Shown here in pieces: positions 1-64,000 of a DNA stretch of 64,000 nt (position 1 is its first letter; every line of letters begins with the position of its first letter). The DNA comes from Afipia sp. GAS231. GTDB lineage: Bacteria > Pseudomonadota > Alphaproteobacteria > Rhizobiales > Xanthobacteraceae. Below the pieces are notes generated by a model. That model made no database searches. It was not told the origin of the DNA and saw only the letters and a program-made list of their open reading frames with translations. The stretch is taken from NCBI RefSeq assembly GCF_900103365.1, contig NZ_LT629703.1, positions 1,984,001-2,048,000 of the forward strand. The letters run 5' to 3'. The translations under genes were made by a program, and so were the position numbers.

Positions 1-541
1 GCACCAGGATGCCCATCGCGGTGCAGGCGGTGCGCCAGCCGGTCTGCTCGATCATGTGCTGCACCCACGGCAACAGGGTCACCGAGCCGATGCCGACGCC
101 GGCGAACGCCAGCCCCATCGCGAGACCGCGGCGGCGGATGAACCAGTTCGGCAGAAACAGCGATTGCCCGGAATAGCCGAGGCAGACGCTGCCGGCGCCG
201 ACCATCACGCCGATGGTCAGATACAGATGCCAGGGCTGCGTCGTCAGCGGGGCCAGCAGCAAGCCACCGCCCATCAGCGCGACGCCGAGTTCCATCACCC
301 CACGCGGGCCGAAGCGATCCATCATGCGACCGATCAGCGGGCTGACCGCGCCGGAAACCACAAAGCCAAAAGAGAAGGCGCCCGCGGTGACGCCGCGCTC
401 CCAACCGAACTCGCCGATGATTGGCGGAAAGAACAGCGAGAACGCGGTGCGCGCATTGACGCCGATCGCCATGGTGACGAACGTCACCGCGACGATCGTC
501 CAGCCGTAGAAGAAGGGAAGTCGCATCAGCGGGAATTCCAT
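1..541 (-). CDS. MFS transporter, N-terminal part (cut by window edge)
   Basis: The first about 180 residues of a major facilitator superfamily permease read on the minus strand and run off the left edge. The translation starts MEFPLMRLPFFYGWTIVAV and then shows alternating hydrophobic helices with the MFS loop 2-3 signature (GRMMDRFGPR) and a later RRRGLAMG loop, typical of monocarboxylate/oxalate-formate type MFS members. The ATG at 541 has an AGGG-type ribosome site. An in-frame ATG at 526 is an alternative. It lies downstream of the TRAP and hydroxyacid dehydrogenase genes on the same strand, so a carboxylate substrate is plausible, but substrate is inference. The C-terminal half is outside the window. 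Confidence 0.85.
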   Translation of the reverse strand, partial: MEFPLMRLPFFYGWTIVAVTFVTMAIGVNARTAFSLFFPPIIGEFGWERGVTAGAFSFGFVVSGAVSPLIGRMMDRFGPRGVMELGVALMGGGLLLAPLTTQPWHLYLTIGVMVGAGSVCLGYSGQSLFLPNWFIRRRGLAMGLAFAGVGIGSVTLLPWVQHMIEQTGWRTACTAMGILV

Positions 542-602
542 TGCTGACCCTGTGGAGCGGGTCATCCGATCAACATTACGCTGACATCCGCGCCTCGAAG
601 TT

Positions 603-1580
603 TCAAGGCCGCCGCGTCCAGTTCGCGGCATTGACCGCACCGACCGGAATCTCACCGGCAACAATCTTCTCGACCTGGCGTACCGTTTCCAGCGACTGGC
701 TTTCGATCGCCGGCGGCGTCAGGCCGCCGATATGCGGCGTCGCGATCACGTTCGGCAGCTTTGCCAGTTCCAGCGTCGGCATCTGGTCCAGTGCGCGGCC
801 GACATCCATCGCCGCACCGGCAATGCGCTTCTCGCGCAACGCCGCCGACAATGCCGCCTCGTCGACGAGATTGCCGCGCGACAGGTTGATAAAGAAGGCG
901 TGCGGCTGCATCCGCGCCAGCGCCGCCTCTCCGATCAGGTTCTCGGTCTTCTCATTGGCGACCGCGAGGCAGACGACGAAGTCGGCCTGACTCAAGAGAT
1001 CGTCGAGCGGCAGGTGCCGGATCGCAGCATCGTCGACGGTCGCAAAGGGATCGGCGACCAGAATCTCCATGCCCAGCACTTTGGCGATCCCTGCGAGATA
1101 GCGACCGATGCTGCCGTAACCGATGATGCCAAGGCGGCTGCCGGCCAGTTGCCGGCCCATCACGATCGCGGGCTTGCGCCCGGCATGATAGTCGGCGCTG
1201 GCGCGCGAAACGCCGCGCGACAGATCGACCATGAAGCCGATTGCCAGTTCCGCGACCGACTGGACGAAGCCGGGCCCGGCCTGCGTCACCAGCACACCGG
1301 CCGCTGAGGCAGCGCCGACATCGATATTGCGGATATCGACCGCGCAACGGACAAAGGCGCGCAGATTGGGCAGTCTCGGGAAAATCTCGCTGGGTCCGGC
1401 GGTGAGTCGGTCGGCAACGATAATATCGACATCGCGTGCCGCCGCGATCAGGCCGATCGCATCCAGGGCCGCGTCGGACTGATGCAGCTTAACGTCAGCG
1501 ACAGCTTGCAGCCCGACCAGGCTGCGCTCGCCGTAATATTGCGCTCGCGCCTGCGGCGTATGCGTGAGCAGAACTTTCAC
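603..1580 (-). CDS. D-2-hydroxyacid dehydrogenase family protein (NAD-binding)
   Basis: A 325-residue member of the D-isomer-specific 2-hydroxyacid dehydrogenase family, which reduces 2-oxoacids or oxidises 2-hydroxyacids with NAD(P). The Rossmann motif GIIGYGSIG lies at about 151-159, the substrate-binding Arg is in NLSRG (about 235) and the catalytic His is in TPHIGG (about 283). The usual DVFxxEP segment carrying the catalytic Glu reads DVGRALDQMP here, so that Glu is not in its normal place. The start is GTG, 18 bases after the TRAP permease stop, behind a TTGGGG stretch. It sits in a same-strand run with TRAP dctPQM genes, suggesting it acts on the imported acid. Exact substrate is unknown. 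Confidence 0.85.
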   Translation of the reverse strand: MKVLLTHTPQARAQYYGERSLVGLQAVADVKLHQSDAALDAIGLIAAARDVDIIVADRLTAGPSEIFPRLPNLRAFVRCAVDIRNIDVGAASAAGVLVTQAGPGFVQSVAELAIGFMVDLSRGVSRASADYHAGRKPAIVMGRQLAGSRLGIIGYGSIGRYLAGIAKVLGMEILVADPFATVDDAAIRHLPLDDLLSQADFVVCLAVANEKTENLIGEAALARMQPHAFFINLSRGNLVDEAALSAALREKRIAGAAMDVGRALDQMPTLELAKLPNVIATPHIGGLTPPAIESQSLETVRQVEKIVAGEIPVGAVNAANWTRRP

Positions 1581-1598
1581 GTCAGTACCCCAAGCACT

Positions 1599-3452
1599 TC
1601 AATAACCCAAGGCGCGCGGCAGCGCCGTGCTGATCGCCGGCACGAATGCGATCACCAGCAGGCACAGCAGCAGCAGGCCGAGATAGCCCAGGATCGGCTT
1701 GATGGTCTGCTCGATCGGCACGTTGCCGATCAGGCAGGCGCCATAGAGCCCGAGGCCGAGCGGCGGCGCAAACAGGCCGAGCCCCATCGAAATCACAAGC
1801 ACGACGCCGAAATGCAGGGGATCGATGCCGAGCTTGACCGCCACCGGCAGCAGCAGCGGCCCGAAGATGATCAGCGCCGCGGCGCCTTCCAGGACCGAGC
1901 CCATCACGATCAGCACGACGATCGACAACAGCATGAACAGCCAGGTACCGTGCGATCCCGATAGCGACAGCATGAAGTCGCCGACCGCATGCGGCACCTG
2001 CTGCAGCGTCAGGATGAAGGCCAGCGATTGCGCGGCGGCGACGATGAACAGCACCAGCCCCGACCGCGTCGCCGACTGCACGAAACTGTGCGCGGCGGTT
2101 TTGAAACTAAGCTCGCGGAACACGATGCTGCCGATCACGATGGCATAGACCGCGGCAAAGGCCGAGATTTCGGTGGCGGTGGCAAAGCCGCTCTTGAAGC
2201 CGAAGAAGATCATGAAGATCAACCCGAACGAGGCGATCGCGCCGCTCCACAGGCCCGAAACCGGCGCCTGTGGCTCGGCGTCCTCTTCGGGTTCGGGACG
2301 CTTGCCGAGAATGATGCACAGCACGATCAGGGCCAGCGCCATCAGCCCGGCCGGCAGCAGGCCGGCGACAAAGAGACCGCCGATCGACAGGTTGGCGACG
2401 AAGCCGAGGATGATCAGGTTGATGCAGGGCGGGATGGTTTCGGCCATCACGGCCGACGCCGCCAGCAACGCCACGGCGCTGCCGGGGTTCTGCCGCGAGC
2501 GACGCGCCGCCGGAATCAGCACCGAGCCCACGGCGGCGACGTCGGCCATTTTGGAGCCGGAGATGCCGGAAAACAGCACCATCGACATCACCATGACGAC
2601 GTTCAGCCCGCCGCGCATCCGCCCCACCGCGCGCTGCAGCAGTTCGATCAGCCGGACCGACATGCCGTTGGCTTCCATCAGGTAGCCGACCAGAATGAAG
2701 AACGGAATCGCGAGCAGCACGAAGTTGTCGATGCCGCGCGCCATCTGCTGCGCAAAGATGACGCCCGGCAGCGTGCCTTCGACCCAGATAAAGATCAGCG
2801 CCGCCAGCGCCAGCGCGAACCCGATCGGCAAGCCGCCCAACAGCGTGAGGAAGAAGCCGACCAACATCAGCGTGCTCGACGACGGCACCGAATCGGGGCT
2901 GAGAAAATCCCAGGCCAGATAGAGCCCGGCGATCGCAGCCGTTGCCACCAGCCCCGCAATCATCTCCCGAGCGGAACGCTTGCAAAAAATCTCGGCGGCG
3001 AACACCGTCATGAACAGCGCGCCGACGCCCATCGGATAGAACGTCCATTCCAGCGGCAGGCCGGAACCGGAGGTCTGCCCGGTGGTTAGCCAGCCCATCT
3101 TGATCGCGTTGAACGCGACATAGGCCGCGACAACCGTCACCAGCAGCGCCCCGATCGAATCGATCACGCGCCGGATTGCGGCCGGCAGCATGTCGACGAA
3201 GAATGCCACGCCAAGGTTTTCGGCGCGCGCCAGCGCGCTGGCGGCGCCAAAGAAGCTCGATCCGACCATCAGGCCGCGGGCGACGTCGTCGGCCCATTCG
3301 ACCGGCGCGTTGAACAGGAAGCGCAGCAGCACCGAGACGCAGACAACCACGAGGTCGGCGACGAGCAGGATTGCCGCCACGGTGTCGCTCAACTGAAGAA
3401 GCGAAGCCGTGATCCGGCGGCCGCCGCTTGGCGCGGCTGCGGCGACTGACAT
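1599..3452 (-). CDS. TRAP transporter fused small/large permease (DctQ-DctM)
   Basis: A 617-residue inner-membrane protein joining both TRAP permease subunits. Residues about 15-170 form the four-helix DctQ domain, including the RFLFNAPVEWADDVAR segment typical of DctQ. Residues about 190-615 form the DctM domain, with repeated long hydrophobic helices and conserved GISGSKMADVAAVG and ETIPPCINLI segments. TRAP systems use the sodium or proton gradient to import carboxylates delivered by a periplasmic binding protein. The start is 10 bases after the DctP gene stop, with GAGGT upstream, so the two are cotranscribed. Fused DctQM proteins are a known variant. Confidence 0.93.
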   Translation of the reverse strand: MSVAAAAPSGGRRITASLLQLSDTVAAILLVADLVVVCVSVLLRFLFNAPVEWADDVARGLMVGSSFFGAASALARAENLGVAFFVDMLPAAIRRVIDSIGALLVTVVAAYVAFNAIKMGWLTTGQTSGSGLPLEWTFYPMGVGALFMTVFAAEIFCKRSAREMIAGLVATAAIAGLYLAWDFLSPDSVPSSSTLMLVGFFLTLLGGLPIGFALALAALIFIWVEGTLPGVIFAQQMARGIDNFVLLAIPFFILVGYLMEANGMSVRLIELLQRAVGRMRGGLNVVMVMSMVLFSGISGSKMADVAAVGSVLIPAARRSRQNPGSAVALLAASAVMAETIPPCINLIILGFVANLSIGGLFVAGLLPAGLMALALIVLCIILGKRPEPEEDAEPQAPVSGLWSGAIASFGLIFMIFFGFKSGFATATEISAFAAVYAIVIGSIVFRELSFKTAAHSFVQSATRSGLVLFIVAAAQSLAFILTLQQVPHAVGDFMLSLSGSHGTWLFMLLSIVVLIVMGSVLEGAAALIIFGPLLLPVAVKLGIDPLHFGVVLVISMGLGLFAPPLGLGLYGACLIGNVPIEQTIKPILGYLGLLLLCLLVIAFVPAISTALPRALGY

Positions 3453-3462
3453 CTCGCCTACC

Positions 3463-4494
3463 TCAAGCCTGCGTCGCGCGGATCATGTCCACCACGGGCT
3501 TCGCCTCGGGGCGGGCCTTGATGAAATTCTCGCTCTGGGGAGCAACGCGCTTGCGGAACGCCTCCTTGTCGCATTCGACGATGGTGACGCCCTTGTCGGC
3601 GAGGTTCTTCAGCGCTTCCTTTTCCATTTCGAGACCATGCGCGCGGGTGTCGACGGCGGCCTTTTTGGCCGCGTCGAGGAATCCTTCCCGCAGCTTCGGG
3701 TCCATCCGGTTGAAGGTCGCGTCGCTGAAATAGGTCGCGAGCGGCGAGAAATTATGCTGGGTCAGCGCGTAGTTCTTCGAAGTCTCGTAGAACTTGCTGG
3801 CAAGAATGGTCGGCGGATCGTGTTCCAGTCCGTCGAGCACGCCGGCCTGCAGCGCCGTGTAGATCTCGCCGAACGCCAGCGGCGTCGCAGCGGCGCCCAT
3901 CAGGCGCAGACATTCGGTGATGACCGGGTTCGGCAGCGTCCTGATCTTGAGGCCGGCCAGATCTTCGGGGCCTTTGACGGGCTTCTTCGCCAGCACGCTG
4001 CGGGAGCCGAAATTATAGGCCCAGGAGATGATGCGGATATTGGCGCCCTTCAACAGCGCGTCCTCGATCGGCTTGGCGGCGCCGGCGTCGAACGCCTTGG
4101 TCTGCTGCGGAAAACTGGTGAAGAGATAACCGAGGTCGAAGGTGCCGACCAGCGGCACCAGATTGGCCGAGATCGACGAGCCCGAAACCATCAAATCAAT
4201 CACGCCGAGCTTGACCGAATTGATGACGTCGATTTCCTGACCGAGCTGGTTGTCGGGAAAGAACGTGACCTCGATCTGCTCGCCGAGCCCGTTCGCCTTC
4301 AGGCTCTTGACCAGATTGTCGTAGTAGACACGGCCGTTGGCGTATTTGGGATCGTTCGGAAGCGACGACGAGCATTTGAGTTTCAGCGTGGCGGCCTCAG
4401 CGCGCCCGGTCAGGGCCGGTGCGGCGGCGAGCCAGGCGGTCGCGGCGACCGACGATTGCAGAACGACGCGACGATTGATCGGCTTCGACCCCAT
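3463..4494 (-). CDS. TRAP transporter solute-binding protein (DctP family)
   Basis: A 343-residue periplasmic binding protein. The N-terminus has twin arginines (NRRVVLQSS) followed by a hydrophobic stretch ending in an Ala-rich cleavage region near residue 34, so Tat or Sec export is likely. The body shows DctP features: KLKCSSSLPND at the start of the mature protein, FFPDNQLGQEIDVI, the KIRTLPNP segment holding the carboxylate-binding Arg (about 185), and a GEIYTALQAGVLDG motif. A strong GGGAGGA ribosome site precedes the ATG. It is the first gene of the TRAP group and would bind the acid ligand for the fused permease. The ligand cannot be named from sequence. Confidence 0.93.
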   Translation of the reverse strand: MGSKPINRRVVLQSSVAATAWLAAAPALTGRAEAATLKLKCSSSLPNDPKYANGRVYYDNLVKSLKANGLGEQIEVTFFPDNQLGQEIDVINSVKLGVIDLMVSGSSISANLVPLVGTFDLGYLFTSFPQQTKAFDAGAAKPIEDALLKGANIRIISWAYNFGSRSVLAKKPVKGPEDLAGLKIRTLPNPVITECLRLMGAAATPLAFGEIYTALQAGVLDGLEHDPPTILASKFYETSKNYALTQHNFSPLATYFSDATFNRMDPKLREGFLDAAKKAAVDTRAHGLEMEKEALKNLADKGVTIVECDKEAFRKRVAPQSENFIKARPEAKPVVDMIRATQA

Positions 4495-4595
4495 AACGCT
4501 CCTCCCGGTTCTTGTTGCGCCGCCGTCTTGTCGCGGCGAAGCTTGGCAACAGCTTAGTCACATTGCCCGACTAAGCAACCGGCAACGTTTTCCGC

Positions 4596-6644
4596 CTATT
4601 TGCTTTTCGCCACCGTCGTTCCGTCCCAGTCGTCGGCGGAAGGATTTTCGATCTGGTGCCGGCAGCGCTCGATCATCAGCGCCGACGCGGCATCGTCCTG
4701 GCGGATTTCCAGCACCTGCTCGAACGAGCTTATCGCAGCGGTGAAATCGCGCGCGCGCCAGGCGGCGAGGCCTTCCTCGTAACGGCTCACCCAGTCGCTC
4801 GCGCCGTCGAACGCGGCGCCAACGTCCCCCAGCAATTCGTAGATCTGCAGACCGCCGGCGCGTCCATAGACCGCAAGCCGGTCGAGTTCGCGCACGACGA
4901 TGTGTTGCCCCGCCAGCCGGCGCGTTTCCGGGCCGATGATGATGGTCGAGCCATAGACCTTGTTGGTGCTTTCGAGGCGGCTCGCGATATTCACGGCATC
5001 ACCGATCACGGTGTAATTGAGCCGGACTTCCGAGCCGATATTACCGACCAGCATGTCGCCGGAATTGATTCCGATCCTGATCTTGATGGGCTGGCCGTGG
5101 TCGTCGACCAGGCCCGCCTCCTCGACCGCGCGCCGGCACGCCAGCGCCGCGCGGCAGCAATCGACGGCGTGATCGGGATCGGGCGACGGCGCGCCCCAAA
5201 ACGCCATCACGGCATCGCCGATGAACTTGTCGATGGTGCCGCCCTGGTTCTGGACCTGCATCGAGACCGCATCAAAATAGCGCGACAGCAGCGGAATGAT
5301 GCGGTCGCCAAGCCGCTCCGACATGCCGGTGAACCCTGCGAGATCGATGAACATCACGCTCATCGGCCGCACCGCGCCGCCGAGACGCGCGCCGTTGCCG
5401 TCGCTGATCAACCGCTTCACCAGATCGGCCGGGATGTATTTCCGGAACGCCGCGAGCCCCTGCGCCATATCGCCGATGGCGCTGGACAGGTTCTCGATCT
5501 CGGTCAGCCGCGACGGATGCCGCTCCACTTTATCGAGATCGAACCGCTCGACATGGCGGATCTCGCCCACCACCTTGATCAGGGGGCCGGCAATCAGGCG
5601 CTGCGCCAGCCATGCCGACAATAGCCCGGCGAACACGATCAGCACCGCAAGGCCGATCAGCAAATTCCGGATCGTCATCTGCACCGGCCCGAGGAATTCC
5701 GACTCGGGCACGACGGTCACCAGCGACCAGCCCGGAAACGAGATCGGCGTCAGCACCGCCTGATAGGCTTTCCCGTCGCGCACCACCTGCCTGTGAAGGG
5801 GTTCGCCTTCGCCGGGCTGATAGGCATCGCCGGCCTCCCGCATCGCCGCCACCGCGACCGGAAACAACGCATGATCGGTTTTCAGCGCGTTCAGTTCGTT
5901 GGCGTCCGGGTCGGGAGCCGCGACCACATTGCCGTCCCGTTCGAGAATGAAAGCGCCGGCCGATTTCCCGACCGTGAGCTGCGACAGAAAATTCGAGACC
6001 CGCGTCAGTTCGATGATGATGGCGATGACGCCGGCGGGCTTCTGGTCGATTTCGATCGGCGCCGCGAACGCCGCCGCCAGCCTCGGGCCGGTGGGAAGCG
6101 CCGAAAACGTCGACCAATGTTCGTCGTTGCTGTCGATCGCGACCCGAAACCATTCCTGATTGGTGACGGAATAGTCGGTATCCTCGACCCGGCTGTTCTT
6201 GAGCTGCAGATCGTTGCCCACGAATTCGTAGCGATCGATCCGCATCTTGTGATCGGTATGGATCTCGATCATTTCGATCACGGCGTCGCCGAGCTTGTGT
6301 CCGGCGTAGAGCGATCCATCGGGCCATGCAAAGGCCACCCAGGAAATCGTCGGCTGCGACAGCAACTGCGACTGGAATACGAACTCGCGTTTGCGCATCT
6401 CGCGTGGATCGAACACTTTCCCGAGCAGCAGCGTCCGCACCGCCATCATCGACGACCGCGCCTCGGACGTGATCGACTGCAGTTCGTCGCCGACCGCAGA
6501 CACGATCTGGTCGTTGATGGTATCGGCGAGGGTCTGGCTGACCCGCTGGGCGGTGCGCCACCACAACAGATGCACGCCGACGGCGCTGACGACGATAGAC
6601 GTCAGGACCAGGGCCGAAATGGCGCTGCGGATGCCGATACGCAT
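4596..6644 (-). CDS. membrane adenylate/guanylate cyclase with dCache-like sensor
   Basis: A class III nucleotidyl cyclase of about 682 residues. One membrane helix lies near the N-terminus and another at about 328-350. The roughly 290 residues between them look like a periplasmic dCache sensor, and the cyclase domain covers about 425-600. The metal-binding Asp is visible in FIDLAGFT and a second in DKFIGDAVMAFWG. The Lys before FIGD and the Asp in NYTVIGDAVNIASRLES fit adenine specificity, and Asn and Arg of NIASRLE are the transition-state residues. The ATG at 6644 has AGGA ahead of it; a longer in-frame TTG start at 6674 lacks one. The C-terminal 80 residues are helical. It should make cAMP in response to an external ligand. 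Confidence 0.92.
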   Translation of the reverse strand: MRIGIRSAISALVLTSIVVSAVGVHLLWWRTAQRVSQTLADTINDQIVSAVGDELQSITSEARSSMMAVRTLLLGKVFDPREMRKREFVFQSQLLSQPTISWVAFAWPDGSLYAGHKLGDAVIEMIEIHTDHKMRIDRYEFVGNDLQLKNSRVEDTDYSVTNQEWFRVAIDSNDEHWSTFSALPTGPRLAAAFAAPIEIDQKPAGVIAIIIELTRVSNFLSQLTVGKSAGAFILERDGNVVAAPDPDANELNALKTDHALFPVAVAAMREAGDAYQPGEGEPLHRQVVRDGKAYQAVLTPISFPGWSLVTVVPESEFLGPVQMTIRNLLIGLAVLIVFAGLLSAWLAQRLIAGPLIKVVGEIRHVERFDLDKVERHPSRLTEIENLSSAIGDMAQGLAAFRKYIPADLVKRLISDGNGARLGGAVRPMSVMFIDLAGFTGMSERLGDRIIPLLSRYFDAVSMQVQNQGGTIDKFIGDAVMAFWGAPSPDPDHAVDCCRAALACRRAVEEAGLVDDHGQPIKIRIGINSGDMLVGNIGSEVRLNYTVIGDAVNIASRLESTNKVYGSTIIIGPETRRLAGQHIVVRELDRLAVYGRAGGLQIYELLGDVGAAFDGASDWVSRYEEGLAAWRARDFTAAISSFEQVLEIRQDDAASALMIERCRHQIENPSADDWDGTTVAKSK

Positions 6645-6858
6645 GGGGATCCTGGTTGGGGCTGGTGATCGCAATACGGAACGATAGTAGCGTTTGTTTC
6701 GCTATCTACGCTATCCCGGATGCCGGACACGGCATCCCCGGGGTGCCGGACACGGCCCTGTGACCGAAGTTGAAGCGGTTAGCGACGAAACTTCTGGATT
6801 GCCTGTTCCGTACAAGCCAAGACGGCGCTATGCCTTGGCAATTCTCGAAGGTCACGCA

Positions 6859-7590
6859 ATGCACGATGTTTCCATCCCGGCGGCCCTGATCGCCGGTCTT
6901 GTCAGCTTCCTGTCGCCCTGCGTGCTGCCGCTGGTGCCGCCCTATCTGATCTATCTGACCGGCGCGACCATCGAGCATGTCAGTAATGACGAATCCACCC
7001 AGGCCTCCAAGCGCGCGGTCATGACTTCGGCGCTGATGTTCGTGCTCGGCTTTTCCACCGTGTTCGTGGCGCTCGGCGCCAGCGCTTCCATTATCGGCGG
7101 CCTGATCCGCGCATGGTCGGCGGAGCTTTCGATCGTAGCCGGCATCGTCATCATCATCATGGGCCTGCATTTCCTCGGCCTGACCCGGATCGGGCTGTTG
7201 ATGCGCGAGGGACGGCTGACGGCGCCCAAACCGGTCGGGCTGTGGGGCGCTTATGTGATGGGGCTCGCTTTCGCGTTCGGCTGGACCCCCTGCATCGGCC
7301 CCATCCTGGCGGCGATCCTGTCGATCGCGGCGGCGGAAGCCACGGTGACCAAGGGCGCGGGACTGCTGGCGATCTATTCCGCCGGGCTCGGAATTCCGTT
7401 CCTGCTGGCGGCTTTCATGATCGAGCAGTTCTCCTCGCTGTTCGCGCGGATGAAGCGCCATCTCGACACCGTCGAACGCGCGATGGGCGTGTTGATGGTG
7501 GTCACCGGCATCGGCTTCTTGACCGGCACCGTCTCCAGCATCAGCATCTGGCTGCTGGAGACTTTCCCCGCGCTGCAAAATTTCGGCTAA
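6859..7590 (+). CDS. ccdA: CcdA-type cytochrome c biogenesis / thiol-disulfide transporter
   Basis: A 243-residue polytopic protein of the CcdA/DsbD-beta family, which carries reducing equivalents from cytoplasmic thioredoxin across the inner membrane to periplasmic thiol proteins. The two family cysteines are visible in SPCVLPLVPPYL (near residue 21) and TPCIGPILAAI (about 145), each in a helix followed by Pro. About six helices are present, the usual number. The ATG at 6859 has AAGG upstream and gives normal family length; a longer open frame from 6694 lacks support. It precedes DoxX and a thioredoxin-like DUF255 gene, which suggests it feeds electrons to that periplasmic redox group. Confidence 0.9.
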   Translation: MHDVSIPAALIAGLVSFLSPCVLPLVPPYLIYLTGATIEHVSNDESTQASKRAVMTSALMFVLGFSTVFVALGASASIIGGLIRAWSAELSIVAGIVIIIMGLHFLGLTRIGLLMREGRLTAPKPVGLWGAYVMGLAFAFGWTPCIGPILAAILSIAAAEATVTKGAGLLAIYSAGLGIPFLLAAFMIEQFSSLFARMKRHLDTVERAMGVLMVVTGIGFLTGTVSSISIWLLETFPALQNFG

Positions 7591-7596
7591 GGCCCC

Positions 7597-7622
7597 GTAA
7601 CAAGCGGGTCGGCCATTGCGAA
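7597..7622 (+). promoter_or_regulatory. candidate ECF-type promoter ahead of DoxX
   Basis: The sequence GTAACA, a 16-base spacer and CGAA lie about 110 bases before the DoxX ATG. From memory, the Caulobacter SigF motif is GTAACC-N16-CGAA, so this differs by one base. Similar motifs precede both cysteine-rich peptide genes at 10266 and 10831. No sigma factor gene is in the window, so the assignment is inference. Confidence 0.5.
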
Positions 7623-7733
7623 ACTCCTGCCAGAACCAGGCTGCCGCGATCGCGGCCGCGGCATTTTCGTCCGCGCTGGATTGAAGAGGCCGCAGGCTGC
7701 GGTTTCACATCGCCATACTTGAAGGGGGTTCGC

Positions 7734-8198
7734 ATGAATTTTATCGTCAATCTGCTCATCCTGTTGCCGGCGCGGATCGCGTCGTATTTTTCCTGGGCCG
7801 GACCGCTGCTGATGCGACTGATCGTCGGCTACACCTTCCTGCTGACCGGCTGGGGCAAACTCACCAACCTGGCGCAGGTGACGGAGAATTTCGTCGGATG
7901 GGGGATTCCGTTCCCGAAGATCCTCACGCCGTTTGTCTCGGGCGTGGAATGCTTCGGCGGCGCCATGCTGATCCTTGGCCTGTTCACCCGGATTCCCGCC
8001 GCGATGCTGGCGGTGGTGATGCTGGTCGCGATCAGGTCGGCGAAATGGGGCGACGTCGATTCGCTGGAAACGCTGCTCGGTTTCGAGGAAATGACCTACT
8101 TCGCCGCCTTCATGTGGCTGGCGATCTGCGGTCCCGGCAACGCCTCGCTCGACCGGCTGCTGGTGAATGCCGCGGGGCACCCCAAGGAATCGACCTGA
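7734..8198 (+). CDS. DoxX family membrane protein (BufD/GigD-like)
   Basis: A 154-residue four-helix membrane protein of the DoxX family. It shows the family start LLMRLIVGYTFLLTGWGKL, then FVGWGIPFPKILTPFVSGVECFGG and a C-terminal helix ending in a short polar tail. A strong AAGGGGG ribosome site precedes the ATG. DoxX proteins are often partners of periplasmic sulfur or thiol redox enzymes. In bufferin and gig operons (gold-induced genes) a DoxX protein is the fourth member, beside the precursor, the MNIO enzyme and the DUF2063 partner. Here it lies 2.3 kb upstream of those genes and shares their candidate promoter motif, so I infer a link to them. Confidence 0.85.
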   Translation: MNFIVNLLILLPARIASYFSWAGPLLMRLIVGYTFLLTGWGKLTNLAQVTENFVGWGIPFPKILTPFVSGVECFGGAMLILGLFTRIPAAMLAVVMLVAIRSAKWGDVDSLETLLGFEEMTYFAAFMWLAICGPGNASLDRLLVNAAGHPKEST

Positions 8199-8286
8199 CC
8201 GCTCACGATGCCGTGACATCGCGGAAACTGTGAGCCCGGATTTTTTCGCGCTCGTAGCTCTCTCAACGACAGCTCCGGGAGCCGCC

Positions 8287-10080
8287 ATGAAACTCGCCCG
8301 CATTGCCACGCTTGCCATCACCGCGCTTGCGGCATCGCCCTCCCTTGCGGCCGACGGGCCGAAATGGAGTGGCTGGGACGACGAGCTGTTCACGCGCGCC
8401 ACGGCCGAGGAGCGCTTCGTCATTCTCGATCTCGAGGCGGTGTGGTGCCACTGGTGCCACGCGATGGAGAAGACCACCTATTCGAACCCGCAAGTTCAGG
8501 AATTGCTGGCCTCGAAATACCTGCCGGTTCGCGTCGATCAGGACGCCAACCCCGATCTGTCCAGCCGCTACGGCGACTGGGGCTGGCCGGCGACGATCGT
8601 GTTCGGTCCTGACGGCACCGAAATCGCCAAGATCAGGGGCTACATCGAGCCCGAGCGGATGCAGGCGCTGCTCAAAGCCATCATCGACGATCCCTCGCCC
8701 GGGCCGTCCGTAGGCGAGGCCTTTGAGGTCAAGCCATCGACATCGGCGTTCCTCAACAAGGAGCAGCGCGCGGAGCTGACCAAGAACTACGACGACTCCT
8801 ACGAGGAAAATCTCGGCGGCTGGGGCGAGAGCCAGAAATACATCGATGCCGACAGCCTGGATCTCGCCATCGTCAGAGCCGAAAGCGGCGACGCCACCGC
8901 GATCAAGCGCGCCCGACAGACGCTCGACGCCGCCATCGCATTGATCGATCCGGTCTGGGGCGGCGTGTTCCAGTATTCCGAGGCCGGCTCCTGGAGCCAT
9001 CCGCATTTTGAAAAGATCATGTCGTTCCAGGCGCAATACCTGCGGCAATACAGTCAGGCCTATGCCCTATGGAAGGATCCGAAATACCTCGCCGCTGCCC
9101 GCAATATCGAACGCTATCTCACAGCCTTCCTGGCCGGCCCCGACGGCGCGTTCTATGTCAGCCAGGACGCCGATCTCGATCACGACACCGACGGCCATAA
9201 ATATTACGCGCTGCCGGATGGCGAACGCCGCAAATTGGGGATGCCGCGCATCGACAAGAATTTGTACGCGCGTGAAAACGGCTGGGCGATCTCGGGACTG
9301 GCGGCCTATTACGATGTCGCCAACGATCCCAAGACGCTTGAGATCGCGGTCCGATCAGCGAAATGGGTGATCGACAACCGCGCGCTGCCTGACGGAGGCT
9401 TCCGCCACGGCGACAAGGATCGCGGCGGCCCGTTCCTCGGCGACACCGTGGCGATGGGTCAGGCCTTCCTCGATCTCTATGCCGCGACCGGAAACCGCGA
9501 CTGGCTGACCTCCGCCGCCAAAGCCGGCGATTTCGTCACAACTTTTCGCGATGATTCCGGTGGCTTCGTGACGTCAAAGACGCCGGAAGGCAAGACCGGT
9601 GTGTTCGCCAAGCCTGCCAAGCTGATGGACGACCAGGTCCAGGTTGCGCGCTTCATGAACCTGCTCGATCGCTACTACGGCAATGCGAGCTATCGCGAGC
9701 AGGCCTCGCACGCGATGCGCTATCTCGCCAGCGCATCGTCCGAGATGATGCGCCCGCTGCCCGGCGTATTGCTCGCCGACGAAGAACTCGCGGTCGAGCC
9801 GACCCATATGACAATCGTCGGACACAAGGACGATCCAAAGGCGCAGGCCTTGCACGCCATCGCCCGCGCGCTGCCGGCCCGGTACAAGCGCCTGGAATGG
9901 CTGGATCTGCGCGAAGGCAAACTGCCCAATCCCGACGTCGAGTATCCCGATCTCGGCGAACCCGCGGCCTTTGCCTGCAGCAACCGCATCTGCTCGTTTC
10001 CCTCCTTCACTGCCGAGGAATTGCAGGCCACGGTCAAGCAGATGGCGAAACTGAAGCCGACACGGGCGGCGCTGAACTAA
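8287..10080 (+). CDS. DUF255 thioredoxin-domain protein (secreted, YyaL/SSP411-like)
   Basis: A 597-residue protein. The first about 21 residues form a signal peptide (MKLARIATLAITALAASPSLA). A thioredoxin-like DUF255 domain follows, with the active-site motif VWCHWCHAMEK at about 53-63, a WCxWC variant typical of this family, and a cis-Pro region in GWPATIVF. The remaining 450 residues resemble the alpha/alpha barrel of six-hairpin glycosidase-like YyaL proteins (YFYVSQDAD-type and GWAISGLAAYYD segments). A GGGAG site precedes the ATG. Being exported, it could take electrons from the neighbouring CcdA. The function of the barrel is unknown; no glycosidase catalytic pair is evident to me. Confidence 0.85.
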   Translation: MKLARIATLAITALAASPSLAADGPKWSGWDDELFTRATAEERFVILDLEAVWCHWCHAMEKTTYSNPQVQELLASKYLPVRVDQDANPDLSSRYGDWGWPATIVFGPDGTEIAKIRGYIEPERMQALLKAIIDDPSPGPSVGEAFEVKPSTSAFLNKEQRAELTKNYDDSYEENLGGWGESQKYIDADSLDLAIVRAESGDATAIKRARQTLDAAIALIDPVWGGVFQYSEAGSWSHPHFEKIMSFQAQYLRQYSQAYALWKDPKYLAAARNIERYLTAFLAGPDGAFYVSQDADLDHDTDGHKYYALPDGERRKLGMPRIDKNLYARENGWAISGLAAYYDVANDPKTLEIAVRSAKWVIDNRALPDGGFRHGDKDRGGPFLGDTVAMGQAFLDLYAATGNRDWLTSAAKAGDFVTTFRDDSGGFVTSKTPEGKTGVFAKPAKLMDDQVQVARFMNLLDRYYGNASYREQASHAMRYLASASSEMMRPLPGVLLADEELAVEPTHMTIVGHKDDPKAQALHAIARALPARYKRLEWLDLREGKLPNPDVEYPDLGEPAAFACSNRICSFPSFTAEELQATVKQMAKLKPTRAALN

Positions 10081-10484
10081 ATTTCATTGTGCATCGCAAC
10101 GAAGTCGCCGGGCTTGCTGCCTAATCGATTGCAACGGCGCGATTTCTGCGTCGCCGACACCTGTTTCCGGTCTTCGGCCGCGCAATGAAATACTACCGGC
10201 GCGACGGGGTTAGACATGGACGGGTTGTCCAACTGCAAAAAATGAAAATTTTCTTTCGAAACTCTGTAACCAAATCGCCCGATGCCCCGTAGCTGTTTCT
10301 GGATGAGCACTCAAACCCGGCGACGACGTCCTCCGGCGCCGCCACCGCGGTCTGATTGTTTTCCGGTACTTCCCCCGCGTTGTGCGGGTCCGTGATCCCT
10401 GGGGTCATCCTTTGGATGATCCTTGGATCACTGGATGCTCACGGCGTCACCTTTTGTCTTCAAACAATCATCGAGGAGATCGTC
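10081..10484 (+). other. 404-bp intergenic region ahead of the first bufferin-type peptide
   Basis: No credible gene. It holds the candidate promoter at 10266-10293, then about 190 bases before the peptide ATG. That putative leader contains GGGTCAT/ATGATCC-type inverted segments between 10390 and 10440, so the message may fold. A GAGGAGA ribosome site ends the region. Confidence 0.6.
10266..10293 (+). promoter_or_regulatory. candidate ECF-type promoter ahead of first peptide gene
   Basis: GTAACC, a 16-base spacer and CGTAGC. Both half-sites recur ahead of the second peptide gene (10831-10857), and the GTAAC half-site ahead of DoxX (7597). If transcription starts just downstream, the 5' leader is about 190 bases. 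The match to SigF-type promoters is from memory and the regulator is unidentified. Confidence 0.55.
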
Positions 10485-10748
10485 ATGAAGTTGAATTCCA
10501 AATCCGGCGCCACGCTCGCGGCGGCCGCCGCCACCCTGTTCCTCGCCGGCGCAGTTGCCACCACTGCGTCGAGCCCGGCAAACGCCGCGCAGGGCAAGTG
10601 CATGGCGGGCAATGCCTGCAAGGGCCAGAGCGCCTGCAAGGGCGGTACGAATTCCTGCAAGGGCCTGAACGCCTGCAAGGGCACCGGCTTCTCGATGACC
10701 TCGGCCGGCAAGTGCGCGGCCATGGGCGGCGCTTACGTCAAGAGCTGA
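10485..10748 (+). CDS. bufferin-type precursor peptide 1 (BufA2-like)
   Basis: An 87-residue secreted cysteine-rich peptide. A signal peptide ends near residue 34 (PANA/AQ). The mature part has six cysteines with spacing C-x5-C-x5-C-x6-C-x5-C-x12-C built from ACKGQ/SCKGL repeats. This matches what I know as the BufA2 family of periplasmic bufferin metallophores, RiPPs in which an MNIO enzyme modifies cysteines so that the product sequesters copper. It has its own GAGGAGA ribosome site, upstream promoter motif and downstream hairpin, so it may be expressed above the enzyme genes. Its paralogue follows at 10934 with identical cysteine spacing. Copper as ligand is family knowledge, not seen in the sequence. 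Confidence 0.85.
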   Translation: MKLNSKSGATLAAAAATLFLAGAVATTASSPANAAQGKCMAGNACKGQSACKGGTNSCKGLNACKGTGFSMTSAGKCAAMGGAYVKS

Positions 10749-10764
10749 TTGAACAGAAACGAAA

Positions 10765-10790
10765 GGGGCTCGGCATCCGTGCCGGGCCCT
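10765..10790 (+). terminator. hairpin after first peptide gene
   Basis: A GGCTCGGCA / TGCCGGGCC stem with a short loop, followed by a CT-rich tract (CCTCTTT), 17 bases after the stop codon. It could terminate or attenuate transcription, making the first peptide gene its own transcription unit. Confidence 0.6.
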
Positions 10791-10830
10791 CCTCTTTCCG
10801 GCCATGATTAAAATTAATTTAGCTGGCCGT

Positions 10831-10857
10831 GTAACCAATGCGAAGCGGGAGCGTAGC
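10831..10857 (+). promoter_or_regulatory. candidate ECF-type promoter ahead of second peptide gene
   Basis: GTAACC, a 15-base spacer and CGTAGC, about 77 bases ahead of the ATG at 10934. The half-sites are identical to those at 10266-10293; the spacer is one base shorter. Confidence 0.5.
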
Positions 10858-10933
10858 TCTCACCAGGTGCAGCCTCGAGCCGTAGACATCGCAGCTCGCG
10901 GGCGATGCACCGACACAATTGTTGGAGGATAAT

Positions 10934-11191
10934 ATGAAGATGACTTCCAAGTCCGGCGCCGCCATTGCCGCCGCTGCAGCTACGCTGTTCCTGGCCGGCG
11001 CCACCATGTCGACCGTGTCCTATGCCGCCGGTGAAGGCCACTGCGTCGGCGCCAACGCCTGCAAGGGCCAAAGCGCCTGCAAGGGCGGCAACCATTCCTG
11101 CAAGGGCCAGAACGCCTGCAAGGGTCAGGGCTTCTCGGCCATGACCAAGGAAAAGTGCGACGCCGCCAAGGGCAAGTTCGAGCCGGCGTAA
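10934..11191 (+). CDS. bufferin-type precursor peptide 2 (BufA2-like)
   Basis: An 85-residue secreted peptide with a signal peptide ending near SYA/AGEG (about residue 31) and six cysteines in the same C-x5-C-x5-C-x6-C-x5-C-x12-C spacing as the preceding paralogue. The signal peptides share the SKSGA...AAAAATLFLAGA core. A TTGGAGGAT ribosome site fixes the ATG. It has its own promoter motif and lies directly upstream of the MNIO enzyme gene, whose product would modify the cysteines. The repeat units ACKGQSACKGG and CKGQNACKG are the probable modified core. Two tandem precursors for one enzyme suggest gene duplication for dose or differing metal affinity. Confidence 0.87.
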   Translation: MKMTSKSGAAIAAAAATLFLAGATMSTVSYAAGEGHCVGANACKGQSACKGGNHSCKGQNACKGQGFSAMTKEKCDAAKGKFEPA

Positions 11192-11212
11192 CGCGGCTTC
11201 GATCCGGAGCGG

Positions 11213-11238
11213 GGCCCGGTGTAGGCCGGGCCTCATTT
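11213..11238 (+). terminator. hairpin between second peptide gene and bufB
   Basis: GGCCCGG / CCGGGCC stem with a six-base loop, followed by TCATTTCC, 22 bases after the peptide stop. With no long T-run it may act as an attenuator, letting the peptide message outnumber the enzyme message. Confidence 0.5.
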
Positions 11239-11318
11239 CCGTGGTAATTTGATCGCCAGCTCGGGGATCTTCAAGTCTTGGGCCTCCCGGTTGGCTCAGC
11301 GGTATAGGCGGAGACGAC

Positions 11319-12227
11319 ATGAACGTCGCAAGCAGATTGCCAGACAGTTCGGCAGCGGCGCTTGCAGACCGCCCGATGCAGGCGGCAAAGCCATCCTTTC
11401 TCGGCTTCGGTCTCGGGCTTCGTCACCAGCACTACGACGAAATCCTCAGCGGCAATCCCGATATCGACTGGTTCGAGGTCATCAGCGAAAACTACATGAT
11501 CCCGGGTGGCCAGCCGCTGCGCACGCTCGACCTGATCCGCGAACGCTATCCGGTCGTGATGCACGGCGTGTCGCTGTCGATCGCCTCCACCGCCCCGCCC
11601 AATTTCGAATATCTGCAAGGCCTGAAAGACCTCGCCAGGCGGGTCGAGCCGAAATGGATTTCGGATCATCTGTGCTGGACCGGAGTCCACGGCAAGAACC
11701 TGCACGATCTGCTACCGATCCCCTACACGTCAGAGGCGCTCGACCACGTCGTCAGCCGCGTTCAGCTGGTGCAGGATTTCCTCGGCCGCGCGCTCGTGCT
11801 CGAAAATGTCTCGACCTACGTGCAGTTCAACAATTCCGAAATGACGGAATGGGAGTTCCTTTCGGAATTGTCGCGCCGCTCCGGCTGCTGGCTCTTGTTC
11901 GACATCAACAACGTCTATGTCAGCGCCTTCAACCACGGCTACGATCCCCTGACCTTCCTCAACGGAATTCCGGCGGATCGCGTCGTCCAGTTCCATATGG
12001 CCGGCCACAGCCATATGGGCACCCATATCATCGACACCCACGACCATCCGGTGTGCGAGGACGTCTGGGATCTCTATGTCGCGGCCCTGAAACGGTTCGG
12101 CCGGGTCTCGACCATGATCGAGCGCGACGACAACATTCCGCCGCTCGCCGAATTGCTCGAGGAAGTGAACCGGACCCGGGAGATCGCCGACAAGGTGTTG
12201 CCGGCGACGGGCATGCATGCAGGATGA
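11319..12227 (+). CDS. bufB: MNIO/DUF692 RiPP-modifying oxidase (BufB-like)
   Basis: A 302-residue DUF692 protein, a TIM-barrel multinuclear non-haem iron oxidase that post-translationally modifies cysteines or other residues in RiPP precursors. Likely iron ligands are visible along the barrel: Glu in FEVISENY, His in MHGVSLS, His in ISDHLCW, Glu in LVLENVS, Asp/Asn in FDINNVYV, His in FHMAGHS, Asp/His in DTHDHPV and Glu in IERDDN. Length and motif order are normal. The ATG has GGAG upstream. It overlaps the following DUF2063 gene by four bases (ATGA), so the two are translationally coupled. Its substrates are presumably the two cysteine-rich peptides just upstream. Confidence 0.93.
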   Translation: MNVASRLPDSSAAALADRPMQAAKPSFLGFGLGLRHQHYDEILSGNPDIDWFEVISENYMIPGGQPLRTLDLIRERYPVVMHGVSLSIASTAPPNFEYLQGLKDLARRVEPKWISDHLCWTGVHGKNLHDLLPIPYTSEALDHVVSRVQLVQDFLGRALVLENVSTYVQFNNSEMTEWEFLSELSRRSGCWLLFDINNVYVSAFNHGYDPLTFLNGIPADRVVQFHMAGHSHMGTHIIDTHDHPVCEDVWDLYVAALKRFGRVSTMIERDDNIPPLAELLEEVNRTREIADKVLPATGMHAG

Positions 12228-13027
12228 GTAACTCATCCGGGATGAGCGATTTCGCGCGACAGCAGGCTGAATTTCAGCGCGGCATCCTGACCGGCGACGA
12301 TACGGTGCTGGCGGAAATTCTCGACAGCCCCCGCGAAAAGCGCGAGACGCTGTTCGGCGTCTATCGCTATGCCTATGGCTCGCGGCTGGTCGATGCAATG
12401 CGCAACGACCACGAATTGCTGCACCTCTATCTCGGCGACGAGATGTTCGACGAGATGGGCCATGCCTATGTCAAGGCGCGCCCGTCCGAGCACCCGAACC
12501 TGCGCTGGTTCTCGCAAGGCTTGCCCGATTTCCTGAAATCGACGGAGCCCTATTCGAACCATCCCGTACTGTCCGATCTCGCCGCGCTGGAGAAAGCGCT
12601 CAACGACGCCTTCGACGCCAGGGAAGGCCCGGTGGTGGATCTTTCCGAGATGGCCGGCTTTTCGCCGGACGCGTGGCCCGATCTGGAATTCGTTCCGCAC
12701 CCCAGCGCCGTCAGATTGGATCTAGCGACCAACGCGTCCGCAGTCTGGCTGGCGCTCAAGAACGAAGAGAACCCGCCAGACGCAGCCATGCTGGGTGAAC
12801 CCGCGCGCCTCTTGATCTGGCGTCAGGACACGACGCCGATGTTCCGCGAGCTTGCCACCGAAGAAGCGATGATGTGGGATGAAGCCGCCAACGGCGTTCC
12901 GTTCGGCGTGCTCTGCGAAATGCTCGCGACCTATGACGATCCCGACGGCGCCGCGGCGCGTGGCGCGGGCTATCTGCACGGCTGGATTACATCGGGACTT
13001 TTGACGGGTGTTTCCGTCGGCGCTTAG
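12224..13027 (+). CDS. bufC: DUF2063 partner protein (BufC-like)
   Basis: A 267-residue protein of the DUF2063 family, the usual partner of DUF692 enzymes and thought to bind the precursor leader or help enzyme-substrate recognition. The N-terminal part has the family pattern FQRGILTGDDTVL, then FGVYRYAYGSRLVDAMRNDHELLHLYLGDEMF, and the C-terminal half continues into a helical domain. Translation begins inside the bufB stop (ATGA), with another in-frame ATG at 12242. No membrane helices or signal peptide, so it acts in the cytoplasm with BufB before the modified peptides are exported. Confidence 0.9.
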   Translation: MSNSSGMSDFARQQAEFQRGILTGDDTVLAEILDSPREKRETLFGVYRYAYGSRLVDAMRNDHELLHLYLGDEMFDEMGHAYVKARPSEHPNLRWFSQGLPDFLKSTEPYSNHPVLSDLAALEKALNDAFDAREGPVVDLSEMAGFSPDAWPDLEFVPHPSAVRLDLATNASAVWLALKNEENPPDAAMLGEPARLLIWRQDTTPMFRELATEEAMMWDEAANGVPFGVLCEMLATYDDPDGAAARGAGYLHGWITSGLLTGVSVGA

Positions 13028-13046
13028 ATGAGATGAAAGGCCGGCC

Positions 13047-13829
13047 ATGGCCGCGGACACCGATCGCCATTTCATCGAACGATTGACATGGGACGAGGTT
13101 GCGCGGCGCATTCATGACGGCGCGCCGGCGATATTGCCGATCGGTGCCGCCGCCAAGCAGCACGGCTTCCACCTCCCTCTCAATACCGATCGCCTTCAGG
13201 CCGAATGGCTCGCCGCCAGAATTGCCGGGCCAGTCGATGCCCTGATCTGGCCGACGCTGACCTACGGCCATTATCCGGCGTTCGTCGAATATGCCGGAAG
13301 CGGTAGCCTGTCGGCGGCGACGTTCGAAAATCTCGTGCACGAAGTTGCCGCGGCCATCCTCGGCGGCGGATGCCGAAAGCTGCTGGTGCTCAATACCGGA
13401 ATCAGCACGCTGGCGCCGGTCGATCGCGCGCTGGCCCGTTTCGATGCCATCAGGGTGAAGCATGTCTGGACCCACGGAGGTCCCCGCTATCCCCGTGTCG
13501 CGAAAGAGTTGGCGCAGCAGCGCCACGGCAGCCACGCCGACGAGCTCGAGACTTCGCTGATGCTGGCGCTGGCGCCGCATCTCGTCGACATGGCGCGCGC
13601 CGAGGCAAGCCCTGCCGTGACGGAGGACACGCCGGGTCCGCTGACACCGTCCGATCAAAATTCGCCGAACTACAGCCGTTCCGGCAGCTATGGCGATCCG
13701 ACGCTGGCGACACCGGCCAAGGGCGAAATGCTGCTCGCCGCCATGCTCTATGATCTCAACGAGCACGTTGCCGCTTTCGTCGCGAAGTCGGCCGAACCGA
13801 GATCCGCCGTGACGAAAGGCGTGTTGTGA
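13047..13829 (+). CDS. creatininase-family protein with altered metal site
   Basis: A 260-residue creatininase-fold protein. The family element GSxEQHGxHLPxxTD is recognisable as GAAAKQHGFHLPLNTD (about 33-48), but the first metal-ligand Glu is Lys. The NGHGGN element reads LNTGIS (about 117), losing its His. The HADELETS segment (about 164) keeps its Glu. Creatininases hydrolyse cyclic amides; a member, MftE, is the peptidase of the mycofactocin RiPP pathway. It starts 19 bases after bufC with AAGG upstream and overlaps the next gene (TGATG), so it belongs to the same transcript as the bufferin enzymes. Reduced or changed catalysis is inferred from the missing ligands. Confidence 0.8.
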   Translation: MAADTDRHFIERLTWDEVARRIHDGAPAILPIGAAAKQHGFHLPLNTDRLQAEWLAARIAGPVDALIWPTLTYGHYPAFVEYAGSGSLSAATFENLVHEVAAAILGGGCRKLLVLNTGISTLAPVDRALARFDAIRVKHVWTHGGPRYPRVAKELAQQRHGSHADELETSLMLALAPHLVDMARAEASPAVTEDTPGPLTPSDQNSPNYSRSGSYGDPTLATPAKGEMLLAAMLYDLNEHVAAFVAKSAEPRSAVTKGVL

Positions 13830-14818
13830 TGAAGAACGCCACGGCCTTTCGCTGGATCGTGGCCGGCGTCGTCATCGCGGCCATGCTGGCCAGCGTCGTT
13901 TCCTTCCGCGCCGACGCGCAATCGGAATACATGCGCGGCGACCGCATGCCTTACGACGCCTTCGACCGCCTGCCCCAGACCGATCTCGAAGTCGCTGATA
14001 GCACCATCCATGTTGCGTTCGCGCCCGGCGAGATTGCATTGCCCAGGGAAAAGCTGCTGGACTGGATCAGGATGTCGGCGAAGGCGGTCTCGACTTATTA
14101 CGGGCGTTTTCCCGTCAGCTCGCTGAGATTGCTGCTGGTGCCGGTCGATGGTGCGCGGATTCGCGGCGGCACCACATGGGGCTATCGCGGCGCCGCCATC
14201 CGCATCCCGCTCGGCCGCGACTCCACCGAGGAGGTGTTGCGGCGCGACTGGGTCATGGTGCACGAGATGGTGCATACCGCCTTGCCCGATCTGGACCAGC
14301 GCTATGGCTGGCTGTCGGAGGGCCTCGCCGTCTATGTCGAACCGATCGCGCGGGTGCAAGCGGGCGATCTGGCCGCGCGCGCCATCTGGCAGGATATCAT
14401 GCGCGATATGCCCAAGGGCCTGCCGGAGAGCGGCGATCAGGGACTCGACAATACCGACACCTGGGGCCGCAAATATTGGGGCGGCGCGATGTTCTGCCTG
14501 CTCGCCGACATCGAAATCCGCAAGCGGACCAACAACCGCCTCGGCCTGCAGGATGCGATGCGCGGCGTGCTGGCCGCCGGTGGCAACCACGAGAAGGATT
14601 GGTCGCTGGATCGCGTTCTTTCCACCGCGGACAGAGCGGTCGGCGTCGATGTGCTGACGCGGCTTCACAACGAGATGGGGCCAAGGCCGGTCACCCCCGA
14701 CCTCGCGGCGCTGTGGCGCGATCTCGGACTGAAATCGCAGGGCGAGAGCCTCGAATTCGACGATACCGCGCCGCTCGCGGCGATTCGCAAGGCCATCACC
14801 GAGCCTCGCGCCGGGTGA
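13829..14818 (+). CDS. exported HExxH metallopeptidase-like protein
   Basis: A 329-residue protein with an N-terminal signal peptide or anchor (about 8-28, ending RADAQ). A gluzincin-type zinc site is visible: HEMVH at about 150 followed 15-20 residues later by WLSEGLAVYVEP, where the Glu of SEGLA would be the third ligand, as in M1/M61-like peptidases. No other domain is recognised. The ATG overlaps the creatininase stop (TGATG), so the pair is coupled. Placement after bufABC raises the possibility that it trims or turns over the exported peptides, which is inference. Family-level name unknown to me; called hypothetical peptidase. Confidence 0.75.
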   Translation: MKNATAFRWIVAGVVIAAMLASVVSFRADAQSEYMRGDRMPYDAFDRLPQTDLEVADSTIHVAFAPGEIALPREKLLDWIRMSAKAVSTYYGRFPVSSLRLLLVPVDGARIRGGTTWGYRGAAIRIPLGRDSTEEVLRRDWVMVHEMVHTALPDLDQRYGWLSEGLAVYVEPIARVQAGDLAARAIWQDIMRDMPKGLPESGDQGLDNTDTWGRKYWGGAMFCLLADIEIRKRTNNRLGLQDAMRGVLAAGGNHEKDWSLDRVLSTADRAVGVDVLTRLHNEMGPRPVTPDLAALWRDLGLKSQGESLEFDDTAPLAAIRKAITEPRAG

Positions 14819-14930
14819 TTCTCTTCGCACGCGCAACACGCGTGGAACGAAGGCCCCGCACAAAGCTGGCTTTTCGCCGCGCGATATTGGAAGGTTCTCT
14901 GACTTGCTGCTGCGCAGAGAGCCTGACTTG

Positions 14931-16619
14931 ATGACCGAGAGCACGCTGAAGAAAGCCAACTGGCCGGTGTTTCGTTCGCTGGCGTCGTTCCGCCCGAGCG
15001 ACCTGCCGGGCGACCTGATCGCGGGGCTGACCCTGGCCGCCATCGCGATCCCCGAACAGATGGCCACCGCACGGCTCGGCGGTTTCTCGCCGCAGATCGG
15101 CTTCTTCGCCTTCATCGCGGGCTCGCTCGGCTTTGCCATGCTCGGCAGTAACCGCTTCCTGTCGTGCGGCGCCGATTCCACCATCACGCCGATCTTCGCC
15201 GGCGGCCTGGTGCTGATGGCAGCATCCGGCTCACCTGACTACCAAGCGCTCGCCGTCGCGCTGGCGCTGATGGTTGGCGTCATTCTCGTTCTCGGCAGCC
15301 TGTTTCGGCTGGGATGGATCGCCAACCTGCTCTCGACGCCGGTGACGGTCGGCTTCCTCGCCGGAATTTCCGTGCACATCCTGGTCTCGCAGATGCCCGG
15401 CGTACTTGGACTGCCGTCGCCGAAAGGACCGACGCTGGACAAGATCGCAGTGCTTGCGCAACATCTCGGCGAAAGCAATTTTTACACGCTCTGCATCGGC
15501 TTCGGCGTGCTCGCGGTCGTCGCCGGATCGGAAAAAATCAGTGCGCGAATTCCCGGCGCGCTGATCGGTCTGGTCGCGACCACCGCCGCGGTGATCCTCG
15601 GCCATCTCGAAAGCAAGGGCGTCAGCGTGGTCGGCACCGTGCCGGGAACGCTGCCGACGCCGTCGTTGCCTGACCTCGCTCCGGAGCGTTGGGTGAAGCT
15701 GGCACCGCTGGCATTCCTGATCGCCATCGTCGTGATGGTCCAGACCGCAGCGACCACGCGTTCCTTTCCCTCTGATCCCAGTCAGCCGGCCGACGTCGAC
15801 CGTGATTTTCTCGGTGCCGGCGCCGGCAGCATCCTGGCCGGCCTGTTCGGCGCGTTTCCGGTCAACGCCAGTCCGCCCCGGACCGGCATCGTGTCCGAGA
15901 CCGGCGGACGAACCCAGATATCCGGACTGTTCGCCGCAGCGATCGTGCTGGCGCTGCTGGCGTTCGGCGCCACGCTGTTGCAGCACGTGCCGGAAGCCGC
16001 GCTGGGCGGCGTGCTGCTGTTCGTGGCGCTGCGGATCATCAGGCTGAAGCAGATCATTACGATCTTTCGCCAATCGCTCGGCGAATTCCTGCTGATCGTG
16101 GCAACCGCCGCGGCCATTATCGTGCTGCCGATCGAACAGGGCGTCGCCGTCGGCATTGCGTTCTCGCTGCTGCACGGTATCTGGAGCACGACACGGGCGC
16201 GGCTGACAGAATTCGATCGTGTGCCCGGCACCACAATCTGGTGGCCCGCGAGCCGGCACATGGAAGGCGAACGAACCCCCGATGTCGCCGTCGTCGGACT
16301 GCAGGCGCCGCTGTCGTTCCTCAACGCCGACAATTTCCGCGCCGATGTGCTGAAGGTCGTCGGCGGCTCGACACCGAAGCCGCGGCTGCTGGTGATCGAA
16401 GCCAGCGGCATCGTCGAGATCGACTTCACGGCCGCGCAGATCCTGCTCGACCTCATCAAACAGTGCCAGGCGGATGGCCTCACTGTCGCCATGGCCCGGC
16501 TCGAATCGACGCGGGCGCAGCAAGCGTTCGCGCGCTTCGGAATCTACGACGTGCTGCCGAAGAACTGCATCTACCACAGCGTCGACGAAGCCGTGCGCAC
16601 GCTTGCTGGGCAGAACTAA
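14931..16619 (+). CDS. SulP family anion transporter with STAS domain
   Basis: A 562-residue SulP/SLC26 transporter for sulfate, bicarbonate or other anions. The transmembrane part (about 20-410) opens with DLIAGLTLAAIAIPEQMATARLGG, the family signature, and has 10-12 helices. A STAS domain occupies about 440-555 (LVIEASGIVEIDFTAAQILLDL). The ATG lacks a good ribosome site. A hairpin GGTTCTCTG/CAGAGAGCC at about 14893-14923 ends only eight bases before it, so translation may be structure-controlled. It is 112 bases after the peptidase gene and probably starts a separate unit. Substrate not deducible from sequence. Confidence 0.92.
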   Translation: MTESTLKKANWPVFRSLASFRPSDLPGDLIAGLTLAAIAIPEQMATARLGGFSPQIGFFAFIAGSLGFAMLGSNRFLSCGADSTITPIFAGGLVLMAASGSPDYQALAVALALMVGVILVLGSLFRLGWIANLLSTPVTVGFLAGISVHILVSQMPGVLGLPSPKGPTLDKIAVLAQHLGESNFYTLCIGFGVLAVVAGSEKISARIPGALIGLVATTAAVILGHLESKGVSVVGTVPGTLPTPSLPDLAPERWVKLAPLAFLIAIVVMVQTAATTRSFPSDPSQPADVDRDFLGAGAGSILAGLFGAFPVNASPPRTGIVSETGGRTQISGLFAAAIVLALLAFGATLLQHVPEAALGGVLLFVALRIIRLKQIITIFRQSLGEFLLIVATAAAIIVLPIEQGVAVGIAFSLLHGIWSTTRARLTEFDRVPGTTIWWPASRHMEGERTPDVAVVGLQAPLSFLNADNFRADVLKVVGGSTPKPRLLVIEASGIVEIDFTAAQILLDLIKQCQADGLTVAMARLESTRAQQAFARFGIYDVLPKNCIYHSVDEAVRTLAGQN

Positions 16620-16649
16620 TCACTTCGCATCGAGGCGCGACAAAGCAAG

Positions 16650-16753
16650 GATCTGGAGCTTCCGTTCTGATTCAATCAGAACCGAAGCTGCAGATCTTGT
16701 TTTGACGCGTTTTCTTCACGCGAACCGGTGCCCACTTCGCTGGAAAACGCTCT
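16650..16753. repeat. palindrome plus Bradyrhizobium-type intergenic repeat
   Basis: A 47-base near-perfect inverted repeat (16650-16696: GATCTG...GTTCTGATT / AATCAGAAC...CAGATC) is followed by a 50-base motif (16704-16753) from GACGCGTTTTCTTCACG to GAAAACGCTCT. The second motif recurs at 35905-35954 with three mismatches. The palindrome lies between the convergent SulP and LTXXQ genes and may terminate both. Confidence 0.8.
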
Positions 16754-18117
16754 TAGGCTGATCGTTTCGGCCCGATCGCCTCGAACTGCGCCTTTTGCTC
16801 GTCATTGAGGGTGGCGTAGAAACTCTCGAGCGCGGCACGGACATCCTTGACGGCCTGCAGCATGGTGTCGAGCCGGCTGGAGACGGACGCAAGCCGCGCA
16901 GGCGGCGTCATGACGTCGCTCGCCTGGCACGCAGCTTTCAGTCTCTGCGCGGCATCGGCGCTGGTGTTCTGGAGCACCTGGAGCGCGGCGCGCTGGGTAT
17001 CGTTCAGATGCAGTCGGGCGTCGATCTCGCCGGTCGGCCACTCCTGCGCCGCCGGTTGCGCAGCGGCGCAAGTGTTGGCAAGCGGTGCACTGCTGTCGCT
17101 TGCAGCCGATGCCTTGCGTTGATCCTCCGCCAGCGCGTTCAGCCGCGCCTTCTGCTCGGCGTCCAGCAAGCCGTAGAATTTCTCCAGCGGTGGCTTCACG
17201 ATTCCGACCGCAGTGACCATCGCCTCGATCCGCTGCTGCATGGCCGCCAGGCGGTTCGGAGCGGTCAACACTACCTGCGCTGGACATGCCGCCTGTATGG
17301 TCCGCGCGGCCGTGAGCGAGGCGTTGCCGAGTTCACCGAGCGCCGCCAATTGCGCTTCCGTCGGCTGCACCGCATCCGCAACCTGATCGACCGGCAGGCC
17401 GGCAACCGAACGGCTGTCATTGCCGCACATCTGCTCGATCCGACCGCCGCCGCGATAACGGCGGCCGGCCCGGCGTTCCGGTAGATAGCCCCTGAGATCG
17501 TCATAGCCATAAGGTCCGAAGATCCCGGCATAGATGTCCGGGTAGCCGTAGCCCCAGAACCCGACGTCGTCGCCCCAGATCGCGTAGCCATAAATGTCGT
17601 TGTAGGCGAACGGCCAGAACAGCGGGCCGACCCAGCCATAGCCGCCGCCGCGATGCTGCCACCAGCCGTTTGCGGCCACCCCGCCCTGCCAGCCCGCGAG
17701 CGCCGCAGCCGCGGCGATCTGGGCGCGCGCCGCCGGATTACTCAGCAGTCGGCCGTTTCGCAATGCGCCACTGCGCGACAGCGAGTTCAGCGCGTGATGG
17801 AAATTTCCGGATCCGACCGCAGCATTTCGAATCTGACCGAAATTCGTGCCGTGCCGTGACGCGAAGGCTTGATGGCCGTGAAAGCTTGCGCGTCCAACCG
17901 CGTGGAACCTTCCGCCGCCATGATGTCCGCCGCCGCCAAAATGCACATGGCCGAAACCGTGGCCGCCGCCGCCATGACCTCCTCCATGCCCGCCGCCGCC
18001 ATGCCCGCCGCCGCCATGCCCGCCGCCACCATGACCGCCGCCGCCTCTGGCCATCGCGCCGCCCGAGAGCGCCATCGCGAGGACAATGAGCGCAATTCCA
18101 ATCAACCGCCTGGCCAT
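16753..18117 (-). CDS. LTXXQ-motif (Spy/CpxP-like) protein with His/Gly-rich N-terminus
   Basis: A 454-residue exported protein. The signal peptide ends near residue 22. It is followed by a GGGGH repeat tract (about 23-55) very rich in Gly and His, then aromatic Gly-rich segments, and in the C-terminal half two Spy-like LTXXQ helical units (AVQPTEAQLAALGEL...DAEQKARLNALAEDQR and LHLNDTQRAALQVL...NDEQKAQFEAIGP), each with a conserved Cys. A GAGGGAG site fixes the ATG. Spy/CpxP proteins are periplasmic chaperones or metal-stress sensors; the His-rich tract could bind metals, consistent with nearby bufferin genes, but this is inference. Confidence 0.82.
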   Translation of the reverse strand: MARRLIGIALIVLAMALSGGAMARGGGGHGGGGHGGGGHGGGGHGGGHGGGGHGFGHVHFGGGGHHGGGRFHAVGRASFHGHQAFASRHGTNFGQIRNAAVGSGNFHHALNSLSRSGALRNGRLLSNPAARAQIAAAAALAGWQGGVAANGWWQHRGGGYGWVGPLFWPFAYNDIYGYAIWGDDVGFWGYGYPDIYAGIFGPYGYDDLRGYLPERRAGRRYRGGGRIEQMCGNDSRSVAGLPVDQVADAVQPTEAQLAALGELGNASLTAARTIQAACPAQVVLTAPNRLAAMQQRIEAMVTAVGIVKPPLEKFYGLLDAEQKARLNALAEDQRKASAASDSSAPLANTCAAAQPAAQEWPTGEIDARLHLNDTQRAALQVLQNTSADAAQRLKAACQASDVMTPPARLASVSSRLDTMLQAVKDVRAALESFYATLNDEQKAQFEAIGPKRSA

Positions 18118-18239
18118 GGCTCCCTCTTTGCGCCACGCCGCTGACACCGCGGCGCAAGGAAGACGCTTAGAGAACGGAAAAGTTCCACGCCCAGCCTTGC
18201 AGCGGCCGGGGCGGGAACAACGCGAAGCCTGACAACGCC

Positions 18240-19658
18240 TCAGGCGGCCGGCACGATCTTGCCCGGATTGAAAATGTTCTGCGGGTCGAGCGCCTGCTTC
18301 AGCGCCCGCATCGCGTCGATCGCCTCGGGGCCGAGTTCGGCCTTGAGGTATTTCTGCTTGCCTTGGCCGATGCCGTGCTCGCCGGTGCAGGTGCCGCCCA
18401 TCGACTGCGCGCGTTCGACCAGCCGATGCATGAACTCCTCGCCGCGGGCCATCTCGTCGGGATTGTCGACGTCGCAGACCAGCGAGCAGTGGAAGTTGCC
18501 GTCGCCGACATGGCCGACGATCGGCGACAGCAGGTTGAGCCGCTTCAGGTCTTCCTCGGTCTCGGTGACGCAATCGGCCAGCCGCGAGATCGGCACGCAG
18601 ACGTCGGTCGCAACCACGCCGGCCCCGGGTCGCAGTGCCTTCACCGACCAATAGGCGTCATGCCGCGCCTGCCAGAGCTTGGTGCGGTCCTCGGGCCTGG
18701 TGGTCCAGGTGAAATCGCCGCCGCCGCATTCGCCGGCGATTTCCTTGAAGTTCTTCGATTGCTCGGCGACATCGTTGGCGCTGCCATGGAATTCCAGCAG
18801 CAGCAGCGGCGTCTCCGGCAGTGTCAATTTCGAATAGGAATTGCAGGCGCGCACCTGCTCCGCGTTGAGCAGTTCGATCCGCGCGACGGGAATGCCGGTC
18901 TGGATCGCCAAAATCGTCGCCTGGCAGGCACCGCGCACGGTCTCGAACGAACAGGCGGCGGCCGCGATCGTATCGGGAATGCCGCGCAGCTTGATCGTCA
19001 ATTCGGAGATGATGCCGAGCGTGCCTTCGGCGCCGACGAACAGATGCGTCAGGTCGTAGCCGGCGGAGGATTTCTTCGCCCGCGTCCCGGTCGTGATGAT
19101 CTCGCCGTCGCCGCGCACCACTTTGAGCGCCAGCACGTTGTCGCGCATGGTGCCGTAGCGCACCGCGTTGGTACCGGAGGCGCGGGTCGACGCCATGCCG
19201 CCGAGCGAAGCGTCGGCACCGGGATCGATCGGAAAGAAAACGCCCTGGTCGCGCAGATGCTCGTTCAGCGCCTTGCGGGTCACACCGGGCTGGATCACGC
19301 AGTCGAGATCGTCGGCGTGCACTTCCAGCACCTTGTTCATGTCGCGCAGGTCGATACAGACGCCGCCGGCGGGCGCATTGACCTGCCCCTCCAGCGAGGT
19401 GCCGGTGCCGAACGCGATCACGGGAACAGAGTGTTTGGCGCAGATCCGCACCACGTCCTGGATATCAACGGTTTCCTGCGCCATCACCACCGCGTCCGGC
19501 GGCTGGGTCGGCAGCCAGGTGGTGGTATGGGCATGCTGTTCGCGCACCGCCTGCGAGGTGATCAGCCGGTTGCCGAACCGCGCCGCCAGCGCCGCAATCG
19601 CGCCGGCCAGCGCCTGCGGCTCCGGCCGCGTCGGATTGTTCGAAATCGTCATCGCCAC
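18240..19658 (-). CDS. FAD-linked oxidase, GlcD/D-lactate dehydrogenase type
   Basis: A 472-residue PCMH-type flavoprotein of the GlcD/DLD family that oxidises 2-hydroxyacids such as glycolate or D-lactate. The FAD-binding domain spans about 45-220 (PVIAFGTGTSLEGQ, PGADASLGGMASTRASGTNAVRYG, GYDLTHLFVGAEGTLGI). The C-terminal FAD-oxidase domain ends with the conserved GHVGDGNFH (His metal ligands) and CTGEHGIGQGK. The GTG at 19658 sits seven bases after GGAGGA and is my preferred start; ATG at 19652 is two codons later. It is divergent from the thioesterase gene at 19744. Substrate not certain. Confidence 0.9.
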   Translation of the reverse strand: MAMTISNNPTRPEPQALAGAIAALAARFGNRLITSQAVREQHAHTTTWLPTQPPDAVVMAQETVDIQDVVRICAKHSVPVIAFGTGTSLEGQVNAPAGGVCIDLRDMNKVLEVHADDLDCVIQPGVTRKALNEHLRDQGVFFPIDPGADASLGGMASTRASGTNAVRYGTMRDNVLALKVVRGDGEIITTGTRAKKSSAGYDLTHLFVGAEGTLGIISELTIKLRGIPDTIAAAACSFETVRGACQATILAIQTGIPVARIELLNAEQVRACNSYSKLTLPETPLLLLEFHGSANDVAEQSKNFKEIAGECGGGDFTWTTRPEDRTKLWQARHDAYWSVKALRPGAGVVATDVCVPISRLADCVTETEEDLKRLNLLSPIVGHVGDGNFHCSLVCDVDNPDEMARGEEFMHRLVERAQSMGGTCTGEHGIGQGKQKYLKAELGPEAIDAMRALKQALDPQNIFNPGKIVPAA

Positions 19659-19743
19659 GCAAAATTCCTCCCGGCTTTGAGACGACCGTGGCAAAGGATA
19701 TAAAGGGGGTCAAGAGAGCAAAGGCAAGACAACCTGGGAACGG

Positions 19744-20271
19744 ATGATGACGACGGGTACTGCGACCAAAGACAGCCTGAAGGATATGCCGCTGCCGTCA
19801 GCCCCGTTCCTGTCATCGGTGATGCAGATCGAGCCGCAATGGATCGACTATAACGGCCATCTCAACATGGCCTATTACAACGTGATGATGGACCGTGCGA
19901 TCGACGAGATGTGGCTGCAACTCGGGATCGGACCCGGCTACATGAAGGAGCGCCACGGCTCGACCTTCACCGCCGAATGCCATGTCCGGTACTTACGCGA
20001 AATTCACCTCGGCGATCCCGTACAGGTTTCGGTCTATCTGCTGGCGACCGACGAGAAACGCATCCACACGTTTGAGGAACTGCGCCACGCGACCGAAGGC
20101 TGGATCTCCGCAACTTCGGAGAACATGACCGTTCATATCGACATGAATGCGCGCAAGGTCGCGCCGTTTCCGTCCGATATCCAGGCTCGCATCCGCTCCG
20201 TGGTCGAAAAGCACGCCACCGTCCCGAAGCCCGAGGGCACCGGACGCAAGGTCGCGATGCCCTCGAAATAG
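19744..20271 (+). CDS. hotdog-fold acyl-CoA thioesterase family protein
   Basis: A 175-residue single hotdog-domain protein of the 4-hydroxybenzoyl-CoA thioesterase group. The active-site region WIDYNGHLNMAYYNVMMDRAIDEM (about 37-60) carries the expected Asp and the YNGHLN pattern. The rest follows the family layout, including FTAECHVRYLREIHLGDPVQVS. It would hydrolyse an acyl-CoA thioester, substrate unknown. Related proteins occur in carnitine-catabolism operons, but no such neighbours are here. The ATG follows CTGGGAACGG. Expression diverges from the FAD oxidase. A small ACGCCA/TGGCGT hairpin at 20275-20292 separates it from the convergent DUF1328 gene. Confidence 0.85.
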   Translation: MMTTGTATKDSLKDMPLPSAPFLSSVMQIEPQWIDYNGHLNMAYYNVMMDRAIDEMWLQLGIGPGYMKERHGSTFTAECHVRYLREIHLGDPVQVSVYLLATDEKRIHTFEELRHATEGWISATSENMTVHIDMNARKVAPFPSDIQARIRSVVEKHATVPKPEGTGRKVAMPSK

Positions 20272-20291
20272 CTCACGCCAATCCGCTGGCG

Positions 20292-20465
20292 TTAAACCTG
20301 AGTGCGCCCGCGCGCCAGCCCGACCACGGCCGAGACCAGGAACAGGATCACGGCAATGAAAAAGATCGTCTTGGCGATTTCGATCGAGACGCCGGCGATG
20401 CCGCCGAAGCCCAAGATGCCTGCGATCAATGCGACGACCAAAAACGTTACAACCCAGCTCAGCAT
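20292..20465 (-). CDS. DUF1328 small membrane protein (YtjA family)
   Basis: A 57-residue protein of two hydrophobic helices, beginning MLSWVVTFLVVALIAGILGFGGIAG and ending in ARGRTQV. The GFGGIAG turn between helices is characteristic of DUF1328/YtjA proteins, small inner-membrane proteins of unknown role that often respond to stress. AGAGGT precedes the ATG. Longer upstream in-frame sequence lacks family similarity. Convergent with the thioesterase gene. The 290 bases upstream, towards uvrD, hold no other gene I can support. Confidence 0.9.
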   Translation of the reverse strand: MLSWVVTFLVVALIAGILGFGGIAGVSIEIAKTIFFIAVILFLVSAVVGLARGRTQV

Positions 20466-20756
20466 GACACGACCTCTATTGTCAGTTTCGTCTCGGATGG
20501 CAGCAGCTAGAAACGCTGCGCATCGACTGCAGAAACAATCCAGGGCAAGAACGAAGGTTCCTGGCACCGAAACCCCGAAATTTGGCGATTCGCGCGGAAC
20601 CAAACCGCTAAGACCGGTCAAAATCAGCCCGGCAAGAACGCCGGGATAAAACCTGTCAAAACGGCCGATCAGGCCCTATATGGCCTGTAATCCCTAGCTA
20701 TGAAGGCTCCCCTTCATCGCCCCACGGTGCCATCGTGGGGACAACACGATTCGCGA

Positions 20757-23387
20757 ATGACCGAGCCGAGCAAACTGCCGCATCACGGCGTCCCCGAGCA
20801 CCAGCCTGCGGCTGGCGGCATCGCCGCGCGTGCGCGGGCCGCGGCCGGTCCGCAATATCTCACCGGCCTCAATCCGGAGCAGCGTGAGGCGGTGGTCTCA
20901 TTGGACGGGCCGGTTCTGGTGCTGGCCGGCGCCGGCACCGGCAAGACCCGCGTGCTGACCACCCGCATCGCCCACATCCTGAGCCAGGGCCGGGCCCGGC
21001 CGCACGAAATCCTGTCGGTGACCTTCACCAACAAAGCGGCGCGCGAGATGAAGCTCCGCCTCGGCCAGATGCTCGGCCAGGCCGTGGAAGGCATGCCGTG
21101 GCTCGGCACCTTCCATTCGATCGGCGGCCGCATCCTGCGCATCCATGCCGAGCTGGTGCAGCTCAAATCCAATTTCACCGTGCTCGATGTCGACGATCAG
21201 GTCCGGCTGCTGAAGCAATTATTGCAGGCCGAAAACATCGACGACAAGCGCTGGCCGGCACGGATGCTGGCCGGCCTGATCGACGGCTGGAAAAACCGTG
21301 GACTGACGCCTGCACAAGTTCCGGCCGGCGAAGCCGCAGTGTTCGGCAACGGCAAGGGCGGCAAGCTCTACGCCAGCTATCAGGAGCGGCTGAAGATCCT
21401 CAACGCCGCCGATTTCGGCGATCTGCTGCTGGAGAACATCCGGCTGTTCCGCGAACATCCCGACGTGCTCAGGCAATACCAGAACCGCTTCAAGTTCATT
21501 CTGGTCGACGAATATCAGGACACCAACGTCGCGCAATATCTGTGGCTGCGGCTGCTGTCGCAGGCGCCGTCGCGGACGGGCGCGCCGTTGTCGGCGATTA
21601 TTCCGGGACATGTCGATGCTCCCGTCATTCCGAACGAAACCGCCTCCCCCGTCATTCCGGGGCGCGTCGAAGACGCGAACCCGGAAGTTCGAAGTGAAGA
21701 GGACTCATCTCGAGATTCCGGGTCTGCGCCTGCGGCGCATCCCGGAATGACATCCGCGCCGCAGGCCCCCCTGAAAAACATCTGCTGCGTCGGTGACGAC
21801 GACCAGTCGATCTACGGCTGGCGCGGCGCGGAGGTCGACAACATCCTGCGCTTCGATCACGATTTTCCCGGCGCCAAGGTTATTCGCCTGGAACGCAATT
21901 ACCGCTCCACCGGCCACATCCTCGCCGCCGCCTCGCACCTGATCGCGCACAACGAAGGCCGGCTCGGCAAGACGCTGCGCACCGAGGACGTCGACGGCGA
22001 AAAGGTCACCGTGACCGGCTCCTGGGATTCGGAAGAGGAAGCCCGCGCCATCGGCGAGGAGATCGAGGACCTGCAGCGCTCCGGCGAGAATCTCAACGAG
22101 ATCGCGATCCTGGTACGGGCCTCGTTCCAGATGCGCGAATTCGAAGATCGTTTTGTCACGCTCGGCCTGTCCTACCGCGTGATCGGCGGCCCGAGGTTCT
22201 ATGAGCGCGCCGAAATCCGCGATGCGCTGGCCTACCTGCGCGTGATCAATTCGCCCGCCGACGACCTCGCTTTCGAGCGCATCGTCAACGTGCCCAAGCG
22301 CGGCCTCGGCGATGCCACCGTGCAGATGCTGCACGACCACGCCCGCAAGCGCCGCATTCCCCTGTTCGAAGCCGCGCGGGCGGTGGTCGAGACCGACGAG
22401 CTGAAGCCGAAGGCGCGCGGGTCGTTGCGCGAACTGATCCTGCATTTCGACCGCTGGCGCGCCCGCCGCGAGGTGACCTCGCATACGGAACTGGCCGAAA
22501 TCGTGCTCGACGAGAGCGGCTACACCGATATGTGGCAGAAGGATCGCTCCGCCGACGCCGCGGGCCGGCTGGACAACTTGAAGGAACTGATCCGCTCGAT
22601 GGAAGAGTTCGAGAACCTGCAGGGTTTCCTCGAACATATCTCGCTGGTGATGGACCGCGACGGCGGGCCAGACGAGGAAGCGGTGTCGCTGATGACACTG
22701 CATTCCGCCAAAGGGCTCGAATTCGACAACGTGTTCCTGCCCGGCTGGGAAGAAGGCCTGTTTCCGAGCCAGCGCACGCTCGACGAACAGGGCCGCGCCG
22801 GCCTCGAGGAAGAGCGGCGGCTCGCCCATGTCGGCCTGACCCGCGCGCGCCGCCGCGCCAAACTGTATTTCGCCACCAACCGCCGCATTCACGGCACCTG
22901 GTCGACCACGATCCCGTCGCGTTTCCTCGACGAATTGCCGTCGCCGAATGTCGAGATCACGGAATCCAAGGGCGGCTCCGGCTGGGGCGGCAGCGGCGGT
23001 TACGGCGCCTCGCGTTTCGACAACGTCGAATCCTTCGGCTCCAGCTACACCACGCCGGGCTGGCAGCGCGCGCAGGCCAACCGCGCCAAAAATCGCAGCA
23101 GTGGCGGACAGGCGCGCGGCGGCTTCGACGAGGCCCAGTCGTCCTACGGCAGTTCGCGCGGCAAGACCGGCGGCTTCGCGCGCAACAAGCGCGGCCCGAT
23201 GGTGATCGAGGGCGAACTGGTCGCAAAGTCCACCGGCACCGTTTCCGAATTCTCGCTCGACGACCGCGTGTTTCACCAGAAGTTCGGCTACGGCCACGTG
23301 GTGAAGGTCGACGGCAACAAGCTGACGATCGCGTTCGAGAAGGCCGGCGAGAAGAAGGTGGTCGATAGCTTTGTGGAGCGGGTGTGA
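20757..23387 (+). CDS. uvrD: UvrD/PcrA-type DNA helicase II with palindromic insert
   Basis: An 876-residue superfamily 1A 3'-5' DNA helicase for nucleotide-excision and mismatch repair. Motifs in order: Walker A AGAGTGKT (about 62), TFTNKAAREMKLR, DEYQDTN (about 250), GDDDQSIYGWRGA (about 345), LERNYRS, SLMTLHSAKGLEFD, LAHVGLTRAR. The C-terminus ends in a PcrA-type domain after a Gly/Ser-rich linker. Between DEYQDTN and GDDDQ there are roughly 60 residues more than in PcrA; the DNA there is a dispersed palindromic repeat read in frame. The ATG at 20757 gives the N-terminus MTEPSKLP; an ATG at 20700 is possible. The helicase core looks intact. Confidence 0.93.
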   Translation: MTEPSKLPHHGVPEHQPAAGGIAARARAAAGPQYLTGLNPEQREAVVSLDGPVLVLAGAGTGKTRVLTTRIAHILSQGRARPHEILSVTFTNKAAREMKLRLGQMLGQAVEGMPWLGTFHSIGGRILRIHAELVQLKSNFTVLDVDDQVRLLKQLLQAENIDDKRWPARMLAGLIDGWKNRGLTPAQVPAGEAAVFGNGKGGKLYASYQERLKILNAADFGDLLLENIRLFREHPDVLRQYQNRFKFILVDEYQDTNVAQYLWLRLLSQAPSRTGAPLSAIIPGHVDAPVIPNETASPVIPGRVEDANPEVRSEEDSSRDSGSAPAAHPGMTSAPQAPLKNICCVGDDDQSIYGWRGAEVDNILRFDHDFPGAKVIRLERNYRSTGHILAAASHLIAHNEGRLGKTLRTEDVDGEKVTVTGSWDSEEEARAIGEEIEDLQRSGENLNEIAILVRASFQMREFEDRFVTLGLSYRVIGGPRFYERAEIRDALAYLRVINSPADDLAFERIVNVPKRGLGDATVQMLHDHARKRRIPLFEAARAVVETDELKPKARGSLRELILHFDRWRARREVTSHTELAEIVLDESGYTDMWQKDRSADAAGRLDNLKELIRSMEEFENLQGFLEHISLVMDRDGGPDEEAVSLMTLHSAKGLEFDNVFLPGWEEGLFPSQRTLDEQGRAGLEEERRLAHVGLTRARRRAKLYFATNRRIHGTWSTTIPSRFLDELPSPNVEITESKGGSGWGGSGGYGASRFDNVESFGSSYTTPGWQRAQANRAKNRSSGGQARGGFDEAQSSYGSSRGKTGGFARNKRGPMVIEGELVAKSTGTVSEFSLDDRVFHQKFGYGHVVKVDGNKLTIAFEKAGEKKVVDSFVERV
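21590..21760. repeat. palindromic repeat inserted in frame in uvrD
   Basis: The core 21651-21751 begins GTCATTCCGGGG and ends CCCGGAATGAC, with GAACCCGGAA and TCTCGAGATTCC inside. This is the layout of the intergenic repeats at 27145-27244, 32090-32183 and 59066-59163. Partial copies of the left end precede it (21596 and 21623). It is read through without a stop and encodes the extra residues, about 274-338 of the helicase. Confidence 0.85.
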
Positions 23388-23472
23388 GACAATGCTGGTT
23401 TCGATGCTGCGCTCACTGAACCCCGTTCGGTAGCCTTTAGTTTCCAGGTCACATGATCTCGGGAGACGTCTC

Positions 23473-23667
23473 ATGTTGACCAGCAGCCGCGAGATAATTC
23501 GGCGTTTGGAGCGGGAAGGATGGACCCTTGTGCGTGTCACGGGTTCCCATCATGTTTTCAAAAACCCGGCCTCGGGAAATACGCTGGTCGTTCCTCATCC
23601 CAAGAAGGACTTGGGAAAAGGCTTGGTTCGTGCCATTTATAAGGGCGCGGGCTGGAACCCCGACTGA
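23473..23667 (+). CDS. hicA: HicA-type toxin (mRNA interferase)
   Basis: A 64-residue HicA protein with a double-stranded-RNA-binding-like fold that cleaves mRNA. The family pattern is complete: SSREIIRRLEREGW, then RVTGSHHVFKNP with the catalytic His (about 29) in GSHH, and VVPHPKKDLGKGLVRAIYKGAGW. GGGAGA precedes the ATG. It is eight bases upstream of its antitoxin gene, in the toxin-first order typical of hicAB. The pair follows uvrD after an 85-base gap and is probably horizontally acquired. The antitoxin neutralises it and likely represses the pair. Confidence 0.93.
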   Translation: MLTSSREIIRRLEREGWTLVRVTGSHHVFKNPASGNTLVVPHPKKDLGKGLVRAIYKGAGWNPD

Positions 23668-23675
23668 GGCTGAAC

Positions 23676-23966
23676 ATGGCTCACTACATCGCCATTATTG
23701 AGGATGCTGGACCGGACCACGCTGTGGGCGTCTGGTTTCCGGACCTGCCCGGTTGCACCTCCGCGGGCGACGATATCGACGAAGCTTTGCGTAATGCACC
23801 GGAGGCTCTGGAGCTGTACGCAGAGAGCTTCGAAGGCGACGGCAAGCCGCTGCCGCGTCCGCGAACGCTGACACAGCTCAAGGCCGATCCGGAAATTTCA
23901 AGCGAACTCCAGGCGCATATGGTCGCCCTGATCGAATTGCCTGCTCGCGCCCACGCGGCAGAGTGA
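23676..23966 (+). CDS. hicB: HicB-type antitoxin
   Basis: A 96-residue HicB antitoxin. The partial RNase H-like fold is recognised from YIAIIEDAGPDHAVGVWFPDLPGCTSAGDDIDEALRNAPEALELY, the standard family pattern. The C-terminal part is short and lacks an obvious ribbon-helix-helix or HTH DNA-binding domain, so autoregulation could be weak or depend on another element. It is encoded directly behind HicA and would bind and inactivate it. Confidence 0.92.
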   Translation: MAHYIAIIEDAGPDHAVGVWFPDLPGCTSAGDDIDEALRNAPEALELYAESFEGDGKPLPRPRTLTQLKADPEISSELQAHMVALIELPARAHAAE

Positions 23967-24111
23967 ACGCAGCCCCTGCTCGGCCGCCGGGCCGGGAAAA
24001 GCCCGCGAATTGTGCGGCATTTGAATGAATTGTGAGACCGAAAAATCGCAGGTGCCGGCGTAGCCTTCGGCCCTGGGGATCATTGGGTCCGTTCATCAGA
24101 GTTACCGAAAA

Positions 24112-25236
24112 ATGACCAAGGCAAATCCATTTCTCAACGAGCTCGATGCGGTCGTCTCGCGCGGCACCCCGGAAAGCCGGGCGCGGGCGTTGTGGCATAC
24201 CACCGATCTGATGATCGCGGGCCACCATAGCGAGGATGAAATCTGGACCCTCGGCGCCGTCATCGGCCGGCTCGCGGACGAGATTGAGGTCGCGGCCCGC
24301 GCGCAGCTCGCAGAGCGGCTGGCTCGCTTCAACGACGCGCCGGTCAACGTCATCCACAAGCTCGCCTTTGACGATTCGATCGATGTCGCAGGCCCGGTGC
24401 TCAAGGAGTCCGAAAAGCTCGAGCCCTACGCCATGGTCGCCAATGTTTGCCTCAAGAGCCAGTCGCATCTGCTCGCGATCTCGAAACGGGAATCGCTGGT
24501 CGAGATGGTGACGGACGTGCTGGTGACCCGCGGCGACCAGGAGGTCGTGACCTCCGTCGCCTCCAACAAGGGCGCGCGGTTCTCGGAGAGCGGGTTCCGG
24601 CACATGATCGAGCAAGCCGAAAACGATTCCGTTCTCGCCGAGCGATTAGGCCTGCGCCAGGACATCCCGCGACATGTCTTCGAGCAGCTGGTCGCAAAGG
24701 CGTCGGACGAAGTGAAGAAGCGGCTGCAACGCGAACGGCCCGACATGGTCAAGCCAATCCAGTCGACGCTGGCCAACGTCGCGAGCGAGCTGCAGTCCAA
24801 GCTCGGCCCGACTTCGAAGAGCTACGCCAGCGCGAAGCAAGCCGTGACGGCCCTGCATCGACAGGGCAAGCTGAACGAGAACAGCATTTCCAGCTACGCA
24901 CGGACCCGCAAACTTGAAGAAGTCACCATCGGACTATCCCTGCTGTGCGCACTGCCTGAGGATCTGATCGAACGCGCTTTGTCGGACACGAACCGGGAAA
25001 CGCTGCTGACTCTGGCCAGAGCCCACCGCTTTTCGTGGGATACGACCATGTCCCTGCTGTTTCTCGGCGCCAGGGATCACCGCATCGGCTCAACGGAGTT
25101 GAAGGACCTGAAGGACGAGTTTGGCCGTCTCAACATCGAGACATCGCGCGGCGTGCTGAAATCCTATCAGTCCCGCAACAATCCCGGCGATGCCAACCCC
25201 GGTGAGAAGCGTCAGCCCGCGCTGGCGGTGCGGTGA
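24112..25236 (+). CDS. DUF2336 domain protein
   Basis: A 374-residue soluble, mostly helical protein. The DUF2336 signature runs from about residue 20 to 270 (HHSEDEIWTLGAVIGRLADEIEVAARAQLAERLA, SVASNKGARFSESGFRHMIEQAENDSVLAERLGLRQDIP, LVAKASDEVKKRL). DUF2336 proteins are widespread in alphaproteobacteria and have HEAT-like helical repeats, without an established biochemical role. No signal peptide or membrane segment. The gene stands alone between hicAB and the ABC exporter, with 145- and 208-base flanks. Start ATG 24112 gives the usual length. Confidence 0.85.
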   Translation: MTKANPFLNELDAVVSRGTPESRARALWHTTDLMIAGHHSEDEIWTLGAVIGRLADEIEVAARAQLAERLARFNDAPVNVIHKLAFDDSIDVAGPVLKESEKLEPYAMVANVCLKSQSHLLAISKRESLVEMVTDVLVTRGDQEVVTSVASNKGARFSESGFRHMIEQAENDSVLAERLGLRQDIPRHVFEQLVAKASDEVKKRLQRERPDMVKPIQSTLANVASELQSKLGPTSKSYASAKQAVTALHRQGKLNENSISSYARTRKLEEVTIGLSLLCALPEDLIERALSDTNRETLLTLARAHRFSWDTTMSLLFLGARDHRIGSTELKDLKDEFGRLNIETSRGVLKSYQSRNNPGDANPGEKRQPALAVR

Positions 25237-25444
25237 GACAGCGAATCCGGGTGTTGCCGGGCAGATCTCCGGCAACACACTGAATTGTGGTGCCTCCAGG
25301 TGAGCAAGCCACCCTTTTCCGATCCGTTTCCGGGCTGAGCGGCGCTTGCGCGGCCGCATCCGGGTTCCTATCTGTGAAAACTCGCCCCAAGATCAGGCCT
25401 GCCGCGCCGTTTGATCGCTTTTCGCATTTCCTGGTCAACTCATC

Positions 25445-26373
<929 letters not shown>

Positions 26374-26377
<4 letters not shown>

Positions 26378-27135
26378 ACTACCGGGCGATCCGCGCGATC
26401 TATATGTTCGAAATGGCGCGCACCTGGCGCACGCTGCTGCAGAGCATCGTCTCGCCGGTGGTGTCGACCTCGCTGTATTTTGTGGTGTTCGGCGCCGCGA
26501 TCGGCTCGCGCATCACCTCGGTCGAGGGCGTCAGTTACGGCACCTTCATCGTGCCGGGGCTGGTGATGCTGTCGGTGCTGACGCAGAGCATCGCCAACGC
26601 CTCGTTCGGAATCTACTTTCCGAAGTTCGTCGGCACCATCTATGAAATATTGTCGGCACCGATCTCCTATCTGGAGATCGTGATCGGCTATGTCGGCGCC
26701 GCCGCGACCAAATCGATCATCCTCGGCCTCATCATTCTCGCCACCGCGTCGCTGTTCGTGCCGCTGCAGATCCATCACCCCTGGTGGATGCTGACCTTCC
26801 TGGTGCTGACGGCGGTGACCTTCAGCCTGTTCGGTTTCATCATCGGCATCTGGGCCGACGGTTTCGAAAAGCTGCAGATGATCCCGATGCTGGTGGTGAC
26901 GCCGCTGACCTTCCTCGGCGGCAGCTTCTACTCGGTCAACATGCTTCCGTCGGGGTGGCGCACCATCACGCTGCTCAATCCGGTGGTCTACCTGATTTCG
27001 GGTTTCCGCTGGAGTTTTTACGAGATCGCCGACGTCAGCGTCGGCTTGAGCCTCGCCATCACGCTCGGCTTCCTCGCCGTCTGCATGGTTCTGGTGTGGT
27101 GGATCTTCAAGACCGGATACCGGCTGAAGAATTGA
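26374..27135 (+). CDS. ABC-2 type permease (YadH-like)
   Basis: A 253-residue ABC-2 membrane permease with six predicted helices. Family features include the N-terminal cytoplasmic helix ([31 protein letters not shown]), the AP(I)[13 protein letters not shown] segment and [16 protein letters not shown] before the last helices. It begins inside the ATPase stop (ATGA) and would form the transmembrane dimer driven by that ATPase. The C-terminus is followed within ten bases by a palindromic repeat. Confidence 0.93.
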
Positions 27136-27144
27136 CGCGCGGCT

Positions 27145-27244
27145 GTCATTCCGGGATGGTCCGAAGGACCAGACCCGGAATCTCGAGATTCCCCGATGCG
27201 CAATTGCGCATCTGAGGTTCGTGCTTCGCACGCCCCGGAATGAC
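27145..27244. repeat. GTCATTCCGGG palindromic repeat
   Basis: A 100-base element starting GTCATTCCGGGATGG and ending CCCCGGAATGAC, with an ACCCGGAATCTCGAGATTCC core and an internal TGCGCAATTGCGCA palindrome. It lies between the convergent ABC permease and glycine-zipper genes. Relatives are at 32090-32183, 59066-59163 and within uvrD. Confidence 0.85.
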
Positions 27245-27253
27245 AACTCACCA

Positions 27254-27577
27254 TCAATAACAGCGGAAGTGGCCATAGCGATTGTAGTACCCGCGGCAGC
27301 GATAGCCGCGATCGGGTATCCCGAACACGCCCTTGACCGCGCCCATGGCGCCGCCAACGCCGGCGCCAACCGCGCCGCCGACCACGCCGCCCACCGGGCC
27401 GGCGACCCGGTTACCTTCATAGGAGCCTTCCTGCGCCCCGCGTACGATGCCCTGGGCATGCCCGGCATGGGGAAGCGCCAGCAGCGCGAGAACGATGGCG
27501 GCGACTGCGAGCCAGAATCTGGCCGGTAAACCCACCGGCAGCGCTGCCGTCTTAACCCTGATTTTCTTCATCTTCAT
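27254..27577 (-). CDS. glycine-zipper small exported protein
   Basis: A 107-residue protein with a basic N-terminus and one hydrophobic signal segment (about 20-42, ending GHAQG). It is followed by a glycine-zipper segment (VGGVVGGAVGAGVGGAMGAV) and a C-terminal aromatic/Arg tail with two Cys (YRCRGYYNRYGHFRCY). Glycine zippers occur in small outer-membrane-associated proteins. AGGGA precedes the ATG. No specific function can be given. Transcribed away from the L,D-transpeptidase across a 303-base divergent region. Confidence 0.75.
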   Translation of the reverse strand: MKMKKIRVKTAALPVGLPARFWLAVAAIVLALLALPHAGHAQGIVRGAQEGSYEGNRVAGPVGGVVGGAVGAGVGGAMGAVKGVFGIPDRGYRCRGYYNRYGHFRCY

Positions 27578-27880
27578 TCCCTGAGAAGCCGGCGTTTGCG
27601 GCCAGCGAGGTGGGACTTTTCAACGCCCGGCAGCCGGAAAAGTTGCGCGGCAGCTACCCCGAAGGTGAAGTCGGCGCCTCGCTGCTCGCGAAAAAGTCAG
27701 CAGCGGCAGCCCGATCAGCCGCGGCGCTGCCTTGATTGCGCCGTGAGGCACATTAACGATGCATCTGCAGGCTACTGGAACGAAAACCGGATTCCGGGCA
27801 TATTGGATGCGCGGGGGACGGAGATAGGTAGTGCTGCAGCTTGGGCTCTTTAGAAAAGAGACCTGGAGGCCAAAGGTAAA
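27578..27880. other. divergent intergenic region
   Basis: 303 bases between the glycine-zipper gene (minus) and the L,D-transpeptidase (plus). It should hold promoters for both. I see GC-rich inverted segments around 27690-27735 and no convincing gene or clear promoter consensus. Confidence 0.5.
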
Positions 27881-28687
27881 ATGCGTTCCTTCCTCATTGC
27901 TTTCAGCGCGCTGACGCTGCTCGCCTCAGGCGCCGCGCAAGCCAAAGTCGCCATCACCATTGACAAGGATAACCAGCAGATGACCGTCGCCGTCGACGGC
28001 GTCGAGCGTTATCACTGGCCGGTATCGTCGGGCATCCCGTCGCGTGAGACGCCGAACGGCAGTTTCCGCGCTTTCCGCATGGAAGAAGACCACTTCTCCA
28101 AGGAATTCGACGACGCGCCGATGCCGCACTCGATCTTCTTCACGAAGATCGGTCACGCCATTCACGGCACCGATTCCGTGAGCCGTCTCGGCACCCCCGC
28201 CTCGCATGGCTGCGTGCGGCTGTCGCGCGCCAACGCCTCGACGCTGTATGCGCTGGTCGAGCAGGAAGGCGTGCTCAACACCACGGTGACGCTGACCGGT
28301 TCGGCCCAGGTTGCGATGGCGCGTAATCCGCGTCCGCGCACAAATACGGCGGTCGCGCGCCAGGCCCCGCAGCCGCAGATCGACCAGCAATATGATTCCG
28401 CCGGCGATCCCGTCGTGATCACGCCGCCGCAGCAGCGCACCTTGCCGGTGCAGCGCGCCGATACGATACCGGCGCAGCGTGCCGATGACGGCTACATCTA
28501 TCCGGCCGACGGCTCTTCGAACGAAGCGCGCTATCCGGCGCCGCCGAGCCGCCGCATCTACGACACCCAAGCCTATCAGCAGCAGCAGCAATATTACGGA
28601 AACCGCGGCTACGCCCCGGCGCCGCAAGGCTACTACCAGCCGCGGCCGCAATATCAGCCGCGCGGGCTGTTCACCTATCAGGATTAA
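27881..28687 (+). CDS. L,D-transpeptidase (YkuD domain), periplasmic
   Basis: A 268-residue exported protein with a signal peptide ending near AQA (about 21). The YkuD domain covers about 22-145, with the His in GHAIHGTD and the catalytic motif SHGCVRLSRANA (Cys at about 109). Such enzymes make 3-3 peptidoglycan cross-links or attach outer-membrane proteins to the wall. The last 120 residues are low-complexity, rich in Pro, Gln, Tyr and Arg, ending in QPRGLFTYQD; this tail is probably disordered or wall-associated. A GGAGG-type site precedes the ATG. Confidence 0.92.
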   Translation: MRSFLIAFSALTLLASGAAQAKVAITIDKDNQQMTVAVDGVERYHWPVSSGIPSRETPNGSFRAFRMEEDHFSKEFDDAPMPHSIFFTKIGHAIHGTDSVSRLGTPASHGCVRLSRANASTLYALVEQEGVLNTTVTLTGSAQVAMARNPRPRTNTAVARQAPQPQIDQQYDSAGDPVVITPPQQRTLPVQRADTIPAQRADDGYIYPADGSSNEARYPAPPSRRIYDTQAYQQQQQYYGNRGYAPAPQGYYQPRPQYQPRGLFTYQD

Positions 28688-28731
28688 CCAGGTGCATTCC
28701 TTGCGATCGCAGCATCCCTGCGATCGCAACC

Positions 28732-29190
28732 TCATCCGTCCGTCGCGCTCGCGAGCGGACTGTTGCGCTGAACCGTCAGCCGCGATTTCTGCCAGACTTC
28801 GTGAAGCGCCATGCCGGCGGCCATCGCCACGACAAAGACGATGACGCCGGGCGACAGCGTCGCGAGACTTTCCAGCGCCGGTCCCGGGCACAGGCCGACC
28901 AGGCCCCATCCAACACCGAACAGCGCAGCGCCCGTCACCAGCGGCAGGTCGATCTCCGACTTGTTCGGCCAGAAATATTGTTGGGCCAGCCATGGGCGCG
29001 GCCGCTGGTTGGCCAGCATGAAGCCGGGCACCGAAACCGCGAGTGCTGCGGCCATCACCACCGCGAGGCTTGGATCCCACGCGCCAAGGATATCGAGGAA
29101 ACCGAGAACCTTGGTCGGCTGCACCATTCCGGAGATGAGCAGGCCCGCACCGAAAATCAGACCGCACAGCAGGGGCGCAATGAACCGCAT
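28732..29190 (-). CDS. YeeE/YedE-type (DUF6691) sulfur transporter subunit
   Basis: A 152-residue four-helix membrane protein. It shows the half-transporter pattern FIAPLLCGLIFGAGLLISGMVQPTKVLGFLDILGAWDPSLA and the helix GWGLVGLCPGPALESLA, whose Cys belongs to the conserved GxCPGP motif. With the next gene it forms the two-piece YeeE/YedE (PmpA/PmpB-like) system thought to pass thiosulfate or sulfide-level sulfur through conserved Cys residues. The genes are separated by three bases and share an operon. Substrate inferred from the family. Confidence 0.88.
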   Translation of the reverse strand: MRFIAPLLCGLIFGAGLLISGMVQPTKVLGFLDILGAWDPSLAVVMAAALAVSVPGFMLANQRPRPWLAQQYFWPNKSEIDLPLVTGAALFGVGWGLVGLCPGPALESLATLSPGVIVFVVAMAAGMALHEVWQKSRLTVQRNSPLASATDG

Positions 29191-29193
29191 GGC

Positions 29194-29619
29194 TCAACCT
29201 CCCAGAACATGATGCGTGATGGCTACCGTGATCACGGCCGTCGTCATGAAGACGATCGTGGCCGTAATCGAGCGCATCGACAGCCGCCCGATGCCGCAAA
29301 TGCCGTGACCCGAGGTGCAACCTCCGCCGAGCCGGGTGCCGAAGCCGACCAGCAGTCCGGCGGCTGTTATGATCACCCAGTTCGCCGGCAGTTTGGGCGG
29401 TGCCATCCCGTGGCCGATCGCGCCGGCGATGATCGGTGCCAGAATGAGCCCCGCAACAAAGGCGATGCGCCAGCCTTTGTCCTCGCCGCGCCAATCGAGC
29501 AGGCCGCCGAAAATTCCGCTGATGCCGGCAATGCGGCCGGTCAGCAACATCAGCAGCACGGCGGAAAGACCGATCAGCACGCCGCCGATCGCGGCCGATA
29601 GGGGAGTGAAATTGGCCAT
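29194..29619 (-). CDS. YeeE/YedE family sulfur transporter subunit
   Basis: A 141-residue membrane protein starting MANFTPLSAAIGGVLIGLSAVLLMLLTGRIAGISGIFGG. The family Cys motif is present as GGGCTSGHGICGIGRLS (about 101-117). It is the upstream half of the split YeeE/YedE pair. The ATG at 29619 follows GGAAACCTGCC; a longer open frame to 29868 has no family match and overlaps the divergently unrelated neighbour. Likely role is uptake of reduced sulfur species. Confidence 0.88.
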   Translation of the reverse strand: MANFTPLSAAIGGVLIGLSAVLLMLLTGRIAGISGIFGGLLDWRGEDKGWRIAFVAGLILAPIIAGAIGHGMAPPKLPANWVIITAAGLLVGFGTRLGGGCTSGHGICGIGRLSMRSITATIVFMTTAVITVAITHHVLGG

Positions 29620-29686
29620 GGCAGGTTTCCATTGCTTTGGCGGACGCGCGAAATCATAGGCGCGCTCCGCACAATGGCAATGCCGT

Positions 29687-31969
29687 TCACTGCTCCCCGT
29701 CGCGCAACCGCCGCCAGACCGCACCGAGTACGTTGGAATAGTCGTCGGTCCAAACCCGTTGGTTTTCGTCCGCCTCGGTCTCGGCCCACACATCCGACGA
29801 CGCCAGCTTGCCGACGTCGGCCTCTTCCCGCGCCGACACCACGACCGAGGTCGAGAAGATGTATTCATTGTCGCGGCCGGAATCCTCGCTGTAGACCCAG
29901 CTCTTCATCTCGTTGGCATCGGCGATGCCGACAATGACGCTGGCGAGTTCGAGATGCCGGTTGGAGACGTGCATCACCACCGCGCCCTGCGGCGCCAGCT
30001 TCTGCTTGTAGATTTCCATCGCCTCTTCGGTCGCCAGATGGATCGGGATCGCATCCGACGAATAGGCGTCGACGATGATCAGGTCGTAGATGCCGTCGGG
30101 CTCCCGCGCGAAGGTCAGCCGGGCATCGCCGATCACGGGCTTCAGGTTCGGCTCGCAATTCTGGATATAGGTGAAGTATTTCGGATCGCGCGCGGTATCG
30201 ACCATCGACTGGTCGATCTCGAAGAACTTCCAGTCCTCGCCGGGTTCCGACGCGCAGGTCAGCGTGCCCGATCCGAGCCCGATCACCGCCACCCGAAGCG
30301 GCGCACCCTTACGCTCGCGCACCGCCGTGATCGCCTGACCGATGCCGCCGTCCTTGTGGTAATAGGTGATTGCCTCGGGCCGGCCGGTGACGGGGGTGCC
30401 GTCGTCGTTCTTGAATTTTTCGGCGCCGTGGATCGTCGTGCCGTGCATCAGCACGTGATACTGCCCGTTCGGCGTCACCACGATCTTGTGGACACCGAAG
30501 AAGCTGCGCACGGTTTCGACCCGCCCGTCATCGGAGGGATAGGCCCGCAGCAGCAGCAGCGCGACCGCCACGGTGGCAAAAATCTTCCAGCGATTGGCGT
30601 TGAGGCCCAGCGCCAGCAGTGCCGAGAGTACGCCGACTGCGCCGATCACCCACACCCGGTGGTCGTCGAGCCAGTTGAACATTTTGCCGGTGGAGTATGA
30701 CGGCGCGATCAATGCCACTGCGAGCACGGCAAGGAACGGCCAGTACCAGCCGGCCCAGCGCGGCAGGCGCTCCTTCTCCGACGGACGGCACAACGCCGCC
30801 ATGGTCAGCAGGATCGGATATTCGGCGACCCAGGAGAACGTAAACGGCGCGATCAGGCCGGCAAACAATCCGCCGACCATGCCGCCGAACGACAGCGCGA
30901 CATAGAAGCCGGTGAGGTATTTCGCCGCCGGCCGGGTTCGCGCCAGTTCGCCATGACAGGCCATCGCGATGACGAAGAAGCAGAGCTGATGCCCACCCAG
31001 TGTCAGCAGCAGATTCTGCTCGCCGCCCACCGCCAGCAGGATTACCACGCCCGCGATCGCCAGCGGCTGCGCCAGCAGCATCCACTTGTGCGGCAGCAGC
31101 GGCCGCGACTGGAACACCAAGACCCAGGTCAACAGATAGAGCGACAGCGGCAACACCCATAGCAGGGGCGCAGCGGCGACGTCGGTCGAGATATGCGCGG
31201 TTACGGCGATCAGGAGGCCCGAGGGAACCGCAGCCAGGAAGATCCAGCGCGCGCGCACCATCCAGGACGGCGCCGGCGCGTCGGCATCGTCATCAGGCAT
31301 GTTCAGCGCGGCGGCATTGGCCGGCGAGCGCAGCAGCAGGATGCCGCACGCCGCGATCAGGACGATCAAGAGGCCATAGCCGCCGGTCCAGATCAGGTTT
31401 TGCGTACGCAGCGTGAACATCGGCTCCAGCAGCACCGGATAGGACAGCAGTGCCAGAAAGCTGCCGATGTTCGAGGACGCGTAGAGGAAATAGGGATCGG
31501 GGCCGTTGGGATGGCCGGTGCGAACGAACCAGGCCTGCAGCAGCGGGTTGTTGGCGGCGAGCGCGAAGAACGGCAGCCCGATCGAGACCGCAAACAGACC
31601 GAGCAGCCAGAACGCATAGCCCGAGGTGGGCGGCTCGCCCCACCCTCCTGCGATCGACAGCGGCAACGTCAGAATCGCGACCGCGAGCAGCACCAGATGA
31701 ATTGCCACCGGGATCGCGCGATTCTTGATCTGCATCAGGAAATGCGCATAGGCGTAGCCGCCGAGCAGCAGCGACTGGAAGAACACCATCGCCACCGACC
31801 ATACCGCCGGCGAACCGCCGAGCCGCGGCAGCACCATTTTGGTGAACAGCGGTTGCACCGAGAACAGCAGCAGCGCACTGACGAAGATCGCGGCAGTATA
31901 GACCACCAGAATCAGCCGGTTTCGCGCGGCGGACGACTGGTCCGTGACGACGGATGGCTCAGAAATCAT
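29687..31969 (-). CDS. fused MFS/spermidine synthase-like protein
   Basis: A 760-residue protein with an N-terminal membrane part of about 12-14 helices (about 15-480) and a C-terminal Rossmann methyltransferase domain of spermidine-synthase type (about 510-740). The latter shows VIGLGSGTL (nucleotide loop), FFEIDQSMVDTA (acidic residue) and LIIVDAYSSDAIP. This architecture is annotated as fused MFS/spermidine synthase; actual polyamine synthesis is unproven for these fusions. The ATG at 31969 has GGAG upstream and gives MISEPSVVTD. It is divergent from the oxidoreductase at 32219, with a palindromic repeat in the gap. Confidence 0.88.
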   Translation of the reverse strand: MISEPSVVTDQSSAARNRLILVVYTAAIFVSALLLFSVQPLFTKMVLPRLGGSPAVWSVAMVFFQSLLLGGYAYAHFLMQIKNRAIPVAIHLVLLAVAILTLPLSIAGGWGEPPTSGYAFWLLGLFAVSIGLPFFALAANNPLLQAWFVRTGHPNGPDPYFLYASSNIGSFLALLSYPVLLEPMFTLRTQNLIWTGGYGLLIVLIAACGILLLRSPANAAALNMPDDDADAPAPSWMVRARWIFLAAVPSGLLIAVTAHISTDVAAAPLLWVLPLSLYLLTWVLVFQSRPLLPHKWMLLAQPLAIAGVVILLAVGGEQNLLLTLGGHQLCFFVIAMACHGELARTRPAAKYLTGFYVALSFGGMVGGLFAGLIAPFTFSWVAEYPILLTMAALCRPSEKERLPRWAGWYWPFLAVLAVALIAPSYSTGKMFNWLDDHRVWVIGAVGVLSALLALGLNANRWKIFATVAVALLLLRAYPSDDGRVETVRSFFGVHKIVVTPNGQYHVLMHGTTIHGAEKFKNDDGTPVTGRPEAITYYHKDGGIGQAITAVRERKGAPLRVAVIGLGSGTLTCASEPGEDWKFFEIDQSMVDTARDPKYFTYIQNCEPNLKPVIGDARLTFAREPDGIYDLIIVDAYSSDAIPIHLATEEAMEIYKQKLAPQGAVVMHVSNRHLELASVIVGIADANEMKSWVYSEDSGRDNEYIFSTSVVVSAREEADVGKLASSDVWAETEADENQRVWTDDYSNVLGAVWRRLRDGEQ

Positions 31970-32089
31970 GAAAGCTCCGGCTTGAACCCGGCGGGCGCCG
32001 GCGGCGGGAATTCTTGGCAGGGTTGTGCCAGAGACGTTGAGTGGAGCATATGGCAACTTGCCGAGCAATGCGGGATAAGAGACCTTGTT

Positions 32090-32183
32090 ACGGGCGACGC
32101 GAAGCTCGAACCTCAGATGCGCAATTGCGCATCGGGGAACCTCGAGATTCCGGGTCTGGTCCTACGGACCATCCCGGAATGAC
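32090..32183. repeat. GTCATTCCGGG palindromic repeat (inverted copy)
   Basis: Ends CATCCCGGAATGAC and contains GGAACCTCGAGATTCCGGGTCTGG plus TGCGCAATTGCGCA. It is nearly the reverse complement of 27145-27244. It sits 36 bases before the oxidoreductase start. Confidence 0.82.
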
Positions 32184-32218
32184 GGGACCCGTACTAATCA
32201 AACCTTCTTGAAGCGAAC

Positions 32219-33820
32219 ATGAACGAAGCGGACGTCGTCATCATCGGTGCGGGGCATAACGGCCTCACTTGCGCGGCCTATCTCGCAATGGCCGGGCTGC
32301 GCGTGAAGGTGGTCGAGCGCCGCAAGGCGGTCGGCGGCGCGGCCGTCACCGAGGAATTCCACCCCGGCTTCCGCAACTCCGTGGCGGCCTATACCGTCAG
32401 CCTGCTCAACCCGCAGATATCAGCCGACCTGAAACTGGCCGATCACGGCCTGCGGATCGTCGAACGCCGCGCCCAGAATTTCCTGCCCGCGCCCGACGGC
32501 AGCTATTTGCTGACCGGCGAAGGCCGCACCCGGGAGTCCGTGGCCAAACTCAGCCCGCGCGACGCCGACCGTATCGAGACCTTCTCGCATGAACTCGAAG
32601 TCATCGCCGACGTGCTGCGACAATTCGTGCTGCGGGCGCCGCCGAACATCGTCGACGGCCTTGGCGTCGGCGCCATTCGTGAAGCGTTCAACGCGCTCGG
32701 CACCGCCGGCATTCTGCGAACGCTGCCACTGGAAGCCCAGCGCAACCTGCTCGATCTGTTCACCTGCTCGGCCGGCGAGATGCTCGACGATCGCTTTGAG
32801 AGCGATCTGGTCAAGGCGCTGTTCGGCTTCGACGCCATCGTCGGCAACTATGCCAGCCCCTATGCCGCAGGCTCCGCCTACGTGATGCTGCATCATGCGT
32901 TCGGCGAGGTGAACGGCAAGAAAGGCGTCTGGGGCCACGCCATCGGCGGCATGGGTGCGATCACGCAGGCGATGGCACGGGCCGCGCGCGGCCATGGCGC
33001 CGAGATCGAGACCGACGCCGGCGTGCGCGAAGTGATCGTCGAGCGCGGCCGCGCGGCCGGCGTCGTGCTCGACAACGGCACGACCATCCGCGCCAAATAT
33101 GTGGCGTCGGGCGTCAATCCGAAATTGCTGTACACGCGGCTGATCCCGTCGGGCGCGCTGACGCCGGAATTTCTCGAGCGCATCGGCCGCTGGCGCAACG
33201 GCTCCGGCACGTTCCGCATGAATGTCGCGCTCGGCGCGCTGCCGTCGTTCACGGCTCTGCCCGGCAATGGCGATCATCTCACCGCCGGCATCATCCTCGC
33301 GCCCAGTCTCCCCTACATGGATCGCGCCTGGCAGGATGCCCGCGCACATGGCTGGAGCCGCGAGCCCGTGGTCGAGGTGCTGATCCCCTCGACCCTCGAC
33401 GACTCGCTCGCGCCCGAAGGCCAGCATGTCGCGAGCCTGTTCTGCCAGCACGTCGCGCCGGAATTGCCGGATGGCAAATCATGGGACGACCACCGCGAGG
33501 AGGTCGCCGATCTCATGGTCTCGACCGTGGACAGCTACGCGCCGGGCTTTGCGGCGAGCGTAATCGGGCATCAGATCCTGTCGCCCCTCGATCTGGAGCG
33601 GCAGTTCGGCCTGCTCGGCGGCGATATTTTTCACGGCGCGCTGACGCTCAATCAGTTGTTCTCGGCGCGGCCGATGCTGGGCCATGCGGATTACCGCGGA
33701 CCGCTGAAGGGCCTCTACCATTGCGGCTCCGGCGCCCATCCCGGCGGCGGCGTCACCGGCGCCCCCGGCCACAACGCCGCACGCGTGATTTTAGGGGATC
33801 ACCGGGCGCTGTTTGGATGA
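32219..33820 (+). CDS. NAD(P)/FAD-dependent oxidoreductase (phytoene desaturase/PYROXD2-like)
   Basis: A 533-residue flavoprotein. The N-terminal dinucleotide motif VVIIGAGHNGLTCAAYLAMAGLRVKVVERR (residues 5-34) is followed by GGAAVTEE, the carotenoid-desaturase-like FAD signature. A second FAD/substrate segment follows (GVWGHAIGGMGAITQAMARAARGHGAEIETDAGVREVIVERGRAAGVVLDNG), and the C-terminus has LYHCGSGAHPGGGVTGAPGHNAAR. This matches the PYROXD2/CrtI-like group; it is not part of a carotenoid cluster here, so substrate is unknown. ATG 32219 follows TTGAAGCGAAC. Confidence 0.9.
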   Translation: MNEADVVIIGAGHNGLTCAAYLAMAGLRVKVVERRKAVGGAAVTEEFHPGFRNSVAAYTVSLLNPQISADLKLADHGLRIVERRAQNFLPAPDGSYLLTGEGRTRESVAKLSPRDADRIETFSHELEVIADVLRQFVLRAPPNIVDGLGVGAIREAFNALGTAGILRTLPLEAQRNLLDLFTCSAGEMLDDRFESDLVKALFGFDAIVGNYASPYAAGSAYVMLHHAFGEVNGKKGVWGHAIGGMGAITQAMARAARGHGAEIETDAGVREVIVERGRAAGVVLDNGTTIRAKYVASGVNPKLLYTRLIPSGALTPEFLERIGRWRNGSGTFRMNVALGALPSFTALPGNGDHLTAGIILAPSLPYMDRAWQDARAHGWSREPVVEVLIPSTLDDSLAPEGQHVASLFCQHVAPELPDGKSWDDHREEVADLMVSTVDSYAPGFAASVIGHQILSPLDLERQFGLLGGDIFHGALTLNQLFSARPMLGHADYRGPLKGLYHCGSGAHPGGGVTGAPGHNAARVILGDHRALFG

Positions 33821-33858
33821 GGCTAGACGAGAGGCCCGCAGACCTGCCGATTCGCGAC

Positions 33859-33981
33859 TGTGGATGATCCCGTGGATGGATTGTGGATAAGTAGTCGATG
33901 ACGCCGTGGACAAAGCGGTGGCAGGGGCGGGAAAGCCGGCGCGATAGCCTGGGGAGGCTTCCTGTATAAGCCTGTGAATAA
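33859..33981. promoter_or_regulatory. cluster of DnaA-box-like motifs
   Basis: Within 123 bases there are five 9-mers resembling TGTGGATAA (reverse complement of the DnaA box TTATCCACA), all in one orientation: TGTGGATGA at 33859, CGTGGATGG at 33871, TGTGGATAA (perfect) at 33882, CGTGGACAA near 33905 and TGTGAATAA at 33973. They lie between the oxidoreductase and the Flp pilin gene. Confidence 0.5.
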
Positions 33982-34014
33982 CCGCTGTATGAAATGCCGA
34001 CAGGCTGTCAACAA

Positions 34015-34041
34015 GAGACCGGGCGCAATGTGCCCGGTCTC
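34015..34041 (-). terminator. terminator of the Flp pilin gene
   Basis: A 10-bp GAGACCGGGC / GCCCGGTCTC stem followed, in the minus direction, by TTGTTG, 28 bases beyond the pilin stop. A typical intrinsic terminator shape with a weak U-tract. Confidence 0.7.
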
Positions 34042-34068
34042 CGGAGTGTCGCGAAATGGTGCGTGCGT

Positions 34069-34233
34069 TTACTTCAGCGAGGTGCTGATGTTGACAAAGG
34101 TGGTGCTCAACGAGCTGCCAACGCCGTTGACGGCGGTAATGATGGCGACGGCGATGCCCGCTGCGATCAGGCCATACTCAATGGCCGTGGCGCCGGATTC
34201 GTTCTTGAGGAATGACAAAATGAGCGACTTCAT
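34069..34233 (-). CDS. Flp family type IVb pilin
   Basis: A 54-residue prepilin, MKSLILSFLKNESGATAIEYGLIAAGIAVAIITAV and so on. It has the Flp processing site, with the expected Gly-Ala before TAIEYGLIAAGI: the hydrophobic segment starts with Glu five after the cleavage point and Tyr next, the Flp motif. Prepilin peptidase would remove the first about 14 residues. No tad/cpa assembly genes are in the window, so this is an isolated pilin copy served by a remote Tad system. The gene has its own terminator and is preceded by GAGG. Confidence 0.9.
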   Translation of the reverse strand: MKSLILSFLKNESGATAIEYGLIAAGIAVAIITAVNGVGSSLSTTFVNISTSLK

Positions 34234-34443
34234 GGCTGGTTCCGACCTCGGTTTTTGTGCCTCGGCGCAGAGGGTTCCCTCTGTTCCATCCGTGAAATTA
34301 CGGCGGAAAATCTAAGGTTGCCATAACGTCGACCATATAACTTTTCGGGATATTACGACATGAAATTTGCTCAAATTTGAGGCAAGCAGCTTGCCCGGGT
34401 TCCACCCGGTTCCATCCAGGTTCCCCTTTTTGTCGGTTTTCCA

Positions 34444-35337
34444 ATGACTTCCACTACCCCTGCCACCCATCGCGCCGGCTTCGCGATCGGGGACGAAGCC
34501 GCCGCCAAACGGGTCGTCGACGTCCTGACTGAAACTTTTTTTGAAGGCCAGGCCGCGATCGCCGCGTTCGAGCGGCCGGACGGCCTTTGGGACGTCACAG
34601 CCTATTTTGCCGATCCGCCCGACCGGGTTTTGGTGCGCGAACTCGTCGCCAACGCCGCCGGTGCCGAGGCCGCGGGCAGCATCGCTTTCGACACCGTCGA
34701 GGCCAAGGACTGGGTCAAGGCGACCCTGGAGGATCTGGTCCCGGTCCCCGCCGGCCGCTTCGTCGTCCACGGCCAGCACGACCGCGACCGCATCCCGTCC
34801 AACAAGCTCGGCATCGAGATCGAGGCGGCGCTGGCATTCGGCACCGGCCATCACGGCACCACGCGCGGCTGCCTGCTGCTGCTCGACCATGCGCTGAAGG
34901 CGTGGCGTCCGCGTCGCGTACTCGACCTCGGCACCGGCACCGGCGTGCTGGCGATTGCCGCGGCCAAGGCGCTGCACGAGAACATTCTGGCAAGCGACAT
35001 CGATCCGCTGTCGGTCGCGGTCGCGCGCGAGAATGCGCGGGCGAACCAGACCGGCCATCTCGTCGAGATGATCCACGCCACCGGATTCGCCGCACCCGAA
35101 TTCGCGCAACGCGGTCCGTTCGACCTGGTGCTGGCGAACATCCTCGCCAATCCGCTGCGGCAACTGGCAACGCCGATGGCGCGGCATCTGGCGCCATCGG
35201 CGCTGGTGATCCTGTCGGGCCTGCTGACGCATCAGGCAGCCGGCGTCATCGCCGCCTATCGCGACCGCGGGCTGGTACCCGTCCGCCACCTGCGCATCGA
35301 CGGCTGGAGCAGCCTGCTGCTGCGTCATGTCAAATGA
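34444..35337 (+). CDS. prmA: ribosomal protein L11 methyltransferase PrmA
   Basis: A 297-residue SAM-dependent methyltransferase that trimethylates ribosomal protein L11. The N-terminal substrate-recognition part is followed by IEAALAFGTGHHGTTRGCL (about 128-147), the PrmA hallmark. Motif I, LDLGTGTGVLAIAA, lies at about 161-174, and the NPPY-like position reads LANILANPL. The length matches the family. ATG 34444 is preceded by TTTTCCA, with no clear ribosome site. It overlaps the next gene by 11 bases. Confidence 0.93.
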   Translation: MTSTTPATHRAGFAIGDEAAAKRVVDVLTETFFEGQAAIAAFERPDGLWDVTAYFADPPDRVLVRELVANAAGAEAAGSIAFDTVEAKDWVKATLEDLVPVPAGRFVVHGQHDRDRIPSNKLGIEIEAALAFGTGHHGTTRGCLLLLDHALKAWRPRRVLDLGTGTGVLAIAAAKALHENILASDIDPLSVAVARENARANQTGHLVEMIHATGFAAPEFAQRGPFDLVLANILANPLRQLATPMARHLAPSALVILSGLLTHQAAGVIAAYRDRGLVPVRHLRIDGWSSLLLRHVK

Positions 35338-35863
35338 GCTCGCTTATCAAATGACCATTCCTGGCAGGCAATGCGGCGACTGTACGCTGTGCTGCAAGGT
35401 CATGGCGATCGAGCAGCTTGCCAAGCCGGTGGGCGCCTGGTGCCCGCAGTGCAAGCCGGGCCGCGGCTGCCAGATCTACCCGGACCGGCCGGACGAGTGC
35501 CGCAGCTTCAACTGCCTGTGGCTGGTCAATGACCACCTCGACGAGCGCTGGCGGCCGAGCAAATCCAAACTGGTGCTGACGACGTCGGACGACGGCATCG
35601 AGGTCCGCTGCGACCCTGGATTCCCCGATGCCTGGCGCAAGGCGCCCTTTCATCACGAGATCCGGGAATGGGCCGTGTCCGGTGAAATGCACGACGTGAC
35701 GGTGGTTGTCGTCATCGGTCAGAGAATGATCCTGGTGACGCCGGATCGGGAATTCGACCTCGGTGTCGTCGGTCCGGAGCAGCGGATCGTGCGAGAACTC
35801 GAGGGGACGCGTGTCGTCGGCGCGACCGTGGTGAACGAATCCGATCTGGAACGCCGCGCCTGA
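35327..35863 (+). CDS. YkgJ-like cysteine-cluster protein
   Basis: A 178-residue protein with an N-terminal Cys cluster: CGDCTLCCKVM (about 17-27), WCPQCKPGRGCQIY and CRSFNCLWL (about 63). This is the zinc/iron-chelating YkgJ arrangement. The remainder has no recognised domain. The start overlaps the prmA stop region by 11 bases, so translation is probably coupled; an alternative ATG at 35351 would avoid the overlap. A terminator follows directly. Biochemical role unknown. Confidence 0.75.
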   Translation: MSNELAYQMTIPGRQCGDCTLCCKVMAIEQLAKPVGAWCPQCKPGRGCQIYPDRPDECRSFNCLWLVNDHLDERWRPSKSKLVLTTSDDGIEVRCDPGFPDAWRKAPFHHEIREWAVSGEMHDVTVVVVIGQRMILVTPDREFDLGVVGPEQRIVRELEGTRVVGATVVNESDLERRA

Positions 35864-35873
35864 ACGGGGGAGC

Positions 35874-35899
35874 CTAGAGCCTTCGGCTCTAGATCTTTT
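35874..35899 (+). terminator. intrinsic terminator of prmA operon
   Basis: CTAGAGCC / GGCTCTAG stem with a TTC loop, then ATCTTTTAGTTT, starting 10 bases after the Cys-cluster gene stop. Confidence 0.75.
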
Positions 35900-35904
35900 A
35901 GTTT

Positions 35905-35954
35905 GACGCGTTTTCTTGACGCGAACCGGTTTCCACTTCGCTGGAAAACGCTCT
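35905..35954. repeat. second copy of the GACGCGTTTTCT intergenic repeat
   Basis: 50 bases from GACGCGTTTTCTTGACG to GAAAACGCTCT, matching 16704-16753 at all but a few positions. Both copies directly follow a hairpin. Confidence 0.85.
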
Positions 35955-35962
35955 GAACGAAA

Positions 35963-35987
35963 CGGGTCCGGCCATGAGCCGAACCCG
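35963..35987 (-). terminator. terminator of the 67-residue protein gene
   Basis: CGGGTTCGGC / GCCGGACCCG stem read on the minus strand and followed by TTTCGTTC, about 30 bases past the stop codon. Confidence 0.6.
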
Positions 35988-36017
35988 CACGTTCGCTGAT
36001 GATGGAATGACCTGGCG

Positions 36018-36221
36018 CTAATCGGGAGGTCGGTGGGGATTGCGGGCGAGCACGCTTTTATCCTCGCGCTGGCCACGCTTGACGCGCGCCTCGACGAACC
36101 GGTCCAGCATCTGGACAATGACCCCACGCTGCTTCTTGTTCTTAATCGGCGGAATCGGAGCGCGCGAAATCTGAGTAAGTCCTGCCGGCGGCGAAATCTT
36201 CTCAAACGTGAAAGCAGGCAT
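36018..36221 (-). CDS. 67-residue basic hypothetical protein
   Basis: A short protein of 67 residues, MPAFTFEKISPPAGL..., with a central lysine-rich segment (PIKNKKQRG) and an Arg/Lys-rich C-terminal half (FVEARVKRGQRED...). No membrane segment or known domain. It has its own downstream hairpin, and AAGAGGGG lies ahead of the ATG, so expression is plausible. I recall similar short proteins in Bradyrhizobium but cannot name a family. Confidence 0.6.
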   Translation of the reverse strand: MPAFTFEKISPPAGLTQISRAPIPPIKNKKQRGVIVQMLDRFVEARVKRGQREDKSVLARNPHRPPD

Positions 36222-36409
36222 CGTGTATCCCCTCTTCGTTGAGTTGAGACACTCCTGGAGCCTCCCTGTACCCTAGACGAGCGGCTTGCACCGCAACCCG
36301 TTCCGTCCGGTCTAACGCGGACAGCAAAATTCAAGCATAGATTATGCCAAATCGCGTTGACCTGGATCGGATTGCGGACCGCTCCCCCCACCCCTAGAGT
36401 GACCTTCCC

Positions 36410-38245
36410 ATGTTCGAAGCCCATTTCCAGACATTCGAGGAGCCCGAAGGCGGTGTGGCGCTGAGCGCCCGGCTGGCCGCCTTCCGCGAGGAGCTGGCGC
36501 GCCGCAAGCTCACCGGATTCGTGATTCCCCGCGCCGATCAGCAGCAAAATGAATATGTCGCCCCCTCCGAGGAGCGGCTGGCCTGGCTGACCGGCTTCAC
36601 CGGTTCGGCCGGCCTTGCAATCGTCCTGACCCACGAGGCGGCGGTGTTCGTCGATGGCCGCTACACGTTGCAGGCCGCCAAACAGGTCGACCGCAAGGCC
36701 TGGCATATCGAGCCGCTGGTCGATCCGCCGCCGGAACACTGGCTGGCGCGGCACCTTGTGGCCGGCGACCGCCTCGGTTTTGACCCCTGGCTGCACACTT
36801 CTGCGGCAGCCGAACGCCTCGCCGCCGCCTGCACCAAGGCCGGCGCGGAGCTGATCGCGGTGCAGTCCAACCCGCTCGACCACGTATGGACCGAGCGCCC
36901 GGAACCACCGCTCGGCCCGGTAGCGATCCACGGCACGCAGTTTTCCGGCGAGATCGAGTCCGAGAAGCTGAAGCGGATCCGGCTTGAGATCGCCAAGCTC
37001 GGCGTCGATGCGCTGGTGCTGTCGGACAGCCACGCGGTGGCCTGGACCTTCAACATCCGCGGCGCCGACGTCTCGCATACGCCGCTGCCGCTGTCCTACG
37101 CACTGGTGCCGAAGGACGGCCGCCCCGCCATCTTCATCGATCATCGCAAGCTGTCGAACCGGTCGCGTGATCATCTCGAGCAGTCCGCCGATGTCTTGGA
37201 GCCCGAGGCGCTGACGCCGGCACTGACGGAACTCGCCAAACACGGCGCGGCGATCGCGCTCGACAACGCCACCGCAGCCGATGCGCTGAGCCGCCTGATC
37301 GCGGCCGCCGGCGGCAAGCCGGTGCGCGGCAACGATCCGGTCGCATTGCTTAAGGCGGTGAAGAATCTCACCGAGATCGAGGGCACTCGCACCGCGCACC
37401 AGCGCGACGCGGTGGCGCTGACGCGGTTTCTCGCCTGGATCGACCGCGAGGCGCCGTCGGGCGCGCTGACCGAGATCGACACCGTCGAGGCGCTGGAAAC
37501 CTTTCGCCGCCGGACCGGCGCGCTGAAGGATGTTTCCTTCCCCACCATCGCCGGCACGGGGCCGAACGGCGCCATCGTGCATTACCGCGTCACCCGCAAG
37601 ACCAACCGCCGGATCGTCTCCGGTGATCTGCTGCTGATCGATTCCGGCGCGCAATATGAAGACGGCACCACCGACGTCACCCGTACCATCGCGGTCGGCG
37701 AACCCACCGACGAGATGCGCGACCGCTTTACCCGCGTGCTGCGCGGCCACATCGCGATCGCGCGCGCGATCTTCCCCGACGGCACCACCGGCGCCCAGCT
37801 CGACAGTTTCGCGCGGCAATATCTCTGGCAGTCCGGCCTCGATTTCGAACACGGCACCGGCCACGGCGTCGGCAGCTATCTCTCGGTGCACGAAGGCCCG
37901 GCGCGGATTTCGAAGCTCGGCACCACGCCGCTGAAGCGCGGCATGATCCTGTCGAACGAGCCCGGCTACTACAAGACCGACGCCTACGGCATCCGGATCG
38001 AGAATCTGGAACTCGTGGTCGGCGCCGACGTCATCGGCGCCGAGAAGCCGGTCAACGCCTTCGAGACGCTGACCCTGGCGCCGATCGACCGCCGCCTGAT
38101 CGACGTCGCGATGCTGAGCCCGACGGAACTGAAGTGGCTCAACGACTACCACACCCGCGTCAACCGCGAGGTGCGGCCGCATCTCGACGACACCGCCACG
38201 AAACTGTGGCTGGACGAGGCGACGGCGGCGATGTTGGTTTTGTAG
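36410..38245 (+). CDS. Xaa-Pro aminopeptidase family (M24B)
   Basis: A 611-residue metallopeptidase removing N-terminal residues before proline. It has two creatinase-like N-terminal domains (about 15-310) and a C-terminal pita-bread domain (about 315-540). The five metal ligands are visible: Asp in LLLIDSGAQY, Asp in GTTDVTRT, His in FEHGTGHGVG, Glu in LSNEPGYY and Glu in GIRIENLELV. The long C-terminal extension matches the eukaryotic-XPNPEP1-like bacterial group. Cytoplasmic, no signal peptide. It is a single gene bounded by repeats. Confidence 0.93.
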   Translation: MFEAHFQTFEEPEGGVALSARLAAFREELARRKLTGFVIPRADQQQNEYVAPSEERLAWLTGFTGSAGLAIVLTHEAAVFVDGRYTLQAAKQVDRKAWHIEPLVDPPPEHWLARHLVAGDRLGFDPWLHTSAAAERLAAACTKAGAELIAVQSNPLDHVWTERPEPPLGPVAIHGTQFSGEIESEKLKRIRLEIAKLGVDALVLSDSHAVAWTFNIRGADVSHTPLPLSYALVPKDGRPAIFIDHRKLSNRSRDHLEQSADVLEPEALTPALTELAKHGAAIALDNATAADALSRLIAAAGGKPVRGNDPVALLKAVKNLTEIEGTRTAHQRDAVALTRFLAWIDREAPSGALTEIDTVEALETFRRRTGALKDVSFPTIAGTGPNGAIVHYRVTRKTNRRIVSGDLLLIDSGAQYEDGTTDVTRTIAVGEPTDEMRDRFTRVLRGHIAIARAIFPDGTTGAQLDSFARQYLWQSGLDFEHGTGHGVGSYLSVHEGPARISKLGTTPLKRGMILSNEPGYYKTDAYGIRIENLELVVGADVIGAEKPVNAFETLTLAPIDRRLIDVAMLSPTELKWLNDYHTRVNREVRPHLDDTATKLWLDEATAAMLVL

Positions 38246-38249
38246 GCCA

Positions 38250-38355
38250 CTGTCGTCCCCCGCGAAGGCGGGGGACCCAGTACGCCGCGGCTTATCGATT
38301 TTAATCACTGCCGCCTCTGGGATACTGGATCATCCGCCTTCGCGGATGATGACAG
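38250..38355. repeat. CTGTC(G/A)TC...palindromic element
   Basis: Left arm 38250 onward (CTGTCGTCCCCCGCGAAGGCGG) and right arm ending at 38355 (reverse complement CTGTCATCATCCGCGAAGGCGG) are imperfect inverted repeats of about 37 bases around a short spacer. No ORF within. The layout is like a small non-autonomous element. Confidence 0.75.
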
Positions 38356-38484
38356 GCGAACTTGTTGCGCAGGGCGAAACATCGCGCCTCGCCTCCCCAA
38401 ATCAGCATACCCGCATGCCGAAACGGCCGTATTCGCCCACGGCGATAACGCTACAGTTCTATCCACACAGAGGATGAGACCTGA

Positions 38485-39768
38485 ATGCATGGCGTGATGG
38501 GCCAGCCGCCTGACGTGACGACGGAAGCAGGCCGCCTCGCGAACTCCAGGACCATGTTGTTTCTGCTCGTCCTGATGACGGGCGTGGCGCCGATCTCGCT
38601 GTACATGCTGGTGCCGGCGCTGCCGGTGCTGGCGACCACGTTCGGCCGCGACATCTCGGTCGCGCAGATGACGGTGTCGCTCTACATGGTCGGCATCGCC
38701 TGCTCGCAGATCATCATGGGGCCGTTGTCGGACCGGTTCGGCCGCCGCCCGGTGCTGCTCGGCGGCATCGGCCTGATGGTCGCGGCCAGCGCGGCCGGCA
38801 TCTTCGCCGAGACGCTGCCGCAACTGATCGCCGCGCGGTTCCTGCAGGCGCTCGGCGGCGCCTCCGGCATGGTGGTGAGTCGGGCCATCATCCGTGACCT
38901 CTACAGCCGCGACCGCATCTCTTCCATGATCAGCCTCGTCATCGCGGTCATGATGATCGCGCAGATGCTGTCGCCGCTGACCGGCGGCCTCCTGGAGATC
39001 ACCTTCGGCTGGCGCGCGATCTTCTACCTGATCACCGCAGCGTCGCTGGCGATCACGATCATGATCGCGGTCTTGCTGCCGGAAACCCGCCGCGACCGGG
39101 TCGAGGGCTCCAGCTTTCGCGGCGACGTCGGCAGCCTCTTCAGGAGCCGCGCCTTCATCGGCTATGTGCTGTGTCAGGTGCTGGCCTCGCAGATGATCTT
39201 CGCCTTTGCCGGCGGCGGGCCCTACATCGTGGTGACGCAGATGGGCCGCAGCAGCGCCGAATATGGCGCCTGGTTTGCGACGACGGGCTTTGCCTATCTG
39301 GTCGGCAATCTCTTCTGTGTGCGCTTCGCGCCGCGCCACTCGCTGGAACGGCTGATCTGGTTCGGACTGGCGCTGCAGCTCGGCGGCAGCGCGCTCAACG
39401 TCATCTGGAGTTTGGCCGGCATCAATCAGGCGCCGTCGATTCTGTTCGGCACCCAGATGATCGTGATGGTCGCCAACGCCTTCGTGATGGCGAATTCCGC
39501 GGCCGGCGCCATCAGCGTCCGCCCCGAGGCCGCCGGCACCGCCTCCGGTGCCATGGGATTCCTGCAACAGGGCATAGGCGCGCTTGTCTCGCAATTCGGC
39601 GCCTATCTCGGCGGCCACTCCACCACCACGCTGCCGCTGACGGCGGCGATCTTCGTGATCTCGCTCGCCTGCGCCGCGACCATGATCTTCATCGTGCCGC
39701 GACGAACCGTGATCGTCAGCGAGGCGTTGATCGAGCAAGCGGAGGAGGAAGAATCGGGGATGATGTAG
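38485..39768 (+). CDS. MFS multidrug efflux transporter (Bcr/CflA type)
   Basis: A 427-residue 12-helix proton-drug antiporter. Residues 1-20 are cytoplasmic, then LLVLMTGVAPISLYMLVPALPVL. Motif A is seen as GPLSDRFGRRPVLLGG (about 77-92) and motif C-like GFLQ-type residues lie in helix 5. The ALGGASGMVVSRAIIRDLY segment is characteristic of the Bcr/CflA subfamily. The C-terminus ends in acidic EQAEEEESGMM. ATG 38485 follows AGGATGAGACCTGA. No regulator is adjacent. Confidence 0.9.
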   Translation: MHGVMGQPPDVTTEAGRLANSRTMLFLLVLMTGVAPISLYMLVPALPVLATTFGRDISVAQMTVSLYMVGIACSQIIMGPLSDRFGRRPVLLGGIGLMVAASAAGIFAETLPQLIAARFLQALGGASGMVVSRAIIRDLYSRDRISSMISLVIAVMMIAQMLSPLTGGLLEITFGWRAIFYLITAASLAITIMIAVLLPETRRDRVEGSSFRGDVGSLFRSRAFIGYVLCQVLASQMIFAFAGGGPYIVVTQMGRSSAEYGAWFATTGFAYLVGNLFCVRFAPRHSLERLIWFGLALQLGGSALNVIWSLAGINQAPSILFGTQMIVMVANAFVMANSAAGAISVRPEAAGTASGAMGFLQQGIGALVSQFGAYLGGHSTTTLPLTAAIFVISLACAATMIFIVPRRTVIVSEALIEQAEEEESGMM

Positions 39769-40100
39769 GGGCATCGTCATTGCGAGTCTTCGTAGGGTGG
39801 GTTAGCGAAGCGTAACCCACCAACTTTTTTCGCGGACACTCGGTGGGTTACGGCTTCGCCTAACCCACCCTACAAACGCACCTTCGCCTTCTCGCGACAT
39901 GATTTGCCCGAGCTATGCAATCAGCCTTGCCCTCAAAATCAGAGCAACTGTGCTGGTAGACCGGCGATCGGCCGGGGCTCAAGACTGGCGCTGCCGCGCC
40001 CCCGCCTTCGGCGGCTGACGGCCTTGACCCCGTCCGCTCACCGGTCTTTGAGGTCGACCATGCGCTCGGTCGCAGACCGAGCGCGAGAGGATGCACTCGC
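39769..40100. other. intergenic region: hairpin repeat and IS end
   Basis: 332 bases without a gene. It contains the GTAGGGTGGGTTA inverted repeat (39792-39873) and, from about 39935, the non-coding right end of the left IS110-family element, including an RNA-like hairpin GCGCTCGGTC/GACCGAGCGC at about 40062-40084. Confidence 0.7.
39792..39873. repeat. GTAGGGTGGGTTA inverted repeat
   Basis: The arms GTAGGGTGGGTTAGCGAAGCGTAACCCACC and its near reverse complement flank an AT-rich centre. Within each arm GGTGGGTTA and TAACCCACC also pair. This is a dispersed-repeat type common in rhizobial genomes. Confidence 0.75.
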
Positions 40101-41063
40101 TCAACTCAGCGCGTAACGGCTGGGGTCCCATTTCTGCCGTCGCGCGATCAGCGTGTTGCAGATGACGATCAGCTTGCGCATGCAGGCAATGAGCGCGACT
40201 TTCGGCTTCTTGCCCTTGGCGATCAGGCGTCGATAGAAGGCCTTGAGCGCCGGGTTGTTCTGCGTGACGGCCCCGAGACAGGGCATGTAGATCGCAGTGC
40301 GAATCCAGCGGCGGCCACCCTTGATATGACGCTCGCCGCGCCGTTGGCCACTATCGTCATCGTAAGGAGCCGCACCCAATAATGCGGCGGCGACCTCGTT
40401 GCTAACCTGCCCAAGCTCCGGCATGCCCGCGACGAGGTTCGCGGCGCTCGTCGCGGCGAAGCCAGGCACGCTCGCGATGATCTCGGCACGCTCGGCAAGG
40501 TGTGGCGTGGCCTTGATCTTGGCCGCAATGGCAGCCTCTAGCCCAGCAATTTCGCGGGCCAGGTCCTTCAAGATGCGGGCATGGGCTTTCTGAACCAATC
40601 CTGGTGCAGCATGCTCATTCTGGCTCTGCAAGCGGGTCTTCAACTCAACCAGTGCGATACGCGCCTTCACCAGCGCCAGCATCTCCTCATGCGCGGCATC
40701 GTAGCTCTGCTCCGGTGCCTCGTTGAATGTCTCGGCGAACCAAGCGATCATCTCCGCGTCGATCGCATCGTTCTTGGCCAGGCGTCCGGCCGATCGGGCG
40801 AAGCTGCGCACCCGCTTGGGGTCGACAATCCGCACCGCGATGCCGGCCTGACGCAGTACCTTGGCCCAGTCCCGCTCATAGCCGCCACTGGCCTCCATGA
40901 CGGCCTTGTTCACCTTGTGCTTGCGCAGCCAGGCAACCAACCGGCGATGCCCCTGCGCGCTGCTCGGGTACGGTTGCCGCAGTGCCAGCACGCGAATGCA
41001 TGCATCAATCTTGTCCTTGGCGACATCGATGCCCACGACGATGAGACCGTTTTGTGCCATCAT
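40101..41063 (-). CDS. IS110-family transposase (DEDD recombinase)
   Basis: A 320-residue IS110-type recombinase. The N-terminal RuvC-like DEDD domain begins IVVGIDVAKDKIDACI (first Asp), with EASGGYERDW (Glu) and AKNDAIDAEMIAWFA (Asp pair). The C-terminal transposase_20 domain has SVPGFAATSAANLVAGMPELG and the catalytic-Ser region LLGAAPYDDDSGQRRGERHIKGGR. Intact, no frameshift. The ATG is doubled (41063 and 41060), preceded by GGAAGGGAGTGG. It shares most of its sequence with the right copy at 41759. Confidence 0.93.
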   Translation of the reverse strand: MMAQNGLIVVGIDVAKDKIDACIRVLALRQPYPSSAQGHRRLVAWLRKHKVNKAVMEASGGYERDWAKVLRQAGIAVRIVDPKRVRSFARSAGRLAKNDAIDAEMIAWFAETFNEAPEQSYDAAHEEMLALVKARIALVELKTRLQSQNEHAAPGLVQKAHARILKDLAREIAGLEAAIAAKIKATPHLAERAEIIASVPGFAATSAANLVAGMPELGQVSNEVAAALLGAAPYDDDSGQRRGERHIKGGRRWIRTAIYMPCLGAVTQNNPALKAFYRRLIAKGKKPKVALIACMRKLIVICNTLIARRQKWDPSRYALS

Positions 41064-41245
41064 CCACTCCCTTCCTTGCTCGTGCGGGCTCGAAGCCCAT
41101 GCAACTGTTCGGGTTGAGGAAGACACCGGAGCTGTCCCTCGCTCTGATACAGGCTCTGTCGCCTTAGGGCGTTGCGGGCTCAGTTCCAGCGAACGGGCGG
41201 TTGGTAGGCAACCGCCCGTTCGCACATTCTGGCAGATCTCGCGGA
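41064..41245 (-). ncRNA. candidate bridge RNA region of left IS110 copy
   Basis: Upstream non-coding DNA conserved with the right copy. It contains a 12-bp stem AACGGGCGGTTG/CAACCGCCCGTT (41192-41220) with the loop CCTAC in transposase orientation. IS110 recombinases of the IS110 group are known to use a structured bridge RNA encoded upstream. Exact ends cannot be set by eye. Confidence 0.5.
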
Positions 41246-41574
41246 CACAAGGGCGCAGGGAAGACCGGATGCGCGCTGCACCCGCGGTCTCATGTGCGAT
41301 GTTGCACAAGAATATGCTGCACATGAGCATACAGGTTCAGCGGAGAGCCTCCGGCCTTCCCTGCGCAATGGCTTTACGGCTTATACGTAATCGTCCTGGT
41401 GACCGGCTTTCTTGCCACCATCGTCGGCATCGGCTTTCGCTTCCGCCAACTTGACGCCAGCACCGGGGCGTCGGACCCAAACGATTTCGCCGTACGCTGC
41501 AGCCCGTTCGTCTCGCGTGCTGCCGCGTCCACCGCTCCCTGCCCCTCGTTTGCGACGATGGCCAACGCCCCTTG

Positions 41575-41758
41575 TGTCCAAAAAATTTGGCAGAATGAGC
41601 GAACGGGCGGTTGCGGACCAACCGCCCGTTGCTGGAACTGAGCCCGTACGCCCCAAAGGCGACAGAGCCTGTACCAGAGCGAGGGACAGCTCCGGCGTCT
41701 TCCTCAACCCGAACAGTTGCAAGGGCTTCGAGCCCGTACCGAGCAAGGAAGGGAGTGG
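41575..41758 (+). ncRNA. candidate bridge RNA region of right IS110 copy
   Basis: Counterpart of 41064-41245. The same 12-bp stem lies at 41602-41630 but the five-base loop is CGGAC instead of CCTAC. Downstream sequence up to the ATG is largely conserved. Conservation outside coding DNA supports a structured RNA; the role is from family knowledge. Confidence 0.5.
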
Positions 41759-42721
41759 ATGATGGCACAAGATGATCGCATTGTCGTGGGCATCGATGTG
41801 GCAAAGGACAAGGTGGATGCGTGCATTCGCTCGCTGTCATTGCGTCAGGTCTGTCCGAACACGGGACAAGGCCACCGCAAGCTGGTGGCCTGGCTTCGCA
41901 AGTACAAGGCAACCAGGGCTGTGATGGAGGCGAGCGGCGGTTACGAGCGTGACTGGGCCAAGCTACTGCGCCAGGCCGGTGTCGAGGTGCGGATCGTCGA
42001 CCCCAAACGCGTCCGCAGCTTCGCGCTATCGGCCGGCCGGCTGGCAAAGAACGATGTGATCGACGCGGAGATGATCGCCTGGTTCGCCGAGATATTTACC
42101 GAGGCGCCGAGCCAGACCCACGATGCCGCACGCGAGGAGTTGCTGGCGCTGGTGAAAGCGCGCATCGGTCTGGGTGATCTCAAGACGCGCTTGCAAAGCC
42201 AAAACGAGCATGCTGCACCAGGACTGGTTCAGAAAACGCATGCCCGCGTCTTGAAGAATCTGGTCAGTGAAATTGCCAAGCTCGAGGCGGCAATTGCGGC
42301 CAAGATCAAGGCCTCGCCACACCTTGCCGAGCGTGCCGAGATCATCGAGAGCGTGCCGGGCCTCGCCGAAACGACCTCCGCCAACCTCATTGCGGGGATG
42401 CCGGAGCTTGGGCAGGTGAGCAACAAGATCGCCGGTGCGTTATTAGGCGCCGCCCCGTACGACGACGATAGCGGCCATCGGCGCGGTGAGCGTCATATCA
42501 AGGGTGGCCGCCGCTGGGTCCGCAACGCCATCTACATGCCCTGCCTCGGCGCAGCCACGCAGAACAACCCGGTGCTCAAGGCCTTCTACGACCGCCTGAT
42601 TGCCAAGGGAAAGAAGCCGAAAGTGGTGCTTGTCGCCTGCATGCGCAAGCTCATCGTCATCCTCAACATCATGATCGCACGACGGCAGAAATGGGATCCC
42701 AGCCGTTACGCACTGAACTGA
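41759..42721 (+). CDS. IS110-family transposase (DEDD recombinase)
   Basis: A 320-residue recombinase of the same length as the left-copy product and clearly paralogous (IVVGIDVAKDKVDACIRSLSLRQ, EASGGYERDWAKLLRQAG, AKNDVIDAEMIAWFAE, LLGAAPYDDDSGHRRGERHIKGGRRW). DEDD residues and the C-terminal Ser region are intact. The two proteins differ at scattered positions, so this is not a very recent duplication. The preceding GGAAGGGAGTGG serves as ribosome site. Both copies may be active. Confidence 0.93.
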   Translation: MMAQDDRIVVGIDVAKDKVDACIRSLSLRQVCPNTGQGHRKLVAWLRKYKATRAVMEASGGYERDWAKLLRQAGVEVRIVDPKRVRSFALSAGRLAKNDVIDAEMIAWFAEIFTEAPSQTHDAAREELLALVKARIGLGDLKTRLQSQNEHAAPGLVQKTHARVLKNLVSEIAKLEAAIAAKIKASPHLAERAEIIESVPGLAETTSANLIAGMPELGQVSNKIAGALLGAAPYDDDSGHRRGERHIKGGRRWVRNAIYMPCLGAATQNNPVLKAFYDRLIAKGKKPKVVLVACMRKLIVILNIMIARRQKWDPSRYALN

Positions 42722-43110
42722 GCGAGCGCACCTCACCGCGCTCGGTCATCGACCGAGCGCATGCCAAGCCAACAGACCGGAGAGCGGACGGGGTCAAGGC
42801 CGTAAGCCGCCGAAGGCGGGGCGCGCCCCGCGCCAGCCTTGAGGCCCGGCCGATCGCCGGTTTACTTCAGCACAGTTGCTCTGGTGGGACAGGATGGCGG
42901 GAGTTAAACGTCTGATTTGCCCGACGGCGCCAGCGAAATATTTTTGCAGCCTTGGATTGACCCATATCTTGGGGTGATTTGCCCGTCGGGCAATCATCTG
43001 GCGGTAGTCCACAATATCCGCCGGGTTTGCCGCGCCACATGACGGCCCACCCATTTCCCGTTGCCGGCTTGTCCGCTACGATACCCGACCCTGAGGGCTC
43101 GGGAGAGGCA
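42722..43110. other. IS right end and histidine kinase upstream region
   Basis: 389 bases. The first about 165 are the non-coding right end of the IS110 copy. From about 42905 there is a pair of GATTTGCCCG / CGGGCAATC segments (42916-42925 and 42985-42994) flanking AT-richer DNA, then GC-rich sequence up to the kinase ribosome site GGGAGAGG. No gene is supported; an upstream in-frame extension of the kinase (from 42979) is possible but lacks a ribosome site. Confidence 0.55.
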
Positions 43111-44661
43111 ATGAAGGCAGGCGGCGAACCCGACAAATTGCGAAGCCGCAAGGCGGCGGCGCGAAAGCCTGCGCCCAAAGCCACGCGCGCGTCCAAGACT
43201 GCTCGCGTGCCCAAGACGGCTCGCGCGCCCAAGGCTGCGCGCACCGTCAAGCCTGCGCGCGCGCTCCGGCCTGCCAAAACCAAAAGCCCTGCAAAGGCCG
43301 AGGCCGAACGGCTTGCTCGCGAGCTCGGGGACGCCAGGGAGCGTCATGCCGCCACGGCCGAGGTGCTGAGCCTGATCGCGGACGCGCCGACCGACCTGCA
43401 GCCGGTGTTCGACCGGATCGTCAAGAACGCGGCACGGCTGTGCCAGAGCGTGCTGAGCGCCGTCTACCGGCGCGACGGCGATCAGGTCCACCTGGTCGCG
43501 CATGACAAGTTCTCGGCCGAATCGATCGCGGCGGTGCAGAAGGCCTACCCTGCCCCGCTCGCCAGCAAAAACCTGATCTCGGTCGCCATCCGCGAGGGGC
43601 GCGTCGTCCATGAGCCGGATGTGCTGATCTCGGGCGGCTACAGCGACCTGCAGCGAACTTCGGGTTATCGCAGCATCCTCGTGGTGCCGATGCTGCGCGA
43701 CGATGTCGCGATCGGCGCCATCGCGGTGATGCGGCTCGAGCCGCTACTGTTTCCGAAGACGCAGGTCGAACTGCTCAGAACCTTTGCCGGTCAGGCGGTG
43801 ATCGCGATTGAGAATACGCGGCTGTTCGCCGAGGTGCAGGAACGCACCCAGCAACTGACGCAATCGCTCGACGACCTCAGAGCCGCGCAGGACAGCCTGG
43901 TGCAGACCGAAAAGCTCGCCGCGCTGGGGCGGCTGGTCGCGGGCGTCGCCCACGAGATCAACACCCCGATCGGCACCAGCCTGACGGTGGCCTCGACCAT
44001 GATCGAAAAGACCGACCGGTTTGAGGCCGTGGTCGCCTCGGGCGACGTGCGACGGTCGAACCTGACCGAATTCGTCGCCGCGAGCCGCGAGGCGGCATCG
44101 CAGATCATGATCAACCTCAACCATGCGATCGACCTGATCCAGTCGTTCAAGCAGGTCGCCGCCGACCGCAACATTTCGGACCGCAGAAGCTTCGATCTCA
44201 GCGAGGTCACCGAACAGGTGATCAAGGGACTGCGGTTCAGCCTGCGCAGAAATTTGACGGTCGACGTCGAATGCGAATCCGGCCTCGCGATGACCAGCTA
44301 TCCCGGGCCTTACGGCCAGGTACTCACCAACCTGGTGCTCAATTCCGCAGTGCATGCCTTTCCGGACGGCGAAGGCGGCTCCGTGCATATCGCGGCGCAG
44401 GCCTCGGGCAAGAACAATGTCGAGGTGCTGTTTTCGGACGACGGCTGCGGCATGAGCCCGGAGGTCCGGCGCCACGTGTTCGATCCGTTCTTCACGACCC
44501 GGCGCGACCAGGGCAGCACCGGGCTCGGACTGCACATCGTCCACAACATCGTCACCAACCGCCTCGGCGGCCGGATCCAACTGGAGACCAGGCCCGGCGC
44601 CGGCACGAAAATCCGCATCGTCGTGCCGCGCGAGGCGCCGCTGGAGCTTGCCGAAAACTAA
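43111..44661 (+). CDS. GAF-domain sensor histidine kinase with Lys/Ala-rich N-terminus
   Basis: A 516-residue soluble histidine kinase. Residues about 12-62 are a basic repeat built on K(T/A)AR(V/A)PK units resembling histone-H1-type tails. A short coiled coil follows, then a GAF domain (about 85-235). Dimerisation/phosphoacceptor: LAALGRLVAGVAHEINTPIG, His near 282. ATPase motifs: N-box NLVLNSAVHAF (about 410), G1 SDDGCGMS, G2 GSTGLGLHIVHNIV. No transmembrane segment, so it senses an internal signal. ATG 43111 has GAGAGG. No response regulator is adjacent. Its stop overlaps the convergent radical-SAM stop by four bases. Confidence 0.9.
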   Translation: MKAGGEPDKLRSRKAAARKPAPKATRASKTARVPKTARAPKAARTVKPARALRPAKTKSPAKAEAERLARELGDARERHAATAEVLSLIADAPTDLQPVFDRIVKNAARLCQSVLSAVYRRDGDQVHLVAHDKFSAESIAAVQKAYPAPLASKNLISVAIREGRVVHEPDVLISGGYSDLQRTSGYRSILVVPMLRDDVAIGAIAVMRLEPLLFPKTQVELLRTFAGQAVIAIENTRLFAEVQERTQQLTQSLDDLRAAQDSLVQTEKLAALGRLVAGVAHEINTPIGTSLTVASTMIEKTDRFEAVVASGDVRRSNLTEFVAASREAASQIMINLNHAIDLIQSFKQVAADRNISDRRSFDLSEVTEQVIKGLRFSLRRNLTVDVECESGLAMTSYPGPYGQVLTNLVLNSAVHAFPDGEGGSVHIAAQASGKNNVEVLFSDDGCGMSPEVRRHVFDPFFTTRRDQGSTGLGLHIVHNIVTNRLGGRIQLETRPGAGTKIRIVVPREAPLELAEN

Positions 44662-45860
44662 CCAGCGACGCTCCCCGCCAGCGCGTCGCGCACGCCGAGA
44701 CGTTCCCCGTCCGGCTTGCTGACGTAAAGGTGGCTTTCAAGCACGGATTGCATGTTCTCAAACATTGCATAGAGGTCGTCGCAATAAACCGACGGATTGT
44801 CATAACCGTTCTTCTTCGAGAAACGATGCGGAAGATAGCCGCCGCCGCAGGCGTTCATAAATTTGCACTGCTGGCATTTCGCGGAAAGCTTGATGGAAGC
44901 ATCACGCGCGGCTTTCCAGCGGGGCTCGTTCCTGACCTCGTCGATCGTGTGCTCGAAAATGTTGAACTTCGTGTTCGTGAATCCGTCGCCGGCAATCCGC
45001 AGCACATCATGTGCCTCGACCGAACCGTCGGTCATGACCGTGCAGAGTTCGATAGGTTTGTAGCCGACGCCCTCGGTCGGTGAATTGTTGCCGAGCATGG
45101 CGGTGATCATATCGGTAATGATCCGGATATTCGCTGTGGGCTTGCTGCGGTTGGCCTCCAGCCACAGGTCGAACAGCCCCTTGTAGAACGAACCAACGGA
45201 TGCGGGGGTCTCATCCACCGTCGCATCCGGGATCATGATATCGTAGTTGGCAATTCCGCACTTCGCGAAAAATTCGACGTAGTCTTTTGGCGGATAAGCG
45301 GGATTGCAGACGGCCAGCGCGCTCATGCCGATGTCGCGTGACGCCAGCATCCGCGCGGCCCGTTCTGCCGCGGCGTGGGTGCCTGTGCCTTGAAACGTTT
45401 TCCGGTGAAGGTCGTGAATATGTGCCGGCCCGTCCAGGCTGATCGCGACCGAAATGTTGCGAGCCTCGAAACAGTTCAGCCACTCATCATCGATCAACAC
45501 GCCATTGGTGGTCACCGCGATGGGTATGTCGCATCTCGTTCGTGACGATATGCCTTCGCAGGCCTCCGCAATGCGGTGAAAATTATCGACTCCCCACAGC
45601 AAGGGTTCGCCGCCGTGCAGAATGATGGGAAAATCGATCAGGGAATGCCTGGCGACGTGCTCTTCGATGCGCTGCAACAACTGAAGCAGCACTTCCGAGC
45701 TCATTAGCTTCGGCTTGTCATAAACCGACGCGTCGCGGAACCAGTAGCAATAGGAGCAGTCGATGTTGCATCTCGAAGCAACCTTGACAAGCAGCTGCGA
45801 GATCGGCTGCTCCTGGAAGCCCAAAGCATCTGGCAAAGCATCTTGAGCGTCAGCCGACAT
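44658..45860 (-). CDS. radical SAM/SPASM peptide maturase (GrrM/OscB-like)
   Basis: A 400-residue radical SAM enzyme. The [4Fe-4S] motif CNIDCSYC (CxxxCxxC) is at about 31-38, followed by LHGGEPLLW and AISLDGPAHIHDLHR. The C-terminal SPASM region has CQQCKFMNACGGGYLPHR and a later YC, the auxiliary-cluster Cys set. The protein resembles cyclophane-forming maturases of the GrrM/OscB/FxsB group, which join an aromatic ring to a residue two positions on. The gene follows its probable precursor by 40 bases. ATG 45860 lacks a ribosome site; a GTG at 45881 would also fit, and coupling to the precursor is possible. No transporter or protease lies beside it. Confidence 0.88.
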   Translation of the reverse strand: MSADAQDALPDALGFQEQPISQLLVKVASRCNIDCSYCYWFRDASVYDKPKLMSSEVLLQLLQRIEEHVARHSLIDFPIILHGGEPLLWGVDNFHRIAEACEGISSRTRCDIPIAVTTNGVLIDDEWLNCFEARNISVAISLDGPAHIHDLHRKTFQGTGTHAAAERAARMLASRDIGMSALAVCNPAYPPKDYVEFFAKCGIANYDIMIPDATVDETPASVGSFYKGLFDLWLEANRSKPTANIRIITDMITAMLGNNSPTEGVGYKPIELCTVMTDGSVEAHDVLRIAGDGFTNTKFNIFEHTIDEVRNEPRWKAARDASIKLSAKCQQCKFMNACGGGYLPHRFSKKNGYDNPSVYCDDLYAMFENMQSVLESHLYVSKPDGERLGVRDALAGSVAG

Positions 45861-45900
45861 GCCGCTACCGGGTGGGGACACGAGAAACTACGAAGCAGGC

Positions 45901-46152
45901 CTAGTATCGGATAAAGCCACCCCTGCGGAACCCGCCGCCACCGCCGTAATATCCCCCTCTGCGAAAGCCGCCGTACCCGCCGCCCCGAAGGAAACCGCCG
46001 CGCCTGAAATAGACCTGGGTCGGCTCGGTAGCATTTTGCCCGCGCAGATCGCTCAGCAATGCGTCGATGCCCTGGTGATCGCTCTGGATTGTTGCGCCCG
46101 GTCCATGCAATTGCAGGATAGTCGATAGAACCTTCAGCGTCGTAATCGGCAT
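45901..46152 (-). CDS. RiPP precursor with five Phe-x-Arg motifs (GrrA/OscA-like)
   Basis: An 83-residue peptide. The N-terminal about 45 residues form a charged leader without signal peptide (MPITTLKVLSTILQLHGPG...). The C-terminal 37 residues contain only Phe, Tyr, Arg, Gly, Leu and Ile, with Phe-x-Arg at 49-51, 54-56, 63-65, 75-77 and 80-82 separated by Gly runs. Such aromatic-x-Arg triplets fit three-residue cyclophane (triceptide) substrates of radical SAM/SPASM maturases, and a maturase is encoded immediately downstream. AAAGGA is eight bases before the ATG. The similarity to GrrA/OscA precursors is from memory; product and activity are unknown. Confidence 0.8.
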   Translation of the reverse strand: MPITTLKVLSTILQLHGPGATIQSDHQGIDALLSDLRGQNATEPTQVYFRRGGFLRGGGYGGFRRGGYYGGGGGFRRGGFIRY

Positions 46153-46433
46153 GTTTTGGTCCTTTTTGCGTTGCAACCAAGGAGCGAACGAAAGGCCGGT
46201 ATCCGAAAGAGCCGAGTGAGCGAGACCTTATACCCTTTTTATTGTAGCGACAATGTGTCGATCGCAAACCTCGGAGCTGTGATGGGATCACGCCCCGGGA
46301 CGTTCTGCGCACTACAGGAAGCGCGAATGCCACTAAATCATTTGCAAAATCATTTGCTGGCAGGACACTATCGTCAGCGAAGCCCCGTTCGAGCTTGCCG
46401 CGGAATGACGTGTGATGGGGCTCAATCCTGGAC
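46153..46433. other. upstream region of the RiPP locus
   Basis: 281 bases between the RiPP precursor (minus) and a membrane protein gene (plus). Lower GC than surroundings, with an AT-rich stretch near 46230-46250 (TTATACCCTTTTTATTGTAGC) that could carry the precursor promoter, and a GATCACGCCCCGGGACG palindromic patch. No gene supported. Confidence 0.45.
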
Positions 46434-46787
46434 ATGATGGCCGAAGAAGACGACCCGACCGACGAGATTTCACAGATCGAGGCGCGGCTGGAGCGGCTCG
46501 CCGAGCGCGCCGAACAGTGCCGGAAGATCATCATGTTCTCGAAGGCAGCGATCGCCGCCGGCGCGCTGTTGCTGCTGGTGATGATGCTCGGCCTGTTCGG
46601 GTCCGGCGCGACGCTTGCGCTGGGATCGATCGCCGCCGTGCTGGGCGGCATCGTGTCGCTGGGATCGAACACCAGCACGCTGCAGCAGACAACGGCCGCC
46701 ATCGCCGCGGCCGAAGCACATCGTTCGGAGCTGATCGGGCGGATTGATTTGCGGGTGGTGGGTGATGGTTTGAGGAAGTTGCACTGA
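46434..46787 (+). CDS. small two-helix membrane protein, unknown function
   Basis: A 117-residue protein. Residues 1-33 are an acidic, coiled-coil-like segment (DEISQIEARLERLAERAEQCRK), then two membrane helices (about 37-58 and 62-80, GALLLLVMMLGLFGSGATLALGSIAAVLGGIVSLG) and a polar C-terminal helix. No family recognised with certainty. The ATG is doubled (46434 and 46437), without a good ribosome site. The coding pattern and helix layout make it likely real. It is divergent from the RiPP precursor. Confidence 0.65.
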   Translation: MMAEEDDPTDEISQIEARLERLAERAEQCRKIIMFSKAAIAAGALLLLVMMLGLFGSGATLALGSIAAVLGGIVSLGSNTSTLQQTTAAIAAAEAHRSELIGRIDLRVVGDGLRKLH

Positions 46788-46797
46788 CGCCTTTACC

Positions 46798-46881
46798 GTC
46801 ATTGCGAGCGCAGCGAAGCAATCCATCTTGCCGCAGAAAAGAAAGACTGGATTGCTTCGTCGCTGCGCTCCTCGCAATGAC
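46798..46881. repeat. GTCATTGCGAGCG palindromic repeat
   Basis: 84 bases, starting GTCATTGCGAGCGCAGCGAAGCAATCC and ending GGATTGCTTCGTCGC...CTCGCAATGAC. The two arms are inverted copies. The same element occurs at 63206-63286. It lies between the membrane protein and ligA stop codons. Confidence 0.88.
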
Positions 46882-46893
46882 GGGGCTGGGGCC

Positions 46894-50731
<3,838 letters not shown>

Positions 50732-50744
50732 GCGAAGTAAATTC

Positions 50745-51656
50745 CTAGCCGAGGCCTATCTTCTTGAAGGCCCTGGAAATGTAGGAACCCTGATTCTCGC
50801 TCGGCTCGAGACCACCGGACTTTACAAGATTATAGGCGTCCTTGTACCAGCGGCTGTCAGGAAAATTGTGGCCAAGGACGGCCGCCGCGGTCTGCGCCTC
50901 GCCGACGATGCCGATCGCCATATAGGCCTCGGTGAGCCGGGCCAGCGCTTCCTCGACATGCCGCGTGGTCTGGTAGCGGGTGACCACGGTCTTGAAGCGG
51001 TTGATGGCGGCGGTGTAGTCGCGCTTTTCGATGTAATAGCGGCCGACGTCCATTTCCTTGCCGGCGAGCTGGTCGCGCGCGCCTTCCAGCTTGGCCTTGG
51101 CGGAGGTGGCGTATTCCGAGGTCGGATATTTGCGAATCACCTCTTCCAGCGCCGCGATCGCCTTCTCGGTGCGGCCCTGGTCGCGGGAAATATCCGGAAT
51201 CTGGTCGTAATGCGACGCCGCGATCAGGTACTGCGCGTAAGCCGAATCGGGGCTGCCGGGATGCAGCGTGACGTAACGGGTCGCCGCACCGATGCAGTTG
51301 TCATAGTCGCCGGAATTGTAGAACGCATAGGCCGACATCAGCAGCGATTTGCGCGCCCAGTCGGAATAAGGATGCTGGCGATCGACTTCCTCGAATTTCT
51401 TCGACGCCGCCTTGTTATCCTTGCGCTGGTTCATCAGGTACAAGCCCTCATTGTAGAGCTTGTCCGCGGGTTCCTCGACGAAGGTGTCGTCCTTGGCGGT
51501 GAACTTGTCCCACAGCGCGCCGGTGCCGCATCCGCTCAAGGGAATGGCCAGCGCGATCAATCCCCCCGCCAGCCGCAGCGTGCGGACCAAGGACCCGCTA
51601 AAGCCGGAGGTGCCGGATGACTTGCGTGGTTCGAGCGTCATACGCTGTGCCGACAT
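50745..51656 (-). CDS. bamD: outer membrane assembly lipoprotein BamD
   Basis: A 303-residue lipoprotein of the BAM complex that inserts beta-barrel proteins in the outer membrane. The lipobox LIALAIPLSGC (Cys about 42) follows a longer than usual N-terminal region. Then TPR-like repeats run over about 65-270 (PADKLYNEGLYLMNQRKDNKAASKKFEEVDRQHPYSDWARKSLLMSAYAFY is the BamD hallmark). The start at ATG 51656 is preferred; 51641 is possible and an upstream frame to 51737 is unlikely. Upstream is about 250 bases to the next gene. Confidence 0.94.
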   Translation of the reverse strand: MSAQRMTLEPRKSSGTSGFSGSLVRTLRLAGGLIALAIPLSGCGTGALWDKFTAKDDTFVEEPADKLYNEGLYLMNQRKDNKAASKKFEEVDRQHPYSDWARKSLLMSAYAFYNSGDYDNCIGAATRYVTLHPGSPDSAYAQYLIAASHYDQIPDISRDQGRTEKAIAALEEVIRKYPTSEYATSAKAKLEGARDQLAGKEMDVGRYYIEKRDYTAAINRFKTVVTRYQTTRHVEEALARLTEAYMAIGIVGEAQTAAAVLGHNFPDSRWYKDAYNLVKSGGLEPSENQGSYISRAFKKIGLG

Positions 51657-51910
51657 GAAGTTAAGACCTGACGCCTCTGGTGCGGTTGATGGTGATACGG
51701 CATTTATCCGTCCGCCCCGTCCATGAACCGCGGTCATGGACGCCTATTCCCGATGCCTAGTTTTTTAGGCGCCCAATTCTTCAAAGGCCTCGCGGCGCGA
51801 GATCGCGCAACCGCAAGGCCTGTGTAGCCGAAAAACGATCGTTAACCAACCGAATACGGGGCCAATTCGCCCGGATTAAGGCGGCAGAACCGCATCGTTA
51901 CCAATTGTGG

Positions 51911-52117
51911 TTACTGCGGAAAACGCCCCGGCAAGGTCGGATCGCCGCGGGGCGGCAAAAGCGCCAGCACAATCGACGGAATCGGAAAGAACAGCGCGCC
52001 GAGCAGGAACCAGGGACGTCGGGAGCGGCCTTTTTGCACCGCATATTTCGCGGTGAAGCGCCCGCACCAAACCATGATGGCGATAAGGACGACATTGAAA
52101 ATGATCGAGGCGAGCAT
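51911..52117 (-). CDS. small two-helix membrane protein, hypothetical
   Basis: A 68-residue protein with two hydrophobic helices (MLASIIFNVVLIAIMVWCGRF and SRRPWFLLGALFFPIPSIVLALLP) separated by a basic loop. AGGAG is seven bases ahead of the ATG, supporting translation. No family recognised. Lies between bamD and lpxC on the same strand. Upstream, 52198-52243 holds two 23-bp tandem repeats (see lpxC). Confidence 0.65.
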   Translation of the reverse strand: MLASIIFNVVLIAIMVWCGRFTAKYAVQKGRSRRPWFLLGALFFPIPSIVLALLPPRGDPTLPGRFPQ

Positions 52118-52197
52118 GGCGGCTCCTGTCGATGCGTCCGGCACAGCCTACAGGACGGCGGGCGCAGGCGCCCATCACGAAGCCGAAAGTCAGGGAA

Positions 52198-52243
52198 TCA
52201 GGAGATTTCCAAGTGGAAACTCAGGAGATTTCGAAGTCGAAAG
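52198..52243. repeat. 23-bp tandem duplication abutting lpxC stop
   Basis: Two units beginning TCAGGAGATTTC with four or so differences, followed by a partial third unit that contains the lpxC stop codon. A short local duplication in the 3' flank of lpxC. Confidence 0.6.
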
Positions 52244-53203
52244 TCAGGACACATCCGGGCCGTAGGCCGGGGCGATCATGCCGCCGACCATGCCAGCACC
52301 TGCCTCGACATGGCCGCGGGAACGGCGCGCCGGTTCGGCTTCGACCACCCGCCAGGCGCTGTGATCGGCCAAGAGGGCCGTCAGCACGGCATGATTGAGC
52401 TTGTGGCCGCCACGTACCGAGCGGAAGACGCCCTGCAGCGGCAGACCGGCCAGCGCGAGATCGCCGATCACGTCGAGCACCTTGTGACGGACGCATTCAT
52501 CGGCGAAGCGCAGGCCTTCGGCGTTGTGCAGGCGGGCTTCGTCGAACACCACGGTATTCTCAAAGGACGCGCCGCGGGCGAAGCCGGCGTTCCAGAGCCG
52601 CGCCACTTCGTTCATGAAACCGAAGGTGCGGGCGCGCGACACTTCGCGGCGGAAGCTTTCCGCGCTGAGGTCGAAGGCAAAATTCTGGCGGCCGATCGCG
52701 GGATTGGCGAAATCGATTTCGACTTCGGCGCGGAACCCGTTTGCATGGGGGCGCAACTCGCCAAAACTGTCGCCGATCGCCACCTGCACCGGCTTCAGCA
52801 CCTGGATGAAACGGCGGGTGGCGGACTGGGTGACGATACCGGCCTGATCGATGGCAGCGACGAAAGCCGCAGCACTTCCGTCCATGATCGGAACTTCGGG
52901 CCCATCGACTTCGATGATGGCGTTGTCGACGCCCATGCCGCGCAAGGCTGCGAGCACGTGTTCGGCGGTGGAAACCAGCGGACCGTCGCTATCGCCGAGA
53001 ACGGTCGCGAGGTCGGTGGCGATGACGGATGCCGCCACGGCCGGAACTTCGCGGTCGGCGTCTTCGAGACCGGTGCGGACAAAAATAAAACCTGCATCGA
53101 TCGGTGCAGGTCCAATGGTGAGATTAACGGGAAGACCCGAATGTACGCCGACGCCCGTCACGGTGGCTTGCGACCGAAGCGTGGTTTGGCGGCTGAATTT
53201 CAT
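52244..53203 (-). CDS. lpxC: UDP-3-O-acyl-N-acetylglucosamine deacetylase LpxC
   Basis: A 319-residue zinc deacetylase, the committed step of lipid A synthesis. Zinc ligand His in STAEHVLAALRG (about 78), His and Asp in RHKVLDVIGDLALAG (about 233-241), and the LpxC substrate segments GPEVPIMDGSAAAF and FARGASFENTVVF. The N-terminus MKFSRQTTLRSQATVTGVGVHSG is standard. ATG 53203; a GTG five codons upstream is unlikely. It sits downstream of ftsZ on the same strand across a terminator, as in other proteobacteria. Confidence 0.95.
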   Translation of the reverse strand: MKFSRQTTLRSQATVTGVGVHSGLPVNLTIGPAPIDAGFIFVRTGLEDADREVPAVAASVIATDLATVLGDSDGPLVSTAEHVLAALRGMGVDNAIIEVDGPEVPIMDGSAAAFVAAIDQAGIVTQSATRRFIQVLKPVQVAIGDSFGELRPHANGFRAEVEIDFANPAIGRQNFAFDLSAESFRREVSRARTFGFMNEVARLWNAGFARGASFENTVVFDEARLHNAEGLRFADECVRHKVLDVIGDLALAGLPLQGVFRSVRGGHKLNHAVLTALLADHSAWRVVEAEPARRSRGHVEAGAGMVGGMIAPAYGPDVS

Positions 53204-53555
53204 ACGATAACTGCCCACTACCGACTTATACCCAAGACCGGAACCACGCTTTGCACGCCGATTCGAAGTTTAGGTATCCCCAAGTCACGGCAGACCATAG
53301 TCACTGCCCTAAAGCGCGCCAACTCACGCTTTTTTACCGATTGTTACCCTATCTCTGCCGCATTCGCGCCAAGGCTTAACCAAATTCCGAACCGTTTGGA
53401 CACCATTCCGGTCGGGTCATTTGACCACCGAATGCATAATTAATGATTTAAAATCAGGTAGTTGCGCATCCCACACGATCTTGCCGCAATCATCAAGAAA
53501 AGGGCCCCGGCTGGATCAGCCGGGGCCCTTCGGGTCGTCAGAATTGTAACAAACT
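53204..53555. other. ftsZ-lpxC intergenic region
   Basis: 352 bases. It holds the ftsZ terminator (53500-53530), an AT-rich patch (53435-53455, CATAATTAATGATTTAAAAT) suitable for an lpxC promoter, and about 200 bases of unremarkable leader. No gene seen. Confidence 0.6.
53500..53530 (-). terminator. intrinsic terminator after ftsZ
   Basis: A 14-bp stem AAGGGCCCCGGCTG / CAGCCGGGGCCCTT with a three-base loop, followed on the minus strand by TTTTCTTGATG. It lies about 26 bases beyond the ftsZ stop and insulates lpxC. Confidence 0.85.
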
Positions 53556-55343
53556 TCAGTTGGCCTGCCGGCGCAGGAAGGCCGGGATATCAAGATGGTC
53601 GTCGCCCTGTGGCGCCGCTGCAACAGGTGTTGGGCGGCCGTGGGTGTCCAAACCTTGCGGTGCGGGCCGCCTTGCATACTCCGATACCGGCTGATTCTCT
53701 GACATTTGCTGCGCGACGGTGCGCTGCGGTTTGCGCTCGGGGAGCGGCGGCAGCGGCGACATCGAAGGGCCGGAGGCGCGGGCCGCGATCGGCGGCTCGG
53801 TCTCTTCGTCGCGGCGGCCGAGGCCGACATTGGCGAGCCGCTGCAGCAGCGACAGCCGGGTCTTCTGCGGATGCTCTTCCTCGGCGTCGCCGCGGGCCTG
53901 CCGGATTTCGGCCTGCGCCGGCATCGGAAGGTCCTCGAACTTCGGCATCCGCGGCGAACGTGCCGGCGGACGTTCGGCCGCCTGCGGAATAAAGGTTTCG
54001 GGCATCACCGGCTCGGCAGCCTCGACCCGGGGGGCGTCGTGGTGATCCGGGAACAAGGTCGGCTTCTGGGCGATTGGGCGAACCGTGACGTCGCCGTAGG
54101 AGGCGGACTGCAGCGGCGCCTGCTGCGACGCTTCGGGCGCAGCGACGGCGGCGGCAATCGCGGCCAAAGCCGCACGTTCGACGTTGCTGGACTGGCGCTG
54201 CTGCGCCTGTGCCGGAGCCGGAGCCGCCTGAGCCGCGGGTTCGAGCTTCTGGGCGCGTTCGGCCATCCGCGCATTGTCGGCGCGCAGCCGTGCAGTCAGT
54301 TCGGCCAGACGGCTGTCGGGGGCCGAGGTCGCAACCGGGGTTGCGACCGCAGCCGGTGTCTGGTTGCGGGCGATCAACGCCTGTTCGATGCCGGTGGCGA
54401 CGACCGAGACGCGGATGATACCGTCGAGGCTCTCGTCGAAGGTGGCGCCGACGATGATGTTGGCGTCCTGGTCGACTTCCTCGCGAATGCGCGTGGCGGC
54501 TTCGTCGACTTCGAACAGGGTCAGGTCCTTGCCGCCGGTGATCGAGATCAGCAGGCCGCGCGCACCCTTCATCGAGCTATCGTCGATCAGCGGGTTGGCG
54601 ATCGCAGCTTCAGCCGCGGTCAGCGCGCGCTTCTCGCCGGTGGCTTCGCCGGTACCCATCATCGCCTTGCCCATCTCCTTCATCACCGCCCTCACGTCGG
54701 CGAAGTCGAGATTGATCAGGCCTTCCTTGACCATCAGGTCGGTGATGCAGGCGACGCCCGAATACAGCACCTGGTCGGCCATCGCGAAGGCGTCGGCGAA
54801 GGTGGTCTTTTCGTTGGCGACCCGGAACAGGTTCTGGTTCGGGATGATCAGGAGCGTGTCGACCACCTTGTGCAGCTCGGCAATGCCGGCTTCGGCGGTG
54901 CGCATGCGGCGCTGGCCTTCGAAGTGGAACGGCTTGGTCACCACGCCGACGGTGAGGATGCCCATGTCGCGCGCGGTCTTGGCGATGACGGGAGCGGCGC
55001 CAGTGCCGGTGCCGCCGCCCATGCCGGCGGTGACGAACACCATGTTGGCGCCGGTGAGATGGTCGCGGAGCTCATCGATGACTTCCTGGGCTGCGGCCGC
55101 ACCGACGTCGGGCTGCGATCCGGCACCGAGGCCTTGCGTGACCTGGGTGCCCATCTGCACGATGCGCTGCGCCTTCGACATGGTCAGCGCCTGCGCGTCG
55201 GTGTTGGCGACGACGAAGTCGACACCCTGCAACCCGGCAGTGATCATGTTGTTGACGGCATTGCCGCCTGCGCCACCGACGCCGAAGACGGTAATCCGCG
55301 GTTTCAGCTCGCTGATGTCAGGGGGTGTCAGATTGAGTGCCAT
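53556..55343 (-). CDS. ftsZ: cell division protein FtsZ
   Basis: A 595-residue tubulin-like GTPase that forms the Z ring. The N-terminal GTPase domain has [14 protein letters not shown], the tubulin signature [10 protein letters not shown] (about 107-116), [10 protein letters not shown] and the catalytic T7 loop [11 protein letters not shown]. After about residue 320 there is a 240-residue variable linker rich in Ala, Pro, Gln and Arg, ending in the C-terminal peptide [11 protein letters not shown] that binds FtsA and other partners. The long linker is usual in alphaproteobacteria. It follows ftsA after a 90-base gap and ends at a strong terminator. Confidence 0.97.
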
Positions 55344-55433
55344 GGTTGCCTCTCGATTACGTCGCGCGCGTTGGTTCGCCCCGGCCGGCGGCCGCGGGAG
55401 TTGGTGAAAGTCGTCTGCTCACTGGATCGGTCA

Positions 55434-56753
55434 TCAGAACCCCTCGCGAAGCCATCGTCCGACCTTTCCGAAATAGCCGTCAGTCCCTGTCCTGACCTGC
55501 CGCGTATGCCGCGGTTCGACATGTTCAAGATGAGCGTATTGCGGATAGACCAGAAGGCCCGCAGGTACCGCGAACGAGGCGCTCTTGGCCTCGCTGGGCA
55601 GCCGGCCGAAACCGAGCGGACGGCCGATCCGGACCGGCCGGTTGAGGATACGGGTGGCGAGCTCGACGGTGCCGGTGAGCTGGGACGCGCCGCCGCTCAA
55701 GACAACCCGCGCCTTCGGCTCTGCCGCAAAGGGAGAATCCGCGAGCCGGTCCCGGATCATTTCAAAAATCTCCTCGGCGCGATGCCGAACGATGTTTGCG
55801 ATCGTGGCCCGCGATACGATCTGCGGCGCGTCACGTTCGTCGCCTGACGTCGGTACGGACATCAACTCGCGCGCGTCCGACCCGCCGGTCAGCACTGTGC
55901 CGTATAACGTCTTGATTCGCTCGGCATCCGCAATGCATGCGCCGACACCACGTGCAAGATCCATCGTGATGTGCTGCCCGCCGACCGCAAAACCACTGGC
56001 ATGGACGAAGCGGCCACCGGAAAAGGTCGCGATTGTGGTCGATCCGGCGCCCATTTCGACCACGGCGGCGCCCAAATCGGCTTCGTCGTCGGTCAGGACC
56101 GAAAGAGCCGCGACATAAGGCGACGCCGCCATGGCCTCGACGTTGAGATGGCAGCGTTCGACCACCAGCATCAGGTTGCGGGCGACGGTGGCGTCCGCCG
56201 TCACCACATTCATGTCGATGCCGAACTGCCGCGCCACCATGCCCCGGGGGTCGCGGATGCCCTTGACGCCGTCGAGCGCGTAGCCGACCGGCAGCGCATG
56301 CAGCACGGTGCGGCCCTCGCCGGTGGCGTGGCGCATTCCGGTCGAGGTGACGCGGGTGACGTCGTCCGAGGTAACCGAGCCGCCCTTGATGTCGGCGGCG
56401 GCCTCGACCAGTTGGCCCTGCAGCCGGCCGCCGGAAACCGACAGCAAGACTGACTCGACCCGAACCTTGGCCATGCGTTCGGCCATCGAAACCGCCTGGC
56501 GTACCGCCTGCTCGCATTCGGCGAGATCGACCACCGAGCCCGACTTGACGCCGCGCGACTGGATCTGGCTGTAGCCGATCAGTTCGACCGCATGGCTGCG
56601 GCCGCGCAGGGCATCGTTGGGCGGGCACGGCTTCAGCCGCGCGATCATGCAGGCGATCTTGCTGGTGCCGATATCGAGGGAAGCCACCAGCGCGGTGCGC
56701 TTCTGGTCCATCGGCCGCGTCTTCGGGGTCTGGGTGCGATCGAGGCCGGTCAT
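55434..56753 (-). CDS. ftsA: cell division protein FtsA
   Basis: A 439-residue actin-like ATPase tethering FtsZ to the membrane. The phosphate 1 loop is SLDIGTSKIACMIARL (about 25). The SHS2/1C insertion follows, then ADLGAAVVEMGAGSTTIATFSGG (phosphate 2) and VVLSGGASQLTGTVELA (adenosine motif). The C-terminus ends in an amphipathic tail (YFGKVGRWLREGF) for membrane binding. Its ATG overlaps the ftsQ stop (ATGA). Confidence 0.96.
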   Translation of the reverse strand: MTGLDRTQTPKTRPMDQKRTALVASLDIGTSKIACMIARLKPCPPNDALRGRSHAVELIGYSQIQSRGVKSGSVVDLAECEQAVRQAVSMAERMAKVRVESVLLSVSGGRLQGQLVEAAADIKGGSVTSDDVTRVTSTGMRHATGEGRTVLHALPVGYALDGVKGIRDPRGMVARQFGIDMNVVTADATVARNLMLVVERCHLNVEAMAASPYVAALSVLTDDEADLGAAVVEMGAGSTTIATFSGGRFVHASGFAVGGQHITMDLARGVGACIADAERIKTLYGTVLTGGSDARELMSVPTSGDERDAPQIVSRATIANIVRHRAEEIFEMIRDRLADSPFAAEPKARVVLSGGASQLTGTVELATRILNRPVRIGRPLGFGRLPSEAKSASFAVPAGLLVYPQYAHLEHVEPRHTRQVRTGTDGYFGKVGRWLREGF

Positions 56754-57730
56754 GCGTCACCGGCCTTTTTCTTGGTCTTCTTGTCCTTGAACAGTTCGTC
56801 GCGGGCCTTGGCCGCGTCCTCGGACAGTTGCACCGTCAAGCGGTCCGGCAGCCGCATGTCGACGGCTGTGATGTCGCGCGAGAACAGTTTGTCGTCCTTG
56901 TCGAGCTTGGTCAGGACCGCCAGCGCGTTGCCGACGTCGTTCTCCGGCAGACGAATATCGAGCCCGTCCTTGAGCCGCAAATTCCAGCGCCGTTCGCCAA
57001 CGAAGACCGCGGCCTTGGTCACGGAACGGACCTGCGGGTAACGGTCCAGCAGCGCGAGGAAATCACGCGCCTTGCTGTCGGCGCCCTTGCCCACCACCAG
57101 CGGCAGCGAAACGAAGCGCCGCGCCACGAATGGTTCCAGCACCGCACCGTCCTCGGAGATCACCGACAGGCGGCCGTCCTGCTGCCACAACGCGAACGCC
57201 GAGCGCTCGACGATGTCGATCTGGAGCTGGCCGGGATAGAATTTCAGAATGGTGGCGTCTGATATCCACGGATTGGCCTTGAGCTTGTCGCGCACGGTGG
57301 CGGCGTCGAGGAACAGCAGCGAGGAACGGCCGTTGACGCCGCCGATCGCGAGCACCTCGTCCTGGCTCAGTTGCTTGCGGCCGTTGATGGCAACGGTGGT
57401 GATGCGGAACCCGGCCGAATTGGCCAGCGCATTGCGGGTATCGCTGAGCGCTGCCGTGAAATCGTCGAGATGGCCGCCCTTGACGATTCCGAGGCCGGCA
57501 CTGCCGAGCAGCATCAGCACGGTCAGAATGACGCCGGTGCGGCTCGGAAGGGTGCGCTCCAGCCACAAAATGATCCGGTTTGGCGGCGTGCGATCGATCG
57601 GAGCCTTAATGCGGGCACGAAGGCCCAGCCACTCGCGCAGCAGCACCACCGCTCCAATGGCGGCGGCTTTCAGGTCAGCTTGGGGCCTCAGCGATCTCAG
57701 TGATCGAGCGAGGCGTCCTGCACCATCCAT
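56750..57730 (-). CDS. ftsQ: cell division protein FtsQ
   Basis: A 326-residue bitopic divisome protein. A cytoplasmic N-terminal region of about 60 residues is followed by one helix (TGVILTVLMLLGSAGLGIV), the POTRA domain (FRITTVAINGRKQLSQDEVLAIGGVNGRSSLLFLDAATVRDKLKANPWISDATILKFYPGQLQIDIVE is the classic pattern) and a beta domain. The tail is Lys-rich (KDKKTKKKAGDA). ATG 57730 (MDGAGRLAR) is favoured over an upstream in-frame start at 57862. It overlaps ftsA by four bases. Confidence 0.93.
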   Translation of the reverse strand: MDGAGRLARSLRSLRPQADLKAAAIGAVVLLREWLGLRARIKAPIDRTPPNRIILWLERTLPSRTGVILTVLMLLGSAGLGIVKGGHLDDFTAALSDTRNALANSAGFRITTVAINGRKQLSQDEVLAIGGVNGRSSLLFLDAATVRDKLKANPWISDATILKFYPGQLQIDIVERSAFALWQQDGRLSVISEDGAVLEPFVARRFVSLPLVVGKGADSKARDFLALLDRYPQVRSVTKAAVFVGERRWNLRLKDGLDIRLPENDVGNALAVLTKLDKDDKLFSRDITAVDMRLPDRLTVQLSEDAAKARDELFKDKKTKKKAGDA

Positions 57731-58052
57731 TGCACGAGCCTGTCCAAGTGTTGTTCCCGCAAGCATTTTTGCGGGTCCGACACAGATGACTCCTGGTGAT
57801 GCCGACTTGCGTGCTGACCTCAAAGTCGGAACAGCGCACGCCCCGGCAGCCAAGCGCCACATGCGCCGCCAGCGTTAACCTTCGGACTTCCTGGTAAACA
57901 AAGTGTAAATTGGGTGGGTTAGGGACGCGTTTTGGTGCGTCTTCTCTGTCGTTTGCCTGACATTGGTTAGGATTTTAGTAATAATTCTCATGGCCGGGCC
58001 GGTTCCCCGCCCAAGGTCTTGGCAAAGCCTCGTTAAGGCCTTGGCTGCGCGG
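57731..58052. other. ddl-ftsQ intergenic region, probable ftsQAZ promoter zone
   Basis: 322 bases. On the minus strand it has AT-richer DNA (57885-57985) in an otherwise GC-rich cluster, with TTTA-N7-TTTA (around 57890-57910) loosely like a CtrA site and a GACTC (GANTC) site near 57790. It is the only large gap in the division genes, so an internal promoter for ftsQAZ is likely. No gene seen. Confidence 0.5.
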
Positions 58053-59045
58053 TCAAATCCGCTCCCGGCTGAGCTTTTCGGCCAAAACGATCTGGTCGCG
58101 CAGGAAATCAGCAAATTCGATCCCCTGCGCCTTGAGCGCCTTGGGATAGAGCGAGGCCGCCGTCAGCCCCGGCAGGGTATTGGTTTCGAGATAAACCGGT
58201 CCCTTGTCCGAGACGATGAAGTCGGTGCGGGAATAGCCGCTGCAAGACAGCGCCCGGTGCGCCCGCAGCGCCTGCTCCATCAGCGCTTTGGTGATCTCGG
58301 ACGAAAAGCGGCCGGGGCAGATCTCCTGAGTCGATTTCAGCAGGTATTTCGCGGTGTAGTCGAACGCGCCCTCCCCCGGAATGATCTCGACCGGCGGCAG
58401 CGAGATAATGCTGCCGTCCGAGCGCTCCAGCACGCCGCAGGTCGCCTCCACGCCGGAGACGAACGGCTCGATCAGATACTCTTCGGTTTTCGCCGCATTG
58501 CGGACGGCGACAAGGTCCTGCTTCGCATTGACGAAAATCAGGCCATAGCTCGATCCGTCCCGCGCCGGTTTCGCAATCAGCCTGCCGTATTCGGCGAAAG
58601 CGTCATCGATATCTTCCAGCGCGATGCCCTCCGGCGCCTTGACGCCGGCAATCGCGGCAAAGCGCTTGGCTGCGGTCTTGTCGAAAGCGAGATTCGAGGA
58701 CGCTGAGCCGGACCCCGTAAAGGGAATGCCGCGCATTTCGCAGGCGGCCTGCAGTTCGCCATTCTCTGCCCTGCCGCCGTGCAGCCCGAGCACCAGCACG
58801 CGATCGTCGGCTTTGGCCTTGTCGAGCGCCGCCTCGAATCCGACGCCGCGACTGCCGGGTTCGAACGCGTCCTCGAACGGCCGCTTGTGATTGAGCAGGG
58901 TCTCGGATTTCACCTCATGCACGGTGTCGGCCGCATGCCAGAACCAGAGGTCCGCCTCCGGCAACGCCCGATGCAGCGCCTGCGCGCTCGCCACCGAGAC
59001 CAGACGCTCCTTGTTGGTGCCGCCGAAGAGAATGGTCGTCCGCAT
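58053..59045 (-). CDS. ddl: D-alanine--D-alanine ligase
   Basis: A 330-residue ATP-grasp ligase making D-Ala-D-Ala for peptidoglycan. N-terminal LFGGTNKERLVSVASA replaces the usual GGxSxEREVSL. HGGRAENGELQ stands where HGxxGEDG is usual, FTGSGSASSNLAFDKTAAK is the family loop, and the C-terminal YSRTDFIVSDKGPVYLETNTLPGLT holds the metal-binding Glu/Asn. It is more divergent than typical Ddl yet sits at the ddl position between murB and ftsQ. Active-site residues appear mostly kept. Confidence 0.88.
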   Translation of the reverse strand: MRTTILFGGTNKERLVSVASAQALHRALPEADLWFWHAADTVHEVKSETLLNHKRPFEDAFEPGSRGVGFEAALDKAKADDRVLVLGLHGGRAENGELQAACEMRGIPFTGSGSASSNLAFDKTAAKRFAAIAGVKAPEGIALEDIDDAFAEYGRLIAKPARDGSSYGLIFVNAKQDLVAVRNAAKTEEYLIEPFVSGVEATCGVLERSDGSIISLPPVEIIPGEGAFDYTAKYLLKSTQEICPGRFSSEITKALMEQALRAHRALSCSGYSRTDFIVSDKGPVYLETNTLPGLTAASLYPKALKAQGIEFADFLRDQIVLAEKLSRERI

Positions 59046-59065
59046 CAGCCCTGCCCTACTGCTTC

Positions 59066-59163
59066 GTCATTCCGGGATGCTCCGAAGGCGCAGACCCGGA
59101 ATCTCCTTCTCGCACATCATCTCGAGATTCCGGATTCGATGCTTCGCATCGCTCCGGAATGAC
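59066..59163. repeat. GTCATTCCGGG palindromic repeat in murB-ddl gap
   Basis: 98 bases from GTCATTCCGGGATGC to CTCCGGAATGAC, with CATCTCGAGATTCC inside. It fills nearly all of the 120-base gap between murB and ddl. Same family as 27145-27244, 32090-32183 and the uvrD insert. Confidence 0.87.
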
Positions 59164-59165
59164 AA

Positions 59166-60086
59166 TTACTTTGAAATCCCGATCCGCTTGATTTCCCAAT
59201 GTAGCTCGATTCCCGAATTCGCTTTAACCCGTTCACGTACGGTTTCGCCCAGTGTTTCAATATCATGCCCGGTGGCGTTGCCAGTGTTGATGAGAAAGTT
59301 ACAGTGCATTTCCGAAACCTGCGCGCCGCCGACACGCAGACCACGGCAGCCGGCTGCGTCGACCAGTTTCCACGCGCTGTGGCCGGGCGGGTTCTTGAAG
59401 GTCGAACCGCCGGTCTTTTCGCGGATCGGTTGCGCGGTCTCGCGATGGGTCTGCACCTCATTCATCCGCGCGCGAATGATCTCGGGATCAGTGATGGCGC
59501 CGCGAAAACGCGCCGACGTAAAGATGATCGAGGGATCGACGCCGCTGCTGCGGTAGACGAATTTCATCTCGGCATTGCTGAACACTTGCCGGGTGCCGTC
59601 GCGGCCGATGCCGACCGCCTCGATCAGGACGTCCTTGGTCTCGCTGCCGTTGGCCCCGGCGTTCATGCGCAGCGCGCCGCCGATGGTGCCGGGAATGCCG
59701 AAGAAGAACTCCATGCCGCCGACACCGGCGGCCGCCGCGGTTTCCGCCACGCGCTTGTCGAGCGCGGCCGTTCCTGCACTGACGACGTCGCCCTCGGCGC
59801 CGGTTTCGCCGAACGCGCGCGGCGACAGCCGGATCACGACGCCTTCGATACCGCCGTCGCGCACGATCAGGTTGGAGCCGACGCCAACGACGTAGACCGG
59901 CAATTCTCTTGGTAGATGTCTCAGAAAGTAAGCGAGGTCGTCCTCATCCGCCGGCGTGAACAGCACCTGCGCCGGACCGCCGACGCGAAACCACGTCAAC
60001 TCCGAAAGCGACTGGTTCGCCAGCAGCCGCCCGCGCAGTTGCGGCATCGCGGCTTTGAGATCGGGCGTGATGTCGGGGAAGGTCAT
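59166..60086 (-). CDS. murB: UDP-N-acetylenolpyruvoylglucosamine reductase MurB
   Basis: A 306-residue FAD-dependent reductase completing UDP-MurNAc. The FAD-binding part has [13 protein letters not shown] and [15 protein letters not shown]. The catalytic Arg is in FVYRSSG (about 182), Ser in [20 protein letters not shown] (about 230) and Glu near [13 protein letters not shown]...VRERV. This is the short, type II-like MurB usual in this group. It ends the downstream side of the GIY-YIG cassette that splits murB from murC. Confidence 0.95.
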
Positions 60087-60118
60087 CGGTTACGCAGCCC
60101 CGTCGATAGCTGGCTACC

Positions 60119-60515
60119 CTCTCTCAACTCGTCATGGCCGGGCTTGTCCCGGCCATCCACGTCTTGCAGACTAACCGCATGAAAGGCGGCTACGTATATA
60201 TTCTGACCAACGCGCCGGACGGCATCCTTTACGTCGGCGTAACGAGCGACCTTTTCCGTCGAATATTCGAACATCGTTCCGGCTTCGTTGCCGGGTTCAC
60301 CAAGCGCTACGGATTGAAGCGATTGGTCTACTTCGAGCAGTTCGACGATATCCGGGACGCCATTCAACGCGAGCACAACATCAAACATTGGCCGCGCGCG
60401 TGGAAGATTCGGAAGATTGTCGCGATGAATCCGGATTGGGACGACCTCTACGATACCATCACGAAGTAAAGACGTGGATGGCCGGGACAAGCCCGGCCAT
60501 GACGGCGTTGAGAGA
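60119..60515 (+). mobile_element. GIY-YIG cassette flanked by inverted repeats
   Basis: A perfect 35-base inverted repeat (60131-60165 and 60469-60503, starting GTCATGGCCGGGCTTGTCCC) flanks a single GIY-YIG gene. The match continues imperfectly outward through CTCTCTCAAC at 60119-60128 and its complement. The right arm overlaps the gene's stop codon. The cassette sits between murC and murB and points against them. Mobility is inferred. Confidence 0.6.
60179..60469 (+). CDS. GIY-YIG nuclease family protein
   Basis: A 96-residue single-domain GIY-YIG endonuclease (UPF0213/YhbQ-like). The two Tyr motifs are YVYIL (5-9) and LYVGVT (about 18-23), followed by the catalytic Arg and EH in LFRRIFEHRSG and the downstream acidic residue in AIQREHNIK. 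Motifs intact. It is transcribed opposite to the mur genes and lies within an inverted-repeat cassette. The in vivo target is unknown; many members act on DNA ends or branched structures, homing-like activity is a hypothesis. No clear ribosome site at ATG 60179. Confidence 0.9.
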   Translation: MKGGYVYILTNAPDGILYVGVTSDLFRRIFEHRSGFVAGFTKRYGLKRLVYFEQFDDIRDAIQREHNIKHWPRAWKIRKIVAMNPDWDDLYDTITK

Positions 60516-60525
60516 GATACGCTCA

Positions 60526-61923
60526 TCACCCCAGCGCCTTCAATTCGCCGGGCAGCGCGTAGGCCCATTGCGTGATGCTGCCGGCGCCGAGGCAGACGAC
60601 CAGATCGCCGCGGCCGGCATGGCCGTGAACGATCCTGGCGAGTTCGCCGGCGCTCGGCAGCGGGATCACTTCGCGATGGCCGTGCGCGCGCAGGCCCAGC
60701 ACGAAATGGTCGCGGTCGATGCCCGGGATCGGCGCTTCGCCGGCCGGATAGACGTCGGCGACCACGACCGCGTCGGCATCGTTGAAGCAGGTGCAAAATT
60801 CCTCGAACAGCGATTGCAGGCGGGTATAGCGATGCGGCTGCACCACGGCGACGATCTTGCCATTGGTGGATTCGCGTGCCGCCTTCAGCACGGCCGCGAT
60901 CTCGACGGGGTGATGGCCGTAGTCATCAATGACGGTGACGCCGTTCCACTCGCCGGTTTTGGTGAAGCGGCGCTTGACACCGCCGAAGCCCGCAAGCGCC
61001 TTGCAGATGGCGTCGTCGGGAATGCCGAGCTCGTGGGCAACCGCGATCGCCGCGGTGGCGTTCAAGGCGTTGTGCCGTCCCGGCATCGGCAGCATGATGT
61101 CCGATATCTCGTGCGTGGCGTCGGTCTTGCGGTTGCGGAACACGACCTTGAACCTGGAGCCGCCGCCCATCGGCGTCAGATCGACCAGCCTTGCATCGGC
61201 CTGCGGGTTTTCGCCGTAGGTGATGATGCGGCGGTCTTCGATCTTGCCGACGAGAGTCTGTACCACGGGATGATCGGTGCACATCACCGCAAAGCCGTAG
61301 AACGGCACGTTCTCGACGAAATTCCGGAACGCGTCCTGGATCGCCTCAAACGTCTTGAAGTGGTCGAGATGCTCGGGGTCGATATTGGTAACGATGACGA
61401 CGTCGGACGGCAGTTTCAGGAAGGTACCGTCGCTTTCGTCGGCCTCCACCACCATCCAGTCACCGGCGCCGAGCCGCGCATTGGAGCCATAGGCATTGAT
61501 GATGCCGCCGTTGATGACGGTCGGATCGAGATCGCTGAGCAGCGTTGCCACCATCGTGGTCGTCGTGGTCTTGCCGTGGGTGCCGGCGATCGCGACGCAG
61601 CTCTTCAGCCGCATCAGTTCGGCCAGCATTTCGGCACGGCGCACCACCGGAATGCGCTGGGCGCGCGCCGCCATCAGTTCGGGATTGTCGCGCTTGATCG
61701 CGGTCGAGACCACGACGACGTCGGCGCCGTCGACATTCTCGGCCTTGTGGCCGACCGAAACCTTGACGCCCTTCTCCCGCAGCCGCGCGACGTTGCCGCT
61801 TTCGGAGGCGTCCGAGCCTTGCACCGTGTAGCCGAGATTGCACAGCACCTCGGCGATGCCGCTCATGCCGATGCCGCCGATCCCGACGAAGTGAATGGGT
61901 CCGATCTCGCGCGGCAGTCTCAT
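60526..61923 (-). CDS. murC: UDP-N-acetylmuramate--L-alanine ligase MurC
   Basis: A 465-residue Mur ligase adding L-Ala to UDP-MurNAc. N-terminal [14 protein letters not shown] (about 14-27), ATP-binding [16 protein letters not shown] (about 108), [10 protein letters not shown], and [17 protein letters not shown] with RYTRLQSLF in the C-terminal domain. All core motifs intact. It lies between murG and the GIY-YIG cassette; the normal murC-murB adjacency is broken by that cassette. Confidence 0.96.
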
Positions 61924-61943
61924 GAATTATCTCGCCTGTTCCC

Positions 61944-62060
61944 GTCATGCCCGGGCAAAAGCGCGAATGCGCGCCTTCCCGTGAGATGCCCCCGGGCATC
62001 CACATCTTCTTACAGCGACTTATGAAAGACGTGGATGGCCGGGACAAGCCCGGCCATGAC
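61944..62060. repeat. inverted repeat resembling an empty GIY-YIG cassette
   Basis: The left arm (61944-) reads GTCATGCCCGGGC...CCCGGGCATCCACATCTT. The right arm (62026-62060) reads AGACGTGGATGGCCGGGAC...CCATGAC and is identical over its length to the right arm of the GIY-YIG cassette. Between them are about 20 bases with no gene. Confidence 0.7.
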
Positions 62061-62090
62061 GCCAAGACATCGAAAAATCGTTGTTTTGCT

Positions 62091-63191
62091 CTAGATTCCG
62101 GCCACTTTCATCACCAGATCGGCCAGCCGCTCGGCGGCGTCGAGCCGGCCAGCCTTGCGGGCATTGGTCGCCATCGCGGCCAGCCGCGCCGGTTCGGCGG
62201 CAAGCGCTGAAATTTCCGACGCCAGCCGGTCCGGGGTGAATTCGCTCTGCGCGATCCGCAACGCCGCGTCGGCCTGCGACAACACGCCGGCATTGGCGAA
62301 CTGGTCCTGGTCGATCGCGCCGGGCAGCGGCACCAGGATCGAGGGCCGGCCGATCGCGGCGAGTTCGGCCACCGTGCCGGCGCCGGAGCGCGACACTACC
62401 AGATGGCTCGAGGCCAGCCGCGCCGGCAGATCGCCGAAGAACGGCGCCAGTTCGGCCTTGATCTTGAGCCGGTCATAGACCGCGCGCACCCGCGCCATGT
62501 CTTCGTCGCGCACCTGCTGCGTCAGAACCAGGCGGCTCCACAGCGCCGGCTCCAGCCGCTCGATCGCTGGCGGCACAATGTCGCTCATCACCCGCGCGCC
62601 CTGGCTGCCGCCGACCACCAGCAGGCGCAGTGGCCCGTTCGCCTCAGGCGATACAAACGGCACCGCCGCGGCGGCAAGGACGGCGGGGCGCATCGGCGTG
62701 CCGACGGTGGTGGTCTTGCTGGCGAGCGCCGGATCGCGATCGAGCACGCCGGGCAGCGAGGTCGCAATCGCGTTGACGCGGCCGGAGAGAAAGCGATTGG
62801 CGCGGCCGAGCACGGCGTTGGCGTCGTGAATGACGCTGGATATGCCGAGCAGTTTTGCGGCCATCAATGGCGGCACGGTCGGATAGCCGCCGAAGCCGAC
62901 CACGGCGGACGGTTTCAGCCGCCGCACCAGATTGACCGCTACCAGCGTGCCGTAGCCGAGCATGAAGGCGGTGCGCGCCAGCGACACCGGATCGCGGCCG
63001 CGCACGGTCTCGCTCGGCACCACGTCGATATTTTCAGGGGTGAACAGCCCGCTGTAGCGCAGCGCCCGCGCGTCGGTTGCGAGCCGCACGCGCAGGCCTC
63101 GTTTGATCAGTTCGACGCCGAGCGCCTCGGCCGGAAACAGATGGCCGCCGGTGCCGCCGGCAGCCAGAAGGATCAGAGGGGTGTCGATCAT
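62091..63191 (-). CDS. murG: lipid II synthase MurG (UDP-GlcNAc transferase)
   Basis: A 366-residue GT-B glycosyltransferase adding GlcNAc to lipid I at the inner membrane. N-terminal loop LLAAGGTGGHLFPAEAL, GFGGYPTVPP, HDANAVLGRANRFL, and C-terminal VVGGSQGARVMSDIVP and SRSGAGTVAELAAIGRPSILVPLPGAIDQDQ, all family signatures. Between ftsW (upstream) and murC (downstream), with repeats in both gaps. Confidence 0.96.
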   Translation of the reverse strand: MIDTPLILLAAGGTGGHLFPAEALGVELIKRGLRVRLATDARALRYSGLFTPENIDVVPSETVRGRDPVSLARTAFMLGYGTLVAVNLVRRLKPSAVVGFGGYPTVPPLMAAKLLGISSVIHDANAVLGRANRFLSGRVNAIATSLPGVLDRDPALASKTTTVGTPMRPAVLAAAAVPFVSPEANGPLRLLVVGGSQGARVMSDIVPPAIERLEPALWSRLVLTQQVRDEDMARVRAVYDRLKIKAELAPFFGDLPARLASSHLVVSRSGAGTVAELAAIGRPSILVPLPGAIDQDQFANAGVLSQADAALRIAQSEFTPDRLASEISALAAEPARLAAMATNARKAGRLDAAERLADLVMKVAGI

Positions 63192-63205
63192 CGGGTCATT
63201 CTACC

Positions 63206-63286
63206 GTCATTGCGAGCGAAGCGAAGCAATCCATCTTAGCAGCAAGAAAGCTGGATTGCTTCGTCGCTATCGCTCCTCGCAATGAC
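63206..63286. repeat. GTCATTGCGAGCG palindromic repeat
   Basis: 81 bases, the second copy of the 46798-46881 element, with inverted arms around TTAGCAGCAAGAAAG. It lies in the murG-ftsW gap. Confidence 0.88.
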
Positions 63287-63298
63287 GGAGGATCCGGG

Positions 63299-64000
63299 TC
63301 ACGCGTAACCACGCGCCGCAGTGGCGTCGTTCATCGATTCCACTTCGGTGCGCGGCCGCAGCCGCGTCAGCGCCAGCATCATGCCGACGCCGTAAGCCAG
63401 CGAGACGATCGACGAGCCGCCATAGGAGATGAACGGCAAGGTCATGCCCTTGGCGGGGATCAGTTGCAGATTGACCGCCATGTTGATCGCACCCTGCACG
63501 CCGAACAGGATGGCGAGGCCGGAAGCCGCAAAACGCGAGAACATGTCCTCGCTGCGGTAGGCGCGGAGCAGCGTGCGGATCACGATGAAGGCGAACAAAG
63601 CCACCAGCGCCAGGCAGAGAATGATGCCGAATTCTTCGGCCGCCACCGCGAACACGAAGTCGGTATGGCTGTCCGGCAGGCTGCGCTTGGCGATGCCTTC
63701 GCCGGGGCCAAGGCCGAACCAGCCGCCATTCCAGAACGCTTCCATCGCGGTATCGACCTGAAAGGTGTCGCCCGAGCCCGGGTTCATGAAGCGCTTGATA
63801 CGGCCCGCGACGTGCGGGACCAAAAGATAAGCGCCGAACAATCCGGCGCTGGCGGCGCCGGCGAGGCCGACCACCCAGATCATCCGCATGCCGGCGATGA
63901 AGAACAGCGCGCCCCACACCATCAAGAGCAGCATGGTCTGGCCGAAGTCGGGCTCCATCACCAGGAGCGACACCACCATCAGCAGCAGCACGATCGCCAT
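63299..64000 (-). CDS. ftsW: peptidoglycan polymerase FtsW, C-terminal part
   Basis: The last about 233 residues of a SEDS-family glycosyltransferase that polymerises septal glycan; the N-terminal part continues beyond the right edge. Visible landmarks: EPDFGQTMLLLMVWGALFFIAGM, HVAGRIKRFMNPGSGDTFQVD, GWFGLGPGEGIAKRSLPDSHTDFVFAVAAEEFG (the SEDS core with the conserved Glu/Asp region), and GAINMAVNLQLIPAKGMTLPFISYGGSSI. The C-terminus is short and polar. An ATG happens to be at the edge; I treat the gene as truncated by the window. Confidence 0.95.
   Translation of the reverse strand: MAIVLLLMVVSLLVMEPDFGQTMLLLMVWGALFFIAGMRMIWVVGLAGAASAGLFGAYLLVPHVAGRIKRFMNPGSGDTFQVDTAMEAFWNGGWFGLGPGEGIAKRSLPDSHTDFVFAVAAEEFGIILCLALVALFAFIVIRTLLRAYRSEDMFSRFAASGLAILFGVQGAINMAVNLQLIPAKGMTLPFISYGGSSIVSLAYGVGMMLALTRLRPRTEVESMNDATAARGYA

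Follow-up and report, generated by a model that had tools for sequence, protein, structure and literature searches.

A radical SAM enzyme and a glycine-rich precursor with repeated Phe-x-Arg motifs in Afipia sp. GAS231: a predicted multi-cyclophane peptide system

The window, i.e. the whole stretch of 64,000 nucleotides of Afipia sp. GAS231 that was analysed (contig NZ_LT629703.1, positions 1,984,001 to 2,048,000), contains on its minus strand a precursor peptide gene followed by the gene for a radical SAM maturase. The precursor gene (45901..46152) is an ATG open reading frame for 83 aa that comprises a leader (about residues 1-47; 46012..46152, minus strand), with QLHGPGATIQSDHQGIDALLSDLR as the conserved columns of an alignment of 10 precursors (alignment A1), and a Gly-rich core, YFRRGGFLRGGGYGGFRRGGYYGGGGGFRRGGFIRY (residues 48-83; 45904..46011, minus strand). 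All five Phe residues of the core lie within F-x-R motifs (49-51, 54-56, 63-65, 75-77 and 80-82), exactly as described in the first-pass annotation of this DNA; when the 36 core residues were shuffled 200000 times, only 21 shuffles reached five F-x-R. RGG and YGG are abundant in the core, and Asn and Ser are absent from it. Upstream of the precursor gene, comparison with the named loci (see below) delimits a conserved stretch (46153..46261, minus strand), as homology to these loci ends at or before 46261; a promoter-like CACATTGTCG(N15)TATA starts 105 bases 5' of the precursor ATG. The host is a soil and root bacterium, and its genome is Bradyrhizobium-like.

The maturase gene (44658..45860, minus strand; 400 aa) has its ATG at 45860, 40 bases 3' of the precursor stop, as had also been noted at first pass; an alternative start, GTG at 45881, opens the longest frame. 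The protein matches Radical_SAM (PF04055) and possesses a CX3CX2C motif and four conserved C-terminal Cys residues, without a fused HExxH part. The radical SAM residues C31, C35 and C38 and the C-terminal C329, C332, C338 and C360 are invariant (35 of 35 alignment rows); by sequence, the latter four are auxiliary-cluster Cys with putative cluster binding. The enzyme is matched by cyclophane-maturase models, but for all 25 listed NCBIfam models its score stays below the curated cut-off. The best of them are YhhB (NF041707; 309.4 bits vs a cut-off of 445) and FxsB (TIGR04269; 273 vs 370), and the solved structure closest by sequence is ChlB (PDB 9gm3, radical SAM domain; E 1.4e-55, query residues 20-372). 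Two PADLOC pVip models also match the maturase (38.3 and 25.7 bits), in the radical SAM core only, and none of the PADLOC models matches the precursor; a defence role was rejected.

A search for precursor relatives, as proposed at first pass, retrieved 734 homologues (E-value limit 1e-3), so that the core, previously thought unusual, is not so within its own family. With E values up to 1 allowed, the window precursor is matched by no NCBIfam model, and Pfam GRP gives 15.7 bits, below its cut-off of 30. The Phe motif is kept across the family. In the 24 named loci (23 distinct cores), 120/120 core Phe are followed at i+2 by R or K, and among the listed homologues (121 proteins, i.e. that of the window and 120 listed of the 734, with 95 distinct cores) this is true for 475/478. 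As i+2 can also be Lys (14/120 and 9/478, respectively), the F-x-R motif of the first-pass annotation has to be widened to F-x-(R/K). The triplet is FRR in 278/478 cases among the listed homologues and in 70/120 in the named loci, and the other motifs have I, V, L, A or G at i+1. Five motifs per core, the number given earlier, are usual, but six also occur; two cores with four motifs look frame-shifted. Spacers, repeat number and x vary while F-x-(R/K) remains constant. At the DNA level (24 rows, the window and 23 of the 24 named loci), Phe is encoded by TTC 63 and by TTT 62 times, and all six Arg and both Lys codons are used. Because the motif is near-universal at the protein level and its synonymous codons are mixed, F-x-(R/K) is what selection keeps, and its conservation across cores is the best argument against chance.

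Tyr residues, proposed at first pass as additional sites, are mostly disfavoured. There are 2 to 7 of them per core, and internal ones are poorly conserved and usually have Gly or Pro at i+2. The exception is Y48 (Y-F-R with R50), present in 94/95 listed cores vs only 14/23 named-locus cores; since Y48-F49-R50 overlaps the first F-R-R, a Tyr link is possible there. A C-terminal Tyr is found in 94/95 listed and 23/23 named-locus cores.

The precursor gene is located directly 5' of the maturase gene in 24/24 named loci, which bears out the earlier view of a radical SAM RiPP pair with F-x-R cores. Neither a widely common third gene nor an export or protease gene common to the loci was found among those examined, in agreement with the lack of such genes remarked on for the window. 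Homology among loci comprises the two genes and the upstream stretch and ends near these edges, related genomes carry both genes together at different sites, and the maturase is present in 44/265 genomes of the genus searched. Precursor and maturase are thus a discrete, self-contained module; the analysis did not reveal what its product does. A link to the histidine kinase gene next to the module (42979-44661) was considered and rejected. Seven other genomes of the 60 searched have a 77-81% homologue of the kinase; in four of them (G001, G012, G024, G031) the maturase is on another contig or megabases off, and three (G023, G028, G051) do not possess it, although in G159, a counter-example, kinase and module are kept together.

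Which known system is the closest? The enzyme resembles YhhB in its best-scoring model, in the precursor immediately 5' and in the aromatic-x-Arg core of that precursor. YhhB is reported to form Tyr-Cbeta(Arg) and His-Cbeta(Arg) links from i to i+2 (PMC11002830), and Arg as an acceptor is more credible for this reason. Nevertheless, the module differs from YhhA/YhhB: its enzyme falls short of the model cut-off, one example of YhhB is a fused radical SAM-HExxH protein, and the YhhA core YDRMHHRHNRS (Y-x-R, H-x-R) has no counterpart in the window, where the donors are Phe, the core is Gly-rich with five motifs and the leader is not detectably alike. NF041707 was over its cut-off in 0/299 genomes of the phylum and in 0/14 controls; YhhB itself is therefore absent from the 299-genome phylum sample. 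ChlB, named a multiple cyclophane synthase in the title of a cited paper, resembles the window enzyme in its seven Cys, which match in the alignment, but an HExxH partner is absent at the window locus. FxsB shares the Phe donor, but its acceptor is Ser and the window core has no Phe-x-Ser. MscB, the characterized member of FxsB (TIGR04269), is reported to link Phe to Ser.

In the maturase tree (midpoint root for drawing only, long branches), L014 and L060 are grouped with the window family, and the YhhB-type group joins them at the following node. The L014 and L060 maturases are 41-42% identical to that of the window, with a precursor upstream that has aromatic-x-Arg (Y-x-R) repeats and a Tat-like leader; wherever precursors of these and of the YhhB-type relatives were found, they have Arg at i+2. 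The L066 core is YhhA-like, with Phe replacing Tyr (FDRTHHRHNR). Precursors P0243-P0255 with [YF]RR repeats share the aromatic-x-Arg repeats and, with L014, the nearest branch, but differ from the window in a twin-arginine-like leader and mostly Tyr donors. For this Tat-like group and the L014 precursor, maturases were seen for L014 and L060 only, and no fitting NCBIfam or Pfam family name was found. A leader motif common to the window, Tat-like and YhhA groups was rejected. In hhalign, the window leader matched Tat-like leaders weakly (probability 30% and 15%, P 0.0006 and 0.0017), which was the only modest signal; profile comparison gave 12% and 1% for Tat-like vs YhhA leaders and no match for window vs YhhA leaders (A1-A2). 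A 13-mer comparison, for a motif first spotted by eye and with single shuffles as controls, gave 19.3 vs 13.3 (sd 4.3) for window-Tat, 17.8 vs 11.4 for Tat-YhhA type and 13.1 vs 12.5 for window-YhhA type.

Of the features by which a triceptide pair is recognized, a radical SAM enzyme with C-terminal Cys (35/35 rows) and an adjacent precursor with a repeated motif (24/24 loci) were found. From the observed association of the two genes, the selective retention of F-x-(R/K) and the closest enzyme relatives, we consider it likely that the module is a RiPP pair whose maturase, of the triceptide kind and nearest to YhhB, links the ring of Phe(i) to Cbeta of Arg or Lys(i+2). The maturase would bind the conserved leader, with QLHGPGATIQSDHQGIDALLSDLR as its putative recognition site, and would use SAM for hydrogen abstraction at Cbeta of the Arg (or Lys) two residues after Phe; this carbon would then be joined to the Phe ring. 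In the window, this could occur at up to five sites (predicted links F49-R51, F54-R56, F63-R65, F75-R77 and F80-R82), in intact relatives at five or six F-x-R/K. The product is best read as a triceptide with multiple cyclophanes, formed by five or six Phe-to-Arg/Lys links; it would be strained, cationic and Gly-rich, and each link would lower its mass by 2.016 Da. The module would use neither a dedicated exporter nor a dedicated protease; therefore, host systems would do any processing and export, or the full-length cross-linked peptide would be the product. Elsewhere, according to excerpts of the literature, Phe C4 serves as donor to Asn or Ser (PMC11002830), and Lys is the partner of Trp in darobactin (PMC9055067); the excerpts covered describe no Phe-to-Lys or Phe-to-Arg three-residue ring.

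Other chemistry or other residues might be involved instead; examples are Y48 (Y-F-R) or the i+1 Arg in F-R-R as the site, a bond of the C-N or C-O type, and modification of the Arg side chain. The frequent Arg at i+1, Y48 preceding the first FRR in nearly all listed cores and the conserved C-terminal Tyr speak for this. We regard it as rather unlikely, as only Phe(i) and R/K(i+2) are common to the motifs, Y48 is replaced in 9/23 named-locus cores, and YhhB is reported to form its links to Arg from i to i+2 (PMC11002830). That the peptide acts unmodified, e.g. as an RGG-like cationic protein, with the radical SAM gene as an unrelated neighbour, would fit the RGG/YGG-rich core and the GRP match below cut-off; it is very improbable in view of the 24/24 pairs, of homology restricted to two genes and the upstream stretch, and of the joint occurrence of both genes at different genome sites. 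Slighter still is the chance that the module belongs to GrrM/GrrA (OscB/OscA), the class proposed at first pass. Gly-rich cores and a cyclophane-forming radical SAM class are indeed shared, and TIGR04260 (cut-off 31) gives 15.2 bits for one of the homologous precursors, that of L035. However, the maturase has 127 bits with the GrrM/OscB model TIGR04261 (cut-off 310) vs 309 with YhhB, the window precursor has no TIGR04260 match up to E 1, and its core is free of Asn, while the acceptors reported for OscB are Asn/Asp (PMC11002830). With both cut-offs failed, GrrM/OscB membership was ruled out on model scores.

Going beyond the Phe-to-Arg/Lys reading, one may speculate, with considerable doubt, about a branch of cyclophane enzymes for basic acceptors (Arg, Lys) that would convert entire repeat proteins into strings of strained rings. 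The full-length cross-linked protein would be the working product, exported via Tat in the Y-x-R groups and cell-retained or otherwise released in Bradyrhizobium, and promoter, precursor and enzyme would have moved together, as one cassette, from one genome site to another. The clear motif, the enzyme branch and the many natural variants offer a means for probing donor and acceptor choice by radical SAM cyclophane enzymes, in a two-gene system small enough for rebuilding in E. coli. The module stands for a putative class of cationic peptides with several rings and raises the question of how a cross-linked peptide acts without a dedicated exporter or protease.

No precursor was seen at L065 and no clear one at L070-L072, with an H-G-S rich ORF at L072. 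Among the plasmid records, 5 of 17 were opened: one is YhhA with a Y/H-x-R core, and the other four, from more distant relatives (31.7-34.9% identity), had no repeated aromatic-x-Arg core in the one neighbouring ORF inspected for each, but single aromatic-x-R/K triplets, F-S-R; H-L-R and Y-D-K; F-P-R; and F-A-R.

The precursor gene (45901-46152, minus strand) encodes a protein of 83 amino acids whose C-terminal 36 residues are rich in Gly, Arg and Phe. The five F-x-R motifs noticed in the first-pass annotation are indeed present (residues 49-51, 54-56, 63-65, 75-77 and 80-82). They comprise all five Phe of the core (residues 48-83), and five such motifs arose by chance in 21 of 200000 core shuffles. 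The genome contains one full precursor copy (second match, E 0.37), and no NCBIfam model matched the window precursor up to E 1. In the protein database, 734 homologues were found at E up to 1e-3; the 120 of them that were listed, together with the window precursor, make up 121 proteins with 95 distinct cores. In these cores, 466 of 478 Phe are followed at position i+2 by Arg and 9 by Lys. Of the three exceptions, two lie in an N-terminal extension of the homologue P0177, and the third belongs to P0148, a protein with an apparently frame-shifted core. Similarly, the 23 distinct cores from 24 Bradyrhizobium loci possessing a maturase homologue (named loci) have 106 Arg and 14 Lys after 120 Phe. 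The position between Phe and i+2 is occupied by R, I, V, L, A or G. Five motifs occur in 91/95 listed and 18/23 named-locus cores, six in 2/95 (one being the P0177 extension) and 5/23, and four in two listed cores, P0148 and P0231, both of frame-shifted appearance. In the window and 23 loci, Phe is encoded by TTC (63) and TTT (62), and all six Arg and both Lys codons are used at i+2; judged by this mixture of codons, F-x-(R/K) is maintained at the protein level. The proposal that core Tyr (2 to 7 per core) may be additional sites is mostly disfavoured: Gly or Pro usually stands two places after an internal Tyr. Tyr48 and the C-terminal Tyr stand out. Tyr48 forms Y-F-R in 94/95 listed and 14/23 named-locus cores.

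The radical SAM maturase gene (minus strand, ATG at 45860 to 44658; alternative GTG start at 45881) lies 40 bases downstream of the precursor gene, as previously described, and encodes 400 amino acids matching PF04055. Its assignment to the GrrM/OscB class was not borne out (127 bits, cut-off 310), as the NCBIfam models for YhhB (309.4 bits, cut-off 445), FxsB (273.2, cut-off 370) and XyeB (183.9, cut-off 450) score higher. Among solved proteins, the radical SAM domain of ChlB is closest in sequence (9gm3, E 1.4e-55). Seven Cys of the window protein are kept in all 35 maturases compared: four in the C-terminal part and the three that make up the radical SAM motif. In a midpoint-rooted tree with long branches, the window family joins the maturases of loci L014 and L060 (100/97), and next the YhhB-type sequences of L015, L061, L062, L064 and L065 (98/90).

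Among the matches listed (120 of 1017 maturase homologues at E up to 1e-60, from 7996 candidates scored), the named relatives are Bradyrhizobium. The maturase is present, one copy each, in 44/265 genomes of the genus at E up to 1e-120, including the 7.58-Mb single-contig genome studied here. In the order, 10/397 genomes match at E up to 1e-50, five in the genus and five outside it (34-41% identity), and among 385 genomes of the class the sole additional one is G964 (two matches, 33-36%).

A search for the precursor family in relatives, suggested earlier, revealed a precursor ORF beside the maturase in 24/24 named loci, all Bradyrhizobium, ending 26-153 bases before the matched part of the maturase. 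When ORFs of at least 90 amino acids were clustered over 24 rows (23 named loci and the window; contig ends shorten some loci), no set exceeded 6 rows apart from the two module genes and their overlapping ORFs. With a lower limit of 30 amino acids and a distance of up to 1.5 kb from the module, a short antisense frame upstream was the most widespread set (7/24), and the second covered 4 of 24 rows. Nucleotide homology to window 43001-48000 starts at 44665-44686 in 23/24 loci (L053 is cut by a contig end) and ends at 46141-46261 in 23/24 (in L051, at 45809); L038 has an additional match at 46797-46883. Short dispersed repeats at about 46797-46883 and 38249-38355 recur in other Bradyrhizobium loci, the former being also similar to window 63213-63287.

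In the nearest relatives, G201 and G159, the module occupies the same site as in the window, beside ligA. The module is the sole match to window 30001-64000 in G012 and G015; G219 shows, in addition to it, a few matching pieces of less than 100 bases. The 39.8-46.8 kb stretch is missing from this site in G031, G004, G042 and G005, in which no more than about 160 bases separate ligA from the sequence corresponding to window 39770; this junction was seen in 4/9 ligA loci examined and not in the other five, several of which are cut by contig ends. G031 carries the module elsewhere in its genome. On these comparisons, the module behaves as a transplantable unit. A GAF/histidine-kinase gene (42979-44661, plus strand) is convergent with the maturase gene, their stop codons overlapping; it is separate from the module in G001, G012, G024 and G031 and together with it in G159. 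It adjoins two long ORFs (40101-41330, minus; 41717-42721, plus) which we take to resemble IS110-type transposases. The kinase and transposase-like ORFs are present by the module in G159 and absent in G201. The ligA gene itself (46894-49047, minus) is 62-69% identical to that of 50/60 sampled Bradyrhizobium and 84-93% to 9, the own genome being the 60th; these identities are a deep split inside one genus.

Consistent with the reported absence of export and protease genes, ORF clustering over the 24 rows revealed no exporter, protease or hydroxylase common to the loci. By contrast, an oxidase and a peptidase accompany a Tyr-Asn-Arg-x-(His-Asn-Arg)2 peptide in the cluster numbered 41 by Kostenko et al. 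(PMC9062424, in the part consulted). No signal peptide is evident by eye in the window precursor. Its family has a strongly conserved leader, QLHGPGATIQSDHQGIDALL. The motif CAC[AG]TTnnCG occurs in 16/24 upstream regions, in 15 of these 103-129 bases before the ATG and followed by TATA (taken by itself, the motif occurs 9 times in the window, both strands), and likely marks a predicted promoter common to the module loci.

Arg is a reported acceptor in related systems. According to the portion of PMC11002830 used here, YhhB crosslinks Tyr C3 and His C2 to the Arg Cbeta; for Trp, the partners are Arg or Asn (XncB) and Asn or Asp (OscB), and for Phe they are Asn (XncB or OscB) and Ser (MscB). A Phe-to-Arg link is not reported in that portion; an earlier listing in the primary triceptide papers is conceivable. 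Nor is it mentioned in the corresponding parts of PMC9062424, PMC12636437, PMC12281569, PMC12186524 and PMC10885120. A RefSeq-annotated YhhA ends in YDRMHHRHNRS, an ending shared, or nearly so, by the precursors of L061-L064 and L015; the YhhA-like precursor of L066 (1208-1426) has the core FDRTHHRHNR, with Phe in place of the YhhA Tyr. Profile comparison gave no match between the window leader and YhhA leaders.

The L014 (42%) and L060 (41%) maturases adjoin Tat-like proteins with Y-x-R repeats, encoded at 781-1344 (plus strand) in L014 and on the reverse strand in L060; in this precursor family the Y-x-R / [YF]RR repeats are dense. The L060 precursor has 13 homologues with [YF]RR repeats (P0243-P0255), one of them 98% identical. 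The Tat-like label is based on an SRRxFLDRL pattern seen by eye and on weak matches, below cut-off where scored, to TIGR02811 (formate_TAT; 9/14 members) and TIGR01409 (2/14), both at E up to 0.1. A Pfam search gave no Tat family for these precursors, and no fitting NCBIfam or Pfam family was found. Profile comparison pairs the window leader ATIQSDHQGIDALLSDL with the Tat-like leader VTLKSTNPALDGIVTEG at a probability of 30%. Together with the L014/L060 maturases, these precursors apparently form an unnamed sister system, which might use Tat export. In four distant plasmid-borne relatives (31.7-34.9%), the neighbouring ORF read contained no repeated aromatic-x-Arg core. On a Rhizobium lusitanum plasmid (L122, 1233-2375), the gene directly before a radical SAM and an HExxH gene encodes a protein of 380 amino acids containing MHDQTHSE repeats, possibly a large His-rich cyclophane precursor.
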